This document shows positions 1-64,000 of a DNA stretch of 64,000 nucleotides, piece after piece. Made by a program: the position numbers and the translations under genes. A model generated the notes under the pieces. It saw nothing but the letters and a program-made list of their open reading frames with translations, ran no database searches and was not told the origin of the DNA. This stretch comes from Klenkia marina (GTDB lineage: Bacteria > Actinomycetota > Actinomycetes > Mycobacteriales > Geodermatophilaceae), in the NCBI RefSeq assembly GCF_900101025.1, contig NZ_FMUH01000002.1, positions 620,001 to 684,000 of the forward strand. The letters run 5' to 3'. Positions within the stretch are counted from its first letter, which is position 1. Each line of letters begins with the position of its first letter.

Positions 1-500
1 AACGGCCGGTGGTAGTCACCGCCGTCCTCGGTGAGCAGGCCGGTGACCACCAGGCCGATGACGCCGCCGACGGCCAGCGTGCTGGAGACGATCGACATGG
101 CCACGGTGAGCCGGGCGGCCGGCAGCTCGCGGCGCAGGATCGAGATCGACAGCGGGAACAGCCCGTACGAGGCGCCCTGCAGCACCCGGGCCACCAGCAG
201 CAGCGGCAGCGAGGTCGTGAGGACCGCCAGCAGCGTGCCCGCGGCGATCACCACCAGGACGCCGAGCACCACGCGGCGCTCGCCCAGGGTGTCGCCCAGG
301 CGGCCGATGACCGGGGTGAGCACGGCGGCGGCGAGCAGGTTGGCGGTGAGCACCCAGCCCGCGGCGCCGGCGCCCACGCCCAGCTGCGTGCCGATGACCG
401 GCAGCATGGGCACCACCAGCGACTGCAGCAGCGACAGGGTGGTGACGGCGAGGGAGAGCGTGAGCACGAGCAGCCCGACGCGCGGAGCTCGGCTGGGCAC
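1..500 (-). CDS. MFS transporter, N-terminal part (runs off window)
   Basis: The first 166 residues of a major facilitator transporter are visible; the gene continues beyond the left edge. The GTG start at 500 follows a GGAGGA ribosome site. Translation gives about five hydrophobic helices (for example VGLLVLTLSLAVTTLSLLQS near the N-terminus, then LTPVIGRLGDTLGERRVVLG). The second stretch contains the G-x-L-x-D-x-x-G-x-R-R loop-2/3 signature of the MFS. Sequence style suggests a drug:H+ antiporter of 12 or 14 helices. The substrate cannot be told. No regulator lies beside it inside the window. Confidence 0.85.
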   Translation of the reverse strand, partial: MPSRAPRVGLLVLTLSLAVTTLSLLQSLVVPMLPVIGTQLGVGAGAAGWVLTANLLAAAVLTPVIGRLGDTLGERRVVLGVLVVIAAGTLLAVLTTSLPLLLVARVLQGASYGLFPLSISILRRELPAARLTVAMSIVSSTLAVGGVIGLVVTGLLTEDGGDYHRP

Positions 501-655
501 GGGTCCTCCGGAGGCTGGGGAACAACAGGTTGGCCCGTGCATCAGACCACGTCGCGCCGGGCTGTGATGACCGTTACCCAGTGTTCACCCGGGTTCGGTC
601 AAGGAGCGGGGTTGAACTCCCGACACTGGGGGCAGGTTCCGTCACGGACGACGGG

Positions 656-673
656 CCACCGGTACCCCGGTGG
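656..673. repeat. Perfect inverted repeat upstream of small membrane gene
   Basis: CCACCGG, loop TACC, CCGGTGG: a 7-bp perfect stem 32 bp before the ATG of the next small gene. It could be an operator or a transcript hairpin. The surrounding 501-704 interval contains no gene. Confidence 0.4.
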
Positions 674-704
674 CTGACCGACTGGATGGGGAGAACGACT
701 TCAC

Positions 705-869
705 ATGGTGCTCTGGCCGCTCGTGGCCCTGCTGGGCTTCCTCGTGCTGACCGGACTCGTGATCGCCATGGGGACGCAGTCGACGTCCCGCTACGAGGCC
801 GAGAAGCGCTCCGCCGCCGCCCCCCGGGCCCGGCACGCCGCCCCGGAAGCCGTGACCGCGGTCCTCTGA
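705..869 (+). CDS. Small single-pass membrane protein, 54 aa
   Basis: ATG at 705 follows a GGGGAGA ribosome site. The product begins MVLWPLVALLGFLVLTGLVI, a clear transmembrane helix, followed by a short basic and alanine-rich tail ending EAVTAVL. It resembles unassigned small actinobacterial membrane proteins. The stop lies only 4 bp from the stop of the convergent acyl-CoA dehydrogenase gene, so there is no room for a separate terminator. Function unknown. Confidence 0.6.
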   Translation: MVLWPLVALLGFLVLTGLVIAMGTQSTSRYEAEKRSAAAPRARHAAPEAVTAVL

Positions 870-873
870 CCCC

Positions 874-2664
<1,791 letters not shown>

Positions 2665-2670
2665 GCCCCG

Positions 2671-2676
2671 AGGCTA
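2671..2676 (-). promoter_or_regulatory. -10 hexamer for leaderless acyl-CoA dehydrogenase mRNA
   Basis: On the minus strand TAGCCT is followed by 6 bases and then the ATG at 2664. In actinobacteria this spacing puts the transcription start at the start codon. No Shine-Dalgarno sequence is present. Confidence 0.5.
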
Positions 2677-2688
2677 GGCCCGACTCTC

Positions 2689-2759
2689 TTGATCTTGCAG
2701 TTCGGCAACGGTGGCGCACGGTCGGTCGGCGTGTCGGCGTTGCCGAACTGCAAGATCAA
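2689..2759. terminator. 22-bp perfect inverted repeat (arms 2689-2710 and 2738-2759)
   Basis: Two perfectly complementary 22-base arms, each including the core TTGCAGTTCGGCAAC or its complement, flank a 27-base spacer. The right arm overlaps the TGA stop of the dehalogenase gene, and the left arm lies upstream of the dehydrogenase -10 box. It may terminate dehalogenase transcription. However, the long loop, the lower GC than its surroundings and the absence of a T-tract also fit a small non-autonomous repeat. Confidence 0.6.
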
Positions 2760-3670
2760 TCCGCGAGGAACGTCCGGAGCGCGCCGAGGGTCTGCATCGG
2801 GGCCTCGTCGACCAGGAAGTGGCCGGCGTCGATCGGCTGGCCCGTGACTAGGTCGTCGCGCTCGGCCCGCTCGCGCCAGACCGCCAGGACGTCGTCGGGA
2901 CCGGTGCCCACGACGCCGTGGGCACCCCACAGCACGAGCAGCGGGCAGCTGACCCGGTGGCCCGCCGCGGCGTCGGCGGCGTCGTGCTCGAGGTCGACCG
3001 AGGCGCCGGCGCGGTAGTCCTCGAGCATGGCGTGCCGGGTGGCCGGGTCGGCGAAGCAGCGCTCGTACTCGGCCAGCTGGGCGGGGGAGTGCGCACCGAG
3101 CGGACCGCCCCAGCCGCCGAGCAGCGTGTGCAGGTAGCCGATCGGGTCGCCGGCGATCAGGTCCTCGGGCACCGGCGCCGGCTGCAGGTAGAAGAACCAG
3201 TGGTAGTAGGCGGTGGCCAGGCGCCGGTCGACGTGCGCGTACACGTGCGCGGTCGGCAGGACGTCGAGGACGGCGGCCCGGGTGACGCGGTCGGGGTGGT
3301 CGAGCGCGAGCCGGTGGGTGACCCGGGCCCCGCGGTCGTGCCCGACGACGGCGTAGCGGTCGTGGCCCAGGTGCGCCATGAGGGCGGCGACGTCGGCAGC
3401 CATCGCGCGGAACGAGTGGGGCCGGTGGTCGGCGGCGTCCGCGGGTCTGCCCGAGTCGCCGTAGCCGCGCAGGTCGGGGACCACCAGCGTGTGGTCGCGG
3501 GCCAGCTCCGGGGCGATGCCGGCCCAGAGCGCATGGGTCTGCGGGTAGCCGTGCAGCAGCACCAGCGGCGGTCCCTGGCCCCCGAGGACCGCGTGCACCC
3601 GCGTGCCGCCGTGCTCGTGCTCGACGTCCAGGTCGAGCACCTCGAAGCCGGGGAACAGCGCATCGCCCAT
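2756..3670 (-). CDS. Alpha/beta hydrolase, probable fluoroacetate/haloacetate dehalogenase
   Basis: A 304-aa alpha/beta hydrolase. It has an oxyanion motif HGYPQT (40-45) and a nucleophile elbow GHDRGAR with D112 instead of serine. The probable acid is D136 in AVLDVLPT and the histidine is H284 in IDAGHF. R113 and R116 would bind the carboxylate. H157-W158 in YYHWFF and Y219 in EDYRAGA match, in order and spacing, the halide pocket H155/W156/Y219 that I recall for the Rhodopseudomonas palustris fluoroacetate dehalogenase (D110, R111, R114, H280). Together these point to hydrolysis of haloacetates to glycolate rather than to an epoxide hydrolase. Neighbours are an acyl-CoA dehydrogenase downstream and an efflux pump upstream; neither proves the substrate. 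Confidence 0.8.
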   Translation of the reverse strand: MGDALFPGFEVLDLDVEHEHGGTRVHAVLGGQGPPLVLLHGYPQTHALWAGIAPELARDHTLVVPDLRGYGDSGRPADAADHRPHSFRAMAADVAALMAHLGHDRYAVVGHDRGARVTHRLALDHPDRVTRAAVLDVLPTAHVYAHVDRRLATAYYHWFFYLQPAPVPEDLIAGDPIGYLHTLLGGWGGPLGAHSPAQLAEYERCFADPATRHAMLEDYRAGASVDLEHDAADAAAGHRVSCPLLVLWGAHGVVGTGPDDVLAVWRERAERDDLVTGQPIDAGHFLVDEAPMQTLGALRTFLAD

Positions 3671-3693
3671 GCGGGCACCCTGCCCGAACGCGA

Positions 3694-3726
3694 CCGCCCC
3701 CGCAGCGGGTGCGCTGCGGGGGGCGG
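3694..3726 (-). terminator. GC-rich hairpin after the DHA2 pump
   Basis: CCGCCCCCGCAGC and GCTGCGGGGGGCGG pair around a 6-base loop with one bulged base. It lies in the gap between the pump stop (3767) and the dehalogenase start (3670), so it probably ends the marR-pump transcript. Confidence 0.6.
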
Positions 3727-3766
3727 TGGGGTGACGCGGTGGGGTGACGCGGTGGTGCGGTGGACG

Positions 3767-5683
3767 TCAGTCCTGGGGCCGACCGGCCGGGAGGTGGTCG
3801 GCGGGGATGCTGTCGAGCCCGGTCGGGGCGTCGTCGTCCCCCTCGTGCCTGCCGTGGTCGTCACCGACGTCCTCGTGCTTGCCGAGCGGCTGGTCCCCCA
3901 CGCGGGCGTGGCGACCGGTGTCGCTCGTGCTGGTCGCGGCGCTCGACGTGGGTGCGGCGGCCCCGACCGCGTTCGCGGCCACGGTGGCCGGCTGCTGGGC
4001 GGGCGCGTCCGCGGTGGGCGCACCCTCCGCGGCACCGGACTGCCGGGCCTGGACGCCGGACTGGTTGCGCAGGGCGACCTGCGGCAGCCAGAACAGGACC
4101 ACGAACCCGACGACCAGGGCGGCCGCGGCCAGCAGGAACACGAAGTCGATCGAGGTCGCGAAGCCGTCCTTGAACGGCAGCGCCAGGGCCGGGTCGATGC
4201 GCTGGATGAACGAGGTGTCCGACAGGTCGGCGCCGGCGCCCTGCAGCTGCTGGAGCTGGTCGGGGTTGGCCTGCGCGGCCTGCTGGAACGCCGCGGACGA
4301 CTGGGCGTCGGCGTAGGCGTCGCCGATGTTGGTCGGCAGCGAGCTGAACAGCACCGACAGGAAGATCGCGGTGCCCAGCGTGCCGCCCATCTGGCGGAAG
4401 AAGGTGACCGAGGAGGTGGCCACGCCGATCTCGCGGGGGCTGACGGCGTTCTGCACGGCCAGGATGATCGGCTGGAAGTTGAAGCCCAGGCCGACACCCA
4501 TGGCCACCATGAACGGCACCATCACCCAGTAGTTCGTGTCGGCGCCGACGACGAACGACAGCGACGTCAGCGCGCCGATCATCAGCACCAGGCCGATGAG
4601 CGGGAACTTCTTGTACTTGCCGCTCTTGCCGATCGCGATGCCCGAGCTCATCGCGCCGGTCATGATGCCCAGCACCAGCGGGATCATCTGCAGGCCGGCC
4701 TCGGTGGCCGAGGAGCCGTGCACGATCTGCAGGTACTGGGGGAGCAGCAGCAGTCCGCCGAACATGCCCATGCCGACCACGACCGAGCTGATCGCGCTGA
4801 CCGAGAACGTGCGGTTGGTGAACATGCGCAGCGGCAGCAGCGCGTCGTCGCGGTAGGCGCGCTCGGCGAGCACGAAGGCGACGAAGCCCACGGCCCCGAT
4901 GGCGTAGCAGACGATCGCGCTGGTGGAGCTCCAGCCCCAGGTGCGGCCCTGCTCGGCGACGATCAGCAGCGGCACGAGGAAGGCGATGAGGGTGATGGCG
5001 CCCGGGTAGTCGATGCGCCGGCTCTGCCGCTGGTGGGGAAGGTGCAGGTTCTTGAAGACGACGGCCAGGGCGAGGATGCCCAGCGGCACGTTGACCCAGA
5101 AGATCCAGCGCCAGCCCGACAGGCCCAGGATCGAGTCCTGGCCGGCCAGGGCGCCGCCGATGACCGGGCCGAGCACCGAGGAGGTGCCGAAGACGGCCAT
5201 GAAGTAGCCCTGGTACTTCGAGCGCTCACGCGGCGGCACGATGTCGGCGATGATCGCCAGCGCCAGCGACATCAGGCCACCGGCGCCGATGCCCTGCACG
5301 GCCCGCCAGGCGGCGAGCTCGTACATCGAGGTGGAGATGCCGCACAGGGCGGAACCGACCACGAAGACCGCGATGGCGAAGATGAAGAACGGGCGGCGCC
5401 CGTAGATGTCGGACAGCTTCCCGTACAGCGGGGTGGCGATCGTCGAGGTGATGAGGAACGCCGTGGTGGCCCACGCCTGCAGGTCGTAGCCCTTCAGGTC
5501 GTCGGCGATGGTGCGGATGGCCGTGGAGACCACGGTCTGGTCCAGCGCCGCCAGGAACATGCCCAGCAGGAGGCCGACCAGGATCGTGATGATCTGGCGG
5601 TGGGTGAAGGTGCCGTCGGCGCCGGGGGCGGCGGCGGCCCGGCGGCCGGCCGAGGCCTCCGCGCGGTCGGTGGTCTGGGTCAT
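3767..5683 (-). CDS. DHA2-family multidrug efflux MFS transporter
   Basis: A 638-aa EmrB/QacA-type drug:H+ antiporter with 14 predicted helices in the inner membrane. Helix 1 carries MFLAALDQTVVSTAIRTI, the DHA2 signature. The loop-2/3 motif is GKLSDIYGRRPFF and the motif-C-like region is GTSSVLGPVIGGAL. The last roughly 110 residues form a long, charged, alanine- and aspartate-rich cytoplasmic tail, unusual for the family. The ATG overlaps the marR stop by 4 bases (TCAT on the plus strand), so the two genes are translationally coupled, and expression should follow the MarR repressor. Substrate unknown. Confidence 0.93.
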   Translation of the reverse strand: MTQTTDRAEASAGRRAAAAPGADGTFTHRQIITILVGLLLGMFLAALDQTVVSTAIRTIADDLKGYDLQAWATTAFLITSTIATPLYGKLSDIYGRRPFFIFAIAVFVVGSALCGISTSMYELAAWRAVQGIGAGGLMSLALAIIADIVPPRERSKYQGYFMAVFGTSSVLGPVIGGALAGQDSILGLSGWRWIFWVNVPLGILALAVVFKNLHLPHQRQSRRIDYPGAITLIAFLVPLLIVAEQGRTWGWSSTSAIVCYAIGAVGFVAFVLAERAYRDDALLPLRMFTNRTFSVSAISSVVVGMGMFGGLLLLPQYLQIVHGSSATEAGLQMIPLVLGIMTGAMSSGIAIGKSGKYKKFPLIGLVLMIGALTSLSFVVGADTNYWVMVPFMVAMGVGLGFNFQPIILAVQNAVSPREIGVATSSVTFFRQMGGTLGTAIFLSVLFSSLPTNIGDAYADAQSSAAFQQAAQANPDQLQQLQGAGADLSDTSFIQRIDPALALPFKDGFATSIDFVFLLAAAALVVGFVVLFWLPQVALRNQSGVQARQSGAAEGAPTADAPAQQPATVAANAVGAAAPTSSAATSTSDTGRHARVGDQPLGKHEDVGDDHGRHEGDDDAPTGLDSIPADHLPAGRPQD

Positions 5684-6204
5684 CGGTCCTTCTCGGGGGT
5701 GGGTCGGGACTGGGCGGCGACCACGGAGGGGAGCGCGTCGGTGAGGTCACCGACGAAGCGCTCCAGGAGGTCGCCGAAGGCGGTGAGGTCCTCGTCGGAC
5801 CACTCGGCGGTCACGGAGTCGAAGAGGGCCTCGCGCTCGCGGTGCATCGCGGCGACGACGTCCGTGCCGGCCGGGGTGATGACGAGCTGGCTGGCGCGGC
5901 CGTCGTGGGCGTCGGCGACGCGCCGGACGAGACCGGCGTCGACGAGGACGGTGACGTGCCGGCTGACCGTCGAGGGGTCGGCGTGGACCATCTCGGCGAG
6001 GGCGCTCTGCCGCTGCGGTCCCAGGCGGGACAGCGGGAAGAGCAGCACGTGCGCGGCCCGCTCGCGGGAGTCCCCGCCGGCGGTGACGGCGGCCTTCAAC
6101 GCGTGGACGACGCGCATGAGGCGGGCCATCTGGTCGGACACGGTGTGCACGTCACCCCGTCTCTCGGGCGAGGCGGGCGCGGAGGCCACCAGGGAGTCGT
6201 TCAC
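5680..6204 (-). CDS. MarR-family transcriptional repressor of the pump
   Basis: A 174-aa protein with the MarR winged helix: LSRLGPQRQSALAEMVHADPSTVSRHVTVLVDAGLV holds the recognition helix (residues of SALAEMVHADPSTVSRHV), and DAHDGRASQLVITPAG is the wing. I place the start at the GTG at 6204 because GGAG lies 5 bases before it. An ATG 27 codons upstream would add a non-homologous proline-rich stretch and lie in the operator region. It overlaps the pump gene by 4 bp. Three palindromes just upstream suggest autoregulation. The inducing ligand is unknown. Confidence 0.88.
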   Translation of the reverse strand: MNDSLVASAPASPERRGDVHTVSDQMARLMRVVHALKAAVTAGGDSRERAAHVLLFPLSRLGPQRQSALAEMVHADPSTVSRHVTVLVDAGLVRRVADAHDGRASQLVITPAGTDVVAAMHREREALFDSVTAEWSDEDLTAFGDLLERFVGDLTDALPSVVAAQSRPTPEKDR

Positions 6205-6260
6205 GGGCGCTCCGGGGGAGGAGGTGGGGCGGCCCCGCGGTGGCGGGACGGTTGGACGGT

Positions 6261-6329
6261 ACAACTCGTTGTGCGGTACATGCAATCAGTTGCACCGTGC
6301 ATGTTGATGTGATGCGTGCAACTGGTTGC
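6261..6329. promoter_or_regulatory. Three MarR-type operator palindromes
   Basis: ACAAC-TC-GTTGT (6261-6272), TGCAA-TCAG-TTGCA (6281-6294) and GCAAC-TG-GTTGC (6318-6329) share a CAA-4nt-TTG core. Centres are 21 and 36 bp apart; 21 bp is two helical turns. They fill the divergent interval between marR and hrpA, so the repressor could also touch hrpA transcription. Confidence 0.65.
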
Positions 6330-6376
6330 GCGGAGCATCGTCAACCAGGTGGCGGCGGGGTGGGAAACTGGTGGGC

Positions 6377-9300
6377 GTGAGCACCGGGACCGACGAACTG
6401 CGGTCCCGCCTGCCCGGGCTGACCCTCGACGACGAGCACCGCCTGCGCCGCCGCCTCGACCAGCTGCGCGGGGTGCGCGACCCGGCCGCCCGGGCCCGCA
6501 AGCACGAGCAGCTCGCCGCCGACGTCGGCCGGGCCGAGGCGCGCATCGCCGCCCGAGCGGCCGCCGTCCCCACGGTCGCCTACCCCGAGCAGCTGCCGGT
6601 CAGCGGACGGCGCGAGGACATCGCCGCGGCCATCCGCGACCACCAGGTCGTGGTGGTGGCCGGCGAGACCGGGTCGGGCAAGACCACCCAGCTGCCCAAG
6701 ATCCTGCTCGAGCTGGGCCGGGGCGTGCGCGGCCGCATCGGGCACACCCAGCCGCGCCGCATCGCCGCCCGCACCGTCGCCGAGCGCATCGCCGAGGAGC
6801 TGGGCTCCGCCCTCGGCGAGGTGGTCGGCTACAAGGTGCGGTTCACCGACCAGGTCAGCGACACCAGCCTGGTCAAGCTCATGACCGACGGCGTGCTGCT
6901 GGCCGAGGTGCAGCGCGACCGGCTGCTGCGCCAGTACGACACGATCGTCGTCGACGAGGCCCACGAGCGGTCGCTGAACATCGACTTCCTGCTCGGCTAC
7001 CTGGCCCAGCTGCTGCCCCGCCGTCCCGACCTCAAGGTCGTCATCACCTCGGCGACCATCGACGTCGACCGGATCGCCAAGCACTTCGGCGACGCCCCGG
7101 TGGTGGAGGTCTCGGGCCGCACGTACCCGGTCGAGGTCCGGTACCGGCCGGTCGTGGACCCCGACGACCCGGAGGCGGACCCCGACCGCGACCAGGTGAC
7201 GGCGATCGTCGACGCCTGCCGCGAGCTCGTGGCCGAGGGGCCGGGCGACGTGCTGGTGTTCCTGGCCGGCGAGCGCGACATCCGCGACACCGCCGACGCG
7301 CTCGGCGACGCGGCCCTCCAGGCCGAGGTGCTGCCGCTCTACTCGCGGCTGTCGGCCGCCGACCAGCACAAGGTCTTCCAGGCCCACACCGGCCGCCGCA
7401 TCGTGCTGGCCACCAACGTCGCCGAGACGTCGCTGACCGTGCCCGGCATCCGGTACGTCGTCGACCCCGGCACCGCCCGGATCAGCCGGTACTCCGCGCG
7501 CACCAAGGTGCAGCGGCTGCCGATCGAGGACATCAGCCAGGCCTCGGCCCGGCAGCGCTCGGGCCGGTGCGGCCGCACCTCGGACGGCATCGCCATCCGG
7601 CTGTACAGCGAGGCGGACTTCGAGAGCCGGCCCGAGTTCACCGACCCCGAGATCCTGCGGACGTCGCTGGCCTCGGTGCTGCTGCAGATGGCCTCCCTCG
7701 GCCTCGGCGCGGTGGAGGACTTCCCCTTCCTCGACCCGCCGGACCGGCGCGCGGTCGCCGACGGCTACGCGCTGCTCGACGAGCTCGGCGCCCTCGACGA
7801 CGGCCGGCTCACCGAGACCGGGCGGGCCCTGGCCGCCCTACCGCTGGACCCCCGGTTGGCCCGCATGGTGGTCGAGGCCGACCGGCGCGGGGTGCTGGAG
7901 GAGGTGCTGGTCATCGCCGCGGGGCTCACCGTGCAGGACGTGCGCGAACGCCCCGCCGACGCGCAGGCCGCCGCCGACCAGATGCACGCCCGGTTCGCCG
8001 CGGAGGACTCCGACTTCGTCTCGCTGCTCAACCTGTGGCGCTACCTCACCGAGAAGCAGTCCGAGCTGAGCGGCAACCAGTTCCGGCGCACCGTCAAGCG
8101 CGAGTTCCTGCACTGGCTGCGCATCCGCGAGTGGCAGGACCTGCACGGCCAGCTGCGCGGCACCGCCCGGCGTCTCGGCATGACGGTGCAGGACGGGCGC
8201 GGCGGCGTGGCGGCGGAGCCCGACGAGCGGGGGGTGCACGCCGCGCTCCTGTCGGGGCTGCTCTCCCAGGTCGGCCTGCAGCAGGACCTCGGCAAGGACG
8301 CCTCGCCGGGGGACAAGCGGCGCGGGTCGAGGGAGTACCTGGGTGCCCGCGGCGCGAAGTTCGTCATCGCGCCGGGCTCGGTGCTCACCCGCAAGCCGCC
8401 GCGCTGGGTGGTCGCCGGCGAGCTGGTCGAGACCAGCCGGCTGTTCGCCCGCACCGTGGCCCGGGTCGACCCCGAGACGATCGAGAAGCTGGCCGACCAC
8501 CTGGTCAAGCGGCAGTACTCCGAGCCACGGTGGGACGCCAAGCGCGGCTCGGTCGTGGCCACCGAGCGGATCACGCTCTACGGCATCCCGCTCGTGGTCG
8601 GTCGACGCGTGCAGTACGGCTCGATCGACCCCGTGGTCAGCCGTGAGCTGTTCATCAGGCACGCGCTGGTGCAGGGCGAGTGGCAGACCAACCACCGGTT
8701 CTGGGCGCACAACCAGGCGGTGCTGGCCCAGGTCGCGGAGCTCGAGGAGCGCGCCCGCCGGCGCGACCTGCGGGTCGACGACGAGACGGTCTTCGAGCTC
8801 TACGACGCCCGCGTCGGGCCCGAGGTGGTGTCCACCCGGCACTTCGACACCTGGTGGAAGCAGGCCCGCCGGCAGCACCCGCACCTGCTGGACCTCACGC
8901 CGGGGATGGTCACCGACGCCGGTGTCGCCGAGCAGGTCGCCGCCGGCGACTTCCCCGACGAGGTGCACCTGACGCACGGGCTCGTGCTGCCGCTGTCCTA
9001 CGCCTTCGACCCGGGCGCCGCCGACGACGGCGTGACCGTCGACGTCCCGCTCGGCGTGCTCGACACGGTGGCCGCCGAGACCTCCGGTGCCTCGCTGGCG
9101 TGGACGGTGCCCGGCCAGCGCGAGGAGCTGGTGACGGCGCTGCTGCGCGGGCTGCCCAAGCAGCTGCGCCGCGGCCTCGTGCCGATCCCCGACCGGGTGC
9201 GCGAGGTGCTGCCGCACATCGACCCCACCGAGCCGCTGCTGCCGGCCCTCGAGCGCGAGATCCGTCGTTCGGTGGCGGTGCTGGTCCCGCACGACGCGTG

Positions 9301-10321
9301 GGCGCCGGCCTCGGTGCCCGACCACCTGCGGGCCACCTTCCGGGTGCTCGACGACCGCGATCGGCCCCTGGCGTCGGGCAAGGACCTCGAGGCCCTGCGC
9401 CGCCAGGTCGCGGGGGAGTCCAGGAAGTCGCTGGCCAAGGCCTCGGCCGACGTCTCGCGCACCGGCCTGACCTCCTGGACCCTCGGCACGCTGCCCGGGA
9501 CCGTGCAGGTCGACCGGCAGGGGCACCTGGTCACTGCCTACCCGGCGCTGGTCGACGAGGGCGCCACGGTCGGCGTCCGGGTGGTGCCCACGGCCGCCGA
9601 GGCGTCGCGGCTGACCTGGCTGGGGGCTCGCCGGCTGCTGCTGCTCGCCGTCGGCTCGCCCGCGGCCAAGGTGGTGAAGTCGCTGCAGCCGCGCACCCGG
9701 CTGGCGCTGCAGTTCAACCCCGACGGCGAGATCCCCGACCTGGTGGCCGACTGCGTCGACGCCGCCGCAGACGAGCTGATCGCCCAGCACGGCGGCCCGC
9801 CCCGCACGGAGGAGGCCTTCGCCGTGCTCGTCGAGGCCTCGCGCACGCAGCTGCACACCCTGACGGCCGAGACCGTGCGCCGGGTCGAGGCGGTGCTCAC
9901 CCAGGCCCGCGAGACCGCCATCGCCATCGGCGCCGCCCCCGGGCGGGGCGTGCCGGCGGCCGTCGTGGCCGACCTGCGCGCCCAGATGACCGGGCTGCTG
10001 CACCGCGGGTTCGTGGCCACGCTCGGGCACCGGCGGCTGCGCGACGCCGTCCGGTACCTCACGGCCATGGCGGTGCGGTTGGAGAAGCTGCCCGCCGGCG
10101 CGGGCCGCGACGCGATCCACCAGGAGCAGGTGGAGGCGGTCACCGAGGAGTACCGGCAGCTCCGGTCGCGGGTGCCCTCGGTGGGCGGCCCGGACGACCC
10201 CGTGGCCCGCATCCGCTGGATGGTCGAGGAGCTGCGCGTGAGCCTGTTCGCGCCGTCGGTCGGCACGCCCCGGTCGGTCAGCGAGCAGCGGATCGTCAAG
10301 GCCATCGACGCCCTGGGCTGA
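6377..10321 (+). CDS. hrpA: ATP-dependent RNA helicase HrpA (DEAH box)
   Basis: A roughly 1314-aa DEAH-box helicase of the long bacterial HrpA type, which acts on RNA and on stalled translation. Motif I is AGETGSGKTTQLPK (about residue 96), Ia is HTQPRRIAART, II is VVDEAHERS, III is ITSATID and VI is QASARQRSGRCGR. Then come the winged-helix/HA2, OB and the long C-terminal HrpA-specific region (DUF3418), ending in SVSEQRIVKAIDALG. Length matches E. coli HrpA (about 1300 aa). GTG at 6371 or 6377 are both plausible starts; an ATG at 6326 would overlap the MarR operators. It is a single gene, divergent from marR. Confidence 0.95.
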   Translation: MSTGTDELRSRLPGLTLDDEHRLRRRLDQLRGVRDPAARARKHEQLAADVGRAEARIAARAAAVPTVAYPEQLPVSGRREDIAAAIRDHQVVVVAGETGSGKTTQLPKILLELGRGVRGRIGHTQPRRIAARTVAERIAEELGSALGEVVGYKVRFTDQVSDTSLVKLMTDGVLLAEVQRDRLLRQYDTIVVDEAHERSLNIDFLLGYLAQLLPRRPDLKVVITSATIDVDRIAKHFGDAPVVEVSGRTYPVEVRYRPVVDPDDPEADPDRDQVTAIVDACRELVAEGPGDVLVFLAGERDIRDTADALGDAALQAEVLPLYSRLSAADQHKVFQAHTGRRIVLATNVAETSLTVPGIRYVVDPGTARISRYSARTKVQRLPIEDISQASARQRSGRCGRTSDGIAIRLYSEADFESRPEFTDPEILRTSLASVLLQMASLGLGAVEDFPFLDPPDRRAVADGYALLDELGALDDGRLTETGRALAALPLDPRLARMVVEADRRGVLEEVLVIAAGLTVQDVRERPADAQAAADQMHARFAAEDSDFVSLLNLWRYLTEKQSELSGNQFRRTVKREFLHWLRIREWQDLHGQLRGTARRLGMTVQDGRGGVAAEPDERGVHAALLSGLLSQVGLQQDLGKDASPGDKRRGSREYLGARGAKFVIAPGSVLTRKPPRWVVAGELVETSRLFARTVARVDPETIEKLADHLVKRQYSEPRWDAKRGSVVATERITLYGIPLVVGRRVQYGSIDPVVSRELFIRHALVQGEWQTNHRFWAHNQAVLAQVAELEERARRRDLRVDDETVFELYDARVGPEVVSTRHFDTWWKQARRQHPHLLDLTPGMVTDAGVAEQVAAGDFPDEVHLTHGLVLPLSYAFDPGAADDGVTVDVPLGVLDTVAAETSGASLAWTVPGQREELVTALLRGLPKQLRRGLVPIPDRVREVLPHIDPTEPLLPALEREIRRSVAVLVPHDAWAPASVPDHLRATFRVLDDRDRPLASGKDLEALRRQVAGESRKSLAKASADVSRTGLTSWTLGTLPGTVQVDRQGHLVTAYPALVDEGATVGVRVVPTAAEASRLTWLGARRLLLLAVGSPAAKVVKSLQPRTRLALQFNPDGEIPDLVADCVDAAADELIAQHGGPPRTEEAFAVLVEASRTQLHTLTAETVRRVEAVLTQARETAIAIGAAPGRGVPAAVVADLRAQMTGLLHRGFVATLGHRRLRDAVRYLTAMAVRLEKLPAGAGRDAIHQEQVEAVTEEYRQLRSRVPSVGGPDDPVARIRWMVEELRVSLFAPSVGTPRSVSEQRIVKAIDALG

Positions 10322-10393
10322 GTGCGCCGGCGTTTGCGCGGCGCGCCGGTCGGGGAGGGACGAGCAGGACCGTCCACCGACGAAGGGCCCACG

Positions 10394-10558
10394 ATGAGCA
10401 AGCACAGCGCCGAGACGCACGCCGCCGGCGAGGGGGTCAGCGACCGCGAGATGGTCGAGACCGTGGCCGCGCAGACCGACAGCGCGTCGGAGAACGCGCA
10501 GAACGCCGGCAAGGACTGGGACGGCGACCCCTCCGAGGCCCCCGCGCCGACCGAGTAG
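10394..10558 (+). CDS. Small acidic hypothetical protein, 54 aa
   Basis: The ATG at 10394 follows GAAGGG. The product (MSKHSAETHAAGEG... ending PAPTE) is hydrophilic, acidic and probably disordered, without membrane segments. It sits 72 bp after hrpA, and its stop is 3 bp from the stop of the convergent transporter gene. No recognisable domain; possibly expressed with hrpA. Confidence 0.5.
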   Translation: MSKHSAETHAAGEGVSDREMVETVAAQTDSASENAQNAGKDWDGDPSEAPAPTE

Positions 10559-10561
10559 GGC

Positions 10562-11767
10562 TCAGGCCCGCGACGGCTCCGGCAGGACGACGTCGCGGGC
10601 CGCCCCCCAGCCCGACCACGCCAGGGGCACCAGCAGCGCGAGCAGCAGCCCCAGCGACCACGACCAGCCACCCGTGAGGTCGTGCAGCGCGCCGAGCACC
10701 ACCGGGCCGAGCGCGGCGAACAGGTAGCCCAGGCACTGCGCCACCCCGCCGAGGCGGGCAGCGGTCAGCGGCGTCGCGCTGCGCAGCACGACGAGCGTCA
10801 GCCCCAGGGCGAAGCCGCCCCCCTGGGCCACCCCGAACAGCACCACCCACACCACGGTGCCCGTCGTCGGGGCCAGCAGCAGCCCAGCCAGCCCCACGAG
10901 GTAGCCGGCGACCACCGCCGCGACCAGCGAGCGCTGTCCGCGGTGGCGCTGCTGCAGAGCACCGGCCAGCGTGGGCGCGACGAACGCCCCGACCGCGCCG
11001 GCCACCGTGGCCACGGCCAGCAGCGCCCCGCCCGCCTCCACCGGCAGCCCCTCGTCGGCCAGCAGGGTGGGCAGCCAGGCCGAGAGCCCGTAGAACTGGA
11101 TGCTCTGCAGCCCCAGGTAGATCGTGGCCTGCCGGGCCGTGGCGTGCCGCAGCAGACCCCACGACCCGCCGGGCGCGGCTGGTGCGCCGCGGTCGTCCCG
11201 TCCGGTGCCGGCCACCGGGAGCCACACCGCCAGCCCGAGGACGGCGAGCGCGCCCCACACGGCCAGCGCGCCGCGCCAGTCCAGCCCCAGCGCGGCGCCG
11301 ACGGGCACCGTCAGCCCGGCGGCCAGGGCGGCACCGACGTTGAGGGCCGCGGAGTACAGGCCCATCGGGAGCCCGGGCCGGGCGAACTCGCGCTTCACGT
11401 AGGCCGGCACCAGCACGTTGGCCACCGCGATCGCGCCGCCGGCCACGACGGTGCCGGCGTAGAGCACGGCCACGGGGGACAGCAGCCGCAGCGCCGTCCC
11501 GGCCACCAGCAGCACGAGCGAGGCGGCGACGGCGGTCTCCAGGCCCACCCGGCGGGCCACGCGCGGCGCCACCGGGGCGAAGGCGCCGAAGCACAGCACG
11601 GGCAGCGAGGTGAGCAACCCGGCGAGGGCGCTGGACAACCCCGTGTCGGCGCGGAGGGCGCCGAGCACCGGGGCCACGCCCACCACGGCCGGCCGCTGGT
11701 TCAGCGCCACGACCACGACGGCGACCATCAGCAGCAGCGCGCCGCCGCGCGTGCGCGCTGACTCCAT
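10562..11767 (-). CDS. CynX/NimT-family MFS transporter
   Basis: A 401-aa transporter with about 12 helices. The N-terminal VALNQRPAVVGVAPVL matches the LN-x-RP signature of the CynX/NimT (cyanate/2-nitroimidazole) subfamily, and FARPGLPMGLYSAALNVG is typical of helix 4-5. I chose the ATG at 11767; a longer frame exists upstream but reads low-complexity sequence. It is divergent from the molybdenum-hydroxylase operon, 155 bp away. Whether it carries a substrate or product of that enzyme is only a guess. Confidence 0.85.
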   Translation of the reverse strand: MESARTRGGALLLMVAVVVVALNQRPAVVGVAPVLGALRADTGLSSALAGLLTSLPVLCFGAFAPVAPRVARRVGLETAVAASLVLLVAGTALRLLSPVAVLYAGTVVAGGAIAVANVLVPAYVKREFARPGLPMGLYSAALNVGAALAAGLTVPVGAALGLDWRGALAVWGALAVLGLAVWLPVAGTGRDDRGAPAAPGGSWGLLRHATARQATIYLGLQSIQFYGLSAWLPTLLADEGLPVEAGGALLAVATVAGAVGAFVAPTLAGALQQRHRGQRSLVAAVVAGYLVGLAGLLLAPTTGTVVWVVLFGVAQGGGFALGLTLVVLRSATPLTAARLGGVAQCLGYLFAALGPVVLGALHDLTGGWSWSLGLLLALLVPLAWSGWGAARDVVLPEPSRA

Positions 11768-11922
11768 GGCCCCAGCAGACCACGGACCGGGCGGACCGGT
11801 GGCACCGGGTGCCGCTCGGCGGAAGGCAGGGTGTCGCCGCTCACACGCGGCGTGCGAGAGTGACGCCGAGCACCCCGCCCGCGGGGCGCGTTCCACCCGT
11901 CGCCCAGCAACGGAGCGAGCCC

Positions 11923-14211
11923 ATGAGCATCCTCGGCACCCGGGTCGTCCGCACGGAGGACCCCCTCTTCCTCACCCGTGGGGCGGTCTACACCGACGAC
12001 CTCACCGACCCCCGCCTCGCCGGCGCCCTGCACGCCACCTTCGTCCGGTCGACCGTCGCGCACGGCACCGTGACCGAGGTCGACGCCTCGGCGGCCCGCG
12101 AGGCCCCCGGCGTCGTCGCGGTCTACACCGCCGAGGACCTCGGTGACCTGCAGCCGGTGCCCCCGCCGCTGCCCTTCCTGGACGCCGGCTTCGCCCGGCC
12201 GTGGCTGGTGCCGGTGGGCGGGCGCGTGCACTTCGTCGGCGACCTGGTCGCCGTCGTCCTCACCGAGGAGCGCTACCAGGGCGAGGACGCCGCCGAGATG
12301 GTCGTCGTCGACATCGACCCGCTGCCGGCCGTGGTCGGCACCGCGGCCGCCGCCACCGACGAGACCGTGCTGTTCCCCGAGGTGGGCACCAACAAGGTCG
12401 CCGCGTTCGGCGAGCCGGCCCCCGAGGACTTCTTCGCCGACTGCGAGGTCGTCGTGACCCGCGCGATCGTCAACCAGCGCGTGGCCGCGGCCCCGCTGGA
12501 GACCCGCGCGGCCTCGGCGGCCTGGGGCGAGGACGGCCGGGTCACCATCTGGTGCACCAACCAGGGCGCGCAGCAGGCCCAGGGCCAGATCGCCGGCTGG
12601 CTGGGCCTGGACCCCAAGCTCGTGCACCTGGTCACCCCCGACGTCGGCGGCGGGTTCGGCGCGAAGATCGGCGCCGACCAGGAGTACGCCTTCGTCGCGT
12701 GGCTCGCGCAGCAGGCCGGGCGGCCCGTGCGCTGGGCCGAGAGCCGCTCGGAGAACATGACCGGCATGCTCCAGGGCCGCGCCCAGGACCAGGTCATCAC
12801 GATCGGCGGCGACCGCGACGGCACCGTCAAGGCCTACAGCCTGGTCGTGAACCAGGACTGCGGCGCCTACCCGCGCATCGGCACCGTGCTGCCCACCCTG
12901 ACGATGCTCATGGCCGCCGCGGTCTACGACATCCCCAAGGTGCACGCCCAGGCCACCTGCTACGCCACCAACGGCACCTCGATCGGCGCCTACCGCGGCG
13001 CCGGCCGGCCCGAGGCCACCGCCGCCGCCGAGCGGGCGATGGACCTCTTCGCCGCCGAGATCGGCATGGACCCCGCCGATGTGCGGCGCAAGAACTTCAT
13101 CGCACCCTTCACCGAGCCGTTCACGACGTCCTCGGGCGCGACCTACGACAGCGGTGACTACGCCGCGGCGCTGGACCGGGTGCTGGAGGCCGCGGGCTAC
13201 GCCGAGCTGCGGGCCGAGCAGGCCCGCCGCCGCGAGCGCGGCGACGTCCGCCAGCTGGGCATCGGCGTCTCGGCCTACGTCGAGATCACCGGCGCCGACT
13301 CCGGCCACGGCACCTCGGAGAACGCCGAGCTCGAGGTGCACCCCGACGGGACGGCGACCGTGCTCACCGGCACCTCGCCGCACGGCCAGGGCCACGCCAC
13401 CACCTGGGCGATGCTGGCCAGCGAGCAGCTGGGCATCCCGGTCGAGAAGATCACCGTGCTGCACGGCGACACCGACCGCATCCCCGACGGCGGCGGCACG
13501 ATGGGCTCGCGCTCGCTGCAGCAGGGCGGCGCCGCGGTGCACCAGGCCGCCGTCGAGCTGGTCGAGGTGGCTCGCAAGCGCGCCGCCGAGCTGCTCGAGG
13601 CCAACCCCGACGACCTCGAGGTCGACCTCGCCAACGCGGGCCTGTCGGTCAAGGGCACGCCCGGCACGGGCATCACGTGGGCGCAGCTGGCCGCCGACGA
13701 GCAGCTGATCGTGCAGACGACGTTCACCGCGAACGCGCCGACGTTCCCGTTCGGCGCGCACGTCGCCGTCGTCGAGACCGACGTCGAGTCGGGCAAGGCC
13801 GTGGTCACGCGGCTGATCACCGTCGACGACGCCGGCACGATCATCAACCCGTTGCTGGCCGAGGGTCAGCGGCACGGCGGCATCGCGCAGGGCGTGGGGC
13901 AGGCGCTGCTGGAGGAGATCCTCTACGACGAGGACGGCAACCCGCAGACGTCGACCTTCGCCGACTACCCGTTCGTCTCGGCCACCGAGCTGCCCAGCTT
14001 CGAGCTGGTCGAGATGGCCACGCCCACCCCGATGAACCCGTTGGGTGCCAAGGGGATCGGCGAGGCCGGCACCATCGGCTCCACCCCGGCGGTGCAGTCC
14101 GCCGTCGTCGACTCCGTGGCCCACCTGGGCGTGCGGCACATCGACATGCCCGCCACCTCCATGCGCGTCTGGCGCGCCGTCCGCGAAGCCCAGAAGGGGA
14201 GCACCAACTGA
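11923..14211 (+). CDS. coxL: Form-II CO-dehydrogenase-like molybdopterin large subunit
   Basis: A 762-aa catalytic subunit of the xanthine oxidase/aerobic CO dehydrogenase family, binding molybdopterin cytosine dinucleotide. The active-site loop is AYRGAGR (356-362), diagnostic of form II; true CO-oxidising form I has AYxCSFR. The catalytic glutamate is E714 in [19 protein letters not shown] and HGQGHATTW are cofactor-binding motifs. ATG follows CGGAGC. The stop overlaps the next start (TGATG). Gene order large-small-medium differs from classical M-S-L, and no coxDEFG maturation genes follow in the window. The true substrate (aldehyde, purine or other) is unknown. Confidence 0.9.
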
Positions 14212-14714
14212 TGCAGGTCTCGATGACCGTCAACGGGCAGCAGCGGACCGACGAGGTCGAACCGCGCACGCTGCTGGCGCACCACCTGCGCGACAACCTG
14301 GGGCTGACCGCCACCAACATCGGCTGCGACTCGACGTCGTGCGGTGCCTGCACCGTCATGGTCGACGGGCTCACCGTGAAGAGCTGCACGGTGCTCGCGC
14401 TGCAGGCCGAGGGGTCGGAGGTCACCACGCTCGAGGGCCTCTCCACCGACGGCGAGCTGCACCCCGTGCAGGCCGCCTTCCGCTCCGAGCACGGCCTGCA
14501 GTGCGGGTTCTGCACCTCGGGCATGGTCATGGCCGCCGTCGGCGTCCTGGCCGACAACCCGAACCCCACCGACCGCGAGGTCCGCGAGGGTCTCGAGGGC
14601 AACCTCTGCCGGTGCACCGGCTACCACAACATCGTGCAGGCGGTGCTCAAGGCCGCCGAGTCCGGCCCCGCCGCCGGCCAGGTCCCCTCGGCCAAGCAGG
14701 AGGTGACCGCGTGA
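14211..14714 (+). CDS. coxS: Molybdenum hydroxylase small subunit, two 2Fe-2S clusters
   Basis: A 167-aa electron-transfer subunit. The ferredoxin-like N-terminal domain ligates cluster II through [12 protein letters not shown] plus the cysteine of KSC. The helical C-terminal domain ligates cluster I through QCGFCTSGM and [12 protein letters not shown]. All eight cysteines are present. Length is normal for CoxS (about 160 aa). Start and stop overlap the genes on both sides, so all three subunits are translated together. It passes electrons from the molybdenum centre to FAD in the medium subunit. Confidence 0.95.
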
Positions 14715-15574
14715 TCCCCGCAGCGTTCGAATACGTGCGGGTGTCCACCGTCGACGAGGCGGTGGCCGCCCTGGCCGAGCACGGCGAGGACGCCAAGATC
14801 CTGGCCGGCGGGCACTCGCTGCTCCCGATCATGAAGCTGCGGCTGGCCGTGCCCTCGGTGCTCATCGACATCTCCGGGGTGCAGGAGCTCTCCTACGTCC
14901 GGGTCGACGGCGACGAGGTGGCCATCGGAGCCGGCACCCGGCACCACGAGCTGGAGAAGTCCGAGGTCGCCCAGGCCGAGGTGCCGCTGCTGCCGCACGT
15001 CGCCTCCCGGGTCGGTGACCCGCAGGTGCGGCACAAGGGCACGCTCGGCGGCACCGTCGCGCACTGCGACCCGGCGTCGGACCTGCCCACCGCCCTGCTC
15101 GCGCTCGGGGCGACCGTGGTGGTCCAGGGCCCGTCGGGTCGGCGGTCGATCCCGATCACCGAGTTCTTCCTCGGGTTCTTCGAGACCGCGATGGAGGAGG
15201 GTGAGCTGATCGTCGAGCTGCGGGTGCCGCGCACCGGTGCCGGCGGCTGGGGCTACGAGAAGTTCACCCGCCGCGAGAACGACTGGCCCATCGTCGCGGC
15301 CGCCGCCGTGCACCTGCCCGACGGCTCGGTGGGCGTGGCCCTGGCGAACATGGGCGGCGTGGTGCTGAAGGCGTCCGCCGTCGAGGCCGCGCTCGCCGAG
15401 GGGAGGAGCATCGAGGACGCCGCCGAGCTGGCCGCCGAGGGCACGTCGCCCTCGAGCGACATGCACGCCGACGCCGAGTACCGCTCCCACCTGGCGCGCC
15501 TGCTCACCAAGCGCGCCCTGAAGGTCGCCTCCGGCGAGACCGGGGCGAGCACCGCGGAGTCCACGGCCGCCTGA
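14711..15574 (+). CDS. coxM: Molybdenum hydroxylase medium subunit, FAD binding
   Basis: A 287-aa FAD-binding subunit. [15 protein letters not shown] (about 33-47) and [16 protein letters not shown] (about 112-127) are the two flavin-binding motifs of the CoxM/XdhB family. The C-terminal CO-dehydrogenase flavoprotein domain closes the protein. The start is the GTG that overlaps the coxS TGA. It completes the enzyme; electrons would go to a quinone or another acceptor. A hairpin follows the stop, so the operon has three genes. Confidence 0.93.
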
Positions 15575-15581
15575 GCCGTCG

Positions 15582-15617
15582 GGGGTCCTCCGACCGGGTG
15601 ACCGGCCGGGGGACCCC
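15582..15617 (+). terminator. Hairpin after the cox-like operon
   Basis: GGGGTCCTCCG and CGGGGGACCCC form an 11-bp stem with one wobble pair around a 14-base loop, starting 8 bp after the coxM stop. Confidence 0.5.
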
Positions 15618-15701
15618 GGTGGACGAGCGGTCCTCGTGGCCTCCGCCGAGGGGCTGGAGGTCCAGGAGCCCCACCGGCGCATCCGGTTGCGGTGGGTCGA
15701 C

Positions 15702-15989
15702 ATGACCGACATCGGGGCCGGCCCGGCGCAGAACGGCTACCGCACCCCGGGCAGCACCGGCCGGCGCGTGCAGGCCCTGACCGCCGCGCCCACCGCCCGG
15801 TCGACGGCGGTGCACGGGCCGACCCAGGTCGAGCTGTCGCCGCAGATCCCGGCCCTGCAGAAGGCGAACATCGACCAGGAGGCGCGCGAGCAGCGCCCGC
15901 ACGTCGACCTGGGCGCCTACGCCCCCGACTTCCCGGCGGGCCGGCTGGGCGAGTGGTTCCGCGCGCAGCGCCCCGACCTGCTGGGCTGA
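15702..15989 (+). CDS. Hypothetical protein, 95 aa
   Basis: The product starts MTDIGAGPAQNGYRTPGS and ends EWFRAQRPDLLG. It is soluble and rich in proline, arginine and glutamine, with no recognised domain. I chose the ATG at 15702 after GGTGGG; an in-frame GTG at 15636 would add 22 residues but overlaps less likely sequence. Its stop lies 8 bp from the convergent cysN stop. Codon use (G/C at third positions) supports coding. Confidence 0.55.
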   Translation: MTDIGAGPAQNGYRTPGSTGRRVQALTAAPTARSTAVHGPTQVELSPQIPALQKANIDQEAREQRPHVDLGAYAPDFPAGRLGEWFRAQRPDLLG

Positions 15990-15996
15990 GCGGCGC

Positions 15997-17283
15997 TCAC
16001 AGCATGCCGGCGCCCACCGTGGCGTTGGTGGCCTCGTCGACGAGGATGAAGCGGCCGGTGACGCGGTTGCGGGCGTAGTCGTCGACGAACAGCGGCTGCA
16101 TCGCCTTGAGGGTGACCCGGCCGATGTCGTTGAGGCCCAGTTCGCCGGCCTCGACGTCGTGGTCGAGGGTGTTGACGTCGAGCCGGTGGTGCACCGAGGT
16201 GACGACCGCGCGCACCGAGCGGGTGGTGTGCTTGAGCACGAGCTTGCGGCGCCCGCGCAGCGGCTCGTCGGCCATCCAGCACACGACGGCCTCCAATTCC
16301 TGGGTGACCGCGGGGGCGTCGTCGAGGTGGCAGACCAGGTCGCCGCGGGAGACGTCGACGTCGTCGGTGAGCCGCACGGTGACCGCCATGGGCGGGAACG
16401 CGACCTCGACCGGACCGGCCGGGCCGTCGATGCCGGCGATGGTCGTGGTGCGCCCCGAGGGCAGCACCTGCACGGCGTCGCCGACCCGGAGCACCCCGCT
16501 GGCCACGGTGCCGGCGTAGCCGCGGTAGTCGCGGTGGGCGTCGGACTGCGGCCGGATGACGTACTGCACCGGGAACCGGGCGTCGGCCACGTTGGCGTCG
16601 CCGACGACCTCCACCTGCTCGAGGTGGTGCAGCAGCGAGGGGCCGTCGTACCAGGGCATGTTCTGCGAGGCGGTGACCACGTTGTCCCCGGCCAGCGCCG
16701 AGATGGGCACGACCGTGATGTCGGGGACCCCCAGACGTGCGGCGAAGGTGGTGGCCTCGTCGCGGATGGCGGTGAACACGCCCTCGGACCAGTCGACGAG
16801 GTCCATCTTGTTGACCGCGACCACGAGGTGCGGCACCCGCAGCAGCGCGGCCAGGAAGGCGTGGCGACGCGACTGCTCGAGCATGCCCTTGCGGGCGTCG
16901 ACCAGCACGATCGCGAGGTCGGCGGTCGAGGCGCCGGTGACCATGTTGCGGGTGTACTGCACGTGCCCGGGGGTGTCGGCCAGGACGAAGGTGCGCCGCG
17001 GAGTGGTGAAGTACCGGTAGGCGACGTCGATGGTGATGCCCTGCTCGCGCTCGGCCCGCAGCCCGTCGGTGAGCAGCGAGAGGTCGACGTGGTCGCCGCG
17101 GGAGGCCCGCGAGATGGCCTCGTACTGGTCCTCGAAGACCGCCTTGGAGTCGTAGAGCAGCCGGCCGATGAGCGTGGACTTGCCGTCGTCGACCGAGCCG
17201 GCGGTGGCGATGCGCAGCATGTCCTTGCGGGCGCTGGCGATCTCGGCCGCCGCGGCGGTGAGGGTGTCGACGGGGGCGCTCAC
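15997..17283 (-). CDS. cysN: Sulfate adenylyltransferase subunit 1, CysN
   Basis: The 428-aa GTPase subunit of ATP sulfurylase, which couples GTP hydrolysis to formation of adenosine phosphosulfate from sulfate. G1 is AGSVDDGKSTLIGRLL (28-43), G3 is DTPGHVQYTRNM, G4 is NKMD. Two beta-barrel domains follow, as in EF-Tu. No C-terminal CysC kinase domain is fused, unlike many actinobacterial CysNC proteins. It lies in the sulfate-assimilation group after cysD, but 253 bp separate the two genes, whereas they usually overlap. Confidence 0.96.
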   Translation of the reverse strand: MSAPVDTLTAAAAEIASARKDMLRIATAGSVDDGKSTLIGRLLYDSKAVFEDQYEAISRASRGDHVDLSLLTDGLRAEREQGITIDVAYRYFTTPRRTFVLADTPGHVQYTRNMVTGASTADLAIVLVDARKGMLEQSRRHAFLAALLRVPHLVVAVNKMDLVDWSEGVFTAIRDEATTFAARLGVPDITVVPISALAGDNVVTASQNMPWYDGPSLLHHLEQVEVVGDANVADARFPVQYVIRPQSDAHRDYRGYAGTVASGVLRVGDAVQVLPSGRTTTIAGIDGPAGPVEVAFPPMAVTVRLTDDVDVSRGDLVCHLDDAPAVTQELEAVVCWMADEPLRGRRKLVLKHTTRSVRAVVTSVHHRLDVNTLDHDVEAGELGLNDIGRVTLKAMQPLFVDDYARNRVTGRFILVDEATNATVGAGML

Positions 17284-17342
17284 GCGGCCACCTCCTGGGT
17301 GTCTGGCTGGCTGGGGAGCGTGCAGGGGCGGACGCTGGCGGG

Positions 17343-17546
17343 GTGTTCTTCGCCCCGCTGGTGCCCGGCCTGCTCGTGGTGGTGGTCGGCTACCTGGCGG
17401 GCTACGGCCTGACGGCGCTGGTCGACGACCTGCTCGGGCACCCGCTGGGCTCCCGCGCGCCGGAGGTCGTCGGTTGGCTGACCGGGCTGGTGCTGCTGCT
17501 GGTCACGGTGCGCTGGCTGCTGCGCCGGCGCCGCCATCAGAAGTAG
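17343..17546 (+). CDS. Two-helix small membrane protein between cysN and cysD, opposite strand
   Basis: A 67-aa frame (GTG at 17343). It has two hydrophobic segments (FAPLVPGLLVVVVGYLAGYG and VVGWLTGLVLLLVTVRWLL) and a basic end RRRRHQK, a pattern that is hard to obtain by chance on an antisense strand. It lies on the strand opposite to the cys genes, entirely in the unusually wide cysD-cysN gap, and its last 10 bases overlap the 3' end of cysD. No clear ribosome site. It could be a real small transporter accessory or an inserted gene. Function unknown. Confidence 0.5.
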   Translation: MFFAPLVPGLLVVVVGYLAGYGLTALVDDLLGHPLGSRAPEVVGWLTGLVLLLVTVRWLLRRRRHQK

Positions 17547-18439
17547 CCCTCCTTCTTGCGGTCCTCCATGGCGGCGTCGCTGACCTTGTCGTCGCCGCGG
17601 GTGGCGCCACGCTCGGTCAGCCGGGTCACCGCGATCTCGGCGATGACCTCCTCGACGGTGGAGGCGGTCGAGCGCACGGCGGCGGTGAGGTTGGCGTCGC
17701 CCACGGTTCGGTAGCGCACCGACTCCCGGAACACGGTCTCGCCGGGCTTCGGGGTGATGAACTCGTTGACCGCGTAGAGCATGCCGCCGCGGTCTACGAC
17801 GTCGCGCTCGGCGGCCAGGTAGAGGTCGGGGATCGCGATGCGCTCCTGCGCGATGTAGCCCCAGATGTCCAGCTCGGTCCAGTTCGACAGCGGGAACACC
17901 CGGATCGACTCGCCCAGGTGGATGCGGCCGTTGTAGAGGTCCCACAGCTCCGGGCGCTGGTTCTTCGGGTCCCACTGGCCGAACTCGTCGCGGAAGCTGA
18001 ACACCCGCTCCTTGGCCCGCGCCTTGTCCTCGTCGCGGCGGGCGCCGCCGAACAGGGCGGTGAAGCCGTGCTGCTCGACCGCGTCGAGCAGCACCGGGGT
18101 CTGGATGCGGTTGCGCGACCCGTTGGGCTCCTCGCGCACCGTGCCCGCGGCGATCGCGTCGGGCACCGAGGCCACGACCAGCTCGACGCCGAGCTCGGCC
18201 ACCCGGCGGTCGCGGAAGGCCAGCACCTCCGGGAAGTTCAGCCCGGTGTCCACGTGCATGACCGGGAACGGGATGCGGGCCGGGGCGAAGGCCTTGCGCG
18301 CCAGCTCGAGCATCACGATCGAGTCCTTGCCGCCGCTGAACAGCAGCACCGGCCGCTCGAGCTCGGCGGCGACCTCGCGCAGCACGTGCACGGACTCGGC
18401 CTCGAGCCGCTGCAACTGGGTCAGGTGCAGGTCAGGCAT
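17537..18439 (-). CDS. cysD: Sulfate adenylyltransferase subunit 2, CysD
   Basis: A 300-aa catalytic subunit of ATP sulfurylase with an N-type ATP pyrophosphatase fold. The PP-loop is LLFSGGKDSIVMLELA (about 32-47), and FPVMHVDTGLNFPEV, GGARRDEDKARAKERVFSFRD (as two adjacent blocks) and PLSNWTELDIWGYI are family motifs. The start is the ATG at 18439, or a GTG two codons earlier. It forms the enzyme with CysN downstream. cysQ lies 88 bp upstream in the same direction. Confidence 0.96.
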   Translation of the reverse strand: MPDLHLTQLQRLEAESVHVLREVAAELERPVLLFSGGKDSIVMLELARKAFAPARIPFPVMHVDTGLNFPEVLAFRDRRVAELGVELVVASVPDAIAAGTVREEPNGSRNRIQTPVLLDAVEQHGFTALFGGARRDEDKARAKERVFSFRDEFGQWDPKNQRPELWDLYNGRIHLGESIRVFPLSNWTELDIWGYIAQERIAIPDLYLAAERDVVDRGGMLYAVNEFITPKPGETVFRESVRYRTVGDANLTAAVRSTASTVEEVIAEIAVTRLTERGATRGDDKVSDAAMEDRKKEGYF

Positions 18440-18527
18440 GCTCACGCGCGGGTGCTCCGGGGTGCTCGACGACGGTCCACTCCCCCAACCACACCGACGT
18501 GGTGGGGATTCCGGCGACCAGTCTCCG

Positions 18528-19307
18528 TCATGCCCCCGGACGGACCGCAGCCAGCACCCGGGCGGCCAGCTCGGGGCGGCACACCACGAGGTCGGGCAGC
18601 CACGTGTCGGCGGCGTTGTAGACCAGCGGCGAGCCGTCCAGCCGCGATGTGTGCAGCCCCGCCGCACGCGCCACGGCGACCGGCGCCGCCGAGTCCCACT
18701 GGTGCATCCCGCCGGCGTGCACGTAGGCGTCGGCCTCGCCGCGCACGACGGCCAGCGTCTTGTAGCCGGCCGACCCGAGCGGCACCAGCACGCCGTCCAG
18801 TGCCGCGGCGGCGGCCCGGGAGACCTCGGGCGCCCGCGAGCGGGACACCGCCACCCGCAGCGGCCCGTCGGGTACCGGCGGGACGACGGGCGCCGGGTCG
18901 GTCACCACGACCTCGCCGAGCGCGGGCAGCCCCACGGCGGCCACCGTCAGGTCACCACCGGTTGCGTCACCGACTGCGTCACCGGCCCTGCCCCCCGACC
19001 GCCGTTCCCACAGCGCCACGTGCACGGCCCAGTCGTGCCGGTCGCCCGCGCGGTACTCCTTGGTCCCGTCGAGCGGGTCGACGATCCACACCCGGTCGGC
19101 GGTGAGCCGCGCGTGGTCGTCGGCGGCCTCCTCGCTGAGCACGGCGTCGTCCGGGCGGTGCTCGGCCAGCAGCGCGGCGATGGCCCGCTGCGCTGCGGCG
19201 TCCCCGGCGTCGCCCAGAGCGGTGCCGGTCGCGGTGCCGGTGCGCAGGGAGAGCAGGACGTCGGCGGCGGCGCGGGCGGCCGCGGCGGCGAGCTCGACGT
19301 CGTTCAC
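18528..19307 (-). CDS. cysQ: 3'(2'),5'-bisphosphate nucleotidase CysQ
   Basis: A 259-aa inositol-monophosphatase-fold enzyme that removes the 3' phosphate of PAP/PAPS, recycling the by-product of sulfate activation. The metal-binding motif is VDPLDGTKEYRAG, and the second acidic motif is GGMHQWDSAAPVAVA. SEEAADD holds the first glutamate. The GTG start overlaps the stop of the upstream thioesterase gene by 4 bases (GTGA), so the two are coupled. The operon thioesterase-cysQ-cysD-cysN gives a coherent sulfate-activation unit, apart from the thioesterase. Confidence 0.9.
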   Translation of the reverse strand: MNDVELAAAAARAAADVLLSLRTGTATGTALGDAGDAAAQRAIAALLAEHRPDDAVLSEEAADDHARLTADRVWIVDPLDGTKEYRAGDRHDWAVHVALWERRSGGRAGDAVGDATGGDLTVAAVGLPALGEVVVTDPAPVVPPVPDGPLRVAVSRSRAPEVSRAAAAALDGVLVPLGSAGYKTLAVVRGEADAYVHAGGMHQWDSAAPVAVARAAGLHTSRLDGSPLVYNAADTWLPDLVVCRPELAARVLAAVRPGA

Positions 19308-20029
19308 GGCGCCGTGCCGTCGGTGGCGGCGTGCCCGTGGCCGGGCGCGGGCGCCCCGTCGGCGGTGGTGAGCTCGCCGAAGTAGCGCTCGAGCAGCTCG
19401 GCTCGGGGGGAGACGAACACCGCCTCGCCGCGGACCAGGTGCCGGTCGGGCTCGGCGGCCAGCGCGATGGTGCCGGCGACCACCGTCTTGCGGCCCGACG
19501 CCTCGGTGACCTGGGCGGTGAGCACGACGGGGGTCTGCAGCGGCACGGCGCCGCGGTACTCCAGGCCGAGGTGGGCCGTCATGCCCCACCGACCGGCCAG
19601 GAAGGCGGCGCTGCCCAGCAGCTGGTCCATGAGCAGCGCGCTCACCCCGCCGTGGCAGTGCGCGGGCGGGCCCTCGTGCCGCAGCCCGAGGGTGGCCTCC
19701 CCGACGACGACGCCGCCCTCGCGGCGGAACCGCACCGGCGGGGCGAACCCGTGGCCGGTGCCGGTGACGGGGGAGTAGGTGCGCCGGAAGGTCGGCAGGT
19801 CGTCGAGGGCCGACAGCGTGTGGCGGTCGCGGGTCGACGCGGCCAGGCGGGCGGTCAGCTCGCGCACCCCGGCGGCGACCGCGGCCTGCTCGCCGGCCGG
19901 CACGGTGGTGGCGACCGAGGTCTCCAGCAGCTCGCGGACGGCGGCCCCCAGCTCGGTGACCGCGGCCAGCAGCTCGGGGTCGGGCTCGGTGGCGTCGGAG
20001 CCGGCGCCCCAGGCAGTCGGTGTGCTCAC
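19304..20029 (-). CDS. PaaI/hotdog-fold thioesterase
   Basis: A 241-aa protein. The C-terminal half is a hotdog thioesterase with the helix motif HCHGGVSALLMDQLLG (about 124-139). The first 80 residues form a helical extension of unknown role. Such enzymes hydrolyse acyl- or aryl-CoA. It is translationally coupled to cysQ, an unexpected partner. Its start is 24 bp from the histidine-kinase stop, so readthrough from the regulator operon is possible. Confidence 0.85.
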   Translation of the reverse strand: MSTPTAWGAGSDATEPDPELLAAVTELGAAVRELLETSVATTVPAGEQAAVAAGVRELTARLAASTRDRHTLSALDDLPTFRRTYSPVTGTGHGFAPPVRFRREGGVVVGEATLGLRHEGPPAHCHGGVSALLMDQLLGSAAFLAGRWGMTAHLGLEYRGAVPLQTPVVLTAQVTEASGRKTVVAGTIALAAEPDRHLVRGEAVFVSPRAELLERYFGELTTADGAPAPGHGHAATDGTAP

Positions 20030-20053
20030 CCCGCGAGTCTCACACCCGCCCGG

Positions 20054-21526
20054 TCAGTCCTGACCGGTCGGCCCCGTGCGGGGCAGGCGCACGGTGAAGG
20101 TGGCGCCCGCGCCCGGGGCGGTCGACAGCTCGACGGTGCCGTTGTGCGCGGCCACCAGGGCGGACACGATCGACAGCCCCAGTCCGCTGCCGCCCACCTC
20201 GCGCGTGCGGGAGGCGTCGGCGCGGTAGAAGCGTTCGAAGACCCGCTCGGCGTCCTCGGGGGCCAGTCCCGGCCCCTCGTCGGCGACGGCGAGCAGGACG
20301 ACGTCGGGGTCGCCCGGGTCCTCGGCGACCCGCACGGTGACCGGGGCGGTGACCGGGGTGTAGGTGAGCGCGTTGGTGACCAGGTTGGCCAGCACCTGGC
20401 GCAGCCTGCCCTCGTCGCCGAGCACCACGGGGAGGTCGGTGAGGGAGTCGTCCATCGCCAGCGTGATGGGGCGGTCGGGCTGGACGGCCTGCGCGTCGTG
20501 GACGGCGTCGGCGGCCAGCTCCCCCAGGTCGACCGGGAGCGCGTCGACGGGGCGCTGCTGGTCCAGCCGGGCCAGCTGGAGGAGGTCCTCGACGAGGGAG
20601 CCCATGCGGGCGGCCTCGGACTCGATGCGGCCCATCATCCGCCGGGTCTCGGCGGGGTCGGCGTAGGCGCCCTGCCGGTGCAGCTCGGCGAACCCACGGA
20701 TCGAGGTCAGCGGGGTGCGCAGCTCGTGGCTGGCGTCGGCGACGAAGCGGCGCATGCGCGTCTCGCTGGTGCGGGCCTGCTCCTCGCTCGCCCGTGCCTG
20801 CTCCTCGCTGGCCGCCTGGGCCCGGAAGGCACCCTCGATGCGGCCGAGCATCCCGTTGAGCGCCCTCGCCAGCCGGCCGACCTCGGTGCGCTCGTCGCCC
20901 TCGGGCACGCGCTGCGAGAGGTCGCCGGCGGCGATGGCCGCCGCGGTGTGCTCGACCTCCACCAGCGGCCGCAACGAGCTGCGCACCACGAGGTAGCCGG
21001 CGACGCCGAGCACCACGAGCACGAGCACGCCGACCACGAGCTGGATGCCGACCAGGCGCCCGAGGGTCTGCTGGTCGACGGCCAGGTCGATGCCGGTGAT
21101 GACCACCTCGTCCGGGGTGACGGCGGCGGCCAGGAGCAGCCACGTGGTGCTGCCGTCCTTCGCCCGCAGCGTGAAGGGCTGGTCGTCGTAGGACGCGATC
21201 GACCCGGGGTCGATGCCCGACAGGTCGGGGACGTCGGTCGCGGTGCCGCCCTCGCCGGCGACGTTGCCGCCGGCGACGATGACGCCGGCCCCGCTGCTGT
21301 CGATGCAGGCCAGCAGGTTCTGGTTGGGGATCCGGGTGGGCCGGTTGCAGTACTCGAGGGTCGCCTGGGGGTTCTGCACGTAGGCGGCCGAGGCCTCGCG
21401 GAGCTGCTCCTCCTGCTGGCTCACCAGGTAGCTGCGCAGCAGCGACGTCGCCACGAGGCCGGTGACGGCCAGCGCGGCCGTGACCAGCAGGATCAGCAGG
21501 GCGACCAACCGCACCCGCAGCGGCAC
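20054..21526 (-). CDS. Sensor histidine kinase (PhoR-like partner)
   Basis: A roughly 490-aa membrane kinase. TM1 is LVALLILLVTAALAVTGLVA. A periplasmic domain of about 150 residues has two cysteines (LEYCNRPT, LLACIDS) that may form a disulfide. TM2 is VVGVLVLVVLGVAGYLVV, followed by HAMP and an H-box with H267 in DASHELRTPLTSI. The ATP-binding part has LANLVTNALTYTP (N box), VADEGPGLA (G1) and GGSGLGLSIV (G2). The frame stays open far upstream inside the regulator gene without a good start; I use the GTG at 21526, just before TM1, but the true start may lie up to about 21622. Confidence 0.9.
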   Translation of the reverse strand: MPLRVRLVALLILLVTAALAVTGLVATSLLRSYLVSQQEEQLREASAAYVQNPQATLEYCNRPTRIPNQNLLACIDSSGAGVIVAGGNVAGEGGTATDVPDLSGIDPGSIASYDDQPFTLRAKDGSTTWLLLAAAVTPDEVVITGIDLAVDQQTLGRLVGIQLVVGVLVLVVLGVAGYLVVRSSLRPLVEVEHTAAAIAAGDLSQRVPEGDERTEVGRLARALNGMLGRIEGAFRAQAASEEQARASEEQARTSETRMRRFVADASHELRTPLTSIRGFAELHRQGAYADPAETRRMMGRIESEAARMGSLVEDLLQLARLDQQRPVDALPVDLGELAADAVHDAQAVQPDRPITLAMDDSLTDLPVVLGDEGRLRQVLANLVTNALTYTPVTAPVTVRVAEDPGDPDVVLLAVADEGPGLAPEDAERVFERFYRADASRTREVGGSGLGLSIVSALVAAHNGTVELSTAPGAGATFTVRLPRTGPTGQD

Positions 21527-21618
21527 CCGGGGGTGCAGGGGCCGCGACGGCCGGACGGGCGGGGAGGTGGTCTCCCCGCCCGTCTCGACGGTCGTGCTGC
21601 TGTCCGGGGTGCTGATCG

Positions 21619-22341
21619 TCAGCTCCCGCGCGGCAGGCGGAGCGAGTAGCCGACCCCGCGCAGGGTGTGCAGCAGGCGGGGCTCGGTGGTGTCGATCTTG
21701 CGGCGCAGGTAGGAGATGTAGGACTCGACGACGTTGGCCTCGCCGTTGAAGTCGTAGTTCCACACGTGGTCGAGGATCTGCGCCTTGGACAGCACCCGGC
21801 CCGGGTTGCTCATCAGGTAGCGCAGCAGCTTGAACTCCGTCGGCGACAGGCTGATCAGCTCGCCGGCCTTGAGCACCTCGTGGGACTCCTCGTCGAGCTC
21901 GATGTCGGCGAAGACCAGCCGGGGCGCCTCCTCGACCGTGCGGGCGCCCTGGGTGCGGCGCAGCACCGCGCGGATGCGGGCCAGCACCTCGTCGAGGCTG
22001 AAGGGCTTGGTGACGTAGTCGTCGCCGCCCAGGGTGAGCCCGGAGACCTTGTCCTCGGCCGCGTCGCGGGCGGTGAGGAACAGCACCGGGGTGTGGGTGC
22101 CGTTCTGCCGCAACCGCCGGACGACGCCGAAGCCGTCGAGGCCGGGCATCATCACGTCGAGCACGAGCAGGTCGGGGCGGAACTGCGCCGCGGCTGCGAG
22201 GGCCTGCTGGCCGTCGGCCGCGGTGGCCACCTCGAACCCGGCGTAGCGCAGGCTGGCCGAGAGCAGCTCGCGGATGTTGGGTTCGTCGTCGACCACCAGC
22301 AGGCGTGCCTCCGGCGCTCGCTGCCCCGTGCTCGCCGACAT
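21619..22341 (-). CDS. OmpR-family response regulator, PhoP/TcrX-like
   Basis: A 240-aa regulator. The receiver has acidic pair D18-D19, phospho-acceptor D62 in LVLDVMMPG and K112 in TKPF. The winged-helix output domain contains SLSPTEFKLLRYLM and VVESYISYLRRKI. Long stretches resemble the mycobacterial PhoP (virulence regulator), including GLTLGGDDYVTKPFSL and LLHTLRGVGY. The start is the ATG at 22341 with a perfect GGGAGG site; upstream in-frame codons are less likely. It is the first gene of the operon with the kinase. A direct repeat typical of PhoP lies just upstream. Confidence 0.93.
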   Translation of the reverse strand: MSASTGQRAPEARLLVVDDEPNIRELLSASLRYAGFEVATAADGQQALAAAAQFRPDLLVLDVMMPGLDGFGVVRRLRQNGTHTPVLFLTARDAAEDKVSGLTLGGDDYVTKPFSLDEVLARIRAVLRRTQGARTVEEAPRLVFADIELDEESHEVLKAGELISLSPTEFKLLRYLMSNPGRVLSKAQILDHVWNYDFNGEANVVESYISYLRRKIDTTEPRLLHTLRGVGYSLRLPRGS

Positions 22342-22382
22342 CTGTCCTCCCGGGGACCGCTCTGGCGCCGTCGTCGTCATGG

Positions 22383-22400
22383 GCACAGCGTGGGCACAGC
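22383..22400. promoter_or_regulatory. PhoP-type direct repeat, GCACAGC-4nt-GCACAGC
   Basis: Two identical heptamers with a 4-base spacer (11-bp period) lie 42 bp before the regulator start. Mycobacterial PhoP binds TCACAGC-N4-TCACAGC. A TACCCT hexamer on the minus strand at 22418-22423 would place the transcription start just upstream, so the repeat sits in the early transcript, consistent with autoregulation. Confidence 0.55.
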
Positions 22401-22452
22401 GGCTGAGCTGGTTCTGGAGGGTACCTGTGAGGACGCTGCGAATCCTGGTCGA

Positions 22453-23238
22453 TCAGCCGGCCGGGGACATCGCCCGGCCGCGTCGCCAGTACCCGATCGC
22501 GTGGTGGCCCGCCCGGCCCAGCCCCCACCGGCTGCGCAGGTCTGCCCGGATCGTGCGCACCGCCGCGGACTCGGCGGCCACCCAGGCGAAGACGTCGTCG
22601 GACCCGGGCGGCTGCAGGGCGGCGACGGCCTCGGCCAGGGGTGAGGTCACCCCGGGCTCGGCGTCCCCGCGGTGCAGCCAGCGCACCTCGACGCCGGGCG
22701 GGGCCGGCAGTTCCTGCTCCTCCGCCGCGCCGGCCACCTCGAGCAGGGCCACGCCGCGCGTCCCGGACGTCGCGGCCCCGAGGATGCGCGCGATCGCCGG
22801 CAGGGCGGTCTCGTCGCCGGCGAGCAGCAGCCAGCCCGATGGCGGGCCGTCGTCGCGCAGACCCAGCGGTGCCGTGCTCGCCACCCCGAGGACGGCGCCC
22901 GGGGCCGCGGCCGCTGCCCAGGCCGCGGCCGGGCCGTCGCCGTGCAGCACGAAGTCGATGTCCAGCTCGCCGGTGACGGGGTCCTGCCGGCGGGCGGTGT
23001 AGCTGCGCAGGCTGACGCCGTGGCTGCCCTGCGGCCACACGATGCGGCCGTCGCGTGCGACGTCGGGCCAGTGCGGTGCCGGGTCGCCGACCCGGGGGAC
23101 GAGCAGGGCGAGCGTGGGCTCCGCGGCGGCGACCACCTCGGGTGCGCCGCGCAGGGTCACCCTGCGGACGGCGGGCGTGACGGCGCGGGCGGCCACCACG
23201 GTCAGGACGTCGACGGGGCGGGACGGCGGGTCGGTCAC
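22453..23238 (-). CDS. Siderophore-interacting protein, FAD-dependent ferric reductase
   Basis: A 261-aa ViuB-type flavoreductase that releases iron from ferri-siderophores in the cytoplasm. The FAD-binding beta barrel has VSLRSYTARR (about 76-85) and the adjoining DFVLHGDGPAAAWAA. The NAD(P)H domain has LLLAGDETALPAIARIL and FAWVAAESAAVRTIR, and the end GYWRRGR is characteristic. The GTG start is preceded by TAGGCT with an 8-base gap, hinting at a leaderless transcript. No siderophore genes adjoin it. Confidence 0.92.
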   Translation of the reverse strand: MTDPPSRPVDVLTVVAARAVTPAVRRVTLRGAPEVVAAAEPTLALLVPRVGDPAPHWPDVARDGRIVWPQGSHGVSLRSYTARRQDPVTGELDIDFVLHGDGPAAAWAAAAAPGAVLGVASTAPLGLRDDGPPSGWLLLAGDETALPAIARILGAATSGTRGVALLEVAGAAEEQELPAPPGVEVRWLHRGDAEPGVTSPLAEAVAALQPPGSDDVFAWVAAESAAVRTIRADLRSRWGLGRAGHHAIGYWRRGRAMSPAG

Positions 23239-23558
23239 GACCGGCCAGCCTAGATCGGTGCGCCGACCAGGGCCCGGGACGGGCCGACCCGGCCGGTCCC
23301 GGGGGAGGGGACGACCGGGTCGGCGATCGCGGGGTCGGGCTCACCGAGAGTGAGGGCGCCGGCGCTCGGAGCTGCGCCGATGTCCGCCGTTCCGACCTGG
23401 TGACCACGCTACGTGAGCCGCGGCGCCGGGGGCACCCCTGTGGTCGGCGACCTCACCCGGTGGGGTGACACCGGCGCTTCCGCAGGCCGCGGGGGTCATC
23501 AGGTGTGCGGCCAGGCCCTGCCGGATAACTCCCCGGCACCGCATCCGAGGAGGACCCC
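23239..23558. other. 320-bp intergenic region, no gene seen
   Basis: This region separates divergent genes. It holds the possible -10 box of the siderophore-interacting protein (23247-23252, minus), a small hairpin TCACCC-GGTG-GGGTGA around 23451-23466, and the candidate stress promoter before the DUF2945 gene. I see no RNA gene or convincing reading frame. Confidence 0.5.
23502..23528 (+). promoter_or_regulatory. Candidate general-stress (SigB/SigF-type) promoter
   Basis: GGTGT, 16 bases, then GGATAA resembles the actinobacterial stress-sigma pattern GGTTT-N15-16-GGGTAA. It lies 30 bp before the ATG of the DUF2945 gene. The match is imperfect at both elements. Confidence 0.3.
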
Positions 23559-23768
23559 ATGAGCGACGACCTGAAGAAGGGTGACGACGTCACCTGGAAG
23601 ACCCACGGCACCGAGACCGAGGGGACCGTCACCCGCAAGATCACCGACGACACCGAGGCCGCCGGTCGCACCGTGAAGGCCAGCGACGACGACCCGCAGT
23701 ACGAGGTGAAGAGCGACAAGTCGGGCAAGAAGGCCGTGCACAAGCCCGAAGCCCTCGACAAGCAGTAG
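23559..23768 (+). CDS. DUF2945 / hypervirulence-associated TUDOR-domain protein, 69 aa
   Basis: ATG follows a strong GAGGAGGA site. The product begins MSDDLKKGDDVTWKTHGTET and contains EGTVTRKITDD and DPQYEVKSDKSGKKAVHKPE, the compact SH3/TUDOR-like fold of DUF2945. It is small, soluble and highly charged. Family members are widespread in bacteria with no proven reaction; stress or DNA association is often suspected. It appears to be monocistronic. Confidence 0.85.
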   Translation: MSDDLKKGDDVTWKTHGTETEGTVTRKITDDTEAAGRTVKASDDDPQYEVKSDKSGKKAVHKPEALDKQ

Positions 23769-23798
23769 CCCGGCAGCGGCGGTCAGCGCCGCCGCCGG

Positions 23799-24677
23799 TC
23801 AGCGGCGGCGCTGGTCGGCCTCCTCCTCGGCGATCTCCTCCGCGCCCCGCCGGCGGAACAGCTTGGAGCCGGGGAAGCCCTTGGCCAGCTCGCGGAGGTC
23901 CTGGACGGTGTCCAGCAGGGCGTGGACGTCGGGGGCGACGCCGTCCAGCGAGGCGAGCACGGGCAGGACGTCGTCGTCCAGGTGCCCGACCAGGGCCGGC
24001 AGCCGGTCGACCAGGTGCACCAAGGCCTCGACCTCGGCCGGGTCGAGGTCGTCGGCGAACCGCTGCAGCAGCGGCGCCAGCTTGGCGAGCGCGGGCTCGT
24101 AGGCGGTGACCAGGGGCGTGGCGCGGTCCAGCAGACCCCCGGCGGAGGCGACCAGCTCGTCGGCCCGTCCCCGGGTCGCGCGGGCCTCGGCCACCAGCCC
24201 GTCGGCCGCCGCGCGGGTGTCCTGGATGCCGGTGATGGCGGCGTCGGCGGCGCCGCGGGTGTCCTCGATGCCGCGGATGGCGGCGTCGGCGGCGCCGCGG
24301 GTGTCCTCGATGCCGCGGATGGCGGCGTCGGCGGAGCCGCGGGTCTCTTCGATGCCGCGGATGGCGGCGTCGGCGGAGCCGCGGGTCTCTTCGATGCCGC
24401 GGATGGCGGCGTCGGCGGAGCCGCGGGTCTCCCGGATGCCGCGGATGGCGGCGTCGGCGCGTTCCCGGGTGCCGTCGACCGCAGCGACGGCGTCCTCGGC
24501 GCGGTCGACGACGGCTTCGACGCGGGCCAGCAGGACCGACACCCGGTCGATGAGCAGCTCGGCCTGGCCGACCGCGGTGACCACCCGGGGCACCAGGGCG
24601 AGGGACTCGGTGACCAGGTCGCGCAACCCCTCGGCCGCGGCGAACAGGTCGGCGGGGCCGGGGATCGGGAGCTTCAC
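23799..24677 (-). CDS. Coiled-coil protein with tandem 14-residue repeats
   Basis: A 292-aa protein. After a short N-terminal part (MKLPIPGPADLFAAAEGL), residues around 66-160 are near-identical 14-mers ADAAIRGIEETRGS, six clear copies plus degenerate flanks. Each is two heptads, so the region should be a long coiled coil. The C-terminal half (YEPALAKLAPLLQRFADDLD) is helical. No signal peptide or membrane helix. Relatives in actinobacteria carry misleading names such as ribulose bisphosphate carboxylase; nothing here supports that. GTG at 24677 has TAGCGT 7 bp upstream (24685-24690), a leaderless pattern. Confidence 0.8.
   Translation of the reverse strand: MKLPIPGPADLFAAAEGLRDLVTESLALVPRVVTAVGQAELLIDRVSVLLARVEAVVDRAEDAVAAVDGTRERADAAIRGIRETRGSADAAIRGIEETRGSADAAIRGIEETRGSADAAIRGIEDTRGAADAAIRGIEDTRGAADAAITGIQDTRAAADGLVAEARATRGRADELVASAGGLLDRATPLVTAYEPALAKLAPLLQRFADDLDPAEVEALVHLVDRLPALVGHLDDDVLPVLASLDGVAPDVHALLDTVQDLRELAKGFPGSKLFRRRGAEEIAEEEADQRRR
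24199..24480. repeat. 42-bp tandem repeat array inside a coding region
   Basis: The element gcgtcggc recurs at 24241, 24283, 24325, 24367, 24409 and 24451, exactly 42 bp apart, with a diverged copy near 24199. Two central copies are identical over the whole unit. The unit length is a multiple of three, so copy-number change keeps the reading frame and alters coiled-coil length by 14 residues. Confidence 0.9.
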
Positions 24678-24684
24678 CGGGCCG

Positions 24685-24690
24685 ACGCTA
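24685..24690 (-). promoter_or_regulatory. -10 hexamer for leaderless repeat-protein mRNA
   Basis: TAGCGT on the minus strand, followed by 7 bases and the GTG start at 24677. Confidence 0.45.
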
Positions 24691-24842
24691 CGCAGGGCGG
24701 TGCCGGTGCGCGACGGCGCCGGAGGTCGACATGACGGCCTGTCGACGAGGCGATCACTCGGCGTGGGAATCACACTGCTGCGATTCGAGCCGTATCGTGG
24801 TCGTGCCCGGACGCTGCGTGCGCGCGGGGACCACGATGTGAG

Positions 24843-26894
24843 GTGCGGACACCGGTGGCGGACGAGGGCAGGCGCGGGGGACCCGACAGCGGTCCCGCAG
24901 CCGACCCCTCGGGTCCTGCCCGGGTCCGCGGCGCGGCCACCGACGCCCAGCTCACGGTCGAGGCCCTGCTGGCCCGCTCACGGGGGACGAGCGCCGCCCC
25001 CGGCCGCCGGCGGGCCGACCGACGCACCGCCGCCGCGGCACCGCCGTCCCGGCCGTCCTCGTCGGCTCCGCGGCCGAGCACGACCACCCCGCCCCCGTCG
25101 GCCCGACCGAGCACGCCGCCCCCGGCTCCGCGACCGCTCCCCGTGGCCCCGGTGGACGCCGACCCGGTGCACCGGCTGCCGCTGCCCCCCGCCCCGCCCG
25201 TGGCGGACCCCGCTCCCGTGGCCGAACCCGCTCCCGTGGCGCACTCCGCTCCCGTGGCCGAACCCGCTCCCGTGGCCGAACCCGCTCCCGTGGCCGGGCC
25301 GGTGCCGGCCCCGCCGGCCACCAGCGAGCTCCCGGCATCGGGCATCGTGCAGGCGCCGGCCACCAGCTCCCTCCCGGCGCAGACCGGTGGCCCGCGGCCC
25401 ACGCTGCCGCCGGTCCCCGAGTCCGACGCGGTCCGCACCTCCGCGCCGGTGCCGGCGCTGCCGGGCACCGAGCGGGCCACCCGGGCCGCCGCAGCCGAGG
25501 TCGCACCCGCCCCGACGGTGACCGGGCCCGCCGAGGACCGGTCGCACCGGCCCTCGGCGCCGGTGCCGCCGTTGCCGGGCACGGAGCGCGCCGTCCGGCA
25601 CTCCGCCCCGGTGCCCCCCCTGCCCGGCCAGCGGGCGGCCACGCCGCTGCCGCCCATCCCCGGCCGCGACGTCCCGCTGCCGAAGGCCCCCCGCGCCCCG
25701 ATGAGCCCGCTGCTGCGGCGCCTGGTGCGGGTCGCCGTGGTGCTGGGCGTCCTGGTCGGGCTGGTGGCCGGCTACTACGTGGGTCTGTACTTCTACGCCG
25801 ACCGCACGATGGACCGCGTCGCCGCGCTCAGCCCGCAGGGCCCCGAGGTCCTCGCCCCCCAGCTGCAGGACGCCGCCACCACCTGGCTGGTGCTCGGCGC
25901 AGGGGACGGCCGGGTCGCACCCAGTCTGCTGCGGGTGCCCCAGGACGGTGCCTCGGCCGTGGTCGTCGACGTCCCGCCGACCACGCTGGTGGACACCCCG
26001 GAGTGCCGGGACGCCGGCGGCGCGGTGCGGGCGCCCACGACCGAGACCGTGACCGCCTCCTACCTGCAGGGTGGCCCGTCGTGCCTGGTGCGCGCCGTGC
26101 AGCAGGTGACCGGGTTGCGGGTGGACCACCTGCTCGAGGTCGACCTGGCCCAGCTGGACGCCCCGGCGTCGTGCCCGACCGACGGGCTGCCCGTCGCCGA
26201 CCTCGCGATGGCGCTGAACCCGGTGCGGGCGACGTCCGTGCTCGTGTCGGCCGCCGACGCCCTCACCCTCGACGAGGACACGTCGCTGGGCGCCCTGCGC
26301 TCGCTGGCGAGCACGCTGCGCGACCTGCCCGCCGACGCGGTGCAACGCACGCAGCTGCCGGTCCTGCGGGTCGGCTACGTGCCCGCCGGCGGCACCGAGG
26401 CGCGCGTGCTGCTGGACGACGTCGCGACCCGCGCCCTCGTCGAGTCGCTGCTGTCCACCGGGGAGCTGCCCGAGCCGGTCGAGGTCCCCCCGGCGGCCGA
26501 CCCCGCGGCGGGCACGGCTGCGGTGGTGTCCGTGGCGCCCGCCGGCATCCCCGTGCAGGTGCTCGACGCCTCCGGTGCCGCCGACCCCGCAGCGGGTCCC
26601 GGCGCGGCGGTGGCATCGGCGCTGGCCGGCCAGGGCTTCGTCGTCCCCGCGGTCGTCCCGGAGCCCGCGGCCACCCCCGTCAGCGTCGTCCGCTACGCCC
26701 CCGAGCTGGTCGAGCAGGCGCGCGCGGTGGCCGCGGCGGTGCCGGGCGCGGTGCTCGAGCCCAGCAGCGCCACCGGCGGGTCGATCCAGCTGGTGGTGGC
26801 CGGCCCCGACCTCGCGGTCGTGCCGGTGGCGGTCGGCGCCGAGGTGCCGGGGATCGCGCCGTCCCCCGCCGAGCGCACCGCCACCTGCGGCTGA
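24843..26894 (+). CDS. Membrane-anchored LCP-like/LytR_C envelope protein
   Basis: A 683-aa protein. Residues 1-285 are cytoplasmic, low-complexity and rich in proline and alanine. A single helix follows (VAVVLGVLVGLVAGYYVGLY, about 295-314). Outside is a degenerate LytR-CpsA-Psr domain (TWLVLGAGDGR, GGPSCLVRAVQQVTGLRVDHLLEVD), then a LytR_C domain (GIPVQVLDASGAADPAAGPG to IQLVVAGPD). The LCP catalytic arginine/aspartate positions appear replaced (VDVPPTTLVD where SIPRDS is usual), so teichoic-acid or arabinogalactan ligase activity is doubtful. Start is GTG 24843 or 24855. Confidence 0.75.
   Translation: MRTPVADEGRRGGPDSGPAADPSGPARVRGAATDAQLTVEALLARSRGTSAAPGRRRADRRTAAAAPPSRPSSSAPRPSTTTPPPSARPSTPPPAPRPLPVAPVDADPVHRLPLPPAPPVADPAPVAEPAPVAHSAPVAEPAPVAEPAPVAGPVPAPPATSELPASGIVQAPATSSLPAQTGGPRPTLPPVPESDAVRTSAPVPALPGTERATRAAAAEVAPAPTVTGPAEDRSHRPSAPVPPLPGTERAVRHSAPVPPLPGQRAATPLPPIPGRDVPLPKAPRAPMSPLLRRLVRVAVVLGVLVGLVAGYYVGLYFYADRTMDRVAALSPQGPEVLAPQLQDAATTWLVLGAGDGRVAPSLLRVPQDGASAVVVDVPPTTLVDTPECRDAGGAVRAPTTETVTASYLQGGPSCLVRAVQQVTGLRVDHLLEVDLAQLDAPASCPTDGLPVADLAMALNPVRATSVLVSAADALTLDEDTSLGALRSLASTLRDLPADAVQRTQLPVLRVGYVPAGGTEARVLLDDVATRALVESLLSTGELPEPVEVPPAADPAAGTAAVVSVAPAGIPVQVLDASGAADPAAGPGAAVASALAGQGFVVPAVVPEPAATPVSVVRYAPELVEQARAVAAAVPGAVLEPSSATGGSIQLVVAGPDLAVVPVAVGAEVPGIAPSPAERTATCG
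25206..25296. repeat. 18-bp tandem repeat encoding VAEPAP
   Basis: The element cgctcccgtggc recurs at 25211, 25229, 25247, 25265 and 25283. It encodes five hexapeptides of the type VAEPAP in the cytoplasmic proline-rich part of the LCP-like protein. The unit length is a multiple of three, so slippage keeps the frame. Confidence 0.85.
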
Positions 26895-26902
26895 CAGCAC
26901 GA

Positions 26903-26932
26903 GGCCCCGCCGACCAGCAGGTCGACGGGGCC
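26903..26932. terminator. Bidirectional hairpin between LCP-like gene and pstB
   Basis: GGCCCCGCCGACC and GGTCGACGGGGCC form a 13-bp stem with one mismatch around AGCA. It lies in the 116-bp gap between convergent genes. Confidence 0.6.
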
Positions 26933-27010
26933 CGGTGAGGTGCTGGAACGGCCTCGTCCCGGGATCCCGCGGCGCGCGCAGCGTGTCGTGGGAGCGACGA
27001 GGTCCTTCGG

Positions 27011-27790
27011 TCAGCCGAAGCGGCCGGAGATGTAGTCCTCGGTGGCCTTCTGGTCGGGGTTGGAGAAGATCTTCTCGGTCGGGTTGAACTCGATGAGCCG
27101 ACCGGGCTGACCCACGCCGTTGAGGTTGAAGAAGCCGGTCTGCTCGCTGACGCGGGCGGCCTGCTGCATGTTGTGCGTGACGATGACGATGGTGAAGCGG
27201 TCCTTCAGCTCCGTCATGAGGTCCTCGATGGCCAGCGTCGAGATCGGGTCCAGGGCCGAGCAGGGCTCGTCCATGAGCAGGACCTCGGGCTGCACGGCGA
27301 TCGCACGGGCGATGCACAGGCGCTGCTGCTGGCCACCGGACAGGCCCGAGCCGGGGCGGTCGAGGCGGTCCTTGACCTCGTTCCAGAGGTTGGCGCCCCG
27401 CAGCGAGGACTCGACGAGGTCGTCGAGGTCGTTCTTCTTCATCTTCTTGCTGTTCAGCCGCACGCCGGCGACGACGTTGTCGTAGATCGACATCGTCGGG
27501 AACGGGTTGGGGCGCTGGAACACCATGCCGATCTGGCGGCGGACGTCGACCGGGTCGACGTCGGAGCCGTAGAGGTCCTGGCCGTCGATGACGACCTTGC
27601 CCTCGACGCGGGCGCCGGGGATGACCTCGTGCATGCGGTTCAGCGACCGCAGGAAGGTGGACTTGCCGCAGCCCGAGGGCCCGATGAGCGCCGTGACGCT
27701 GCGGGGCTCGATCGAGACGTTGACGCCCTCCACGGCCTTGAAGTTGCCGTAGAAGATGTCCAGGTCCGAGACGTCGATGCGCTTGGCCAT
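27011..27790 (-). CDS. pstB: Phosphate ABC transporter ATPase PstB
   Basis: The 259-aa ATP-hydrolysing subunit of the high-affinity phosphate importer, on the cytoplasmic face. Walker A is [19 protein letters not shown] (38-56), signature [14 protein letters not shown], Walker [14 protein letters not shown], and the switch histidine is in [12 protein letters not shown]. Length is normal. It is the last gene of pstSCAB, 25 bp after pstA. It corresponds in synteny to mycobacterial phoT. Confidence 0.98.
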
Positions 27791-27815
27791 GTCTGGTGTG
27801 CTCCTGGTTCCTCGG

Positions 27816-28895
27816 TCAGCGACCGGTCTTGGGGGCGAAGAAACGACTGATCAGGCGGGCCACGACGTTGAGGGCCATGACGATGATGATGAGCACCAGA
27901 GCGGCTGTCCAGGCCCGCTCGATGCCGAACTCCGGCGGCACGCCCGGCTGGGTGAGCTGGTAGTACGCGTAGACCGGCAGGGTGGCCATGCGGCCGTCGA
28001 ACGGGTCGAAGTTGGTGGCGGCCGTGATGCCGACGATCACCAGCAGCGGCGCGGTCTCGCCGATCACGCGGGCGATGGCCAGCGTCACCGAGGTGCCCAG
28101 GCCCGCGATCGCGGTGGGGACGACGACCTTGAGGATCGTGCGCCACTTGGAGACGCCGAGGGCGTAGGAGGCCTCGCGCAGCTCGTTCGGGACGAGCTTG
28201 AGCACCTCCTCCGAGGACCGGACGACGACCGGGATCATCAGCACCGACAGCGCGACGGCGCCGCCGAGGCCGAACCGGATGCCGGGGCCGAAGAAGATCG
28301 CGAACAGCGCGTAGGCGAACAGGCCGGCCACGATGGAGGGGATGCCGGTCATCACGTCGACGAAGAAGGTGAGCACCTTCTTCAGGCGGCCCTTGCCGTA
28401 CTCGACCAGGTAGATGGCGGCCAGCAGCCCGACCGGGACGGAGATGACCGCTGCCAGGGCCGTGATGATCAGCGTGCCCATGATGGCGTGGTAGGCACCG
28501 CCGCCCTCGCCGACGACCCCGACCATCGAGTTGCTGAAGAACGTGCCGTCGAGCCGGCCGACGCCGTTGCTGACCACCGTGTAGATCAGCGAGACCAGCG
28601 GCACCATCGCGACGGCGAAGGCGGAGCTGACCAGAGCGGTCACCAGGCGGTCGGTGGCCTTGCGGCGGCCCTCGACGACCCGGGAGACGACGTAGGTGAC
28701 CAGGCAGCCCAGCACGATGCCGAGGACGGCGAACAGGCCCCAGGACCAGCCGGAGGCGGCCGTGAGGACGGCGGCGAGCGCGAGCCCGGCGGCGAACACC
28801 GCGGTGCCGCCGAAGCGGGGCAGCCCGCGGCGCTGGCGCACGGCGGGGGCCAGGGGCTCGGGGGCCTCCGGGCGGACGGGGGTGGCGGTGCTCAT
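27816..28895 (-). CDS. pstA: Phosphate ABC transporter permease PstA
   Basis: A 359-aa inner-membrane permease with about eight helices, longer than usual because of an N-terminal extension holding two extra helices ([20 protein letters not shown] and [18 protein letters not shown]). The EAA-type loop is [21 protein letters not shown]. Its ATG overlaps the pstC stop (ATGA), so the two permeases are coupled and should form a heterodimer. Confidence 0.96.
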
Positions 28896-29851
28896 CAGTT
28901 CGCTCCGGAGAAGTCGGCCCGGCGGTTGACCACGTACCGGGCGAGCATGTTGACCGCGAGGGTGATGACGAACAGCACGAGGCCGGTGAAGATCAGCGTG
29001 CTGACGTCGAGCCCGGAGGACTCGGGGAACTGCAGCGCGATGTTGGCCGCGATGGTCGAGGGGTTGGACGAGCTGATCAGGTCGAAGGTGATGCCACCGG
29101 AGACCGAGAGCACGATCGCCACCGCCAGCGTCTCGCCGAGCGCGCGGCCCAGACCGAGCATGGCGCCGCCGATGACGCCCGACTTGCCGTAGGGCAGCAC
29201 CGCCATCTTGATCATCTCCCAGCGGGTCGCGCCCAGGGCCAGGGCGGCCTCGCGGTGCAGCGCCGGGGCCTGGGAGAACACCTCTCGGCTGATCGCCGAG
29301 ATGATCGGCAGGATCATGATCGCCAGCACGAGGCCGGCGGTGAGCATGGTGCGCCCGGTCACCGAGGCGGGCCCGGCGAAGAAGGGCAGGAAGCCCAGGT
29401 TGCGCTCGGCCCACGCGTAGAAGGGCACCAGCGAGGGCGCCAGCGCGGCCAGGCCCCAGAAGCCGTAGACGACGCTGGGGATCGCGGCCAGCAGGTCGAT
29501 GAGGTAGCCCAGCGTCGCGGCGATGCGCTTGGGTGCGTAGTAGGTGATGAACAGGGCGATGGCCACGCCGAGCGGCGTGGCCACGAGCAGGGCGATGACG
29601 GCGGCCAGCAGGGTGCCGAACACCAGCGGTCCGACGTAGCTCCACACGCCCTCCCCGCCGGGGACCTCGGCGGCGGGCGCGGAGATGGCGTCCAGCGACT
29701 CGGCGATCAGGAACGCGGCCACCCCGGCGAGCACGACGAGGATGAGGATGCCGGCGCCGGTGGACAGGCCGGCGAACGTGCGGTCGCCGGCGCTGCGGAC
29801 GGCGCGCGCCGGCTTGTCGGCCTTCCGGGGCTTGGTGTCGAGCGAGGTCAC
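28895..29851 (-). CDS. pstC: Phosphate ABC transporter permease PstC
   Basis: A 318-aa permease with about six to seven helices. The N-terminus is hydrophilic (MTSLDTKPRKADKPARAVR), TM1 is ILILVVLAGVAAFLIAESL. EAA loop: REAALALGATRWEMIKMAVLPYG. It pairs with PstA to form the channel. It lies 111 bp after pstS, a gap occupied by a strong hairpin that probably lowers expression relative to the binding protein. Confidence 0.97.
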   Translation of the reverse strand: MTSLDTKPRKADKPARAVRSAGDRTFAGLSTGAGILILVVLAGVAAFLIAESLDAISAPAAEVPGGEGVWSYVGPLVFGTLLAAVIALLVATPLGVAIALFITYYAPKRIAATLGYLIDLLAAIPSVVYGFWGLAALAPSLVPFYAWAERNLGFLPFFAGPASVTGRTMLTAGLVLAIMILPIISAISREVFSQAPALHREAALALGATRWEMIKMAVLPYGKSGVIGGAMLGLGRALGETLAVAIVLSVSGGITFDLISSSNPSTIAANIALQFPESSGLDVSTLIFTGLVLFVITLAVNMLARYVVNRRADFSGAN

Positions 29852-29921
29852 GGGGACTCCGAGCGTGCGGTCGAGCTGGGTGGGGTGGGGTGTGCCTGGG
29901 GCGCCGTTGCCCGGTGCGCGA

Positions 29922-29952
29922 GCGGCCCGGGCGCGGTGTGCGCCCGGGCCGC
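29922..29952 (-). terminator. Intercistronic hairpin between pstS and pstC
   Basis: GCGGCCCGGGCGC, loop GGTGT, GCGCCCGGGCCGC: a perfect 13-bp stem just after the pstS stop. It probably attenuates transcription or protects the pstS 3' end, giving an excess of binding protein over permease. Confidence 0.65.
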
Positions 29953-29962
29953 CCGCGGTGGA

Positions 29963-31075
29963 TCAGCTGCCGGAGGTGATGGCGTCGACCGCGGTCTGGG
30001 CCTGCTCGCGCAGGGAGTCCGAGATCGGGGCGCTGCCCGCGGCGTCGGCGGCGGCCTGCTGGCCGTCCTCGCTGATGACGTAGCCGAGGAAGGACTTCAC
30101 CAGGTCGGCCTGGGCGGCGTCGTCGTAGCTGACGCAGCCGATGTGGTAGCTGACGAGGACGATCGGGTACTCGTCGGCGTTGGTGGTGGTGCGGTTGATG
30201 TCGTAGGCGAAGTCGTACTCACCGCGCCCGGACTGCAGCTCCGAGCCCTCGACGACGGCCGCGGCGGCCTCGGGGGAGGGGGCGACGAACTCCTCGCCCA
30301 CGCCGATCTTGGCCACGCCCAGGTCGCCGGCCTGCGACTCGTCGGCGTAGCCGATCGCGCCCTCGCCGGCCTGGACCGCGGAGATCATGCCCGAGGTCTG
30401 GTTGGCGGCCTCGCCACCGGACAGCGGCCACTCACCGTCGGGCTCGCTGGTCCACACCGAGGGCGCAGCGGCGTTCAGGTACTGGGTGAAGTTCGTGGTG
30501 GTGCCCGAGTCGTCGGCGCGGTGCACGGGGGTGATCGTGGTGGAGGGCAGGTCGACGCCCTCGTTGTCCGCGGCGATGGCCGGGTCGTTCCACGTCGTGA
30601 TCGCACCGGTGAAGATGCCGGCCACGACCTCGGGGGAGAGGTTCAGCTCGTCGACGCCGGGGAGGTTGTAGACCACGGCGATGGCGGAGATGTAGTTCGG
30701 CAGCTCGAAGACGCCACCGGTGCCGCAGCGGGCCTCGGCCTCGGTGAGCTCGTCGTCCTTCAGCGCGGCGTCCGAGCCGGCGAAGTCGACGCCGCCGGAG
30801 ATGAACTGCTCGCGGCCGCCGCCGGACCCGACCGGGTCGTAGTTCACGGTGACGTCGGACTGGATGGAGGAGTAGCCGGCGGTCCAGCCCTGCATGGCGG
30901 CCTGCTGGCTGGAGGCGCCGGCGCCGTTGAGGGTGCCGTTCAGCTGCTCCTGGCTGGAGCCCGCGCCGGAAGAGTCGGTGGTGCCACCCTCGTTGGAGGC
31001 GCCGCAAGCGGCGAGCGCGAGGGTGCTGGCGAACGCCGCGGACAGGGTCACGGCGCGCGTCTTGGTGCTGAGCAT
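29963..31075 (-). CDS. pstS: Phosphate-binding lipoprotein PstS
   Basis: A 370-aa extracytoplasmic phosphate-binding protein. The signal peptide ends in a lipobox LALAAC with C24 as the lipidated cysteine, then a Ser/Gly linker. Ligand-binding segments NGAGASSQQAAMQGW, DPVGSGGGREQFISG, FAGSDAA and HRADDSGTTTNFTQYL match the family. The true start is the ATG at 31075; an upstream in-frame codon exists but would precede the signal peptide. A PHO box of two 11-bp units lies about 100 bp upstream, so induction under phosphate limitation is expected. Confidence 0.97.
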   Translation of the reverse strand: MLSTKTRAVTLSAAFASTLALAACGASNEGGTTDSSGAGSSQEQLNGTLNGAGASSQQAAMQGWTAGYSSIQSDVTVNYDPVGSGGGREQFISGGVDFAGSDAALKDDELTEAEARCGTGGVFELPNYISAIAVVYNLPGVDELNLSPEVVAGIFTGAITTWNDPAIAADNEGVDLPSTTITPVHRADDSGTTTNFTQYLNAAAPSVWTSEPDGEWPLSGGEAANQTSGMISAVQAGEGAIGYADESQAGDLGVAKIGVGEEFVAPSPEAAAAVVEGSELQSGRGEYDFAYDINRTTTNADEYPIVLVSYHIGCVSYDDAAQADLVKSFLGYVISEDGQQAAADAAGSAPISDSLREQAQTAVDAITSGS

Positions 31076-31143
31076 CGACTCAGGGCCTTTCGACTGGTGG
31101 TGCCCGGACGTCGGTGCCGGGCAGTGAGGTCCAACAGACGAGG

Positions 31144-31198
31144 ACGCTAAGCAGCAGAGGTGGACGGATCCGGCTCGCTCGGTGAACGCCGGGTGAAC
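31144..31198 (-). promoter_or_regulatory. PHO box and -10 of the pst operon
   Basis: Minus strand: direct repeats GTTCACCCGGC (31198-31188) and GTTCACCGAGC (31187-31177), the 11-bp units bound by PhoP/RegX3 in actinobacteria. They are followed after 27 bp by TAGCGT (31149-31144). A third unit GTTCACCTGGA lies at 31253-31243, in phase (55 bp, five units, upstream), and inside the interval after mshD's stop codon. Confidence 0.8.
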
Positions 31199-31267
31199 GG
31201 CGTCCGAGGCTTGGTGCACGGGGTGAGGTACAGGTCACGGCATCCAGGTGAACTCACCCGGTTCGGC

Positions 31268-32206
31268 TCAAGCCGGCGGGGCGGCCCGGTGCCACTGGAC
31301 GTCGACGGCGTAGCGCCTGAACCCCGACCTCTCGTACAGCGAGACGGCCGGGACGTTGTCCTCCTCGACGTAGAGGAGCACCTCCGCGAGGCCCCGTGAA
31401 CGCAGGTGCGCCAGGCCCAGGTCGGTCAGCGCCCGGCCCAGCCGCAGACCCTGCGCCTCGGGGGCGATGCCGAGCACGTACACCTCGCCGACGGGCTCGT
31501 CGCCGGTCTCGCCCGCCGGGTGCACCTTGGTCCAGTGCGAGCCCAGCAGGGTCTCGGTGCCGTCGCCGGCCACCCGCCAGGCGAGCAGGAAGCCCTGCGG
31601 GTCGAACCACGCCTCGGCCTCGCGCAGCTCGAGGTCGCGTCGGGTCATGCCGCCCTGCTCGGGGTGGTGGGCGAAGGCGGCTGCGTTCACCGCCAGCCAC
31701 GCCTGCTCGTCGACCCCGGGCCGGAACGGCCGGACGAGGACGTCGTCGGGCAGCGCGGGCCGCGGGTCGGGGTCGACGCCGGTCAGCGGCATGCGCATCT
31801 GCAGCAGCGTGCGGGCCCGGGTCCACCCGCGGGCGGCACCGAGCTCCGCGGACCCCGGCAGTTCGCCGTGCGCCCAGACCGCCAGGGGGGCATCGCCGGC
31901 CAGCTCCTCCAGCTTCGCGGCCATCGTGCCGCCGAGCCCACGCCGGCGCAGCTCGGGGTGGACGACGAACTCGGCCTGCCAGCCGTCGTCGCCGCGGTCG
32001 AGCCGGGCGTACGCGGCGGCGCCGACCGCGTGGCCGAACAGCACGTCGCGCCCGCCGTCCGGGCCGCCGTGCCGCAACCGCAGCTCGGCCTCCTCGCTGA
32101 GCGGGCGCACGCCGTCGACCTCGGCGGCGAGGGCGACCAGCTCGAGGGCGCCGGTCAACGCCGCCCCCTCGGCCCGGGGCAGCACGTCCACCGGGACAGC
32201 GGTCAT
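31268..32206 (-). CDS. mshD: Mycothiol synthase MshD
   Basis: A 312-aa protein of two GNAT acetyltransferase domains that acetylates Cys-GlcN-Ins in the last step of mycothiol synthesis. The N-terminal acetyl-CoA loop is HPELRRRGLGGTMA; the C-terminal one is IAPEAQGLRLGRALT. The linker motif NAAAFAHHPEQGGMTRRDL is characteristic of MshD. It lies between glnR and pst, as in M. tuberculosis (Rv0819). With mshA elsewhere in the window, it shows the organism makes mycothiol. Confidence 0.95.
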   Translation of the reverse strand: MTAVPVDVLPRAEGAALTGALELVALAAEVDGVRPLSEEAELRLRHGGPDGGRDVLFGHAVGAAAYARLDRGDDGWQAEFVVHPELRRRGLGGTMAAKLEELAGDAPLAVWAHGELPGSAELGAARGWTRARTLLQMRMPLTGVDPDPRPALPDDVLVRPFRPGVDEQAWLAVNAAAFAHHPEQGGMTRRDLELREAEAWFDPQGFLLAWRVAGDGTETLLGSHWTKVHPAGETGDEPVGEVYVLGIAPEAQGLRLGRALTDLGLAHLRSRGLAEVLLYVEEDNVPAVSLYERSGFRRYAVDVQWHRAAPPA

Positions 32207-32238
32207 GCGGTCCGGGAGCGGGTCGTGCCGGTGCTCGG

Positions 32239-32973
32239 TCAGGGGACGGCCGGGGTGTCGGCGGTCTCGGCGGCGGAGCTCGCAGTGGCGTCGGCGACCT
32301 GCTGGTCGAGCTTGTAGCCCACGTTGCGCACGGTGCCGATCAGGGCCTCGTGCTCGGTGCCGAGCTTGGCGCGCAGCCGGCGGACGTGGACGTCGACGGT
32401 GCGGGTGCCGCCGAAGTAGTCGTAGCCCCAGATCTCCTGCAGCAGCTGGGCGCGGGAGAAGACCCGGCCGGGGTGCTGGGCCAGGTACTTGAGGAGCTCG
32501 AACTCCTTGTAGGTGAGGTCGAGCGGGCGCCCGCGCAGCTTCGCGGAGTAGCTGTGCTCGTCGATGACCAGCTCACCGGCCTTGGTGACCCCGCCCTCGT
32601 CGGCGGCGCTCGGGGTGCTCGCCGCGGTGCGGCGGGCGGTGGCCCACTTGAGGCGGGCGTCGACCTCGGCCGGGCCGGCGGTGTCGAGCACGACGTCGTC
32701 GACGCCCCAGTCGGCCGACAGGGCGACCAGGCCGCCCTCGGACAGCACGGCGACGAGCGAGGCGGCCACCCCGGTGCTGGCCAGCAGGCCGCACAGGGTG
32801 CGGGCGCGCACCAGGTCGTGGCGGGCGTCGACCAGGACCACGTCGCCGGCGTCGCCGTCGAGGAGGCTGGACAGCTCGGGGGCGACGACGCGCACCTGGT
32901 GGGGCAGCAGACCGAGGGCGGGCAGCACCTCGGTGGTCGCCTGACGGGCCGAAGTCATGAGCACGAGCCGCAT
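32239..32973 (-). CDS. glnR: Nitrogen regulator GlnR (atypical OmpR-type)
   Basis: A 244-aa regulator of nitrogen assimilation genes. The receiver-like domain keeps D49 in [10 protein letters not shown] but lacks the usual acidic triad, as in known GlnR proteins, which work as unphosphorylated dimers. The output domain has [40 protein letters not shown] and [12 protein letters not shown], near-identical to Streptomyces GlnR. ATG follows GGAGAC. It precedes mshD, as in M. tuberculosis, and is divergent from a hydrolase gene 58 bp away. Confidence 0.95.
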
Positions 32974-33031
32974 GCGGTCTCCTCGCGGGTCCGTCGACGT
33001 CGGTGTCGGGTGAACCGGCAGGATATCGGAC

Positions 33032-33889
33032 GTGCGGCGAGGTGTGACCCCGGCGATACCCCGACGTGACGTGACGGTGACCACCGACGACGGGGTGGCG
33101 CTGCACGGCATCGTGGTGCCGGCCGGTCCCGGCGTCCCGGCGCGCCCGGGTGGACGGCCCGTGACGTTCGTGCTCGCGCACGGCTTCACCAACTCCACCG
33201 CCCGGGCCCCCTTCCTGCGGCTGGCCGGGTACCTGAGCCGGTTCGGCGAGGTGCGCGGGCTGGACTTCCGCGGGCACGGCCGCTCGGGCGGTGCGTCGGG
33301 TGCGGGCGGGGACGCCGAACTGCTCGACGTGGACGCCGCCGTGCGCGCCGCCCGGGCCGACGGGGCCACCAGGGTCGTCACGGTGGGGCTGTCGATGGGC
33401 GGGGGTGCGGTGCTGCGCCAGGCGGCGATCGGCGACCACCGGCCCGACGCGGTGGTCGCCGTCAGCGCCGTCTCCCGCTGGTTCGTGCGCGACACCCCGC
33501 CCATGCGCCGGGTGCACTGGTTGCTGGAGACGGCCACCGGGCGGCGGCTGGGTGCACGGGTGATGGGCGTGCGCCTGGCCCCGCCGTGGCCGGCGAACCC
33601 GGCCGCGCCGGTGCAGGTGGTGAGCGGGATCGCGCCCACCCCGCTGCTGCTGGTGCACGGCGACCGCGACGCCTACTTCCCGCTCGAGCACGCCCGCACC
33701 CTCGCCCGGGCCGCGGGCCCGGCGGCCACGGTGTGGGTGGTGCCGGGCATGGGCCACGCGGAGAACGGCATGAGCGGCCCGCTGGCCGAGCGCATCGGCC
33801 GCTGGGCGCGGGAGGCGGTCGGTCGCGAGCCGCTCTGCGAGCATGGCGCGGTGACCGCACCCACCGCCGACGCGCACCCGGCTCCGTGA
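33032..33889 (+). CDS. Alpha/beta hydrolase
   Basis: A 285-aa serine hydrolase. The oxyanion motif is HGFTNS, the acidic-turn motif [12 protein letters not shown], and the nucleophile elbow is [10 protein letters not shown] with the serine central. The probable acid is in HGDRDAYFP and the histidine in GMGHAENG. The GTG start at 33032 lies 58 bp from the divergent glnR start. Its stop overlaps the start of the next membrane protein gene (GTGA). Substrate unknown. Confidence 0.85.
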
Positions 33890-34707
33890 GCCACGCGACG
33901 CTGGAGGCCGAGCTGCCGCGCACGGCCCACCACGTACCGGCGGCCGGCGCGGCCCTCGTGGGCACCGGGTTGCTGGTCGGCCTGCCGGCGGTCCTCGGCG
34001 ACACCGGTCGGCTGGCCGCCGTCGTCGCGCTCCAGGTCGCGCTGGTCGCGGCGTGGGTGCTGGCCACCGGCATCCGCGGCTTCGTCGGGTCGCTGGGCAT
34101 CGGGGTCCTGGCCGCGGCGGGGGCCGACCTGCTGATGGGGCTGCCCGAGCGTCCCGACCTCGGCCTCCTGCTGCTGGTGCTGGGCCCGGGCTTCCTGCTG
34201 TCGGTGGTGCACCAGATGGCCCGCCCCGCCCCGCGGCGCTACCTCGTGGCCTCCCTGGCCGGCGTCCTGCTGCTGGTGTGCGCGGTGGTGGCGCTGTCGG
34301 TGCTGCTCGCCCTCGGACGCACGCCCGAGGGCCCGCGGCTGGCCACCACGGCGGTGCTCGTGGTGGGTGCCGCCCTGGTCGTGGGCCACCTGGTCGACCT
34401 CGCCCTGCCCCGTCCGGCCCTCGCCCCGGGGGTGCCCCGCGGGCTGCCGGGCCTGGTGCTCGCCGTCCTCGCGGGGGTGGGGGTGGCCCTGCTGCGCCGC
34501 CAGCCCGGTGACCTGCTCGACGCGTTGTCGGCGGCCACCTACGGGGCCGCGATCGCCGCGGTGGCCGTGCTGGTCGCCGTCGGCGCCTCCTACGTGGTCG
34601 CCGAGCGGCCGCAGCGCGGGTGGGCGCTGCCGCTGGTGCAGGCCGTGCTGCCGTTCGCCGCCGCCGCGCCCGTGGCGTTCTTCCTGGCGCTGCAGACCAG
34701 CCTGTAG
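33886..34707 (+). CDS. Polytopic membrane protein, unknown function
   Basis: A 273-aa protein with about eight hydrophobic helices (for example VALQVALVAAWVLATGIRGF, GLLLLVLGPGFLLSVVHQMA, LVQAVLPFAAAAPVAFFLAL). Soluble loops are short. I recognise no family signature. The start is the GTG overlapping the hydrolase stop, so the two are translationally coupled. It is followed 19 bp later by lmeA, which suggests an envelope role, but this is only context. Confidence 0.75.
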   Translation: MSHATLEAELPRTAHHVPAAGAALVGTGLLVGLPAVLGDTGRLAAVVALQVALVAAWVLATGIRGFVGSLGIGVLAAAGADLLMGLPERPDLGLLLLVLGPGFLLSVVHQMARPAPRRYLVASLAGVLLLVCAVVALSVLLALGRTPEGPRLATTAVLVVGAALVVGHLVDLALPRPALAPGVPRGLPGLVLAVLAGVGVALLRRQPGDLLDALSAATYGAAIAAVAVLVAVGASYVVAERPQRGWALPLVQAVLPFAAAAPVAFFLALQTSL

Positions 34708-34726
34708 CCCTGGGAGAGTGGGCCCG

Positions 34727-35413
34727 GTGAAGGGTCTGCTGATCACCGTCCTCGTGCTGCTCGGGTTGCTCGTGGCCGCCGACCGCGTCGCGGTGGTCGT
34801 CGCCGAGGACCAGGTCGCGGCGCAGGTGGCGCAGCAGGGCGGGCTGGCGGGCGAGCCCGACGTCGACATCACCGGGTTCCCGTTCCTCACCCAGGCCGTG
34901 GCCGGCCGCTACGACGACGTGCGCATCTCGCTGACCGCCGACGAGCTGGGCCAGCCGGCCGGCACCGGTGCCGACGTCTCGCTGCGGGGCGTGCAGCTGC
35001 CGCTGTCCGACGTCCTCGGTGGCCGGGTGCAGCAGCTGCCGGTCGAGCGCGTGGACGGGCAGGCCTCGGTGCCCCTCGACCTGCTCGCCGCGCAGCTGGG
35101 CGGGGACACGACCCTGACCCGCGAGGGCGACGGGCTGCGCATCACCAAGACCGTCGAGGTGCTCGGGCAGACGGTCCCGCTCACCGCGACCGGCACCGTG
35201 ACGCTCGACGGCCAGGACCTCGTGGTCGACGTCTCCTCCGCCGCCGGGGCCGGCATCGACGTGCCCGACGTCGTGGTGGAGCAGGCGCAGGACCTGCTGG
35301 ACTTCCGGTACGCGCTGCCCGCGCTGCCCTTCGGTCTGCAGGTCACCGGTCTGCAGGTCACCGACGGCGGCGTGGACGTGACCGTGGCGGCCACCGACGT
35401 CGTCCTGCAGTAG
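34727..35413 (+). CDS. lmeA: DUF2993 / LmeA-like envelope protein
   Basis: A 228-aa secreted or membrane-tethered protein. The N-terminus MKGLLITVLVLLGLLVAADR is a signal anchor, followed by the DUF2993 fold (DVDITGFPFLTQAVAGRYDD, LRGVQLPLSDVLGG, VDVTVAATDV). In mycobacteria the syntenic Rv0817c product LmeA binds phosphatidylinositol lipids and supports lipomannan elongation. GTG at 34727 is 10 bp after GGGAG. It lies between a membrane protein and a thioredoxin-like gene, matching the Rv0816c-Rv0818 neighbourhood. Confidence 0.85.
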   Translation: MKGLLITVLVLLGLLVAADRVAVVVAEDQVAAQVAQQGGLAGEPDVDITGFPFLTQAVAGRYDDVRISLTADELGQPAGTGADVSLRGVQLPLSDVLGGRVQQLPVERVDGQASVPLDLLAAQLGGDTTLTREGDGLRITKTVEVLGQTVPLTATGTVTLDGQDLVVDVSSAAGAGIDVPDVVVEQAQDLLDFRYALPALPFGLQVTGLQVTDGGVDVTVAATDVVLQ

Positions 35414-35436
35414 CGGGAATCCGCACCGTCCCGGTC

Positions 35437-35892
35437 GTGTTGGGTCCTCTCGTGGACGCGACCGGTGCGCTCGTGCTCGGCCTGGCGCTGCTCGTCGCAG
35501 GGGTGGCCGCCTGGTGGCTGCGCACCCGCAGCGGTGCGGTACGGACGACGGGAGCAGGCGTGAGCGAGCTCGAGGTGCTGCGTTCCCTGGGCGTGCGGCC
35601 CGAGGACGCCGACCTGACGGTGGTCCAGTTCGCCACCGCGTTCTGCGCGCCGTGCCGGGCCACGAAGGCCCGCCTGGAGCAGCTGCGGACCAGCCACCCG
35701 GGGCTCGCCGCCGTCCACGTCGACGCCGAGAGCCAGCTCGAGGCCGTGCGGGCGCTGGACGTCCGGCGCACCCCGACGCTGTTCTACCTCGACCGCAGCG
35801 GTGCCCTGCTGGGGCGCAGCAGCGGCGCTCCCCGGCCCGACGAGCTGCGCGCCCTGGTGGCCGCGCACGCCCCGGCGACGGGGGCCGTGTGA
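35437..35892 (+). CDS. thiX: Membrane-anchored thioredoxin-like protein (ThiX type)
   Basis: A 151-aa protein. TM helix at the N-terminus (GALVLGLALLVAGVAAWWL), then a thioredoxin fold with active site FCAPCRATKARL and the cis-proline region VRRTPTLFYLDRSGALLG. The C-x-x-C is intact. It is probably a redox protein at the membrane, possibly a sulfur carrier for the sulfurtransferase downstream. It matches M. tuberculosis thiX (Rv0816c) in position. The start (GTG 35437) lacks a good ribosome site; a GTG at 35452 is possible. Confidence 0.85.
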   Translation: MLGPLVDATGALVLGLALLVAGVAAWWLRTRSGAVRTTGAGVSELEVLRSLGVRPEDADLTVVQFATAFCAPCRATKARLEQLRTSHPGLAAVHVDAESQLEAVRALDVRRTPTLFYLDRSGALLGRSSGAPRPDELRALVAAHAPATGAV

Positions 35893-35902
35893 TGGGTGTT
35901 GC

Positions 35903-35908
35903 TACCCT
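35903..35908 (+). promoter_or_regulatory. -10 hexamer for leaderless leader-peptide mRNA
   Basis: TACCCT followed by 7 bases and the GTG of the cysteine-rich leader peptide at 35916. This would make the attenuator operon independently transcribed from thiX. Confidence 0.55.
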
Positions 35909-35915
35909 CCCCGCC

Positions 35916-35999
35916 GTGGGCACCCTGCTGACTCAGCGACGCACAGTCGACCTGTGCCGTCTGGGCAGCTGCCTGTGTCGGTCCTCCCTCCGAGGCTGA
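35916..35999 (+). CDS. Cysteine-rich leader peptide (attenuator uORF), 27 aa
   Basis: A 27-codon frame starting MGTLLTQRRTVDLCRLGSCL with a third cysteine two residues later and ending SSLRG. The LxxRRxVDLCR pattern belongs to the short leader peptides found before sulfur genes in actinobacteria. In mycobacteria a polycysteine uORF before the same DUF4395-CysA-SseC set senses cysteine through ribosome stalling. The start codon coincides with a leaderless transcript start. The DUF4395 start lies 47 bp after the stop. Confidence 0.8.
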   Translation: MGTLLTQRRTVDLCRLGSCLCRSSLRG

Positions 36000-36046
36000 C
36001 TCCCCGCCTCGACGCGCCCTCACCCGCCGTCGGAAGGCCCCACCCC

Positions 36047-36478
36047 GTGACACCCGCTCGTCAGGTCGACGTCCGTGGCCCGCGCTTCGGCGCCTGGATC
36101 ACCACGGTCGTCCTGGCCGTCGTCCTGCTCACCGGCAGCGGCTGGCTGCTCGCCGTCCAGGCGGTGGTCTTCGCCGTCGGTGCGTTCGCCGGTCTGCGGT
36201 ACGCCCCCTACGGGGTGCTGTTCCGCGTGCTGGTGGCCCCCCGGCTGGGCCCGGCCACCGAGCGGGAGGACGAGGCGCCGCCCCGGTTCGCCCAGCTCGT
36301 CGGGTTCGGCCTCGCCCTCGTCGGCACCCTCGGCTACCTGGCCGGCGCACCGCTCGTCGGTGCCGTCGCGACCGGGTTGGCCCTGGTGGCCGCACTGCTC
36401 AACGCGGCCGCGGGCTTCTGCCTCGGCTGCGAGCTCTACCTGCTCGCCCGGCGGGCCCGCCCCGCCGTCCGTCCCTGA
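36047..36478 (+). CDS. DUF4395 membrane protein of the sulfurtransferase operon
   Basis: A 143-aa protein with about four helices (TTVVLAVVLLTGSGWLLAVQ, LVGFGLALVGTLGYLAGAPL). It carries a conserved C-terminal motif GFCLGCELYLLARR whose cysteines suggest a sulfur-handling or transport role. The start is the GTG at 36047; GGAAGG lies upstream. It stands between the cysteine-rich leader and the sulfurtransferase gene, the same order as in mycobacteria. Reaction unknown; import of a sulfur compound or anchoring of ThiX-like proteins would fit. Confidence 0.85.
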   Translation: MTPARQVDVRGPRFGAWITTVVLAVVLLTGSGWLLAVQAVVFAVGAFAGLRYAPYGVLFRVLVAPRLGPATEREDEAPPRFAQLVGFGLALVGTLGYLAGAPLVGAVATGLALVAALLNAAAGFCLGCELYLLARRARPAVRP

Positions 36479-36504
36479 ACCCCCATCCCGCAGGAGGAAC
36501 CACC

Positions 36505-37338
36505 ATGAGCCGCTCCGACGTGCTCGTCAGCGCCGAGTGGGCCCAGGAGCACCTGGGTGACGCCGGCCTGGTCTTCGTCGAGGTCGACGAGGACACCAGC
36601 GCCTACGACAAGGGCCACCTCGAGGGTGCCGTGAAGTTGGACTGGAAGACCGACCTCCAGGACCCGCTGCGCCGCGACTTCGTGGACAAGGAGCAGTTCG
36701 AGGCCCTGCTGTCGGCCAAGGGCATCTCGAACGACGACACCGTCGTGCTCTACGGCGGCAACAACAACTGGTTCGCCGCCTACGCCTACTGGTACTTCAA
36801 GCTCTACGGCCACGACGCCGTGAAGCTGGTCGACGGCGGCCGCAAGAAGTGGGAGCTCGACAGCCGCCCGCTGTCCGACGCCGAGGTGACCCGTCCGGCC
36901 ACGCAGTACACCGCGCAGGAGCCCGACACCTCGATCCGCGCGTTCCGCGACGAGGTCGTGGCCGCGATCGACACCAAGAACCTGGTCGACGTGCGCAGCC
37001 CCGACGAGTTCGCCGGCAAGCTGGTCGCCCCCGCCCACCTGCCGCAGGAGGGTGCGCAGCGCCCCGGCCACATCCCCTCGGCCGTGAACGTGCCGTGGAG
37101 CAAGGCCGCGAACGAGGACGGCACCTTCAAGAGCGACGAGGAGCTGGCCGCGCTCTACGCCGACGCCGGCTTCGACGGCTCGAAGGAGACCATCGCCTAC
37201 TGCCGCATCGGCGAGCGCTCCAGCCACACCTGGTTCGTGCTCAAGGAGCTGCTGGGCCACGAGAACGTCAAGAACTACGACGGGTCGTGGACCGAGTACG
37301 GCTCGCTCGTCGGCGTCCCGATCGCCAAGGGCGCCTGA
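36505..37338 (+). CDS. Thiosulfate sulfurtransferase (rhodanese, CysA2/3 type)
   Basis: A 277-aa protein of two rhodanese domains. The catalytic loop is AYCRIGERSSHTWF with C233 forming the persulfide. HLEGAVKLDWKTDL is in the inactive N-terminal domain and DVRSPDEFAGKL in the C-terminal domain. It transfers sulfur from thiosulfate (or 3-mercaptopyruvate) to a thiol acceptor. ATG with GCAGGAGG site. The gene is followed 2 bp later by sseC, a fixed partner. Despite the mycobacterial symbol cysA, it is not the sulfate ABC ATPase. Confidence 0.95.
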   Translation: MSRSDVLVSAEWAQEHLGDAGLVFVEVDEDTSAYDKGHLEGAVKLDWKTDLQDPLRRDFVDKEQFEALLSAKGISNDDTVVLYGGNNNWFAAYAYWYFKLYGHDAVKLVDGGRKKWELDSRPLSDAEVTRPATQYTAQEPDTSIRAFRDEVVAAIDTKNLVDVRSPDEFAGKLVAPAHLPQEGAQRPGHIPSAVNVPWSKAANEDGTFKSDEELAALYADAGFDGSKETIAYCRIGERSSHTWFVLKELLGHENVKNYDGSWTEYGSLVGVPIAKGA

Positions 37339-37340
37339 CC

Positions 37341-37634
37341 GTGTGCGGGGCCCCCAAGCAGGGCGGCGCGCTGGCCGGCATCGACCTGACCACCCAGACG
37401 GTGATCCAGGGCTCGGTGTGGCACGACGGGGCACCGGTCGCCGGCGCCTACGTGCGGCTGCTCGACTCCTCCGACGAGTTCACCGCCGAGGTCGTGACCT
37501 CCCCGGAGGGCGAGTTCCGGTTCTTCGCCGCGCCGGGTGAGTGGAAGCTGCGCTCGCTGGCCCCGGTCGGCCGCGCCGAGCGCGTGCTGAGCGCCGAGGT
37601 CGGCCTCAACGAGACCACCCTCGCCATCGCCTGA
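37341..37634 (+). CDS. sseC: SseC / DUF1416 protein
   Basis: A 97-aa protein starting MCGAPKQGG. It matches M. tuberculosis SseC across VRLLDSSDEFTAEVVTS and FRFFAAPGEWKLR. The N-terminal cysteine is conserved and may be lipid-free but functional; the fold resembles a carboxypeptidase regulatory/transthyretin-like beta sandwich. It is always encoded after the rhodanese in actinobacteria and is thought to work with it in sulfur metabolism. GTG start 2 bp after the preceding stop. A perfect hairpin ends the operon. Confidence 0.93.
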   Translation: MCGAPKQGGALAGIDLTTQTVIQGSVWHDGAPVAGAYVRLLDSSDEFTAEVVTSPEGEFRFFAAPGEWKLRSLAPVGRAERVLSAEVGLNETTLAIA

Positions 37635-37643
37635 GGCAGCGTC

Positions 37644-37690
37644 GAACGCCAGTGGCCCGGAACCCGTGCGGTTCCGGGCCACTGGCGTTC
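37644..37690. terminator. Perfect 20-bp stem bidirectional terminator
   Basis: Arms 37644-37663 and 37671-37690 are perfectly complementary (core CCAGTGGCCCGG) with a 7-base loop. It lies between sseC and the convergent tetR and overlaps the tetR stop codon. Confidence 0.8.
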
Positions 37691-38366
37691 ACAGGCCCAG
37701 CAGGTCGGCCAGTTCGCCGACCTGCTCGGTGAAGAAGGCCTCGGGGTCGGCGACGACGCCCGCGAAGTGGCCGAACAGCTCGAAGCTGATCAGCCCGTAC
37801 AACGAGCTCCAGGTGAGCAGCGCCCGCGCCCGCACGGCGTCGTCGAGGGCCGGGTGCTCCCCGCCCAGCACCTCCGCCGCCGCCGGGGTGACCAGCGCGG
37901 TGCGGCGGTGCTCGGCCGGGGGCAGCACGCCGGCCCGGGCGGCGTCGCCGAGCACGCGGCCCAGCGCTGCCCCGACCCGGCCGGCTGCGGCGACCGTGTC
38001 CTGCGGGGCGGCGTAGCCGGGGACCGGGGAGCCGTAGAGCAGGGCGTACTCGTGCGGGTGCGCCAGCGCCCACGCGCGGACCGCGGCGCAGATGGCGTGC
38101 CAGCGGGTGCGGGGCTGGGCGGTCGGGACGTCGGCGGACTCCGCGGCGGCACCCAGCGCGTCGTAGCCCTCGATGATCAGCGCGGTCAGCAGCTCGTCGC
38201 GGCTGGGGAAGTACCGGTACAGCGCCGAGGAGGCCAGCCCCAGGTCGCGGGCGACGGCGCGCAGGGACAGCGCGGCGGCCCCGACCGTGGCCAGCTGGCC
38301 ACGCGCGGACTCGAGGATCTCCGCGGTCAGCGCCGCCCGGGCGCGCTCCCTCGCCGTGCTCACCAC
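37689..38366 (-). CDS. TetR-family transcriptional regulator
   Basis: A 225-aa repressor. The HTH is AALSLRAVARDLGLASSALYRYFPSRDELLTAL in the N-terminal 60 residues, followed by a helical ligand domain with a TetR_C_33-like (WHG) look (WHAICAAVRAWALAHPHEYALLYGSPVPGY). The start is GTG 38366, 6 bp after TACCGT (minus 38373-38378), so its mRNA is probably leaderless. It is divergent from the epimerase gene, and two palindromes lie between them. Ligand unknown. Confidence 0.9.
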   Translation of the reverse strand: MVSTARERARAALTAEILESARGQLATVGAAALSLRAVARDLGLASSALYRYFPSRDELLTALIIEGYDALGAAAESADVPTAQPRTRWHAICAAVRAWALAHPHEYALLYGSPVPGYAAPQDTVAAAGRVGAALGRVLGDAARAGVLPPAEHRRTALVTPAAAEVLGGEHPALDDAVRARALLTWSSLYGLISFELFGHFAGVVADPEAFFTEQVGELADLLGL

Positions 38367-38372
38367 AACTCC

Positions 38373-38378
38373 ACGGTA
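38373..38378 (-). promoter_or_regulatory. -10 hexamer for leaderless tetR mRNA
   Basis: TACCGT on the minus strand with 6 bases before the GTG at 38366. The nearer TetR operator (38395-38407) lies 16 bp upstream of the hexamer, at the -35 region. Confidence 0.5.
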
Positions 38379-38394
38379 GCACCGATCTTGTTCG

Positions 38395-38464
38395 AGAGCG
38401 GTGCTCTTGACATTCCGAGAGCACCCGTCGACGCTCGGCAGTAGAACGAGAGCACCGCTCTCGT
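38395..38464. promoter_or_regulatory. Two TetR operators sharing AGAGC-3nt-GCTCT
   Basis: AGAGC-GGT-GCTCT at 38395-38407 and ACGAGAGC-ACC-GCTCTCGT (perfect 8-3-8) at 38446-38464. A half site CGAGAGCAC lies between, near 38416. The second palindrome sits just before the epimerase ribosome site, the first on the tetR promoter, so one protein can repress both directions. Confidence 0.75.
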
Positions 38465-38481
38465 CGACCGAGGGAGGCGTC

Positions 38482-39405
38482 GTGGGACTGCACGTGGTCG
38501 TGGGCAAGGGACCGGTCGGCTCGGCCGTCGCCGGGGAGCTGGTGCGGGCGGGGCACCGCGTGCGGGTGCTGTCGCGCAGCGGGGGGTCGTCGTCGGTGGA
38601 CGTCGAGCACCGGGCCGTGGACGCTGCCGACGCGCAGGCGCTCGCTGCGGCGTCGGCCGGCGCGGACGCGCTGTACAACGGGGTCAACCCGCCCTACCAC
38701 CGGTGGGCGACCGACTGGCCGCCGATCGCCGAGGCCCTGCTCGCCGCCGCCGAGCGCAGCGGCGCGGTGCTGGTGGCGATGGGCAACCTGTACGGCTACG
38801 GCCGCCCGACCGGCCCGATGACCGCGGACAGTCCGCTGGCGGCCACCGACACCAAGGGCCGGGTCCGGGCGGCGATGTGGGCCGGGATGCTGGCCGCGCA
38901 CGAGGCGGGTCGGGTGCGGGTGGCCGAGGCGCGGGCCTCGGACTTCGTCGGCCCCGACGTCCCGCCCGGGCAGTCCTACCTGGTCCGCAGCCTGGCCGGG
39001 GTCCGCGCGGGCAAGCGGGTCCGGGTGATCGGTGACCCGGACGTGCAGCACAGCTGGGCCTACCTGCCCGACGTCGGTGCGACCCTGGCCGCGCTGGGCA
39101 CCGACGAGCGGGCGTGGGGCCGGGCGTGGATCGTGCCCAGCACCTCCTCGCGCAGCCAGCGCGAGGCCCTGGGTGACTTCGCCGCGGCCTTCGGCGCCCC
39201 GGCCCCGAAGGTGTCACAGATGCCGTGGCCGGTGCTGACCGCCCTGGGCACCGTCGTCCCCTTCCTGCGCGAGGTGGTGGCGATCCGGCACCAGTGGGAC
39301 GCCGACTTCGTCGTCGACGGCACCGCGACCACGGCGGTGCTGGGCATCGCGCCCACGCCGTGGGCGGACGTCGTCGGGCGCACGGCGGAGGCCTTGCCCC
39401 GGTAG
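38482..39405 (+). CDS. NAD(P)-dependent epimerase/dehydratase-like protein
   Basis: A 307-aa Rossmann-fold protein. The nucleotide-binding motif is VVGKGPVGSAVAGELVRAGH near the N-terminus (G-x-x-x-G-x-x), and NLYGYGRPTGPMTADSPL provides the tyrosine of the atypical SDR active site; the usual YxxxK is altered. The GTG start at 38482 follows GAGGGAGG. It is the target of the adjacent TetR regulator. Substrate unknown; such TetR/epimerase pairs are often responses to reactive small molecules. Confidence 0.85.
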   Translation: MGLHVVVGKGPVGSAVAGELVRAGHRVRVLSRSGGSSSVDVEHRAVDAADAQALAAASAGADALYNGVNPPYHRWATDWPPIAEALLAAAERSGAVLVAMGNLYGYGRPTGPMTADSPLAATDTKGRVRAAMWAGMLAAHEAGRVRVAEARASDFVGPDVPPGQSYLVRSLAGVRAGKRVRVIGDPDVQHSWAYLPDVGATLAALGTDERAWGRAWIVPSTSSRSQREALGDFAAAFGAPAPKVSQMPWPVLTALGTVVPFLREVVAIRHQWDADFVVDGTATTAVLGIAPTPWADVVGRTAEALPR

Positions 39406-39431
39406 CGCCCGGCGGTGTCGGACCCGCTGGT

Positions 39432-39437
39432 TACCGT
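39432..39437 (+). promoter_or_regulatory. -10 hexamer for leaderless small-membrane-protein mRNA
   Basis: TACCGT followed by 7 bases and the ATG at 39445. It would drive the small membrane peptide, nitrobindin-like and DUF885 genes. Confidence 0.5.
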
Positions 39438-39444
39438 GGCGGGC

Positions 39445-39558
39445 ATGGGTCTGGTCACTGCCTGGGTTCTCGTCACCCTGGCCGCTCTCGCCGCGCTGTG
39501 GTGCGCGCTGGGTGCGGTCCGGTTGACCCGTCGCGAGCGCACGGGGGCCGGGCGATGA
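39445..39558 (+). CDS. 37-aa single-helix membrane peptide
   Basis: The product starts MGLVTAWVLVTLAALAALWC, one transmembrane helix, and ends in a basic stretch RLTRRERTGAGR, giving an N-out/C-in topology. Its TGA overlaps the ATG of the nitrobindin-like gene (ATGA), and a TACCGT hexamer lies 7 bp before its ATG. Position, overlap and composition argue that it is translated, perhaps as a leader that couples translation of the next gene. No homologue recognised. Confidence 0.6.
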   Translation: MGLVTAWVLVTLAALAALWCALGAVRLTRRERTGAGR

Positions 39559-40127
39559 CCGATCCGACGCCGGCGGGCCTGCCCGAGCAGCCCGCCACCG
39601 GCCGCACCGAGCTGCCGGTCGAGGAGACCACCGACGTCCGCACCGGGCCCGAGGTGGACCACGAGCTGCTCTCGGTGCTGCCGCTGCTGGGCGAGTGGCA
39701 CGGCGAGGGGGTGCTGGTCGGCCCCGCCGGCGACCAGCGCTTCGGCCAGTGGGTGCGCTTCGCCCACGACGGCCGCGACTTCCTGGCCTACGAGTCGCGC
39801 ACCTGGCAGATCACCGACGACGGCGCGGTCGGTGCCCCCGACGTCCGCGAGTCGGGGTTCTGGCGCCCGCGCGGCGAGGACGAGGTCGAGCTGCTCGTGG
39901 CCCACCCCGAGGGCCTGGTCGAGATCTACGTCGGCACCGCCCGCACCACCACCAGCTGGGAGCTGACCAGCGACGTCCTGGCCCGGACCCCCGACCACCC
40001 CGACCTGACCAAGGCGGTGCGGCTCTACGGGGTCGTCGAGGGCGCGCTCATGTACGCCGTCGACCGCGCCGGTCCCGACGGGCAGCTGCGCCCGGTGATG
40101 TCCGCCCGTCTCGAGAGGATCCGATGA
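39555..40127 (+). CDS. Nitrobindin-like (FABP-fold) beta-barrel protein
   Basis: A 190-aa protein. LPLLGEWHGEG (about 42-52) is the G-x-W-x-G-x-G motif of nitrobindins, which hold heme in a 10-strand barrel. QWVRFAHDGRDFLAYESRTW and GFWRPRG match the syntenic M. tuberculosis Rv0813c product. At the C-terminus, where relatives have PHLSARL with the likely heme histidine, this protein reads RPVMSARLERI, so the axial ligand seems lost. It may bind a lipid or another ligand instead. It overlaps both neighbours by 4 bp. Confidence 0.85.
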   Translation: MTDPTPAGLPEQPATGRTELPVEETTDVRTGPEVDHELLSVLPLLGEWHGEGVLVGPAGDQRFGQWVRFAHDGRDFLAYESRTWQITDDGAVGAPDVRESGFWRPRGEDEVELLVAHPEGLVEIYVGTARTTTSWELTSDVLARTPDHPDLTKAVRLYGVVEGALMYAVDRAGPDGQLRPVMSARLERIR

Positions 40128-41818
40128 GCACCCGTACTCCGCGCGAGGTGGCCGACGCCTACGTCGACGCCCTCTGCGACCTCGACCCCATCGCCGGCAC
40201 CGCGCTGGGCACCCGCCCCGGCGACGACCGGCTGCCCGAGCTGTCCCCGGCCGGGCTCGAGGCCGCCGCCGGCCTCGAGCGCGACACCCTGGCCGAGCTC
40301 GACCGCGTGCTCGCCGAGGACCCGGCTCTGGCCGAGGACCCGGTCGAGTTCCGTTGCGCCCGGTTGCTGCGCGAGCGGCTCACCGCCTCGCTCGACCTGC
40401 ACGACGCCGGCGAGGGCCTGCGCGAGCTGTCGAACCTCTTCTCCCCGGTCCACTCCGTGCGCCAGGTGTTCTCGATGATGCCGCTGGCCACCGACGACGA
40501 CTGGGCGGTGCTCGGCCGCCGGCTGGCCCGCGTCCCCGAGGCCTACCGCGGCTACCTGGCCACCCTCACCGAGGGCGCGTCCCGGGGGCTGTTCGCCGCT
40601 CCCCGGCAGGTCGAGACGGTCGTGGGCCAGCTCGGCGAGTGGCTGAGCGGGCCCTACTTCGCCGGCGTCGTCGCCCCGGGCCCCGAGTCGCTGCGGGCCG
40701 AGCTCGACGCCGCGGCAGCCGCCGCGGACGGTGCAGTGGCCGAGGTCCGCGACTTCCTGCGCGACACCTACCTGCCGCAGGCCCAGGGCACGCCCGACGC
40801 CGTGGGCCGCGAGCGCTACGCCCGGTTCGCCCGTCGGTGGAACGGCAGCGACCTCGGGCGGGGCATCGGCCTGGAGGACGCCTACGCCTGGGGCTGGGCC
40901 GAGCACCGCCGCATCCGCGAGGAGCAGCGCGCCGCCGCCGAGCTCGTGCTGCCCGGCGCGACACCGATGCAGGCGATGCGCTGGCTGGGGGAGAACGGCG
41001 AGGCGGTCGATGGGGTCGAGGAGATCCGTGTCCGCCTGCAGCAGATGATGGACGACGCGATCACGGCGCTCGACGGCACGCACTTCGACATCGCCGAGCC
41101 GATCAAGCGGGTCGAGGCCATGATCGCCCCGCCGGGCAGCGCGGCGGCCCCCTACTACAGCCGGCCCTCGCTCGACTTCTCCCGGCCCGGTCGCACCTGG
41201 CTGCCGACGCTGGGCAAGGACCGCTTCCCGCTGTGGGACCTGGTCTCCACCTGGTACCACGAGGGCGTCCCGGGCCACCACCTGCAGCTGGCCCAGTGGG
41301 TGCTGGTGGCCGACCAGCTGTCGGTGTTCCAGACCGCGGTGGGCGGGGTCAGCGCCAACCTCGAGGGTTGGGCGCTGTACGCCGAGCGGCTCATGGACGA
41401 GCTCGGCTTCCTCACCGACAGCGGGGCACGGCTGGGCTACCTCGACGCCCAGCAGATGCGGGCCGTGCGCGTGGTCGTCGACATCGGCATGCACCTCGAG
41501 CTGCCGATCCCCGACGACGCCGACGGCGCGCTGGAGGCCCACCGCGGCCAGCCGTGGACACCGGACCTCGCGCGGGCGTTCTTCGGCGAGTACTGCGGTC
41601 GCGACGCAGCGTTCCTCGACAGCGAGCTGGTCCGCTACCTGGGCATGCCGGGGCAGGCGATCAGCTACAAGCTGGGCGAGCGGGCGTGGCTCGAGGGCCG
41701 GGCGGCTGCGCAGGCCGCGCGCGGTGACTCCTTCGACCTCAAGGCCTGGCACATGGCGGCGCTGTCGCAGGGCTCGCTGGGCCTCGACGACCTCGCCGAC
41801 GAGCTCAGCCGGCTGTAG
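40124..41818 (+). CDS. DUF885-family putative zinc peptidase
   Basis: A 564-aa protein. Near residue 376 it has STWYHEGVPGHHLQLA, an H-E-x-x-P-G-H zinc-binding motif (H379, E380, H385) typical of DUF885 proteins, and downstream LEGWALYAERLMDELG and SYKLGERAWLEGR complete the family. No signal peptide is seen, so it is probably cytoplasmic, acting on peptides or small amides. The ATG overlaps the nitrobindin-like stop. Its 3' end overlaps the convergent membrane-protein gene by 14 bp. Confidence 0.88.
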   Translation: MSTRTPREVADAYVDALCDLDPIAGTALGTRPGDDRLPELSPAGLEAAAGLERDTLAELDRVLAEDPALAEDPVEFRCARLLRERLTASLDLHDAGEGLRELSNLFSPVHSVRQVFSMMPLATDDDWAVLGRRLARVPEAYRGYLATLTEGASRGLFAAPRQVETVVGQLGEWLSGPYFAGVVAPGPESLRAELDAAAAAADGAVAEVRDFLRDTYLPQAQGTPDAVGRERYARFARRWNGSDLGRGIGLEDAYAWGWAEHRRIREEQRAAAELVLPGATPMQAMRWLGENGEAVDGVEEIRVRLQQMMDDAITALDGTHFDIAEPIKRVEAMIAPPGSAAAPYYSRPSLDFSRPGRTWLPTLGKDRFPLWDLVSTWYHEGVPGHHLQLAQWVLVADQLSVFQTAVGGVSANLEGWALYAERLMDELGFLTDSGARLGYLDAQQMRAVRVVVDIGMHLELPIPDDADGALEAHRGQPWTPDLARAFFGEYCGRDAAFLDSELVRYLGMPGQAISYKLGERAWLEGRAAAQAARGDSFDLKAWHMAALSQGSLGLDDLADELSRL

Positions 41819-42194
41819 GGGCGGGGGGCAGGGCGGCGGCGGCCGCGCTGTCCAGGGCGAGCAGGAACGCGCCCTGGACGAGCACGGCCGCCCCGTCCCC
41901 GCGCCACCGGTCGCTGCGCAGCAGGGCTGCGCCGGCCACCAGGTAGCCGACGTCAAGACCGGCGTTGACCAGCAGGACCTTCCGCAGCCGGGCCGGGTCG
42001 GTCGGCCCGCGGCGTCGCCGGTTGCGCGCGCCCACCGCGGCGATCACGCCGTCGACCGCACCCCACGCGGCGGTCTGCCGGGCGAACCCCCGCGCGCCCG
42101 GTCGGGCCGCCAGCACGGCGCCGAGGGCCAGGGACGATGCGGCCCAGGTGCCGAGAACAGTGGTCAGGCGGGACTCGACGTCGTCGGGGGCCAT
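41805..42194 (-). CDS. Small membrane protein, 129 aa
   Basis: A protein with about four hydrophobic segments (WAASSLALGAVLAARP, AAWGAVDGVIAAVGARN, LLVNAGLDVGYLVAGAALL, VLVQGAFLLALDSAAAAAL) and basic loops (NRRRRGPTDPARLRK). This arrangement occurs in DUF6992-like actinobacterial membrane proteins, but I cannot confirm the family. Start ATG 42194. The 3' end overlaps the DUF885 gene by 14 bp, so transcripts are partly antisense. It is divergent from the next gene with only 27 bp between start codons. Confidence 0.7.
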   Translation of the reverse strand: MAPDDVESRLTTVLGTWAASSLALGAVLAARPGARGFARQTAAWGAVDGVIAAVGARNRRRRGPTDPARLRKVLLVNAGLDVGYLVAGAALLRSDRWRGDGAAVLVQGAFLLALDSAAAAALPPAPTAG

Positions 42195-42208
42195 GTCGAC
42201 GATCGTCC

Positions 42209-42214
42209 TACAGT
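42209..42214 (+). promoter_or_regulatory. -10 hexamer for leaderless hypothetical gene
   Basis: TACAGT followed by 7 bases and the GTG at 42222. It lies only 15 bp from the divergent start at 42194, so the two promoters must overlap. Confidence 0.5.
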
Positions 42215-42221
42215 GCGGGGC

Positions 42222-42836
42222 GTGGAGCTCGCCGCCGTCGACCTGCCCTCGCTCGACGTCCTGCGGGGGCGGTGGGCCGCGGTCGCCGCGGTGACCACCG
42301 CGCTCGGCTTCCCCGACGTCGCCCGCGCGGACGGGGCGTCGTCCTGGCACTGGGACGACGGCGGCGGCAACCGGGCGCGCATGACCGTGCTGGACCCGGC
42401 TCGCGCGCTGCTGCACGGCTGGGACCGCGCAGGCCGGTCCGCGCTCACCCGCGCCGCGGACGGCGAGCCCGGCGGCGAGCTGGTCGCCGACGCCCCGGCG
42501 TGGTGGCTGTCCCCGCTGCGGGCGACGACCGAGCAGGTCTCGTTCGTGCTCGGCTGGGACGGTGCCGGCTGGTGGCGCTCGGCCGGGGTGCTGCCCGGCG
42601 GTGGGCTGGCCGGCCTGCCGGTGGACGCCGAGGAGCTGTACGGCGTCGTCGACTCCTACGTCGAGGGGGTGGCCGATGACCAGGGCCTGGGTGACTGGCG
42701 CACCCCGTGGCCGTCGGTGGCGGCGCTCGGGGCGGCCGGCCCGGGGATGACCGTCGAGCAGCTGGCCGACGTCCTCGGGCCGCTGCGGGCCGACCTGCCG
42801 GCCGGGGTGGTCGCCGCGGGGCGCTTCGCGGCCTGA
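42222..42836 (+). CDS. Hypothetical protein, 204 aa
   Basis: A soluble protein starting MELAAVDLPSLDVLRGRWAA. It has tryptophan-rich segments (SSWHWDDGGGNRARM, DAPAWWLSPLRATTEQ, GWWRSAG) and no membrane helix or known motif. The start GTG has a leaderless -10 box. It looks like an uncharacterised actinobacterial family, perhaps a SMI1/KNR4-like or immunity-type fold, but that is not demonstrable here. A hairpin follows the stop directly. Confidence 0.7.
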   Translation: MELAAVDLPSLDVLRGRWAAVAAVTTALGFPDVARADGASSWHWDDGGGNRARMTVLDPARALLHGWDRAGRSALTRAADGEPGGELVADAPAWWLSPLRATTEQVSFVLGWDGAGWWRSAGVLPGGGLAGLPVDAEELYGVVDSYVEGVADDQGLGDWRTPWPSVAALGAAGPGMTVEQLADVLGPLRADLPAGVVAAGRFAA

Positions 42837-42837
42837 C

Positions 42838-42855
42838 CCGGGTGCGGTCACCCGG
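42838..42855 (+). terminator. Hairpin just after the stop codon
   Basis: CCGGGTG, loop CGGT, CACCCGG: a 7-bp perfect stem, one base after the TGA of the preceding gene. Confidence 0.5.
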
Positions 42856-43178
42856 ACCCGGGCATGGACAACCCCCGGGCTGCTCCGCGAATCCTGCTGG
42901 CTCGATGAGCACTTGCTGCAGGTCGCGGGCCGACTGGACTGGGTCGGCGGCCCGGGGGTCGGGTGACTGTCCGGTTCTCGCTCGCCGCCGTACGACGGAC
43001 GGGCGATGCCACGCGCGTCAGACCGGGTTGATCCGGTGCTGAGCGGGCGGCCCATCTGGACGGCGGCTAGCGGACAGCCACCTCACGAGTCCTGAACGAC
43101 ATCAATTGTTCGGACCACCTCCTCTCTCGTGTACGGCCACGGTACGACCGGTGCGACCGTCCTCGCAACGCCCTTTTC
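42856..43178. other. Long convergent intergenic region, about 320 bp, no recognised gene
   Basis: It lies between a plus-strand gene end and the nhaA end. It is less GC-biased than its surroundings around 43090-43180 (CATCAATTGTTCGG, CCCTTTTCTCA). A 45-codon plus-strand frame with five cysteines (42905-43042) and the plus-strand sequence CCACCTCCT near 43113, complementary to a ribosome-binding site, are visible. I can assign no feature with confidence; a small RNA is possible. Confidence 0.35.
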
Positions 43179-44552
43179 TCAGCCCTCGGCGGACGGGTTG
43201 CGGCGGCGCTCGGAGGCCTCGTCGACGGTCTCCCGCGGGGACGTCTGCTCCACCGTGCGGCCGTGCTCCTGGTAGACGTCCGGGATGCCGTCGCCGTCGT
43301 CGTCGCGGGCCTCGGCCTCGGCGATGCGTCGGTAGACGCGGTCGCGCGGCTTGAGCACCGCGGTGGCCAGCAGGGCAGCGATCAGCGTGCCGGTGAGCAC
43401 GCCGACCTTGACGTGCTCGTCGCGCAGCGAGCCCGGCCCGAAGGCCAGCTCGCCGATGAGCAGCGACACGGTGAACCCGATGCCGGCCAGCAACGACAGG
43501 CCCACGACGTCGGGCCAGCGCAGGTCGGTGTCCAGCTGGGCGCGGGTGAACCGGCTGACCAGCCAGGTGGCCCCGGTGATGCCGACGGCCTTGCCGATGA
43601 CCAGCCCGGCGACGATGCCGATGGCCACGGTGTCGGTGAGGGAGGCGCCCAGCCCGGACAGGCCCCCGACGGTCACGCCGGCGGAGAAGAACGCGAACAC
43701 CGGGACGGCGATCCCCGCCGAGATCGGCCGGATGCGGTGCTCGAAGTGCTCGGCCAGCCCGGGTCCGGCGCCGGGACCACCGGCGGCCTCGCTGCGCACG
43801 ACGGGGACGGTGAAGGCCAGCAGCACGCCGGCGACGGTGGCGTGGACCCCGGATTCGTGCACCAGCACCCAGGTCGCGGCGGCCAGCGGCAGCAGGATCC
43901 ACCACGACCGGATGCGCTTCTGCACGCAGAACCCGAACAGCGCCAGCGGGATCAAGGCCAGAGCGAGCGGACCGAAGGCCAGCGACGAGGTGTAGAAGAC
44001 CGCGATGATCGTGATGGCCAGCAGGTCGTCGACGATGGCCAGGGTCAGCAGGAAGGTGCGCAGCGCCGCAGGCAGGTGCGTGCTGATGACCGCCAGCACG
44101 GCCAGGGCGAAGGCGATGTCGGTCGCGGTGGGGATCGCCCAGCCGGTCAGGCCGCCCTCGTTGCCGAGGTTGATGACGGTGTAGATGATCGCCGGTACGG
44201 CCATGCCGCCGACGGCTGCCGCGACGGGCAGCGCGGCCTTGCGCGGGTCGCGCAGGTCCCCGGCGACGAACTCGCGCTTGAGCTCGAGCCCGGCCACGAA
44301 GAAGAACACCGCCAGCAGTCCGTCGGCCGCCCAGGTGCCCAGGGAGAGGTCCAGGTGCAGCGAGGCCGGGCCGACGACGGTGTCGCGCAGGCCCTCGTAC
44401 GAGTCGGCCCACGGGGTGTTCGCCCAGACCAGGGCCACCACCGCTCCGACGATCAGCAGGACGCCGCCGACGGTCTCCCTGCGCAGCAGCGCGGCGATGC
44501 GGGTGGCCTCGCCGTAGGTGCCGCGGGCGAACAGACGGGCAGGGCTGGACAC
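43179..44552 (-). CDS. nhaA: Na+/H+ antiporter NhaA
   Basis: A 457-aa antiporter with about 12 helices that exports sodium in exchange for protons. The ion-binding pair is the DD of [18 protein letters not shown], equivalent to E. coli D163/D164. [19 protein letters not shown] and [17 protein letters not shown] are family hallmarks. It has a roughly 60-residue acidic cytoplasmic tail ([18 protein letters not shown]), longer than in E. coli. GTG start with a GGAG site. A TACTCT hexamer at 44577-44582 (minus) may be its -10 box. Confidence 0.95.
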
Positions 44553-44709
44553 GGGAGCAGCTCCAGGGGTCGACGAAGAGTATTGCCGACCAGACTTCCC
44601 GGCGCACCGTCGTCAAGGTTAACCGCGAAGCCCCACCACTTCCTGTCGACCACCACGTGCAGGACGCCTCGGCGCGCCCGCGCACAGCTCGGCGATCAGG
44701 AGGCGTCGA

Positions 44710-45555
44710 TCAGGGCCGGCTCAGCAGCTCCTGCACGCGGGCGGTCAGGCCGGCGTCGCCGCGCTCGACGCCGTCCAGCGACGTCACCGCGGCGGCGCCG
44801 CGGATGCCCGACAGCAGCCAGACGGCGTCGGCGGAGTGCAGGTCGGCGACCGTGCCCGGGGTGACCGCGGTGGGCCAGCCGTCGGCCTCGGCGGCGGCGA
44901 ACAGCCGGGCCTGGGTGGTGCCGGCGAGGATGCCGAGGTCCGCCGGCGGGGTGTGCAGCGTGCCGCCGGCCGCCCACACGACCGTGGACGTCGGGCCCTC
45001 CAGCAGCTGCCCCTCGGCGGAGGTGAACACCACGTCGTCGGCGCCGACCGCGTGCGCGTGCCGCTGCGCCGCCATGTTCACCGCGTACGACAGCGTCTTG
45101 GCCCCGCCGAGCAGCCAGGGCGCGCCGGCCCGCACGCCGGCGGCCAGCCCGTAGGTCAGCGCGACCACGCGGACGCCGTCCCGCCGCTGGCGCAGCACGT
45201 CCTCGCCGACCGGGGCCAGCAGGGCCAGCGCAGTCGGGGCGGCGCCCTCGCCGCGGGTCAGGAACAGCCGGCACACGCCCTCGACGCCGTCCGGCCAGCC
45301 CTCGGTGGCTGCGGCGACCAGCGCTCGCCAGGCCTCGTCGGGCACCGGGGGCAGGTCGAGCAGCCGGGTCGAGCGCTGCAGCCGCACCAGGTGGTCGCCG
45401 AGCCGGGGTGTGGCGCCGCCGGCGACCAGCACCGACTCGAACACGCCGTCGCCGCGGGCCAGACCGGCGTCGAACGCCGTCACCACCGGCTGGTCGGCCG
45501 GCAGTCGAACCGCCGCGCCGTCCCGCCAGACCGCCACCGCCCGCTGGTCGTCCAC
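44710..45555 (-). CDS. pabC: Class-IV aminotransferase, 4-amino-4-deoxychorismate lyase-like
   Basis: A 281-aa PLP enzyme of fold type IV. The N-terminal DAGLARGDGVFESVLV holds the start-of-sheet motif. The PLP lysine is in LLGGAKTLSYAVNMAAQ, and the PLP-phosphate site is TSAEGQLLEGPTSTVVW. It resembles PabC, which makes 4-aminobenzoate for folate. The position beside sulfur genes matches M. tuberculosis Rv0812. A D-amino-acid or branched-chain aminotransferase remains possible. Start GTG 45555. Confidence 0.85.
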   Translation of the reverse strand: MDDQRAVAVWRDGAAVRLPADQPVVTAFDAGLARGDGVFESVLVAGGATPRLGDHLVRLQRSTRLLDLPPVPDEAWRALVAAATEGWPDGVEGVCRLFLTRGEGAAPTALALLAPVGEDVLRQRRDGVRVVALTYGLAAGVRAGAPWLLGGAKTLSYAVNMAAQRHAHAVGADDVVFTSAEGQLLEGPTSTVVWAAGGTLHTPPADLGILAGTTQARLFAAAEADGWPTAVTPGTVADLHSADAVWLLSGIRGAAAVTSLDGVERGDAGLTARVQELLSRP

Positions 45556-45569
45556 CGGCCCAGCGTGCC

Positions 45570-45773
45570 TCACACCGCCACCGCGGTGCCGCAGATCGTG
45601 CAGATCTCCAGCTGCTCCCGCTTCCAGCGCAGCAGCGGGACGAAGAAGACGGTGAACTGGCGGTACCGCTTGACCCGGGCCCACACGGTCGTGTTCGAGC
45701 AGCGCGGGCAGGTGCGGGTCGAGCCAGGCCCGAGGTCCTTCTGCTTGCTGCCGAACCCGAAGAAGAAGATCAC
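45570..45773 (-). CDS. Zinc-ribbon small protein, 67 aa
   Basis: MIFFFGFGSKQKDLGPG starts the protein. Two cysteine pairs, TCPRCSN and ICTICGTAV, should bind one zinc. The middle, WARVKRYRQFTVFFVPLLRW, is hydrophobic and basic, as in the zinc-ribbon family often annotated next to actinobacterial folate genes. GTG start has TAGGCT 6 bp upstream (45780-45785, minus), so it is likely leaderless. It lies 14 bp before the pabC-like gene in the same direction and may be its operon partner. Confidence 0.82.
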   Translation of the reverse strand: MIFFFGFGSKQKDLGPGSTRTCPRCSNTTVWARVKRYRQFTVFFVPLLRWKREQLEICTICGTAVAV

Positions 45774-45779
45774 GGTTCG

Positions 45780-45785
45780 AGCCTA
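45780..45785 (-). promoter_or_regulatory. -10 hexamer for leaderless zinc-ribbon mRNA
   Basis: TAGGCT on the minus strand, then 6 bases and the GTG at 45773. The hexamer overlaps the 5' boundary of the adjoining pseudogene. Confidence 0.5.
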
Positions 45786-45793
45786 GGAGCGCG

Positions 45794-46490
45794 CTGGGTT
45801 CCCGGCATGCGGACGACGTCCTGACCTGGCTGCTCGACGGCGACCCGGCGCTGCGCCGGCAGGTCGAGCGCGACCTGCTCGGCGCACCGCCCGAGGTCTG
45901 GCGGGCCACCCGCGCCCGGGTGGCCACCGAGGAGTTCGGGGCGCGACTGCTGGCCCACCAGGACCCCGACGGCCAGTGGGCCGGCGGTGCGTTCTTCCCC
46001 CGCGTCGACGGGGAGGTGCAGTGGCCGACCGACGGCGAGGGCCAGCCGTGGACGGCGACCACCTGGTCGCCGGCGTCGCTGCGGGGGTGGGGGTGCGACC
46101 CCGCCGCCCTCGGGCACACCGTCGAGCGGCTGGCCGCCGGCTGGCGCTGGGAGCACGACGACCTGCCCTGCTGGGGCGGCGAGGTCGACGTCTGCATCAC
46201 CCCGCCGGTGGCCCCGTCGCGGTGGCGGTACGACCGTGCTGCGCGTGCTCGAGCACCTGCGCCGGGCCGGGCTGCACCACGGCACCGCCCCCGACCCGCG
46301 CGCGGCGGGGGCGGTCGACCGGTCGCGGGCCGGGCGGCAGCCGGACGGGCGGTGGTCGCAGGGGCCCGTCCGACCCGGCGCGGGGTGGTCCGGGACCGAT
46401 GCCCCGGCAGGGGAGCCCTCCCGCGGCGTCACGCTCGGCGCGATGCGGGTGCTGACCTGGTGGGACGCCGCTGTCGTACCTGCGCGCTAG
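45794..46490 (+). pseudogene. Decayed squalene-cyclase/prenyltransferase-repeat-like gene
   Basis: Frame 1 reads DVLTWLLDGDPALRRQVERD to CWGGEVDVCI. The continuation expected in intact relatives (roughly 120 residues of helical repeats) is missing, and the sequence jumps to RWRYD. One extra C near 46234 then shifts the frame, which resumes as LRVLEHLRRAGLHHGTAPDP and ends RVLTWWDAAVVPAR. There is also no normal start codon at the 5' end. Deletion plus frameshift argue for a pseudogene, or less likely a sequencing error on an already shortened gene. The stop overlaps the promoter of the next gene. Confidence 0.75.
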
Positions 46491-46493
46491 GTT
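46488..46493 (+). promoter_or_regulatory. -10 hexamer for leaderless fur-family mRNA
   Basis: TAGGTT followed by 6 bases and the GTG at 46500. The TAG is also the stop codon of the pseudogene. Confidence 0.5.
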
Positions 46494-46499
46494 CCACCC

Positions 46500-46958
46500 G
46501 TGCCCGACCACAGCCACGAGACGCCGCCGTTGGCCGCCCAGCTGCGCTCCCGCGGGCTGCGCCTGACCACCCAGCGGCAGCGGGTCCTCGAGGCGGTCGG
46601 TGCGCTCGAGCACGGCACCCCGGAGGAGATCGGCACCTGGTTGCGCGAGCAGGCGGGCCCCGCCGGCGCCGCGCCCGACACCTCGACGGTCTACCGCAAC
46701 CTCGAGCTGCTCGAGAAGCTGAACCTGGTCTGGCACACCCACCTGGGCAAGGGCGCGCCGGTCTACCACGCCGCCCAGCACCCGCACCTGCACGTGGTGT
46801 GCTCGGTGTGCGGGCGCATCGACTCGGTCGACCCCGCGGTGATGGACGGCGTCGCGGAACGTCTGGCCGCCGACCTGGGTTACAGCCTCGACGTGGGCCA
46901 CGTGGCGCTGTCCGGGACGTGCCGGGACTGCCGCGGGTCCGGTCAGGAGGAGTCATGA
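46500..46958 (+). CDS. nur: Fur-family metalloregulator, Nur-like (nickel)
   Basis: A 152-aa Fur-type repressor. The DNA-binding helix is in RLTTQRQRVLEAV and TSTVYRNLELLEKLNLV. H38 and H94/H96/H98 in AAQHPHLH would form the regulatory M-site. H79, H81 (WHTHLG) and H134 correspond in spacing to H70, H72 and H126 that I recall as the nickel site of Streptomyces Nur. C101/C104 and C141/C144 form a structural zinc site. So nickel sensing is more likely than iron or zinc, although Zur cannot be excluded. First gene of a coupled operon; it overlaps ygfZ by 4 bp. Confidence 0.82.
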   Translation: MPDHSHETPPLAAQLRSRGLRLTTQRQRVLEAVGALEHGTPEEIGTWLREQAGPAGAAPDTSTVYRNLELLEKLNLVWHTHLGKGAPVYHAAQHPHLHVVCSVCGRIDSVDPAVMDGVAERLAADLGYSLDVGHVALSGTCRDCRGSGQEES

Positions 46959-48085
46959 CGTCCCCGCTGCTGTCCCGCCCCGGTGCGGTCGCCGTCCAGT
47001 CCGATCCGGGGGGTGCTGTCACCGGCTCCGTCGCCGCGCACTACGGCGAGCCCCTGCCCGAGCAGCGCCGCGCGGCCGAGGGCGTCGTGCTGGTCGACCG
47101 CAGCGACCGCGACGTCGTCGCCGTCCCCGGGCCCGACCGGCTCTCGTGGCTGCACAGCCTGACCAGCCAGCACCTCGAGCGGCTGCCCGACGGTGCCGGC
47201 ACCGAGGCCCTCGTCCTCTCACCGCACGGGCACGTCGAGCACCACGTCGTGGTCGCCGACCTCGCCGGCACCACCTGGCTGGACACCGAGCCCGGTGCCG
47301 GCACGGAGCTGGCCGGCTGGCTCGACCGCATGCGCTTCATGCTCCGGGTCGAGCCAGCACTGGTCACCGACGCCTGGGCCGTGCTCACCCTGGTCGGGCC
47401 GCGCACGGACGACGTCCTGGCCGCCGCCGGGCTGCCCCGGCCGGCCGAGCCCTACGAGGTGCAGGCCACCGACGGCGGCGGGTGGGTGCGGCGCATGCCC
47501 CCGCTCGGCGACGGCGTCCCGACCGTCGACCTGCTGGTGCCCCGCGCCGCCGTGGCCGACCGGGCCGACGCCCTGCTGGGCGCCGGGGCCGTGCTGGCGG
47601 GGGTCGACGCGCTGGCCGCCCTGGCCGTCGAGGCCCACCGGCCGCGGTTGGGTGCCGACTCCGACCACCGCACCATCCCGAACGAGACGCCGTGGCTGTC
47701 GACGGCCGTGCACCTGGAGAAGGGGTGCTACCGGGGGCAGGAGACCGTCGCCCGGGTGCACAACCTGGGGCGTCCGCCGCGCCGGCTGGTGCTGGTGCAC
47801 CTCGACGGCATGAGCGAGCAGCTGCCCCCGCCCGGCACCCCCGTCACCGCCGGCGCCCGCGAGGTGGGCCGGCTGGGCACCGTCGTCCGGCACCACGAGC
47901 TCGGCGTCGTGGGCCTGGCGCTGCTGAAGTCCGCGACGCTGGAGAAGGAGCCCCTGCCCGAGCTGCGCGCGGGGGAGACGGTGGTCGTCGTCGACCCCGA
48001 CGACCTGGTGGTGACCACCGACGACACGGTGCTGGCGGCCCGGGAGCGCGTGCGGGCCGTGCGGTCTGCGACGATCGGCCGGTGA
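46955..48085 (+). CDS. ygfZ: YgfZ/GcvT-like folate-binding iron-sulfur repair protein
   Basis: A 376-aa protein of the aminomethyltransferase-like family. The hallmark KGCYRGQETVARV (K-G-C-Y-x-G-Q-E) near residue 253 contains the conserved cysteine of YgfZ. YgfZ uses tetrahydrofolate in maintenance of certain iron-sulfur enzymes. The ATG overlaps the nur-like stop and the TGA overlaps the BKACE start, so expression follows the metalloregulator's own promoter. It is longer than E. coli YgfZ (326 aa). Confidence 0.9.
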   Translation: MTSPLLSRPGAVAVQSDPGGAVTGSVAAHYGEPLPEQRRAAEGVVLVDRSDRDVVAVPGPDRLSWLHSLTSQHLERLPDGAGTEALVLSPHGHVEHHVVVADLAGTTWLDTEPGAGTELAGWLDRMRFMLRVEPALVTDAWAVLTLVGPRTDDVLAAAGLPRPAEPYEVQATDGGGWVRRMPPLGDGVPTVDLLVPRAAVADRADALLGAGAVLAGVDALAALAVEAHRPRLGADSDHRTIPNETPWLSTAVHLEKGCYRGQETVARVHNLGRPPRRLVLVHLDGMSEQLPPPGTPVTAGAREVGRLGTVVRHHELGVVGLALLKSATLEKEPLPELRAGETVVVVDPDDLVVTTDDTVLAARERVRAVRSATIGR

Positions 48086-48948
48086 CTTCGGGGACGGGCA
48101 GGGCGACGACGAGCGGGACGCTCATCACGCTCGCGCCCACCGGGGCCGAGTCGGCGAAGGCCGACGTCCCCGCGCTGCCGGTCACCGTCGACGAGGTCGT
48201 GGCCACCGCACGCGACTGCGAGGCCCTCGGTGCCGCCGTCGTGCACCTGCACGTGCGTGACCTCGACACCCGCCCGACGCTCGACCTGGTGCGGGTGCGC
48301 GAGGTGGTGGCCGCCGTGCGCGAGTCCACCGACCTCGTCGTCCAGCTGTCCTCGGGCGGGGCGGTCACCGACCCGCTGCCCGACCGCGTGGCCGTGCTCG
48401 ACGCCGAGCCCGACGCCGCGTCGCTCTCGCTGGGCACCGTGAACTTCGGCCGCGACGTCTTCAGCAACCCGTGGGACCTCATCGTCGAGCTGCACACCCA
48501 GATGCGCGAGCGCGGCATCGTGCCCGAGTACGAGGCCTTCGACCTCGGCCACCTGGCCACCCTGTCCCGGCTGCTCGACCGGCACGGCCCCCCGCACGGC
48601 GGGCACGTGCACGTCGACCTGGTGATGGGCGTGCCCGGCGGCATGCCCGGCACCACGGCGGCGCTGGCCGCCTGCCTGCCCGCCATCGAGCCCGGCTGGA
48701 CCTTCGCCGCGACCGGCGTCGGCCGCACCTCGCTGCCGGTGATGCTCGCCGCGCTCAGCGCCGGCGGGCACCTGCGGGTCGGCATGGAGGACACGCTCAC
48801 CTACGCCCCCGACGAGCCCGTGCGCGACAACGCCCAGCTGGTCGCCCGTGCGGCCGGCCTGGCCCGCATCGCCCAGCGCCCCGCCCTGACCACCACCGAG
48901 GCCCGCGAGCTGCTGGGCATCAGCGCACCCCAGGAGGCATCCCGATGA
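48082..48948 (+). CDS. Beta-keto acid cleavage enzyme (BKACE, DUF849)
   Basis: A 288-aa TIM-barrel enzyme. Zinc ligands are H55 and H57 in VVHLHVRD and the C-terminal E236 in GMEDTLTY, matching the BKACE fingerprint. These enzymes condense a beta-keto acid with acetyl-CoA to give an acyl-CoA and acetoacetate. Substrate class is set by pocket residues that I cannot score by eye. GTG start overlaps ygfZ and the stop overlaps rsiG, an unexplained partnership. Confidence 0.88.
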   Translation: MTSGTGRATTSGTLITLAPTGAESAKADVPALPVTVDEVVATARDCEALGAAVVHLHVRDLDTRPTLDLVRVREVVAAVRESTDLVVQLSSGGAVTDPLPDRVAVLDAEPDAASLSLGTVNFGRDVFSNPWDLIVELHTQMRERGIVPEYEAFDLGHLATLSRLLDRHGPPHGGHVHVDLVMGVPGGMPGTTAALAACLPAIEPGWTFAATGVGRTSLPVMLAALSAGGHLRVGMEDTLTYAPDEPVRDNAQLVARAAGLARIAQRPALTTTEARELLGISAPQEASR

Positions 48949-49499
48949 CCACCACCGCGGCCGGCGGCACCGCCGTCGACACCCTGCTCGACCCGGCGTT
49001 CCTCGAGGGCGTCGAGCAGCGCGGCATGCTCGACGTCCGAGCGCTGCGCCGGCAGGCCGAGCAGAGCGAGGTCGACCTCTCCTACACCCGGCGCCTGCTC
49101 CAGGGCCGGCTGGACATCGTGCGCCGCGAGCTGCAGCGCCGCGCCGAGCACGACGGCCGCTCGCTGGTCGACCTGCTGCCCGAGATCCTGGCCGAGAAGG
49201 GCCGCGGCCCCGCCCACGGCCTGGGCCGGCACCAGACCGTGCAGCCCAGCAACCCGGTCGCGCTCGAGCAGTGGGTGAACTCGCTGGCCCCCGGCGTCGA
49301 CCTCTCCGACGTCGGTGAGCTGCCCGACGACCAGCTCGAGACCGCGGCCCGCGCACTGGCCGCCGGTGAGCGCGGGCTGTCCGAGCGCCGCCGCGGCGTG
49401 CAGCAGGTCATGGACGCCCTGGCCGCCGAGCTCGGCCGCCGCTACCGCGACGGCGAGGCCGACGTCGCCCAGCTGCTGGCCGCCGAGGGTCGTCACTAG
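48945..49499 (+). CDS. rsiG: RsiG-like c-di-GMP-binding anti-sigma factor
   Basis: A 184-aa mostly helical protein. The c-di-GMP motif E-x3-S-x2-R-x3-Q-x3-D occurs twice: E42/S46/R49/Q53/D57 in EVDLSYTRRLLQGRLD and E142/S146/R149/Q153/D157 in ERGLSERRRGVQQVMD. In Streptomyces, RsiG (formerly AmfC) uses these two helices as an antiparallel coiled coil that binds two c-di-GMP molecules and holds the sporulation/motility sigma factor WhiG inactive. The match is exact at all ten positions. No sigma factor gene lies nearby. The ATG overlaps the BKACE stop. Confidence 0.92.
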   Translation: MTTTAAGGTAVDTLLDPAFLEGVEQRGMLDVRALRRQAEQSEVDLSYTRRLLQGRLDIVRRELQRRAEHDGRSLVDLLPEILAEKGRGPAHGLGRHQTVQPSNPVALEQWVNSLAPGVDLSDVGELPDDQLETAARALAAGERGLSERRRGVQQVMDALAAELGRRYRDGEADVAQLLAAEGRH

Positions 49500-49527
49500 G
49501 AGAAGGACCCCCCGCCCGTCGACCGAT

Positions 49528-49579
49528 CAGTTGCGGTCGGCGACACGGACCGGCACGCCACGCGCGACGACCGCAACTG
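49528..49579 (+). terminator. Inverted repeat after the rsiG operon
   Basis: CAGTTGCGGTCG (49528-49539) and CGACCGCAACTG (49568-49579), a 12-bp perfect stem with a 28-base loop. It resembles the 2689-2759 element in loop length and in containing a CAGTT core. Confidence 0.5.
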
Positions 49580-49614
49580 CACACTCGGCCGGCTGGCCGC
49601 GGAGGAGGGACCAC

Positions 49615-50568
49615 GTGAGCTACCCGGACAACCCCGTGCTGGTGGAGGTGCACCGGTCGGGGTTCCTCGAGTCGGTGCACCGCGGCTCACTGGTGGTGCT
49701 CGACGCCACCGGCGCGGTCGTGCACGCGGTCGGGGCGGTCTCGGTCCCCACGCTGCCGCGGTCGTCGAACAAGCCGGTGCAGGCCACGACCTACCTCGAC
49801 GCCGGGTGGGTGCCCCGCTCGACCGAGGAGCTGGCCATCGCCGCCGGCTCGCACTCCGGCGAACCCGGCCACGTCGAGCTCGCGCTGGCGATGCTGGCCG
49901 CCGCCGGCCTGGCCGAGCACGACCTGGGGTGCCCGGCGGCGCTGCCGTCCGACGAGCGCGAGAAGGCCACCTGGCTGGTCGAGGGCCGGTCGCCGGCGCG
50001 CTCGGCGATGAACTGCTCGGGCAAGCACGCCGCGATGCTGTCGGCCTGCGTCGCCGCCGGCTGGCCGACCGAGGGGTACCTGGATCGGGCGCACCCGCTG
50101 CAGCAGGCCGTCGAGGCCCGGCTGGGGGAGGCCGGCGGTGAGCAGGTGAGCGCCGTCGTCGTCGACGGCTGCGGCGCCCCGCAGCACGCGCTGTCGGTGA
50201 CCGCCCTCGCCCGGGGCGTCCTGTCGCTGGTGCAGGCCGAGCCGGGCACCTCCGGCCGTGCGGTCGCCGACGCGGTGCGGGCGCACCCGTGGCTGGTCGC
50301 CGGCACCGGCAAGGACGACACCCTGCTCATGGGGGCCGTGCCCGACCTGCTGGTCAAGGGCGGTGCCGACGGGGTCCACGTGGCTGCGCTGCCCGGGGTG
50401 GGCGCGGTGGCGCTCAAGCTGGACGACGGCGGCGACCGCGGTCGCATGCCTGCCCTCTGCGCGGGTCTGACCCGGCTGGGCGTGACCGCCGACCTGCTGG
50501 CCCCCTTCGCCGTCACCCCGGTGAGCGGCGGCGACGGCGTCGTGGGCGAGGTCCGCGCCGCCGGCTGA
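49615..50568 (+). CDS. L-asparaginase II (Rhizobium-type, class 3)
   Basis: A 317-aa enzyme that hydrolyses asparagine to aspartate. RSSNKPVQA, SHSGEPGHVE, MNCSGKHAAML and DGCGAPQHAL are the diagnostic motifs; serine-lysine pairs replace the threonines used in E. coli-type asparaginases. No signal peptide, so it is cytoplasmic. The GTG start at 49615 follows GGAGGAGGGA. It lies alone between two hairpin/operator regions. Confidence 0.92.
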   Translation: MSYPDNPVLVEVHRSGFLESVHRGSLVVLDATGAVVHAVGAVSVPTLPRSSNKPVQATTYLDAGWVPRSTEELAIAAGSHSGEPGHVELALAMLAAAGLAEHDLGCPAALPSDEREKATWLVEGRSPARSAMNCSGKHAAMLSACVAAGWPTEGYLDRAHPLQQAVEARLGEAGGEQVSAVVVDGCGAPQHALSVTALARGVLSLVQAEPGTSGRAVADAVRAHPWLVAGTGKDDTLLMGAVPDLLVKGGADGVHVAALPGVGAVALKLDDGGDRGRMPALCAGLTRLGVTADLLAPFAVTPVSGGDGVVGEVRAAG

Positions 50569-50583
50569 GGCGTCGACCACACT

Positions 50584-50625
50584 GCTAGCTCTCCGCTTGC
50601 AGGAGCTAGCACCCGGCGCTAGCCT
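50584..50625. promoter_or_regulatory. Triple GCTAGC operator and -10 of the XRE gene
   Basis: GCTAGC occurs at 50584-50589, 50605-50610 and 50618-50623. The first two are part of an inverted repeat (GCTAGCTC...GAGCTAGC). The third overlaps the -10 hexamer TAGCCT (50620-50625), which lies 7 bp before the GTG at 50633. A repressor bound here would block polymerase directly. Confidence 0.6.
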
Positions 50626-50632
50626 CGGAACC

Positions 50633-51082
50633 GTGCAGAACCCGTCGGAGATCGTCAGCTCGGTCCGCGAGAGCGTGACCAGTGCCGTCGAGTCCGCCGC
50701 CGCCGAGGCGACCACCGTCTCGACCGCGGTCAGCTCGCAGGTGGGCGACTTCATCCGCACCCAGCGCAACGCCGCCCAGGTGTCGCTGCGCGAGCTGGCC
50801 CGCACGGCCGGGGTCAGCAACCCCTACCTCTCGCAGGTGGAACGGGGGCTGCGCAAGCCGTCGGCCGAGATCCTGGCCCAGATCGCCCGCGGTCTGAAGA
50901 TCTCCGCCGAGACGCTCTACGAGCAGGCCGGGATCCTCGACCGCCGCTCCGGCACGCCGGACACGGTCACCGCCATCCGGTCGGACCCGGCGCTGAGCGA
51001 ACGGCACAAGGCCGTGCTGCTCGACCTGTACGAGTCGCTGGCCGTCAGCCCCGCCACCCCCACCACCGAGGAGCCCCGATGA
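50633..51082 (+). CDS. XRE-family transcriptional regulator (Rv0474-like)
   Basis: A 149-aa protein. After a helical N-terminal part (about 40 residues) comes a classic HTH_3 domain: FIRTQRNAAQVSLRELARTA and SNPYLSQVERGLRKPSAEIL. The start GTG matches a leaderless -10 box. It overlaps the hbhA-like gene by 4 bp, as a regulator-hbhA pair does in M. tuberculosis. The GCTAGC sites upstream are candidates for autoregulation. Confidence 0.88.
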   Translation: MQNPSEIVSSVRESVTSAVESAAAEATTVSTAVSSQVGDFIRTQRNAAQVSLRELARTAGVSNPYLSQVERGLRKPSAEILAQIARGLKISAETLYEQAGILDRRSGTPDTVTAIRSDPALSERHKAVLLDLYESLAVSPATPTTEEPR

Positions 51083-52086
51083 GCGCCCTGGACACCGCCA
51101 AGAAGAACGCCGAGACCGCCCGCAAGCGCGCCGAGCGCACCGTCCGCGACGCCCGGCTGACCGCCCGGTCCACCCGCGACCTGGTCGTGGCCACCGGCCG
51201 GACCGGCGCGCTGGCCGCCATCGGCGCCGGCGACGTGGTCGTCGACCGGGCGCGCACCCTCGTCGAGACCGTGCTGCACCGCGCCGAGGCGCTGCCGGCC
51301 GAGGCCCAGACGCAGGCCGAGGTCGCCGTCAAGGAGGCCCGCGCCCGTGCCGAGGCCGCCCGCGACCTGGCCTTCTCCGCGGTCGGCCAGGTGCGCGGCA
51401 CCGCCGAGGACGCCGCCGGGCGCGCCCAGGGCGCCACCCGTCCCGAGGCGGTCAAGAACACCGTCGCCGAGGTCCGCGGCACCGTGACCGTGCTCGCCGG
51501 CGCCGCCCGCAACCAGGCCACCAGCACCGTCGCCGAGCTCGCCGCCCGCGGCGAGGAGGTCGTCGACGACCTGCGTCGCCAGCCCGGCTTCCGCTCGCTG
51601 GTCTCGCGCGCCGAGCGCACCGTCGAGACCGTGCAGGACGCCGTCGACGAGACGCTGGACTCCGCCGACGAGGTCGTGGCCGACGCCGCCGACGAGGTCA
51701 CCTCCGCCGCGCAGAAGTCGAAGTCCGACGCCGCCGACGCCGCCGACGAGGTCACCTCCGGCGCGCAGAAGGCCAAGGCCCGCACCAGCAAGGCCGTCGC
51801 CGAGACCAAGCGCGACGTCGCCCGCGAGGCCCGCTCGGCCAAGCGCAGCATCCGCTCGGCCGCCGGCAACGCGCCGGCGACCCAGGCCAAGCGCACCCCG
51901 GCCAAGCGGACGACGGCCCCCAAGGCCACCACCTCGAGGGCCACCGCCGCGAAGACCACCACCTCGAAGGCCACCGCCGCCAAGGCCGCCCCGGCGAAGG
52001 CCACCGCGCCCTCGGCCACCAGCACCGCGCCGTCGGCCAGCAGCAACGCCCCGGCCGCCAGCAGCAGCGCCCCCTCGGCCAGCTGA
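51079..52086 (+). CDS. hbhA: HbhA-like lysine/alanine-rich surface protein
   Basis: A 335-aa protein. The first 190 residues are a long alanine-rich coiled coil (KKNAETARKRAERTVRDARL, KEARARAEAARDLAF). The C-terminus is a low-complexity tail of KATA/AKAA/TAPS repeats (TAAKTTTSKATAAKAAPAK) resembling the heparin-binding tail of mycobacterial HbhA, which is methylated and binds host glycans or lipid inclusions. It is longer than HbhA (199 aa) and its last 30 residues lose lysines for serine/alanine. No signal peptide. Adhesion in this organism is unproven. Confidence 0.82.
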   Translation: MSALDTAKKNAETARKRAERTVRDARLTARSTRDLVVATGRTGALAAIGAGDVVVDRARTLVETVLHRAEALPAEAQTQAEVAVKEARARAEAARDLAFSAVGQVRGTAEDAAGRAQGATRPEAVKNTVAEVRGTVTVLAGAARNQATSTVAELAARGEEVVDDLRRQPGFRSLVSRAERTVETVQDAVDETLDSADEVVADAADEVTSAAQKSKSDAADAADEVTSGAQKAKARTSKAVAETKRDVAREARSAKRSIRSAAGNAPATQAKRTPAKRTTAPKATTSRATAAKTTTSKATAAKAAPAKATAPSATSTAPSASSNAPAASSSAPSAS

Positions 52087-52102
52087 CACCAGGAGCACCC
52101 GG

Positions 52103-52138
52103 AACAGGGCCCGCAGCGTTCGCGCTGCGGGCCCTGTG
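52103..52138 (+). terminator. Strong hairpin with TTCG tetraloop after hbhA-like gene
   Basis: ACAGGGCCCGCAGCG and CGCTGCGGGCCCTGT, a 15-bp perfect stem closing on TTCG, at 52104-52137, 18 bp after the stop. Confidence 0.8.
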
Positions 52139-52152
52139 TCGTCCCCGGCGGC

Positions 52153-52158
52153 TACCCT
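52153..52158 (+). promoter_or_regulatory. -10 hexamer for leaderless DUF2516 mRNA
   Basis: TACCCT, 6 bases, then the ATG at 52165. Confidence 0.5.
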
Positions 52159-52164
52159 GGCGGC

Positions 52165-52452
52165 ATGCCCGCCTTCGACAACGCGCTGTTCATGGTGATC
52201 ACCTACGCCGTGCTCGCCGCGGGCGCCTGGGCCACCGTCGACGCGATCATCCGCCCGGCCGCCGGCTACGTGGCCTGCGGCAAGCTGACCAAGCCCGCGT
52301 GGGTGGCCATCACCGCCATCGCCACGCTGGTGGTCTACGGGTTCGGCGTGATGTCGTTCCTCGGGCTCCCGGCCATCATCGGCATCATCGTGTACCTGGT
52401 CGACGTGCGGCCGGCGCTGCGCGGCCTGCAGTCGGGCAACAGCAGCTGGTAG
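52165..52452 (+). CDS. DUF2516 membrane protein
   Basis: A 95-aa protein with about three helices: NALFMVITYAVLAAGAWATV, WVAITAIATLVVYGFGVMSF and LPAIIGIIVYLVDVRPAL. The ending YLVDVRPALRGLQ is typical of DUF2516, encoded after hbhA in mycobacteria (Rv0476). Function unknown. The stop codon lies inside the first degenerate unit of the 24-bp repeat array. Confidence 0.9.
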   Translation: MPAFDNALFMVITYAVLAAGAWATVDAIIRPAAGYVACGKLTKPAWVAITAIATLVVYGFGVMSFLGLPAIIGIIVYLVDVRPALRGLQSGNSSW

Positions 52453-52581
52453 CTCAGCCGCGGTACGGAACTGCGGCTCAGCCGCAGCACCGATCTGCGG
52501 CTCAGCCGCGGCACCGATCTGCGGCTCAGCCGCGGCACCGATCTGCGGCTCAGCCGCGGCACCGATCTGCGGCTCAGCCGC
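52449..52581. repeat. 24-bp tandem palindrome array joining two stop codons
   Basis: The perfect palindrome GCGGCT-C-AGCCGC recurs at 52473, 52497, 52521, 52545 and 52569 with an exact 24-bp period, plus a degenerate copy at 52449. On the minus strand each unit contains CGC-GGC-TGA, the last codons and stop of pspC, in the same frame. So the array looks like repeated duplication of the pspC 3' end, and it works as a row of hairpins between convergent genes. Confidence 0.9.
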
Positions 52582-52768
52582 GGGGCATGACCAGCCACAG
52601 CAGCAGGTAGGCGATGAACTGCGGCCCGGGCAGGATGCACGACAGCACGAACGCCACCCGGACCACGGTGCGCGACAGCCCGAAACGGCGGGCCAGGCCG
52701 GAGCACACCCCGGCGACGACCTTGTGCTGGGTGTCGCGGGCGAAGCTGCGGGGCGCCGGAGAAGTCAT
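52574..52768 (-). CDS. PspC-domain membrane protein, 64 aa
   Basis: The compact PspC domain only: SFARDTQHKVVAGVCSGLAR followed by one long helix (VAFVLSCILPGPQFIAYLLLWLV). Such proteins sense or buffer envelope stress in other bacteria. Its TGA stop is the first of a series of duplicated stop contexts in the adjoining repeat array. ATG start at 52768. The spermidine-synthase-like gene begins further upstream on the same strand. Confidence 0.9.
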   Translation of the reverse strand: MTSPAPRSFARDTQHKVVAGVCSGLARRFGLSRTVVRVAFVLSCILPGPQFIAYLLLWLVMPRG

Positions 52769-52810
52769 GCTGACACCGTAAGGCGGCTGGCTGGGAGCTG
52801 CCTGGCCAGA

Positions 52811-53674
52811 TCAGGCGAAGATGCCTGGTGGCGGCTCGGGCGACGGCACCGCCGAGGCGTCGTCCACCGGCACCGCCGTGCCCACGAAGGTGGTCAGGTC
52901 GGTGTCGGCGACCACCCGCGAGGGCATCGGGTCGCCCGCGCAGCGCCGGGTCAGCGCCGCGACCGGCAGCTCGGCGTCCGAGGCGACCGCGACCGTGTTG
53001 CCGTGCCGGCGGCCGCGCAGCGTGCCCGGTTCGGCCACCAGCAGCACGTGCCCGAACACCGCCCGCAGGGTCGCCGCCTGGGTGCGCAGGAACCGCAGCG
53101 GCGGGCCGTCGGAGACGTTCCACGCCGTCACCCCGCCCGGCCGCAGCACCCGGGCCACCTGGACGGCGAACTCGCGGCTGGTCAGGTGCGCCGGGGTGCG
53201 GGCCCCGGCGAACACGTCGACCAGGACCACGTCGGCGCTCGCGTCGGGCAGCGCCTCCAGCCCCGCCCGGGCGTCGGCGGCCCGCACGCGGATGCGCGCA
53301 CCGCGGGGGAGCGGCAGGTGCTCGCGCACGAGCTCGGTCAGCGGCTCGTCGAGCTCCACCACCCGCTGCCGCGAACCCGGCCGGGTCACCGCCACGTACC
53401 GCGGCAGGGTCAGCGCACCGCCGCCCAGGTGGACGACGTCGAGCGCCGCGCCCTCGTCGGCGGCCAGGTCCACGACGTGCCCCATGCGGCGCACGTACTC
53501 GAACTCCAGGTGCTCGGGCTCGTCGAGGTCCACGTGCGACTGCGGCACCCCGTCGAGCATCAGCACGTAGGAGCGGTCGCGGTCGGCGTCCCCGAGGATC
53601 TCGGCCACCCCGCCGGCGACCGCGACCTGCCCCGGCATGGCGGGCGGGGGCTCGGCCGCACGGCGGCGGCTCAC
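52811..53674 (-). CDS. Spermidine-synthase-like methyltransferase-fold protein
   Basis: A 287-aa protein. VVHLGGGALTLPRYVA is the nucleotide-binding loop, LVDVFAGARTPAHLTSREF matches the spermidine synthase fold, and FLRTQAATLRAVFGHVLLV is typical of the single-domain actinobacterial SpeE-like family. Whether it makes a polyamine is doubtful because the full aminopropyl-acceptor signature is not clear. GTG start 53674. It lies 7 bp after the next methyltransferase gene (53682), so the two form an operon. Confidence 0.82.
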   Translation of the reverse strand: MSRRRAAEPPPAMPGQVAVAGGVAEILGDADRDRSYVLMLDGVPQSHVDLDEPEHLEFEYVRRMGHVVDLAADEGAALDVVHLGGGALTLPRYVAVTRPGSRQRVVELDEPLTELVREHLPLPRGARIRVRAADARAGLEALPDASADVVLVDVFAGARTPAHLTSREFAVQVARVLRPGGVTAWNVSDGPPLRFLRTQAATLRAVFGHVLLVAEPGTLRGRRHGNTVAVASDAELPVAALTRRCAGDPMPSRVVADTDLTTFVGTAVPVDDASAVPSPEPPPGIFA

Positions 53675-53681
53675 GCCGCGC

Positions 53682-54530
53682 TCACGAGGGGGCCACGGCG
53701 GACCAGCGCACGGTGACCTCGCCGTGCCGCCAGCGGCGGGTCGACCCCACCAGCGGCCAGCCTTGGCCGGCCAGCGCCTCGGCGGCGGCGGTCCAGCGCT
53801 GCCGCGGGCCGAAGGTCGAGAAGCCGGCTGCCGAGGCCCAGCAGGCGTCGAAGGCGGTGAGGAAGTCGTGCACCGGCTGCCCGGGCACGTTGTGGTGGAT
53901 CAGTGCCTTGGGCAGCCGCTCGGCCAGGTCGGAGGGCCGTTCGATGTCCGAGGGCCGGACGGCGAGGGTCAGCGTCAGCGGGCCGGACTCGTCGAGGGCC
54001 ACCCAGGTGGCGCGCCGCCCCCACTCGTCGCAGGTGCCCTCCACCAGCAGGCCGCCGGGCCCCAGCGCCGCGCACATCGTCGTCCAGGCGCGGGCGGCGG
54101 ACTCCTCGTCGTACTGGCGCAGCACGTTGAACGCCCGCACCAGCACCGGCGACAGGCCGGCCAGCTCGAACCCACCCACCCGGAAGTCGACCCGCGGCGG
54201 GTCGCGGTCGGCGGCCACGGCGGTCACCCGCTCGGGGTCGATCTCCAGACCGACCACCTCGAGGCCGTCGACCTCGGGTCCCAGCCGGTCGACCAGCTCC
54301 AGCGTGGTCACCGCCGAGGCGCCGTAGCCGAGGTCCACGACCAACGGTCGGGCGGCGTCGCGCAGCCGGGGCACCTGGGTGGCCAGCAACCAGCGGTCGA
54401 CGCGGCGCAGCCGGTTGGCGTTCGTGGTGCCGCGGGTGGGCAGGCCCATCGCACGGGCGCGACCGGCGGCCAGCCGGGGCTGCTTGCGGGTCGGGGGCAG
54501 CACCGCCTTGCGGGAGTGGTCGCTGCTCAC
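53682..54530 (-). CDS. SAM-dependent class I methyltransferase-like protein
   Basis: A 282-aa protein with a Rossmann methyltransferase core: LVVDLGYGASAVTTLELVDR (motif I), VVGLEIDPERV (acidic loop) and LVRAFNVLRQYDEESAARAW. The first 40 residues are basic (RKAVLPPTRKQPRLAAGRA), possibly for nucleic-acid binding. The C-terminal part is unknown. It is encoded divergently from murB; both promoters have TAnnnT hexamers only 8 bp apart. Confidence 0.82.
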   Translation of the reverse strand: MSSDHSRKAVLPPTRKQPRLAAGRARAMGLPTRGTTNANRLRRVDRWLLATQVPRLRDAARPLVVDLGYGASAVTTLELVDRLGPEVDGLEVVGLEIDPERVTAVAADRDPPRVDFRVGGFELAGLSPVLVRAFNVLRQYDEESAARAWTTMCAALGPGGLLVEGTCDEWGRRATWVALDESGPLTLTLAVRPSDIERPSDLAERLPKALIHHNVPGQPVHDFLTAFDACWASAAGFSTFGPRQRWTAAAEALAGQGWPLVGSTRRWRHGEVTVRWSAVAPS

Positions 54531-54538
54531 CGGTCCGG

Positions 54539-54558
54539 AGGGTAGTCGCGGTTAGCGT
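54539..54558. promoter_or_regulatory. Back-to-back leaderless promoters of methyltransferase and murB
   Basis: Minus-strand TACCCT (54544-54539) is 8 bp before the GTG at 54530. Plus-strand TAGCGT (54553-54558) is 7 bp before the GTG at 54566. The hexamers are 8 bp apart and point away from each other, so RNA polymerase cannot hold both at once. Confidence 0.6.
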
Positions 54559-54565
54559 GGGGCCC

Positions 54566-55585
54566 GTGCAGGTGCATCAGGGAACCCGGTTGGCCGAGCT
54601 CACCACGTTGGCGGTGGGCGGTCCGGTCGACCGCCTCGTCGAGGTGCACGACGCCGAGGAGCTGGTCGCCGCCGTCCGCGACGCGGACACCGCCGGGCGT
54701 CCGCTGCTCGTGCTGGGCGGGGGCTCGAACGTCGTCGCGCCGGACGCCGGGTGGCCCGGGGACGTCGTCGCCGTCCGCTCCCGCGGCGTGCTGCGCACCG
54801 GGGACTCCCTCGTGGTGCAGGCCGGCGAGCCGTGGGACGACCTCGTCGCGCACACCGTCGCCGAGGGCCTGGCCGGCATGGAGGCGCTCAGCGGCATCCC
54901 GGGGAGCACCGGGGCCACACCGGTGCAGAACGTGGGCGCCTACGGCCAGGAGGTCGCGCAGACCATCACCGCGGTGCAGGTGCTCGACCGGCGCGACGGC
55001 TCGGTGCGCACGCTGGCCCCGGCCGACTGCGGGTTCGGCTACCGCGACTCGGCGCTCAAGCGGAACCCGGGGGTGTTCGTCGTCCTCACGGTGACCTTCG
55101 GGCTCGAGGCCTCGGAGCTGTCGATGCCGGTCGGGTACGCCGAGCTGGCCCGCCGGCTGGGCGTCGAGGTCGGGGAACGGGCGCCGCTGGCCGACGTCCG
55201 CACGGCGGTGCTCGAGCTGCGCCGCGGCAAGGGCATGGTGCTCGACCCGGCCGACCCCGACTCGCGCAGCGCCGGCTCCTTCTTCACCAACCCCGTGGTG
55301 CCGGCCGCGATGGCCGGCCCGGTCGTCGAGGCGGGCTGCCCGAGCTGGCCGGCCGGCGACGACGTGAAGCTGTCGGCGGCGTGGCTGGTGCAGCACGCCG
55401 GCTTCGGCCGCGGCACCCGCGACGGCCACGTGGGGACGTCGTCCCGGCACTCGTTGGCGCTCACCACCGAGCCGGGGGCGACGGCCACCGAGCTGCTCGC
55501 CTTCGCCACCCGCGTGGTGGACGCCGTCCGCGACCGCTTCGGCGTGACGCTGGTACCGGAGCCGACCGCCGTCCGACCCGGCTGA
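54566..55585 (+). CDS. murB: UDP-N-acetylenolpyruvoylglucosamine reductase MurB
   Basis: A 339-aa FAD enzyme that reduces UDP-GlcNAc-enolpyruvate to UDP-MurNAc for peptidoglycan. LVLGGGSNVVAPDAGW binds FAD; GIPGSTGATPVQNVGAYGQEV is the family signature; SAGSFFTNPVV holds the serine proton donor and the C-terminal VPEPTAV the catalytic glutamate (type I enzyme). GTG at 54566 fits the leaderless pattern; an upstream GTG at 54557 is less likely. Position next to an SDR and mshA matches mycobacteria. Confidence 0.95.
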   Translation: MQVHQGTRLAELTTLAVGGPVDRLVEVHDAEELVAAVRDADTAGRPLLVLGGGSNVVAPDAGWPGDVVAVRSRGVLRTGDSLVVQAGEPWDDLVAHTVAEGLAGMEALSGIPGSTGATPVQNVGAYGQEVAQTITAVQVLDRRDGSVRTLAPADCGFGYRDSALKRNPGVFVVLTVTFGLEASELSMPVGYAELARRLGVEVGERAPLADVRTAVLELRRGKGMVLDPADPDSRSAGSFFTNPVVPAAMAGPVVEAGCPSWPAGDDVKLSAAWLVQHAGFGRGTRDGHVGTSSRHSLALTTEPGATATELLAFATRVVDAVRDRFGVTLVPEPTAVRPG

Positions 55586-55636
55586 CGCCGGGTACCGGAA
55601 GCTCCACCCCCGTCATCGGGCCCGATCGACAGGGTG

Positions 55637-55671
55637 GATACCCCGATACCCCGATACCCCGATACCGGGGT
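55637..55671. repeat. 8-bp tandem repeat GATACCCC with terminal hairpin
   Basis: GATACCCC at 55637, 55645 and 55653 and a partial unit at 55661. The last unit folds with the following bases as ACCCCG-ATAC-CGGGGT (55656-55671), a probable terminator between convergent murB and the SDR gene. The short period is prone to slippage. Confidence 0.75.
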
Positions 55672-55676
55672 GGGGC

Positions 55677-56447
55677 CTATTGCTCGCGGTGGACCTTGTG
55701 CTGGGCGGCCTGGGCGCGGGGGCGGACGACCATCAGGTCGACGTTCACGTGGTGGGGGCGGGTGACCGCCCAGGCGACGCAGTCGGCGACGTCGGCGGCG
55801 ACCAGCGGTTCGCGCACGCCCTCGTAGACCTTCGCGGCCGTCGCGGCGTCGCCGGTGCGGTTGAGCGCGAACTCCTCGGTCCTGACCATGCCCGGGGCGA
55901 TCTCCACGATGCGCACGGGCTCGGCGACCAGCTCCAGGCGCATGGTCTGCGCCAGGGTGTGCACGCCGTGCTTGGCCGCGGTGTAGCTGGCCCCGCCCTC
56001 GTAGCTGACCAACCCGGCGGTGGACCCCATGAGGACGACGTCGCCGGCGCCGGAGGCGCGCAGCGCGGGCAGCAGCGCCTTGGTGACCCGCACCGTGCCC
56101 AGCACGTTGACCTGGAAGGCCTTCGTCCAGGAGTCGAGGTCGGCCTCGGCCACCGGAGCGGCGTCGAACGCGCCGCCGGCGTTGTTGACCAGCACGTCGA
56201 CCCGGTCGAGCGAGGCGGCGAGAGCGGCCACGGACTCGTCGCTGGTGACGTCGAGCTCGACGGCGCGGCCACCGATGCGCTCGGCCAGCTCGGTCAGCCG
56301 GTCCAGGCGGCGGGCGGCGAGGACGACGGTGAACCCGTCGGCGGCCAGGCGTTCGGCCGTGGCGGCACCGATGCCGCTGGAGGCTCCGGTGACGACGGCC
56401 ACACGTCCGTCGCCGGGGAAGGGGAGGGCAGATGTCTCGGCGGGCAT
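55677..56447 (-). CDS. Short-chain dehydrogenase/reductase
   Basis: A 256-aa classical SDR. The NAD(P) motif is [17 protein letters not shown] (about 18-34); LVNNAGGAF is the second motif; the catalytic triad is S in [10 protein letters not shown], and Y-x3-K in ASYTAAKHG. Typical length. It is the counterpart of the SDR between murB and mshA in M. tuberculosis (Rv0484c). Substrate unknown. ATG 56447 is divergent from mshA by 71 bp. Confidence 0.92.
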
Positions 56448-56518
56448 GCGTCCAGTCTGCTGGTGCAGGATGGTGGGCCGGAGAGGTGCCTGGCGTGGGC
56501 GCCTGCGGGAGGAGTGTC

Positions 56519-57877
56519 GTGCCTGCTCGCCGCCCGCTGCGCCCGGTGGCCCCGTGGTCGGCCCGCCCGGTGCTGCCCCGCCGGGTCGCCACGCTGAGCG
56601 TGCACACCAGCCCGCTCGACCAACCCGGGGCCGGCGACGCCGGCGGCATGAACGTCTACGTCGTCGAGGTCTCCCGCCGGCTGGCCGCGCGCGGCATCGC
56701 GGTGGAGGTGTTCACCCGGGCGACGTCCTCGGACCTGCCACCGGTGGTCGAGATGGCCCCGGGGGTGACGGTGCGGCACGTGTCGGCCGGCCCGTTCGAG
56801 GGCCTGGGCAAGGACGACCTGCCCGCCCAGCTGTGCGCGTTCACCGCCGGGGTGCTGCGCGAGGAGGCCCGGCACGAACCCGGCTACTACGACGTGCTGC
56901 ACAGCCACTACTGGCTCTCGGGCCAGGTCGGCTGGCTGGCCCGCGACCGCTGGGGGGTGCCGCTGGTGCACTCGGCGCACACCCTGGCCAAGGTGAAGAA
57001 CGCCGCGCTCGCCGACGGCGACGCCCCCGAGCCCCGGGCCCGCGTGATCGGTGAGGAGCAGGTGGTGGCCGAGGCCGACCGGCTCATCGCCAACACCGCC
57101 GAGGAGGCCCGGCAACTGGTGCGCTTCTACGACGCCGACCCCGCCCGCACGCTGGTGGTGCCGCCCGGGGTCGACCTCACCACGTTCACCCCGGGCGACC
57201 GGGCCGCGGCCCGGCGGGCGGTGGGCGTGGCCGACGACGCGCTGGTGCTGCTGTTCGTGGGCCGCATCCAGCCGCTGAAGGCCCCCGACGTGCTGCTGCA
57301 CGCCGCTGCCCGCCTGCTGGCCGACGACCCGGCGCTGCGCCACCGGCTGCAGGTCCTGGTGGTGGGTGCGCCCAGCGGGAGCGGGCTGGCCGAGCCGCGG
57401 CAGCTGCAGGAGCTCGCGGTGTCCCTGGGGGTGGCCGACGTCGTCCGGTTCGTGCCTCCGCAGGCCGCCGCGGCGCTGGCCGACCACTACCGGGCCGCCG
57501 ACGTCGCCGTCGTCCCCAGCCACAACGAGTCCTTCGGGCTGGTCGCGCTGGAGGCGCAGGCCTGCGGCACGCCGGTGGTGGCCGCGGCCGTGGGCGGCCT
57601 GCCCACCGCGGTCGCCGACGGCGTCTCCGGGGTGCTGGTCGACGGCCACGACCCTGCCGACTACGCCGCCGCGATCAGGAAGGTCGTCGAGCGGCGCGCT
57701 GAGCTGTCCACCGGCGCGCGGCAGCACGCCGAGTGCTTCAGCTGGGACCGCACCGCCGGCTCGCTGGTCGAGGCGTACTCCGCGGCGATGGTCGAGATGG
57801 GCTCGACCGTGCGCTCCCCGCGCGATCGGGTGCGCGACGCCGTCCGGGCGTTCTCCGTCGGGGCGGGCCCGCGGTGA
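56519..57877 (+). CDS. mshA: Mycothiol glycosyltransferase MshA
   Basis: A 452-aa GT4 retaining transferase. It links UDP-GlcNAc to inositol-1-phosphate, the first step of mycothiol. [47 protein letters not shown] and the E-x7-E motif in [20 protein letters not shown] are diagnostic. The start is GTG 56519 after GGGAGGA; the frame is open further upstream without homology. Its stop overlaps the YbjN gene (GTGA). With mshD at 31-32 kb, it shows a mycothiol-based thiol system. Confidence 0.95.
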
Positions 57878-58371
57878 GCACCGTCGCCGAGCTCGAGGCG
57901 GTCGTGGACGCCGCACTGCGCGACGCCGAGCTGGTCTACGAGCACCCCGCCCCCGGCCGGTTCCTGGTCGACCTGCCGGGCACCAAGAAGCTGAAGACGG
58001 TCTGCGGCCTGGTGCTGGGCGAGCACGGGCTGCGCGTCGAGGCCTTCGTCTGCCGGCAGCCCGACGAGAACCGCGAGCAGCTGTGGACCTGGCTGCTGCA
58101 GCACAACGCCCGCATGTACGGCGTCGCCTACTCGATCGACAGCGTCGGCGACGTCTACCTGACCGGCCGGATCAGCGCCGCCGCGGTCACCGCCGAGGAG
58201 ATCGACCGGCTGCTGGGCGCGGTGCTCAGCTACGCCGACGACCACTTCAACACCATGCTCGAGATCGGCTTCGGCACCTCGATCCGCCGCGAGTGGGAGT
58301 GGCGGGTCAAGCGCGGGGAGTCGCTGCGCAACCTCGAGGCCTTCAAGGACTTCGTCGAGAAGCGCGGGTGA
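57874..58371 (+). CDS. YbjN-domain protein
   Basis: A 165-aa soluble protein. It has the type III secretion chaperone-like YbjN fold: [60 protein letters not shown], and [20 protein letters not shown]. Its place between mshA and gpm is conserved in actinobacteria (Rv0487). The exact job is unknown; a chaperone or regulator role is inferred from the fold. Coupled to both neighbours by 4-bp overlaps. Confidence 0.88.
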
Positions 58372-59888
58372 GCGGGCCGACCCCACCGGGGTACGAGCGC
58401 CGCTGGTGGGTGCTCGGCACCATGATCGTCTGCCTCCTGGTCGTGATCATGGGCAACACGGTGCTGAACGTGGCCCTCCCGACCCTGCAGCGCGACCTCG
58501 CGGCGACGCAGAGCCAGCTGCAGTGGGCCATCGACGCCTACATCCTGGTGTTCGCCGGCCTGCTGTTCAGCTGGGGCGTCGTCGGCGACCGCATCGGGCG
58601 CAAGCGGGCCCTGCTGCTGGGGCTGGGCATCTTCTCCCTGGGGTCGGTGCTCGCCGCGTTCGCGGGCTCGGCCGACGAGCTCATCGCCTGGCGGGCGCTC
58701 ATGGGCGTCGGCGGGGCGGCGGTGCAGCCAGCCACCCTCGCGGTGATCAGCAACGTGTTCCCGCCCGCCGAGCGCAGCCGGGCGATCGGGGTGTGGGCCG
58801 GGGCGGCCGGCATCGGCATCGCCGGTGGCCCGCTGGCCGGCGGGGTGGTGCTCGAGCACTTCTGGTGGGGCGCGGTGTTCCTGCTCGGCATCCCGGTCGC
58901 GGCCGTGGGCGCCCTGGGCGTGGTCACCCTCGTGCCCGAGTCCCGGGATCCGGCACCCGGGCGCCTCGACGTCGCCGGTGTGCTGCTCTCGATCGCCGGG
59001 CTGGGCTCGCTGGTGTTCGGCATCATCCGCGGCGGGGAGGGGGTGGGCTGGACGACGCCCGGCGTCCTCGGGCCGCTGCTGGGCGGGGTGGCGCTGCTGG
59101 CGGTGTTCGTGTGGTGGCAGCGGCGCACCACGCACCCGGCCCTGGACGTGTCGCTGTTCCGGCTGCCGGCGTTCTCGGCCTCGGCGGGCGCACTGGCGCT
59201 GAACTTCTTCGCGCTGCAGGGGGCCACGTTCTACCTCGTCTACTACCTGCAGGGCGTGCTCGGCTTCTCGCCGCTGGAGAGCGGCGCCACGCTGGTGCCG
59301 ATGGCGGTGGCCATCGCGATCGCCTCGCCGCGGGCCTCGGTGCTGGCCGACCGGTTCGGCGCCAAGCTGGTGTGCGCGGCCGGGTTCGGGCTCATGGCCA
59401 CCGCGTTCGCGGCCAACCAGCTGCTGCGGGTCGACCCGCCGATCTGGCTGGTGCTGCTCGTGCTCTTCGTGCAGGGCCTGGGCCTGGGCGCCGTGCTCGC
59501 ACCCGCCACCGAGTCGATCATGAGCGTGGTCCCCCGCGAGAAGGCCGGTGCCGGCGGCGCGGTGAACAACACGGTGCGCCAGGTCGGCGGTGCGCTGGGG
59601 GTGGCCATCCTGGGCTCGCTGGTGGCCGGGGTCTACGCCGCCCGCCTGGGGGACGCCGTCGACGTGCTGCCCGAGGCCGCCCGCGAGCAGGCGCGGCAGT
59701 CGGTGGTGGCGACGCTGGAGGCCGTGCGCGTGGCCGGGGCCGAGACCGAGGTGCTGGTCGCGCCCGCCCGGCAGGCGTTCGTCGAGGCCATGCACGTCAC
59801 CGCGATCGGGACGGCGGCGTCGGCGGCGATCGCGGCGGTCGTGTGCCTGGTGTGGCTGCCCGGCCGCCGCGCGGTCCCGCCGTCCTGA
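58368..59888 (+). CDS. DHA2-type MFS transporter
   Basis: A 506-aa transporter with 14 helices. Helix 1 and the following loop carry NTVLNVALPTLQRDL and the loop-2/3 motif GVVGDRIGRKRALLLG; motif C is AGIGIAGGPLAGGVVL. It resembles efflux pumps for antibiotics or organic solutes. GTG start overlaps the YbjN stop, so it is part of the mshA operon, although transporters at this place vary between genera (LysE in mycobacteria). Substrate unknown. Confidence 0.92.
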   Translation: MSGPTPPGYERRWWVLGTMIVCLLVVIMGNTVLNVALPTLQRDLAATQSQLQWAIDAYILVFAGLLFSWGVVGDRIGRKRALLLGLGIFSLGSVLAAFAGSADELIAWRALMGVGGAAVQPATLAVISNVFPPAERSRAIGVWAGAAGIGIAGGPLAGGVVLEHFWWGAVFLLGIPVAAVGALGVVTLVPESRDPAPGRLDVAGVLLSIAGLGSLVFGIIRGGEGVGWTTPGVLGPLLGGVALLAVFVWWQRRTTHPALDVSLFRLPAFSASAGALALNFFALQGATFYLVYYLQGVLGFSPLESGATLVPMAVAIAIASPRASVLADRFGAKLVCAAGFGLMATAFAANQLLRVDPPIWLVLLVLFVQGLGLGAVLAPATESIMSVVPREKAGAGGAVNNTVRQVGGALGVAILGSLVAGVYAARLGDAVDVLPEAAREQARQSVVATLEAVRVAGAETEVLVAPARQAFVEAMHVTAIGTAASAAIAAVVCLVWLPGRRAVPPS

Positions 59889-59894
59889 GTGGCC

Positions 59895-59900
59895 TACCGT
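59895..59900 (+). promoter_or_regulatory. -10 hexamer for leaderless TIGR03086-family gene
   Basis: TACCGT, 6 bases, then GTG at 59907. It starts a new transcript right after the MFS gene. Confidence 0.5.
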
Positions 59901-59906
59901 CCCACC

Positions 59907-60473
59907 GTGACGTCGACCGCTCCCGAGACCCCGTCCGCCCGGCACGCCCGCGTGGCCGGCCGGTTCGGCGAGGTGGTCGCCGGCGTCGCCGACTGGTCGT
60001 CGCCCGCCCCGGTCGAGGGCTGGACGGCGGCCGACGTGGTCGGGCACCTCGTCGAGTGGCTGCCCGGCCTGCTCGCCGCGGACGGCGTCGTCCTGGACGT
60101 CGAGTGGACCGGTGACCCGGCGCAGGACTGGTCCCGGCACGCCGCCGCCGTCCAGGCGCTGCTGGACTCGCCCCGGGCCGCCGAGCCGTTCACCCACCAG
60201 CACCTGGGCACGCAGCCGCTGGGCCAGGCGGTCGACCGGTTCTACACGACCGACGTGCTCCTCCACACCTGGGACCTGGCGCGGGCCTCGGGCCAGGACG
60301 CCGGGCTCGACGAGGCCGAGTGCGCCGAGCTGCTGGCCGGCATGCAGCCGATGGACGAGTTCCTGCGGTCCTCGGGCCAGTACGGGCCGAAGGTGCCAGT
60401 GCCCGACGACGCCCCCGCGGTCGACCGGCTGATGGGCTTCCTGGGTCGCGACCCCGCCGGGAACCCGGGGTAG
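59907..60473 (+). CDS. Mycothiol-dependent maleylpyruvate isomerase-fold protein (DinB-like)
   Basis: A 188-aa four-helix-bundle protein of the TIGR03086/MDMPI-N type. The metal-binding positions are in DVVGHLVEWLPGLLA (H) and TTDVLLHTWDLARA (H and D). Such proteins use mycothiol or metal for small-molecule transformations. The family is large and poorly assigned. Start by the leaderless GTG; an in-frame GTG at 59889 would add six residues. Nearby mshA and mshD supply mycothiol. Confidence 0.82.
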   Translation: MTSTAPETPSARHARVAGRFGEVVAGVADWSSPAPVEGWTAADVVGHLVEWLPGLLAADGVVLDVEWTGDPAQDWSRHAAAVQALLDSPRAAEPFTHQHLGTQPLGQAVDRFYTTDVLLHTWDLARASGQDAGLDEAECAELLAGMQPMDEFLRSSGQYGPKVPVPDDAPAVDRLMGFLGRDPAGNPG

Positions 60474-60548
60474 CCGTCGGCCGGTCGGGCACGTACAACG
60501 GAGGAGGTCGTCTGCACCCCTGCGGCCGTTCCCGACGAGGAGGACCTG

Positions 60549-61172
60549 ATGGCCGGCCGCAACCGCCGCCCCCTGCTGCGCGCCTCCATCGGCGCGCACC
60601 TGGCCGGGGAGGTCGACCCCATCGCCACCACCGAGGCCGCCCGGGGCGTGGCCTACGCGCTGGTCGACCGCGCCCGCTCCACCGACGACCCCGAGGTCAC
60701 CCGCCGGCTGGTCACCCTCGCCGACGACGAGGGTCTCGACGAGCTGGCCGAGCTGTGGGCCGACGCCCCGGCCATCTCGCTGCCCGGTGCGCTGTGGCGG
60801 CTGTACCTGCTGCGCGCCTGGGTGCAGCGCGACCCCGTCGCCGCCGCGCGCGAGTTCGAGGCCGGCCAGGGGCGGGTGCTGCCCCGCGAGGTGGTCGCGG
60901 GGCTCGCCGATCCGCCCGGGCCCGACGGCGTGCGCGACCTGGCCGACGCGGTGCTCACCGGTGTGTTCGAGGGCGACCTGGACGTCGCTCTCGACCGGGC
61001 CGCCGCCTTCTGCTGGATCGTGGCCGGCGGCCGCGCAGCGCGGGCCGACGACCTCGACGACACCGACCCCGCCTCCGCCGACCGGGTCACCCGCGGCGGG
61101 TCGGCGCTGGCCCGCACCGCCGACCAGCTGGGCGCCGCGGCCCGGCGCTGGCGGGCCGGCACCCTCACCTGA
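60549..61172 (+). CDS. Conserved hypothetical helical protein, 207 aa
   Basis: ATG follows GAGGAGGA. It begins MAGRNRRPLLRASIGAHLAG and continues as alternating helices (RLVTLADDEGLDELAELWAD, GALWRLYLLRAWVQRDPVAA). No signal peptide, metal motif or nucleotide loop is visible. I have seen proteins with this layout near phosphoglycerate mutase in actinobacteria, without a known function. It is 10 bp upstream of the next small membrane protein gene. Confidence 0.75.
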   Translation: MAGRNRRPLLRASIGAHLAGEVDPIATTEAARGVAYALVDRARSTDDPEVTRRLVTLADDEGLDELAELWADAPAISLPGALWRLYLLRAWVQRDPVAAAREFEAGQGRVLPREVVAGLADPPGPDGVRDLADAVLTGVFEGDLDVALDRAAAFCWIVAGGRAARADDLDDTDPASADRVTRGGSALARTADQLGAAARRWRAGTLT

Positions 61173-61182
61173 GGCCCGAGCC

Positions 61183-61482
61183 GTGGCTGACGAGACCGAG
61201 CTGCGCAGCCGCACCCGCGCCCTGACCGGCGTCGTGCTGGCGACCGCCCTGGTCTACCCGCTGCTGGTCTGCGCGGTGCAGGTGGCGCTGGCCCAGTTCT
61301 TCACCGACGACGTCCCCGCCGCCCTGGGGTGGGGCGCGGCCGGCGCCGGGTTGTGCGTGGCCGTGGTCGCCGTCGACCGGTGGAGCACCGGACGACGGGT
61401 GGTCAGCCCGTGGCTGCTGGCCGGGCTGGTGCCGCCGGTGCTCTTCGAGCTCTGGCTGGCCTGGCCCCTGCTCACCGGCTGA
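61183..61482 (+). CDS. Small membrane protein, 99 aa
   Basis: Three hydrophobic segments: [38 protein letters not shown], and [20 protein letters not shown]. The N-terminus [16 protein letters not shown] is hydrophilic. GTG start 10 bp after the preceding stop, so it is in the same operon. No known family. Its stop is 22 bp before the phosphoglycerate mutase start. Confidence 0.7.
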
Positions 61483-61504
61483 CCCGTCGGGCAGGATGGA
61501 CGCC

Positions 61505-62254
61505 GTGACCGGAACTCTGGTGCTCCTCCGCCACGGCGAGAGCGAGTGGAACAAGGCCAACCTCTTCACCGGCTGGGTCGACGTGTCCCTGTCCGAGAAG
61601 GGCCGCGCCGAGGCGACCCGGGGCGGTGAGCTGCTGAAGGGCGAGGGGCTGCTGCCCGACGTCCTGCACACCTCTCTGCTCAAGCGGGCGATCACCACCG
61701 CCGAGCTGGCGCTGGCCGCCGCCGACCGGCAGTGGATCCCCGTGACGCGCTCGTGGCGGCTCAACGAGCGGCACTACGGCGCGCTGCAGGGCAAGGACAA
61801 GGCCGCCACCCTCGCCGAGTACGGCGAGGAGCAGTTCATGACCTGGCGGCGCAGCTACGCCACCCCGCCGCCGCCGATCGACCCGGCCGACGAGTACAGC
61901 CAGGACGCCGACCCGCGCTACGCCTTCCTGCCCCCGGAGGCCCGGCCGGCCACCGAGTGCCTGGCCGACGTCGTCGTCCGGATGCTGCCGTACTGGTACG
62001 ACGCGATCGTGCCCGACCTGCGCGCCGGGAAGACCGTGCTGGTCACCGCGCACGGCAACAGCCTGCGGGCGCTGGTGAAGCACCTCGACGGCATGGGCGA
62101 CGACGAGGTGGTGGGCCTGAACATCCCCACCGGTGTCCCGCTGCGCTACGACCTCGACGCCGACCTGCGCCCCACCAACCCCGGCGGCCAGTACCTCGAC
62201 CCCGAGGCCGCGGCCGAGGCCATCAAGGCCGTCGCCGCCCAGGGCAAGAAGTGA
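61505..62254 (+). CDS. gpmA: 2,3-bisphosphoglycerate-dependent phosphoglycerate mutase
   Basis: A 249-aa glycolytic enzyme interconverting 3- and 2-phosphoglycerate. The phosphohistidine motif is [20 protein letters not shown], and [15 protein letters not shown] plus [17 protein letters not shown] complete the active site. I use GTG 61505 because AGGATGG precedes it; an in-frame ATG at 61496 is also possible. A 17-bp stem terminator lies downstream. It stands before phoU/senX3 as in mycobacteria. Confidence 0.96.
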
Positions 62255-62329
62255 AGGACCCCGTCGCCCCCCACCACGAGCAAGCTCGCGGCGGGACCCT
62301 GCGACGGGGCCGTTCCAGCACCGACTGAG

Positions 62330-62366
62330 CAGAAGGGCCCCGGGACGGTGTCCCGGGGCCCTTCTG
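62330..62366. terminator. Perfect 17-bp stem bidirectional terminator
   Basis: CAGAAGGGCCCCGGGAC, loop GGT, then the exact complement (62350-62366). It lies between convergent gpmA and phoU. A second hairpin, CCCCGTCGC...GCGACGGGG, lies in the interval 62259-62310. Confidence 0.85.
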
Positions 62367-62397
62367 GTGCGATCCGGAGGATCGCGATGTGCCCAGC

Positions 62398-63063
62398 TCA
62401 GCTGGCGGCGGCCACGACCGGGAGGGGGCGCTCGCCGGTCACCAGGTAGACCACCCGGCGGGCGACGCTCACGGCGTGGTCGGCGAAGCGCTCGTAGTAG
62501 CGGCCCAGCAGGGTGATGTCGATGGCCGACTGGATGCCGTGCGGCCAGTCGTCGCTGAGCAGCTCGCGGAACAGCTGCTGGTGGTTGCGGTCCATGAGGT
62601 CGTCGTCGGCCTCGAGCTGCGCGGCGGCCTCGATGTCGCGCTTGGCGATGATCGTGCCGGCCTGGGCCACGAGGCTCTCGGCGGTGTGGCCCATGTCGAG
62701 GAAGACCGGGCGGACCTCCTGCGGCACCGCGTGGTCGGGGAAGCGCATGCGGGCGACCTTGGCGATGTGCTGGGCGAGGTCGCCCATGCGCTCGAGGTCC
62801 TGCACGGTGGCCATCGCGGTGGTGACCGAGCGCAGGTCGGTGGCGACCGGGGCCTGGCGGGCCAGCAGCGTGAAGCAGCGGTCGTCGACGTTCTCGCGGA
62901 CGGCGTCGATGTGCGCGTCGCCGGCGATGACCAGGTCGGCCAGCGCGACGTCGGCGTCGAGCAGGGCCGTGGTGGCCTTGCTCATGGCCGAGCCGACGGA
63001 GTTGGTCATCTCCACCAGGCTGGTGGTGATGTCGTCCAGTTCTTCGCGGTAGGTGTCCCGCAC
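62398..63063 (-). CDS. phoU: Phosphate-specific transport regulator PhoU
   Basis: A 221-aa all-helical protein of two PhoU three-helix bundles that inhibits the phosphate-sensing kinase and the Pst transporter. Metal-binding motifs EELDDITTSLVEM and DLERMGDLAQHIAKVA in the first repeat, and YERFADHAVSVARRVVYL in the second. GTG start 63063. It is encoded divergently from senX3 with a PHO box between, so it should be part of the phosphate regulon. Confidence 0.96.
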   Translation of the reverse strand: MRDTYREELDDITTSLVEMTNSVGSAMSKATTALLDADVALADLVIAGDAHIDAVRENVDDRCFTLLARQAPVATDLRSVTTAMATVQDLERMGDLAQHIAKVARMRFPDHAVPQEVRPVFLDMGHTAESLVAQAGTIIAKRDIEAAAQLEADDDLMDRNHQQLFRELLSDDWPHGIQSAIDITLLGRYYERFADHAVSVARRVVYLVTGERPLPVVAAAS

Positions 63064-63160
63064 GGTGCCCCCCCAGGTCCGCACCCGGTGACGCCGGGTG
63101 CGCGGTCTCGTCGGGGCGCGGCGCAACCGGGTGTGGTTGCGGCTCGGGCGCCCACGGCAG

Positions 63161-63227
63161 AGCGTAGGTACCGGACCGGATCCGTGCCGGGACGAGCAGG
63201 TGAACGGCAGGGCACCGGCCCGTGAAC
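63161..63227 (-). promoter_or_regulatory. PHO box and -10 before phoU
   Basis: Minus strand: GTTCACGGGCC (63227-63217), a weak middle unit GGTGCCCTGCC (63216-63206) and GTTCACCTGCT (63205-63195), three 11-bp units in phase. TACGCT follows after 28 bp (63166-63161), the same geometry as at pstS. Confidence 0.7.
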
Positions 63228-63287
63228 ACTGCTTGCCCGGAGGGGTGATCCACCCGTCGGGGGGCCGGAGGAGCCCCCGGCTCGGCC

Positions 63288-63293
63288 TAGCAT
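63288..63293 (+). promoter_or_regulatory. -10 hexamer for leaderless senX3 mRNA
   Basis: TAGCAT, 7 bases, then the GTG at 63301. No ribosome-binding site precedes the start. Confidence 0.5.
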
Positions 63294-63300
63294 CGACCAC

Positions 63301-64000
63301 GTGCACCCGCTCCTGTGGCTGGCGCTCGGCCTCGTCCTGGGCGGTGCGGTCGGCGTCCTCGCCGTCCGGCTGTCGACCCGCCGGCCGTCCGCGCCCTCCA
63401 TCGAGGACGGCACCCACGTGCCCACCTCGCTGCCCGGGGCGCCCACCCGCATCGACGACGAGCCGGTGCTCGCGCGGCGGCTGCTGGACCTCATGGACCC
63501 CGCCGTCGTGCTGCTCGACGTCCACGACTCGGTGGTGCTGGCCAACCCGGCCGCCCGGGCGATGGGCATCGTGCGCGGCACCCGGTTGCTCGTGCCGGCG
63601 CTGGTGGCGGTCGCGCACGAGGTGCGCAAGTCCGGCCCGCGGCGCTCGGACGTGCAGCTGCCCGCCGACCTCGTGGGCAGCGGTCCGCGCATGGTCGGGG
63701 TGCACGGCGTCCGGGTGCAGGGCGGGCCGGCGCACGAACCGGGCCCGGTGGCGCTGGTGCTCCAGGACGTCACGGAGGCCCGCCGGGTCGAGGCCGTGCG
63801 GCGCGACTTCGTCGCCAACGTCGGGCACGAGCTGAAGACGCCGGTCGGCGCGCTGGCGTTGCTGGCCGAGGCCACCCAGGGTGCCGCCGACGACCCCGAG
63901 ACCGTGCAGCGCTTCGCGGCGCGGATGACCCACGAGGCCGACCGGCTCTCCCGGCTGGTGCGCGAGCTCATCGACCTCTCCCGCCTGCAGGGCGCCGAGC
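63301..64000 (+). CDS. senX3: Phosphate-sensing histidine kinase SenX3/PhoR (5' part)
   Basis: The first 233 residues of a membrane kinase; the rest lies beyond the window. One N-terminal helix region (PLLWLALGLVLGGAVGVLAV), a PAS-like domain (about 50-150, LLDVHDSVVLANPAARAMG) and the H-box with H176 in VGHELKTPVGALALLAEA. In actinobacteria it phosphorylates RegX3/PhoP when phosphate is scarce and is held off by PhoU. GTG start with a leaderless -10 box. The usual regulator gene would follow to the right. Confidence 0.95.
   Translation, partial: MHPLLWLALGLVLGGAVGVLAVRLSTRRPSAPSIEDGTHVPTSLPGAPTRIDDEPVLARRLLDLMDPAVVLLDVHDSVVLANPAARAMGIVRGTRLLVPALVAVAHEVRKSGPRRSDVQLPADLVGSGPRMVGVHGVRVQGGPAHEPGPVALVLQDVTEARRVEAVRRDFVANVGHELKTPVGALALLAEATQGAADDPETVQRFAARMTHEADRLSRLVRELIDLSRLQGAE

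Follow-up and report, generated by a model that had tools for sequence, protein, structure and literature searches.

A covarying hairpin behind a cysteine-rich leader ORF of the DUF4395-rhodanese-sseC operon in Klenkia marina and its relatives, and a candidate route to cysteine-responsive translational attenuation

The leader ORF and its operon

The locus lies in a 64,000-nt stretch of Klenkia marina DNA (hereafter the window, meaning this whole stretch). A thioredoxin-like gene is followed by a short leader ORF and then by the genes for a DUF4395 protein, a rhodanese and an sseC-type DUF1416 protein (Table 1). According to the Pfam assignments, the leader thus precedes a sulfurtransferase operon, as do the mycobacterial polycysteine attenuators. 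The closest named relatives of the DUF4395 protein, among the best 80 of 177 confirmed loci, are from Klenkia species (88-90% identity). In this 80-locus named set, 51 loci carry a leader that matches a strict sequence motif; a thioredoxin-like homologue lies upstream in 45 of these, and both the rhodanese and sseC genes lie downstream in 45. The distance from the leader stop to the DUF4395 start is fairly constant (~46-60 nt) in Geodermatophilaceae with a clear start.

Table 1. Features of the leader region and the adjacent genes (window coordinates).
Feature	Position	Strand	Basis or remark
Thioredoxin-like gene	35437..35892	+	Pfam PF00085, E 1.1e-8; directly upstream of leader, context
TACCCT, -10 element	35903..35908	+	Hexamer in sequence; TANNNT spacing in relatives
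Putatively leaderless leader-peptide ORF, GTG start, MGTLLTQRRTVDLCRLGSCLCRSSLRG then stop	35916..35999	+	NF042934 and NF042933 scores; kept in relatives
Codons for signature RRTVDLCR, including rare Thr codon ACA	35937..35960	+	Leader comparison
First Cys codon TGC, position +5	35955..35957	+	Cys in 45/47 distinct strict-motif leaders
Second Cys codon TGC, position +10	35970..35972	+	Cys in 41/47 distinct strict-motif leaders
Last Cys codon TGT, position +12, only invariant Cys	35976..35978	+	Cys in 47/47; TGT in 45/47
Region 1, 5' arm of hairpin competing for region 2	35977..35986	+	Pairs with 35992-36000 in computed ribosome-free fold
Region 2, CGAGGC, 15 nt past T of last Cys codon	35991..35996	+	Pairs with region 3; corresponding helix covaries in family
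Region 3, GCCTCGACG, pairs with region 2 or region 4	36006..36014	+	Computed fold, Klenkia-type comparison
Region 4, CGTCGGAAGGC, holds DUF4395 Shine-Dalgarno	36028..36038	+	Can pair with region 3
Shine-Dalgarno GGAAGG of DUF4395	36032..36037	+	Sequence and fold comparison
DUF4395 protein, GTG start	36047..36478	+	Pfam PF14340, E 2.1e-47
Rhodanese / sulfurtransferase	36505..37338	+	Pfam PF00581, E 2.1e-35, two stretches
sseC-type protein (DUF1416)	37341..37634	+	Pfam PF07210, E 3.7e-38

The 27-codon frame of the original prediction is present exactly where it was placed, with a GTG at 35916 and a TGA at 35997-35999. Its three cysteine codons (codons 14, 19 and 21, C-x4-C-x-C) are real as well, but they span eight codons and not the nine that had been counted; a contiguous run of Cys codons is absent. 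In the background set, 35 long ORFs of high GC3 from the 64-kb window, cysteine accounts for 0.7% of the codons. The signature announced as RRxVDLCR occurs here as RRTVDLCR and is near-unchanged in Geodermatophilaceae, where xLLTxRRTVDLCR(V/L)GSCLC is almost invariant.

The 27-aa form of the peptide scored 28.4 bits with the NCBIfam model NF042934 ("putative leader peptide", cis_reg_atten), above its cut-off of 27, and 43.1 bits (E 2.5e-11) with NF042933 ("Ms5788A family Cys-rich leader"), just under the cut-off of 45. An alternative in-frame start, the ATG at 35892, overlaps the stop of the thioredoxin-like gene (35437-35892) and would give a 35-aa form, with 27.5 bits for NF042934 (above the cut-off) and 39.4 bits for NF042933 (under it). 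The GTG at 35916 is favored because of its spacing from the -10 element: as had been claimed, 7 nt separate TACCCT from this codon. A TANNNT hexamer ends 6-8 nt before the GTG or ATG start codon in 76 of 77 loci with a single leader (49 at 6 nt, 26 at 7 nt and 1 at 8 nt), a count in which the start codons had been chosen by that same TANNNT test, with 4-9 nt allowed.

On sequence grounds, the leader ORF is confirmed as real, beyond a chance frame. That it has no regulatory function, whether as an ordinary small protein or as a frame that arose by chance, is highly improbable in view of its near-invariant sequence, promoter spacing and operon context, and of the covarying hairpin described below, whose offset from the last Cys codon is nearly constant. 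The family models, the -10/start spacing and the presence of leaders at most of the loci compared also support the more specific claim of a leaderless, Cys-rich leader before DUF4395-rhodanese-sseC.

Conservation of the leader and constraint on its codons

Leaders were compared in two sets of DUF4395 loci, 30 from relatives and the window genome and 80 named loci (many of them Geodermatophilaceae); some genomes occur in both. Of these 110 loci, duplicates included, 77 have a single leader by the strict motif. The impression that the 29 strict-motif-negative loci of the named set have no leader was rejected when a motif-free scan, looking up to 600 nt away for short leaderless ORFs that contain Cys codons, revealed RRx(V/I)D leaders at 24 of these loci, e.g., RRAVDNCRMRSSLC in Kribbella and RRAVDHCRVRSSLC in Nocardioides. 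The alignment across related genera that had been proposed therefore places leaders before DUF4395 in 75 of 80 named loci (51 by strict motif and 24 by motif-free scan). Altogether 26 loci gave a motif-free match; 24 of these carry RRx(V/I)D and two (L130 and L141) have another Cys-rich leaderless ORF. At L115, L134 and L145, neither the strict motif nor the motif-free scan found a Cys-bearing leaderless ORF within 600 nt.

Spaced cysteines are the common form among leaders of DUF4395 loci. The predicted spacing of the cysteines was correct, but it is not the oddity that the term "variant design" had implied. The run form of the RRxVD leader was confined to seven Mycobacteriales loci of the 80 named ones (two Mycolicibacterium, two Nocardia, two Rhodococcus and one Speluncibacter), and a further locus labelled Rhodococcus (L123) has spaced cysteines. 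The mycobacterial parallel drawn earlier is right in outline: the two Mycolicibacterium loci carry RRAVDLCR...CCCC before DUF4395. For one of these (L126), a local search of the downstream region revealed sseC and no rhodanese. When NF042933 was searched across the class, 364 of 394 genomes gave a match with E of 1 or below, although many of these matches were weak and 6 of 14 control genomes matched too; the family cut-off was passed in 48 of the 394 genomes. The best 30 matches of this search include both spaced (VATCLC) and run (CCCC) forms.

For the residue comparison, we used 47 strict-motif leaders that are distinct in the compared codon block. R(-1), R0, V2, D3, R6 and C12 are invariant in all 47. 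Because the strict motif allowed no variation at R0 and D3 and only restricted variation at V2, L4 and R6, only R(-1) and C12 are free observations. C12 is also present, as judged by eye, in the 24 further RRx(V/I)D leaders from the motif-free scan, whereas the first two cysteines, C5 and C10, vary (Table 1). V2 is encoded by four different codons, D3 by two and R(-1) by three, so these residues are kept while their codons change. Particular codons are also retained: C12 is encoded by TGT in 45 of 47 leaders, compared to 9 of 101 background Cys codons, and the Thr at position +1 by ACA in 31 of 33, compared to 15 of 907 in the background. Selection on both the peptide and the RNA is likely from these sequence patterns.

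Five further leader-like ORFs of the same genome were among the best matches, one above the NF042934 cut-off and four below. They precede genes for an FAD/NAD(P)-binding protein, a cysteine dioxygenase, a TauE/SafE sulfite exporter, a nitrite/sulfite reductase and a GNAT protein, and in all five there are nine residues from the Asp to a Cys near the end. The leaders of the sulfite reductase, cysteine dioxygenase and TauE genes keep this distance with one or two cysteines. With a search pattern that fixed the Asp-Cys spacing, a leader of this kind was found in 22 of 30 sulfite reductase loci and in 14 of 30 cysteine dioxygenase loci (each count includes the window genome); many of the distant cysteine dioxygenase matches were weak and may represent another gene.

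The hairpin behind the leader and its pairing with the Shine-Dalgarno sequence

In 39 non-Klenkia Geodermatophilaceae sequences, a six-pair helix, corresponding to regions 2 and 3 of the window (2:3 helix), lies immediately after the leader stop. The original prediction mentioned no RNA switch behind the leader. Of its alignment cells, 92.7% are paired and 28 are changed on both sides. None of 500 shuffles reached the observed paired percentage, the number of double-change cells or the covariation score, and sliding the partner lowered the pairing to 20-59%. Two of the five covariation measures were unremarkable, namely the number of double-change pairs and the pair types (200 and 37 of 500 shuffles were as high). 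With Klenkia included, six consecutive pairs are formed in 42 of 48 distinct loci, compared to 16% of swapped combinations. These shuffle and swap counts are not probabilities because related sequences are not independent.

The changes were also placed on a single-locus tree, built from the DNA from DUF4395 onward. For pairs 54-57/66-69, 24 changes were reconstructed: 17 are double changes that retain a standard pair, 4 disrupt the pair and 3 affect one side only; this is one of several equal reconstructions, tallied by hand, and four sequences with a TAG stop, left unshifted in the 500-shuffle test, were shifted one column by hand for it. In the alignment, region 2 begins 15 nt past the T of the last Cys codon, or 14 nt past it in the four TAG-stop sequences when these are read in their best register. 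This offset is also 15 nt in 8 of 9 Klenkia-type sequences and shorter in the ninth (L009). Their 2:3 helix is CGAGGC/GCCTCG, with each position paired in 8 or 9 of the 9 sequences, and is invariant save for a gap in one of them. Due to this invariance, the Klenkia 2:3 pairs, as well as the outer pairs between regions 3 and 4, are neutral as evidence. At the level of alignment, the comparison demonstrates for Geodermatophilaceae a covarying 2:3 hairpin whose distance to the last Cys codon hardly changes.

Other folding analyses gave less. RNAalifold recovered three pairs of the 2:3 helix and otherwise proposed different helices, and the helix between regions 1 and 2 showed no covariation in other genera or across the family. 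The single-sequence fold of the window leader was no better than that of shuffled sequences (z 0.02). Rfam had no element at the leader at the gathering threshold; its sole match in the window lies elsewhere. A simple consensus scan of positions 35400-36600 found no intrinsic terminator between the leader and DUF4395, and a trp-type transcription attenuator was rejected on this basis.

Next, we examined pairing with the DUF4395 Shine-Dalgarno sequence. Four outer pairs between regions 3 and 4 are possible in 9/9 Klenkia-type sequences, without variation, and covariation of this pairing is weak. The leader tail can also pair directly with the Shine-Dalgarno sequence. At least six consecutive Watson-Crick pairs are possible in 13 of 38 non-Klenkia Geodermatophilaceae, compared to 2.6% of shuffles, and none of 10000 permutations of these 38 reached the observed energy. 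For this test, nine named Geodermatophilaceae duplicates were dropped, and L126 was left out as it has no usable start. Spaced leaders of other families reached at least six pairs in 5 of 13 cases, compared to 6.2% of shuffles, with 433 of 10000 permutations as low in energy. None of six run leaders did so, a result that shows nothing because the tail tested is only 3-6 nt long; with 6 nt more tail, their runs are 2-5 pairs. In the window itself, the direct run is only 5 pairs. Across the sequences compared, complementarity of the leader tail to the Shine-Dalgarno sequence is demonstrably in excess.

The effect of a ribosome on the leader was modelled with the ribosome represented by a block that extends to 13 nt past the first base of the A-site codon. 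The predicted rise in the unpaired probability of the Shine-Dalgarno sequence, from a ribosome at the stop to one at the last Cys codon, did not appear: the probability was higher at the last Cys codon in 24 of 48 loci. Its mean was 0.33 at the last Cys codon, compared to 0.23 with no ribosome. In the nine Klenkia-type sequences it was lower at the last Cys codon than at the stop (mean 0.36 vs 0.49; 0.38 vs 0.57 in the window). The stop lies later in six of these nine leaders, including that of the window (21 nt past the last Cys codon, compared to 12 nt). This contributes to the reversal: a ribosome at such a stop would reach into the beginning of region 3, and in these six leaders the closed fold would form only after the ribosome leaves.

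The energy needed to open the Shine-Dalgarno sequence was used as a second measure, chosen after the unpaired-probability result was known. Averaged over the 48 loci, the opening cost is 7.6 kcal/mol with no ribosome, 6.7 kcal/mol when a ribosome occupies the stop and 5.2 kcal/mol when it occupies the last Cys codon (8.1, 6.2 and 4.9 in the window). The cost with no ribosome exceeds that at the last Cys codon in 43 of 48 loci, and the cost at the stop does so in 38 of 48. Shuffling the segment exposed by the stalled ribosome reduced the stop-minus-Cys difference from 1.51 to 0.22, with the native value higher in 41 of 48 loci; for the window locus, 1 of 30 shuffles was as low.

Proposed mechanism, alternatives and relation to known leaders

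The best model for this leader is a cysteine-responsive translational attenuator, which we consider somewhat probable. The transcript would start at the leader's own GTG, so the leader would be the first thing that a ribosome reads. With ample Cys-tRNA, the ribosome would pass the Cys codons and leave the leader. The message would then fold and hide the DUF4395 Shine-Dalgarno sequence, in Klenkia and several Blastococcus by pairing it with region 3 and in other genera by pairing it directly with the last leader codons (of CCTTC or CCTCC type), and translation of the operon would be poor. With scarce Cys-tRNA, the ribosome would wait at the last Cys codon and cover region 1. Region 2, which lies 15 nt further in most of the family, would remain available as the partner of region 3, and less energy would be needed to open the Shine-Dalgarno sequence. 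What we infer is that the ribosome stalls, that the message switches folds and that the system responds to cysteine. If the model is correct, the leader, together with the covarying hairpin set at an almost constant offset from its last Cys codon, makes up a concrete switch that can be mutated.

A cysteine-responsive leader could also act through Rho-dependent termination within the leader or through coupled re-initiation instead of Shine-Dalgarno release, with the hairpin tuning Rho access or ribosome movement. The lack of an intrinsic terminator in the scanned interval and the fairly constant distance from leader stop to DUF4395 start are both compatible with this, and PMC1262725 proposed Rho for mycobacterial cys leaders on the grounds that conserved terminator hairpins were not seen among them. 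Rho alone, however, would not be expected to produce tail/Shine-Dalgarno complementarity above that of shuffles and swaps, or opening costs that shift in the direction seen here, and we regard this reading as rather unlikely. Another possibility, compatible with the translational attenuator, is that the nascent chain assists the arrest: with (V/I)DxxR in the exit tunnel, a single Cys codon nine residues past the Asp would hold the ribosome, and the leader would act as an arrest peptide and not as a counter of codon runs. Such a role is kept open by the fixed Asp-to-Cys distance of nine residues, which recurs before sulfite reductase, cysteine dioxygenase and TauE genes, and it would fit with C12 as the only invariant cysteine and with the V2 and R(-1) residues being kept despite their different codons. 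The invariance of R0, D3, V2 and R6 is, on the other hand, partly built into the strict motif, and the conserved rare codons (ACA and TGT) and RNA pairing could also freeze this stretch. We regard nascent-chain assistance as possible but less likely than not.

A broader and still more tentative proposal is that a family of actinobacterial sulfur-operon leaders consists of cysteine arrest peptides, with (V/I)DxxR in the exit tunnel and the only invariant Cys nine residues further on, so that one Cys codon is enough; in Geodermatophilaceae, the ribosome so held would stand ~15 nt from the covarying hairpin that frees the Shine-Dalgarno sequence. If true, one peptide module would be common to sulfurtransferase, sulfite reductase, cysteine dioxygenase and sulfite exporter operons. 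The fixed Asp-to-Cys distance across these operons raises the question of whether the nascent chain contributes to sensing in addition to codon supply.

Mycobacteria are already known to have leaderless Cys-rich leaders ahead of this operon. Reports describe a leaderless Cys-rich uORF before cysA2/Msmeg_5788 (PMC4633059) and cysteine-responsive attenuation by polycysteine leaders (Canestrari et al. 2020, doi 10.1111/mmi.14498, as described in PMC9031893 and PMC13236596). As presented in PMC9031893, PMC13236596 and PMC9094748, these leaderless Ms5788A-type attenuators resemble the putatively leaderless window leader in being Cys-rich, with RRxVDLCR before DUF4395 and sulfurtransferase/sseC genes, and differ from it in that their Cys codons are contiguous and not spaced (C-x4-C-x-C). 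The covarying hairpin seen after the stop in Geodermatophilaceae may be a further difference; for the run type, the comparison covered the tail/Shine-Dalgarno pairing of six leaders with a 3-6 nt tail. NF042934, for which the window leader scores above the cut-off, spans the short peptide only (19 positions) and not the RNA.

What appears to be new is the covarying hairpin close behind the sensor codon, which offers a plausible route to the Shine-Dalgarno sequence; the constant Asp-to-Cys distance, with the arrest-peptide role that it allows, is a second addition. Among the papers listed, there was no published hairpin of this sort in Geodermatophilaceae; subscription literature was mostly outside the scope, and we claim no priority. 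The cys leaders of Seliverstov et al. 2005 (PMC1262725) are likewise short ORFs with Cys codons before cys operons of Actinobacteria. In that survey, their Cys runs lie near the stop, whereas the window leader is spaced, and their mode of regulation is called unknown; the covarying hairpin described here belongs to another operon and another family. The LEU element before leuA, from the same survey, combines a leucine run with a pseudoknot, whereas the window combines spaced cysteines with competing hairpins.

Repeats within the leader and downstream of sseC

The complementary segments GCACAG...CTGTGC (window 35941-35957 and relatives) lie within the RRTVDLCR signature codons of the leader and could form a hairpin. 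They were invariant in the 39 non-Klenkia Geodermatophilaceae and nine Klenkia-type aligned sequences, and the importance of this putative hairpin is therefore not decidable from conservation. An inverted repeat with 20-base arms (GAACGCCAGTGGCCCGGAAC...GTTCCGGGCCACTGGCGTTC; window 37644-37690) separates the sseC end from a convergent gene, which on visual inspection resembles a TetR-type gene. This repeat, which has no T run, is perhaps a shared terminator.

Other leader-like ORFs

The source genome (G000) contains five additional leader-like ORFs (L032, L034-L037) with the (V/I)DLxR...C pattern, two of them divergently oriented at 132 kb of contig C8. The downstream genes are NAD_binding_9, cysteine dioxygenase, TauE, nitrite/sulfite reductase, and GNAT. 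At the Propionibacteriaceae-type loci L130 and L141, a different leaderless Cys-rich ORF lacking the RRxVD signature precedes DUF4395 and ends C-terminally in MCMCCCRKS or MCCLSH.

Positions of the leader-like ORFs and of an Rfam match elsewhere in the window
Feature	Position	Strand	Basis
Leader-like ORF, G000	C8:132440	+	(V/I)DLxR...C
Leader-like ORF, G000	C8:356998	+	(V/I)DLxR...C
Leader-like ORF, G000	C7:89261	+	(V/I)DLxR...C
Leader-like ORF, G000	C7:237499	+	(V/I)DLxR...C
Leader-like ORF, G000	C8:132088	-	(V/I)DLxR...C
RF02471 (Ms_IGR-5, actinobacterial sRNA)	window 42863-43132	-	Rfam, 84.8 bits (gathering 45)
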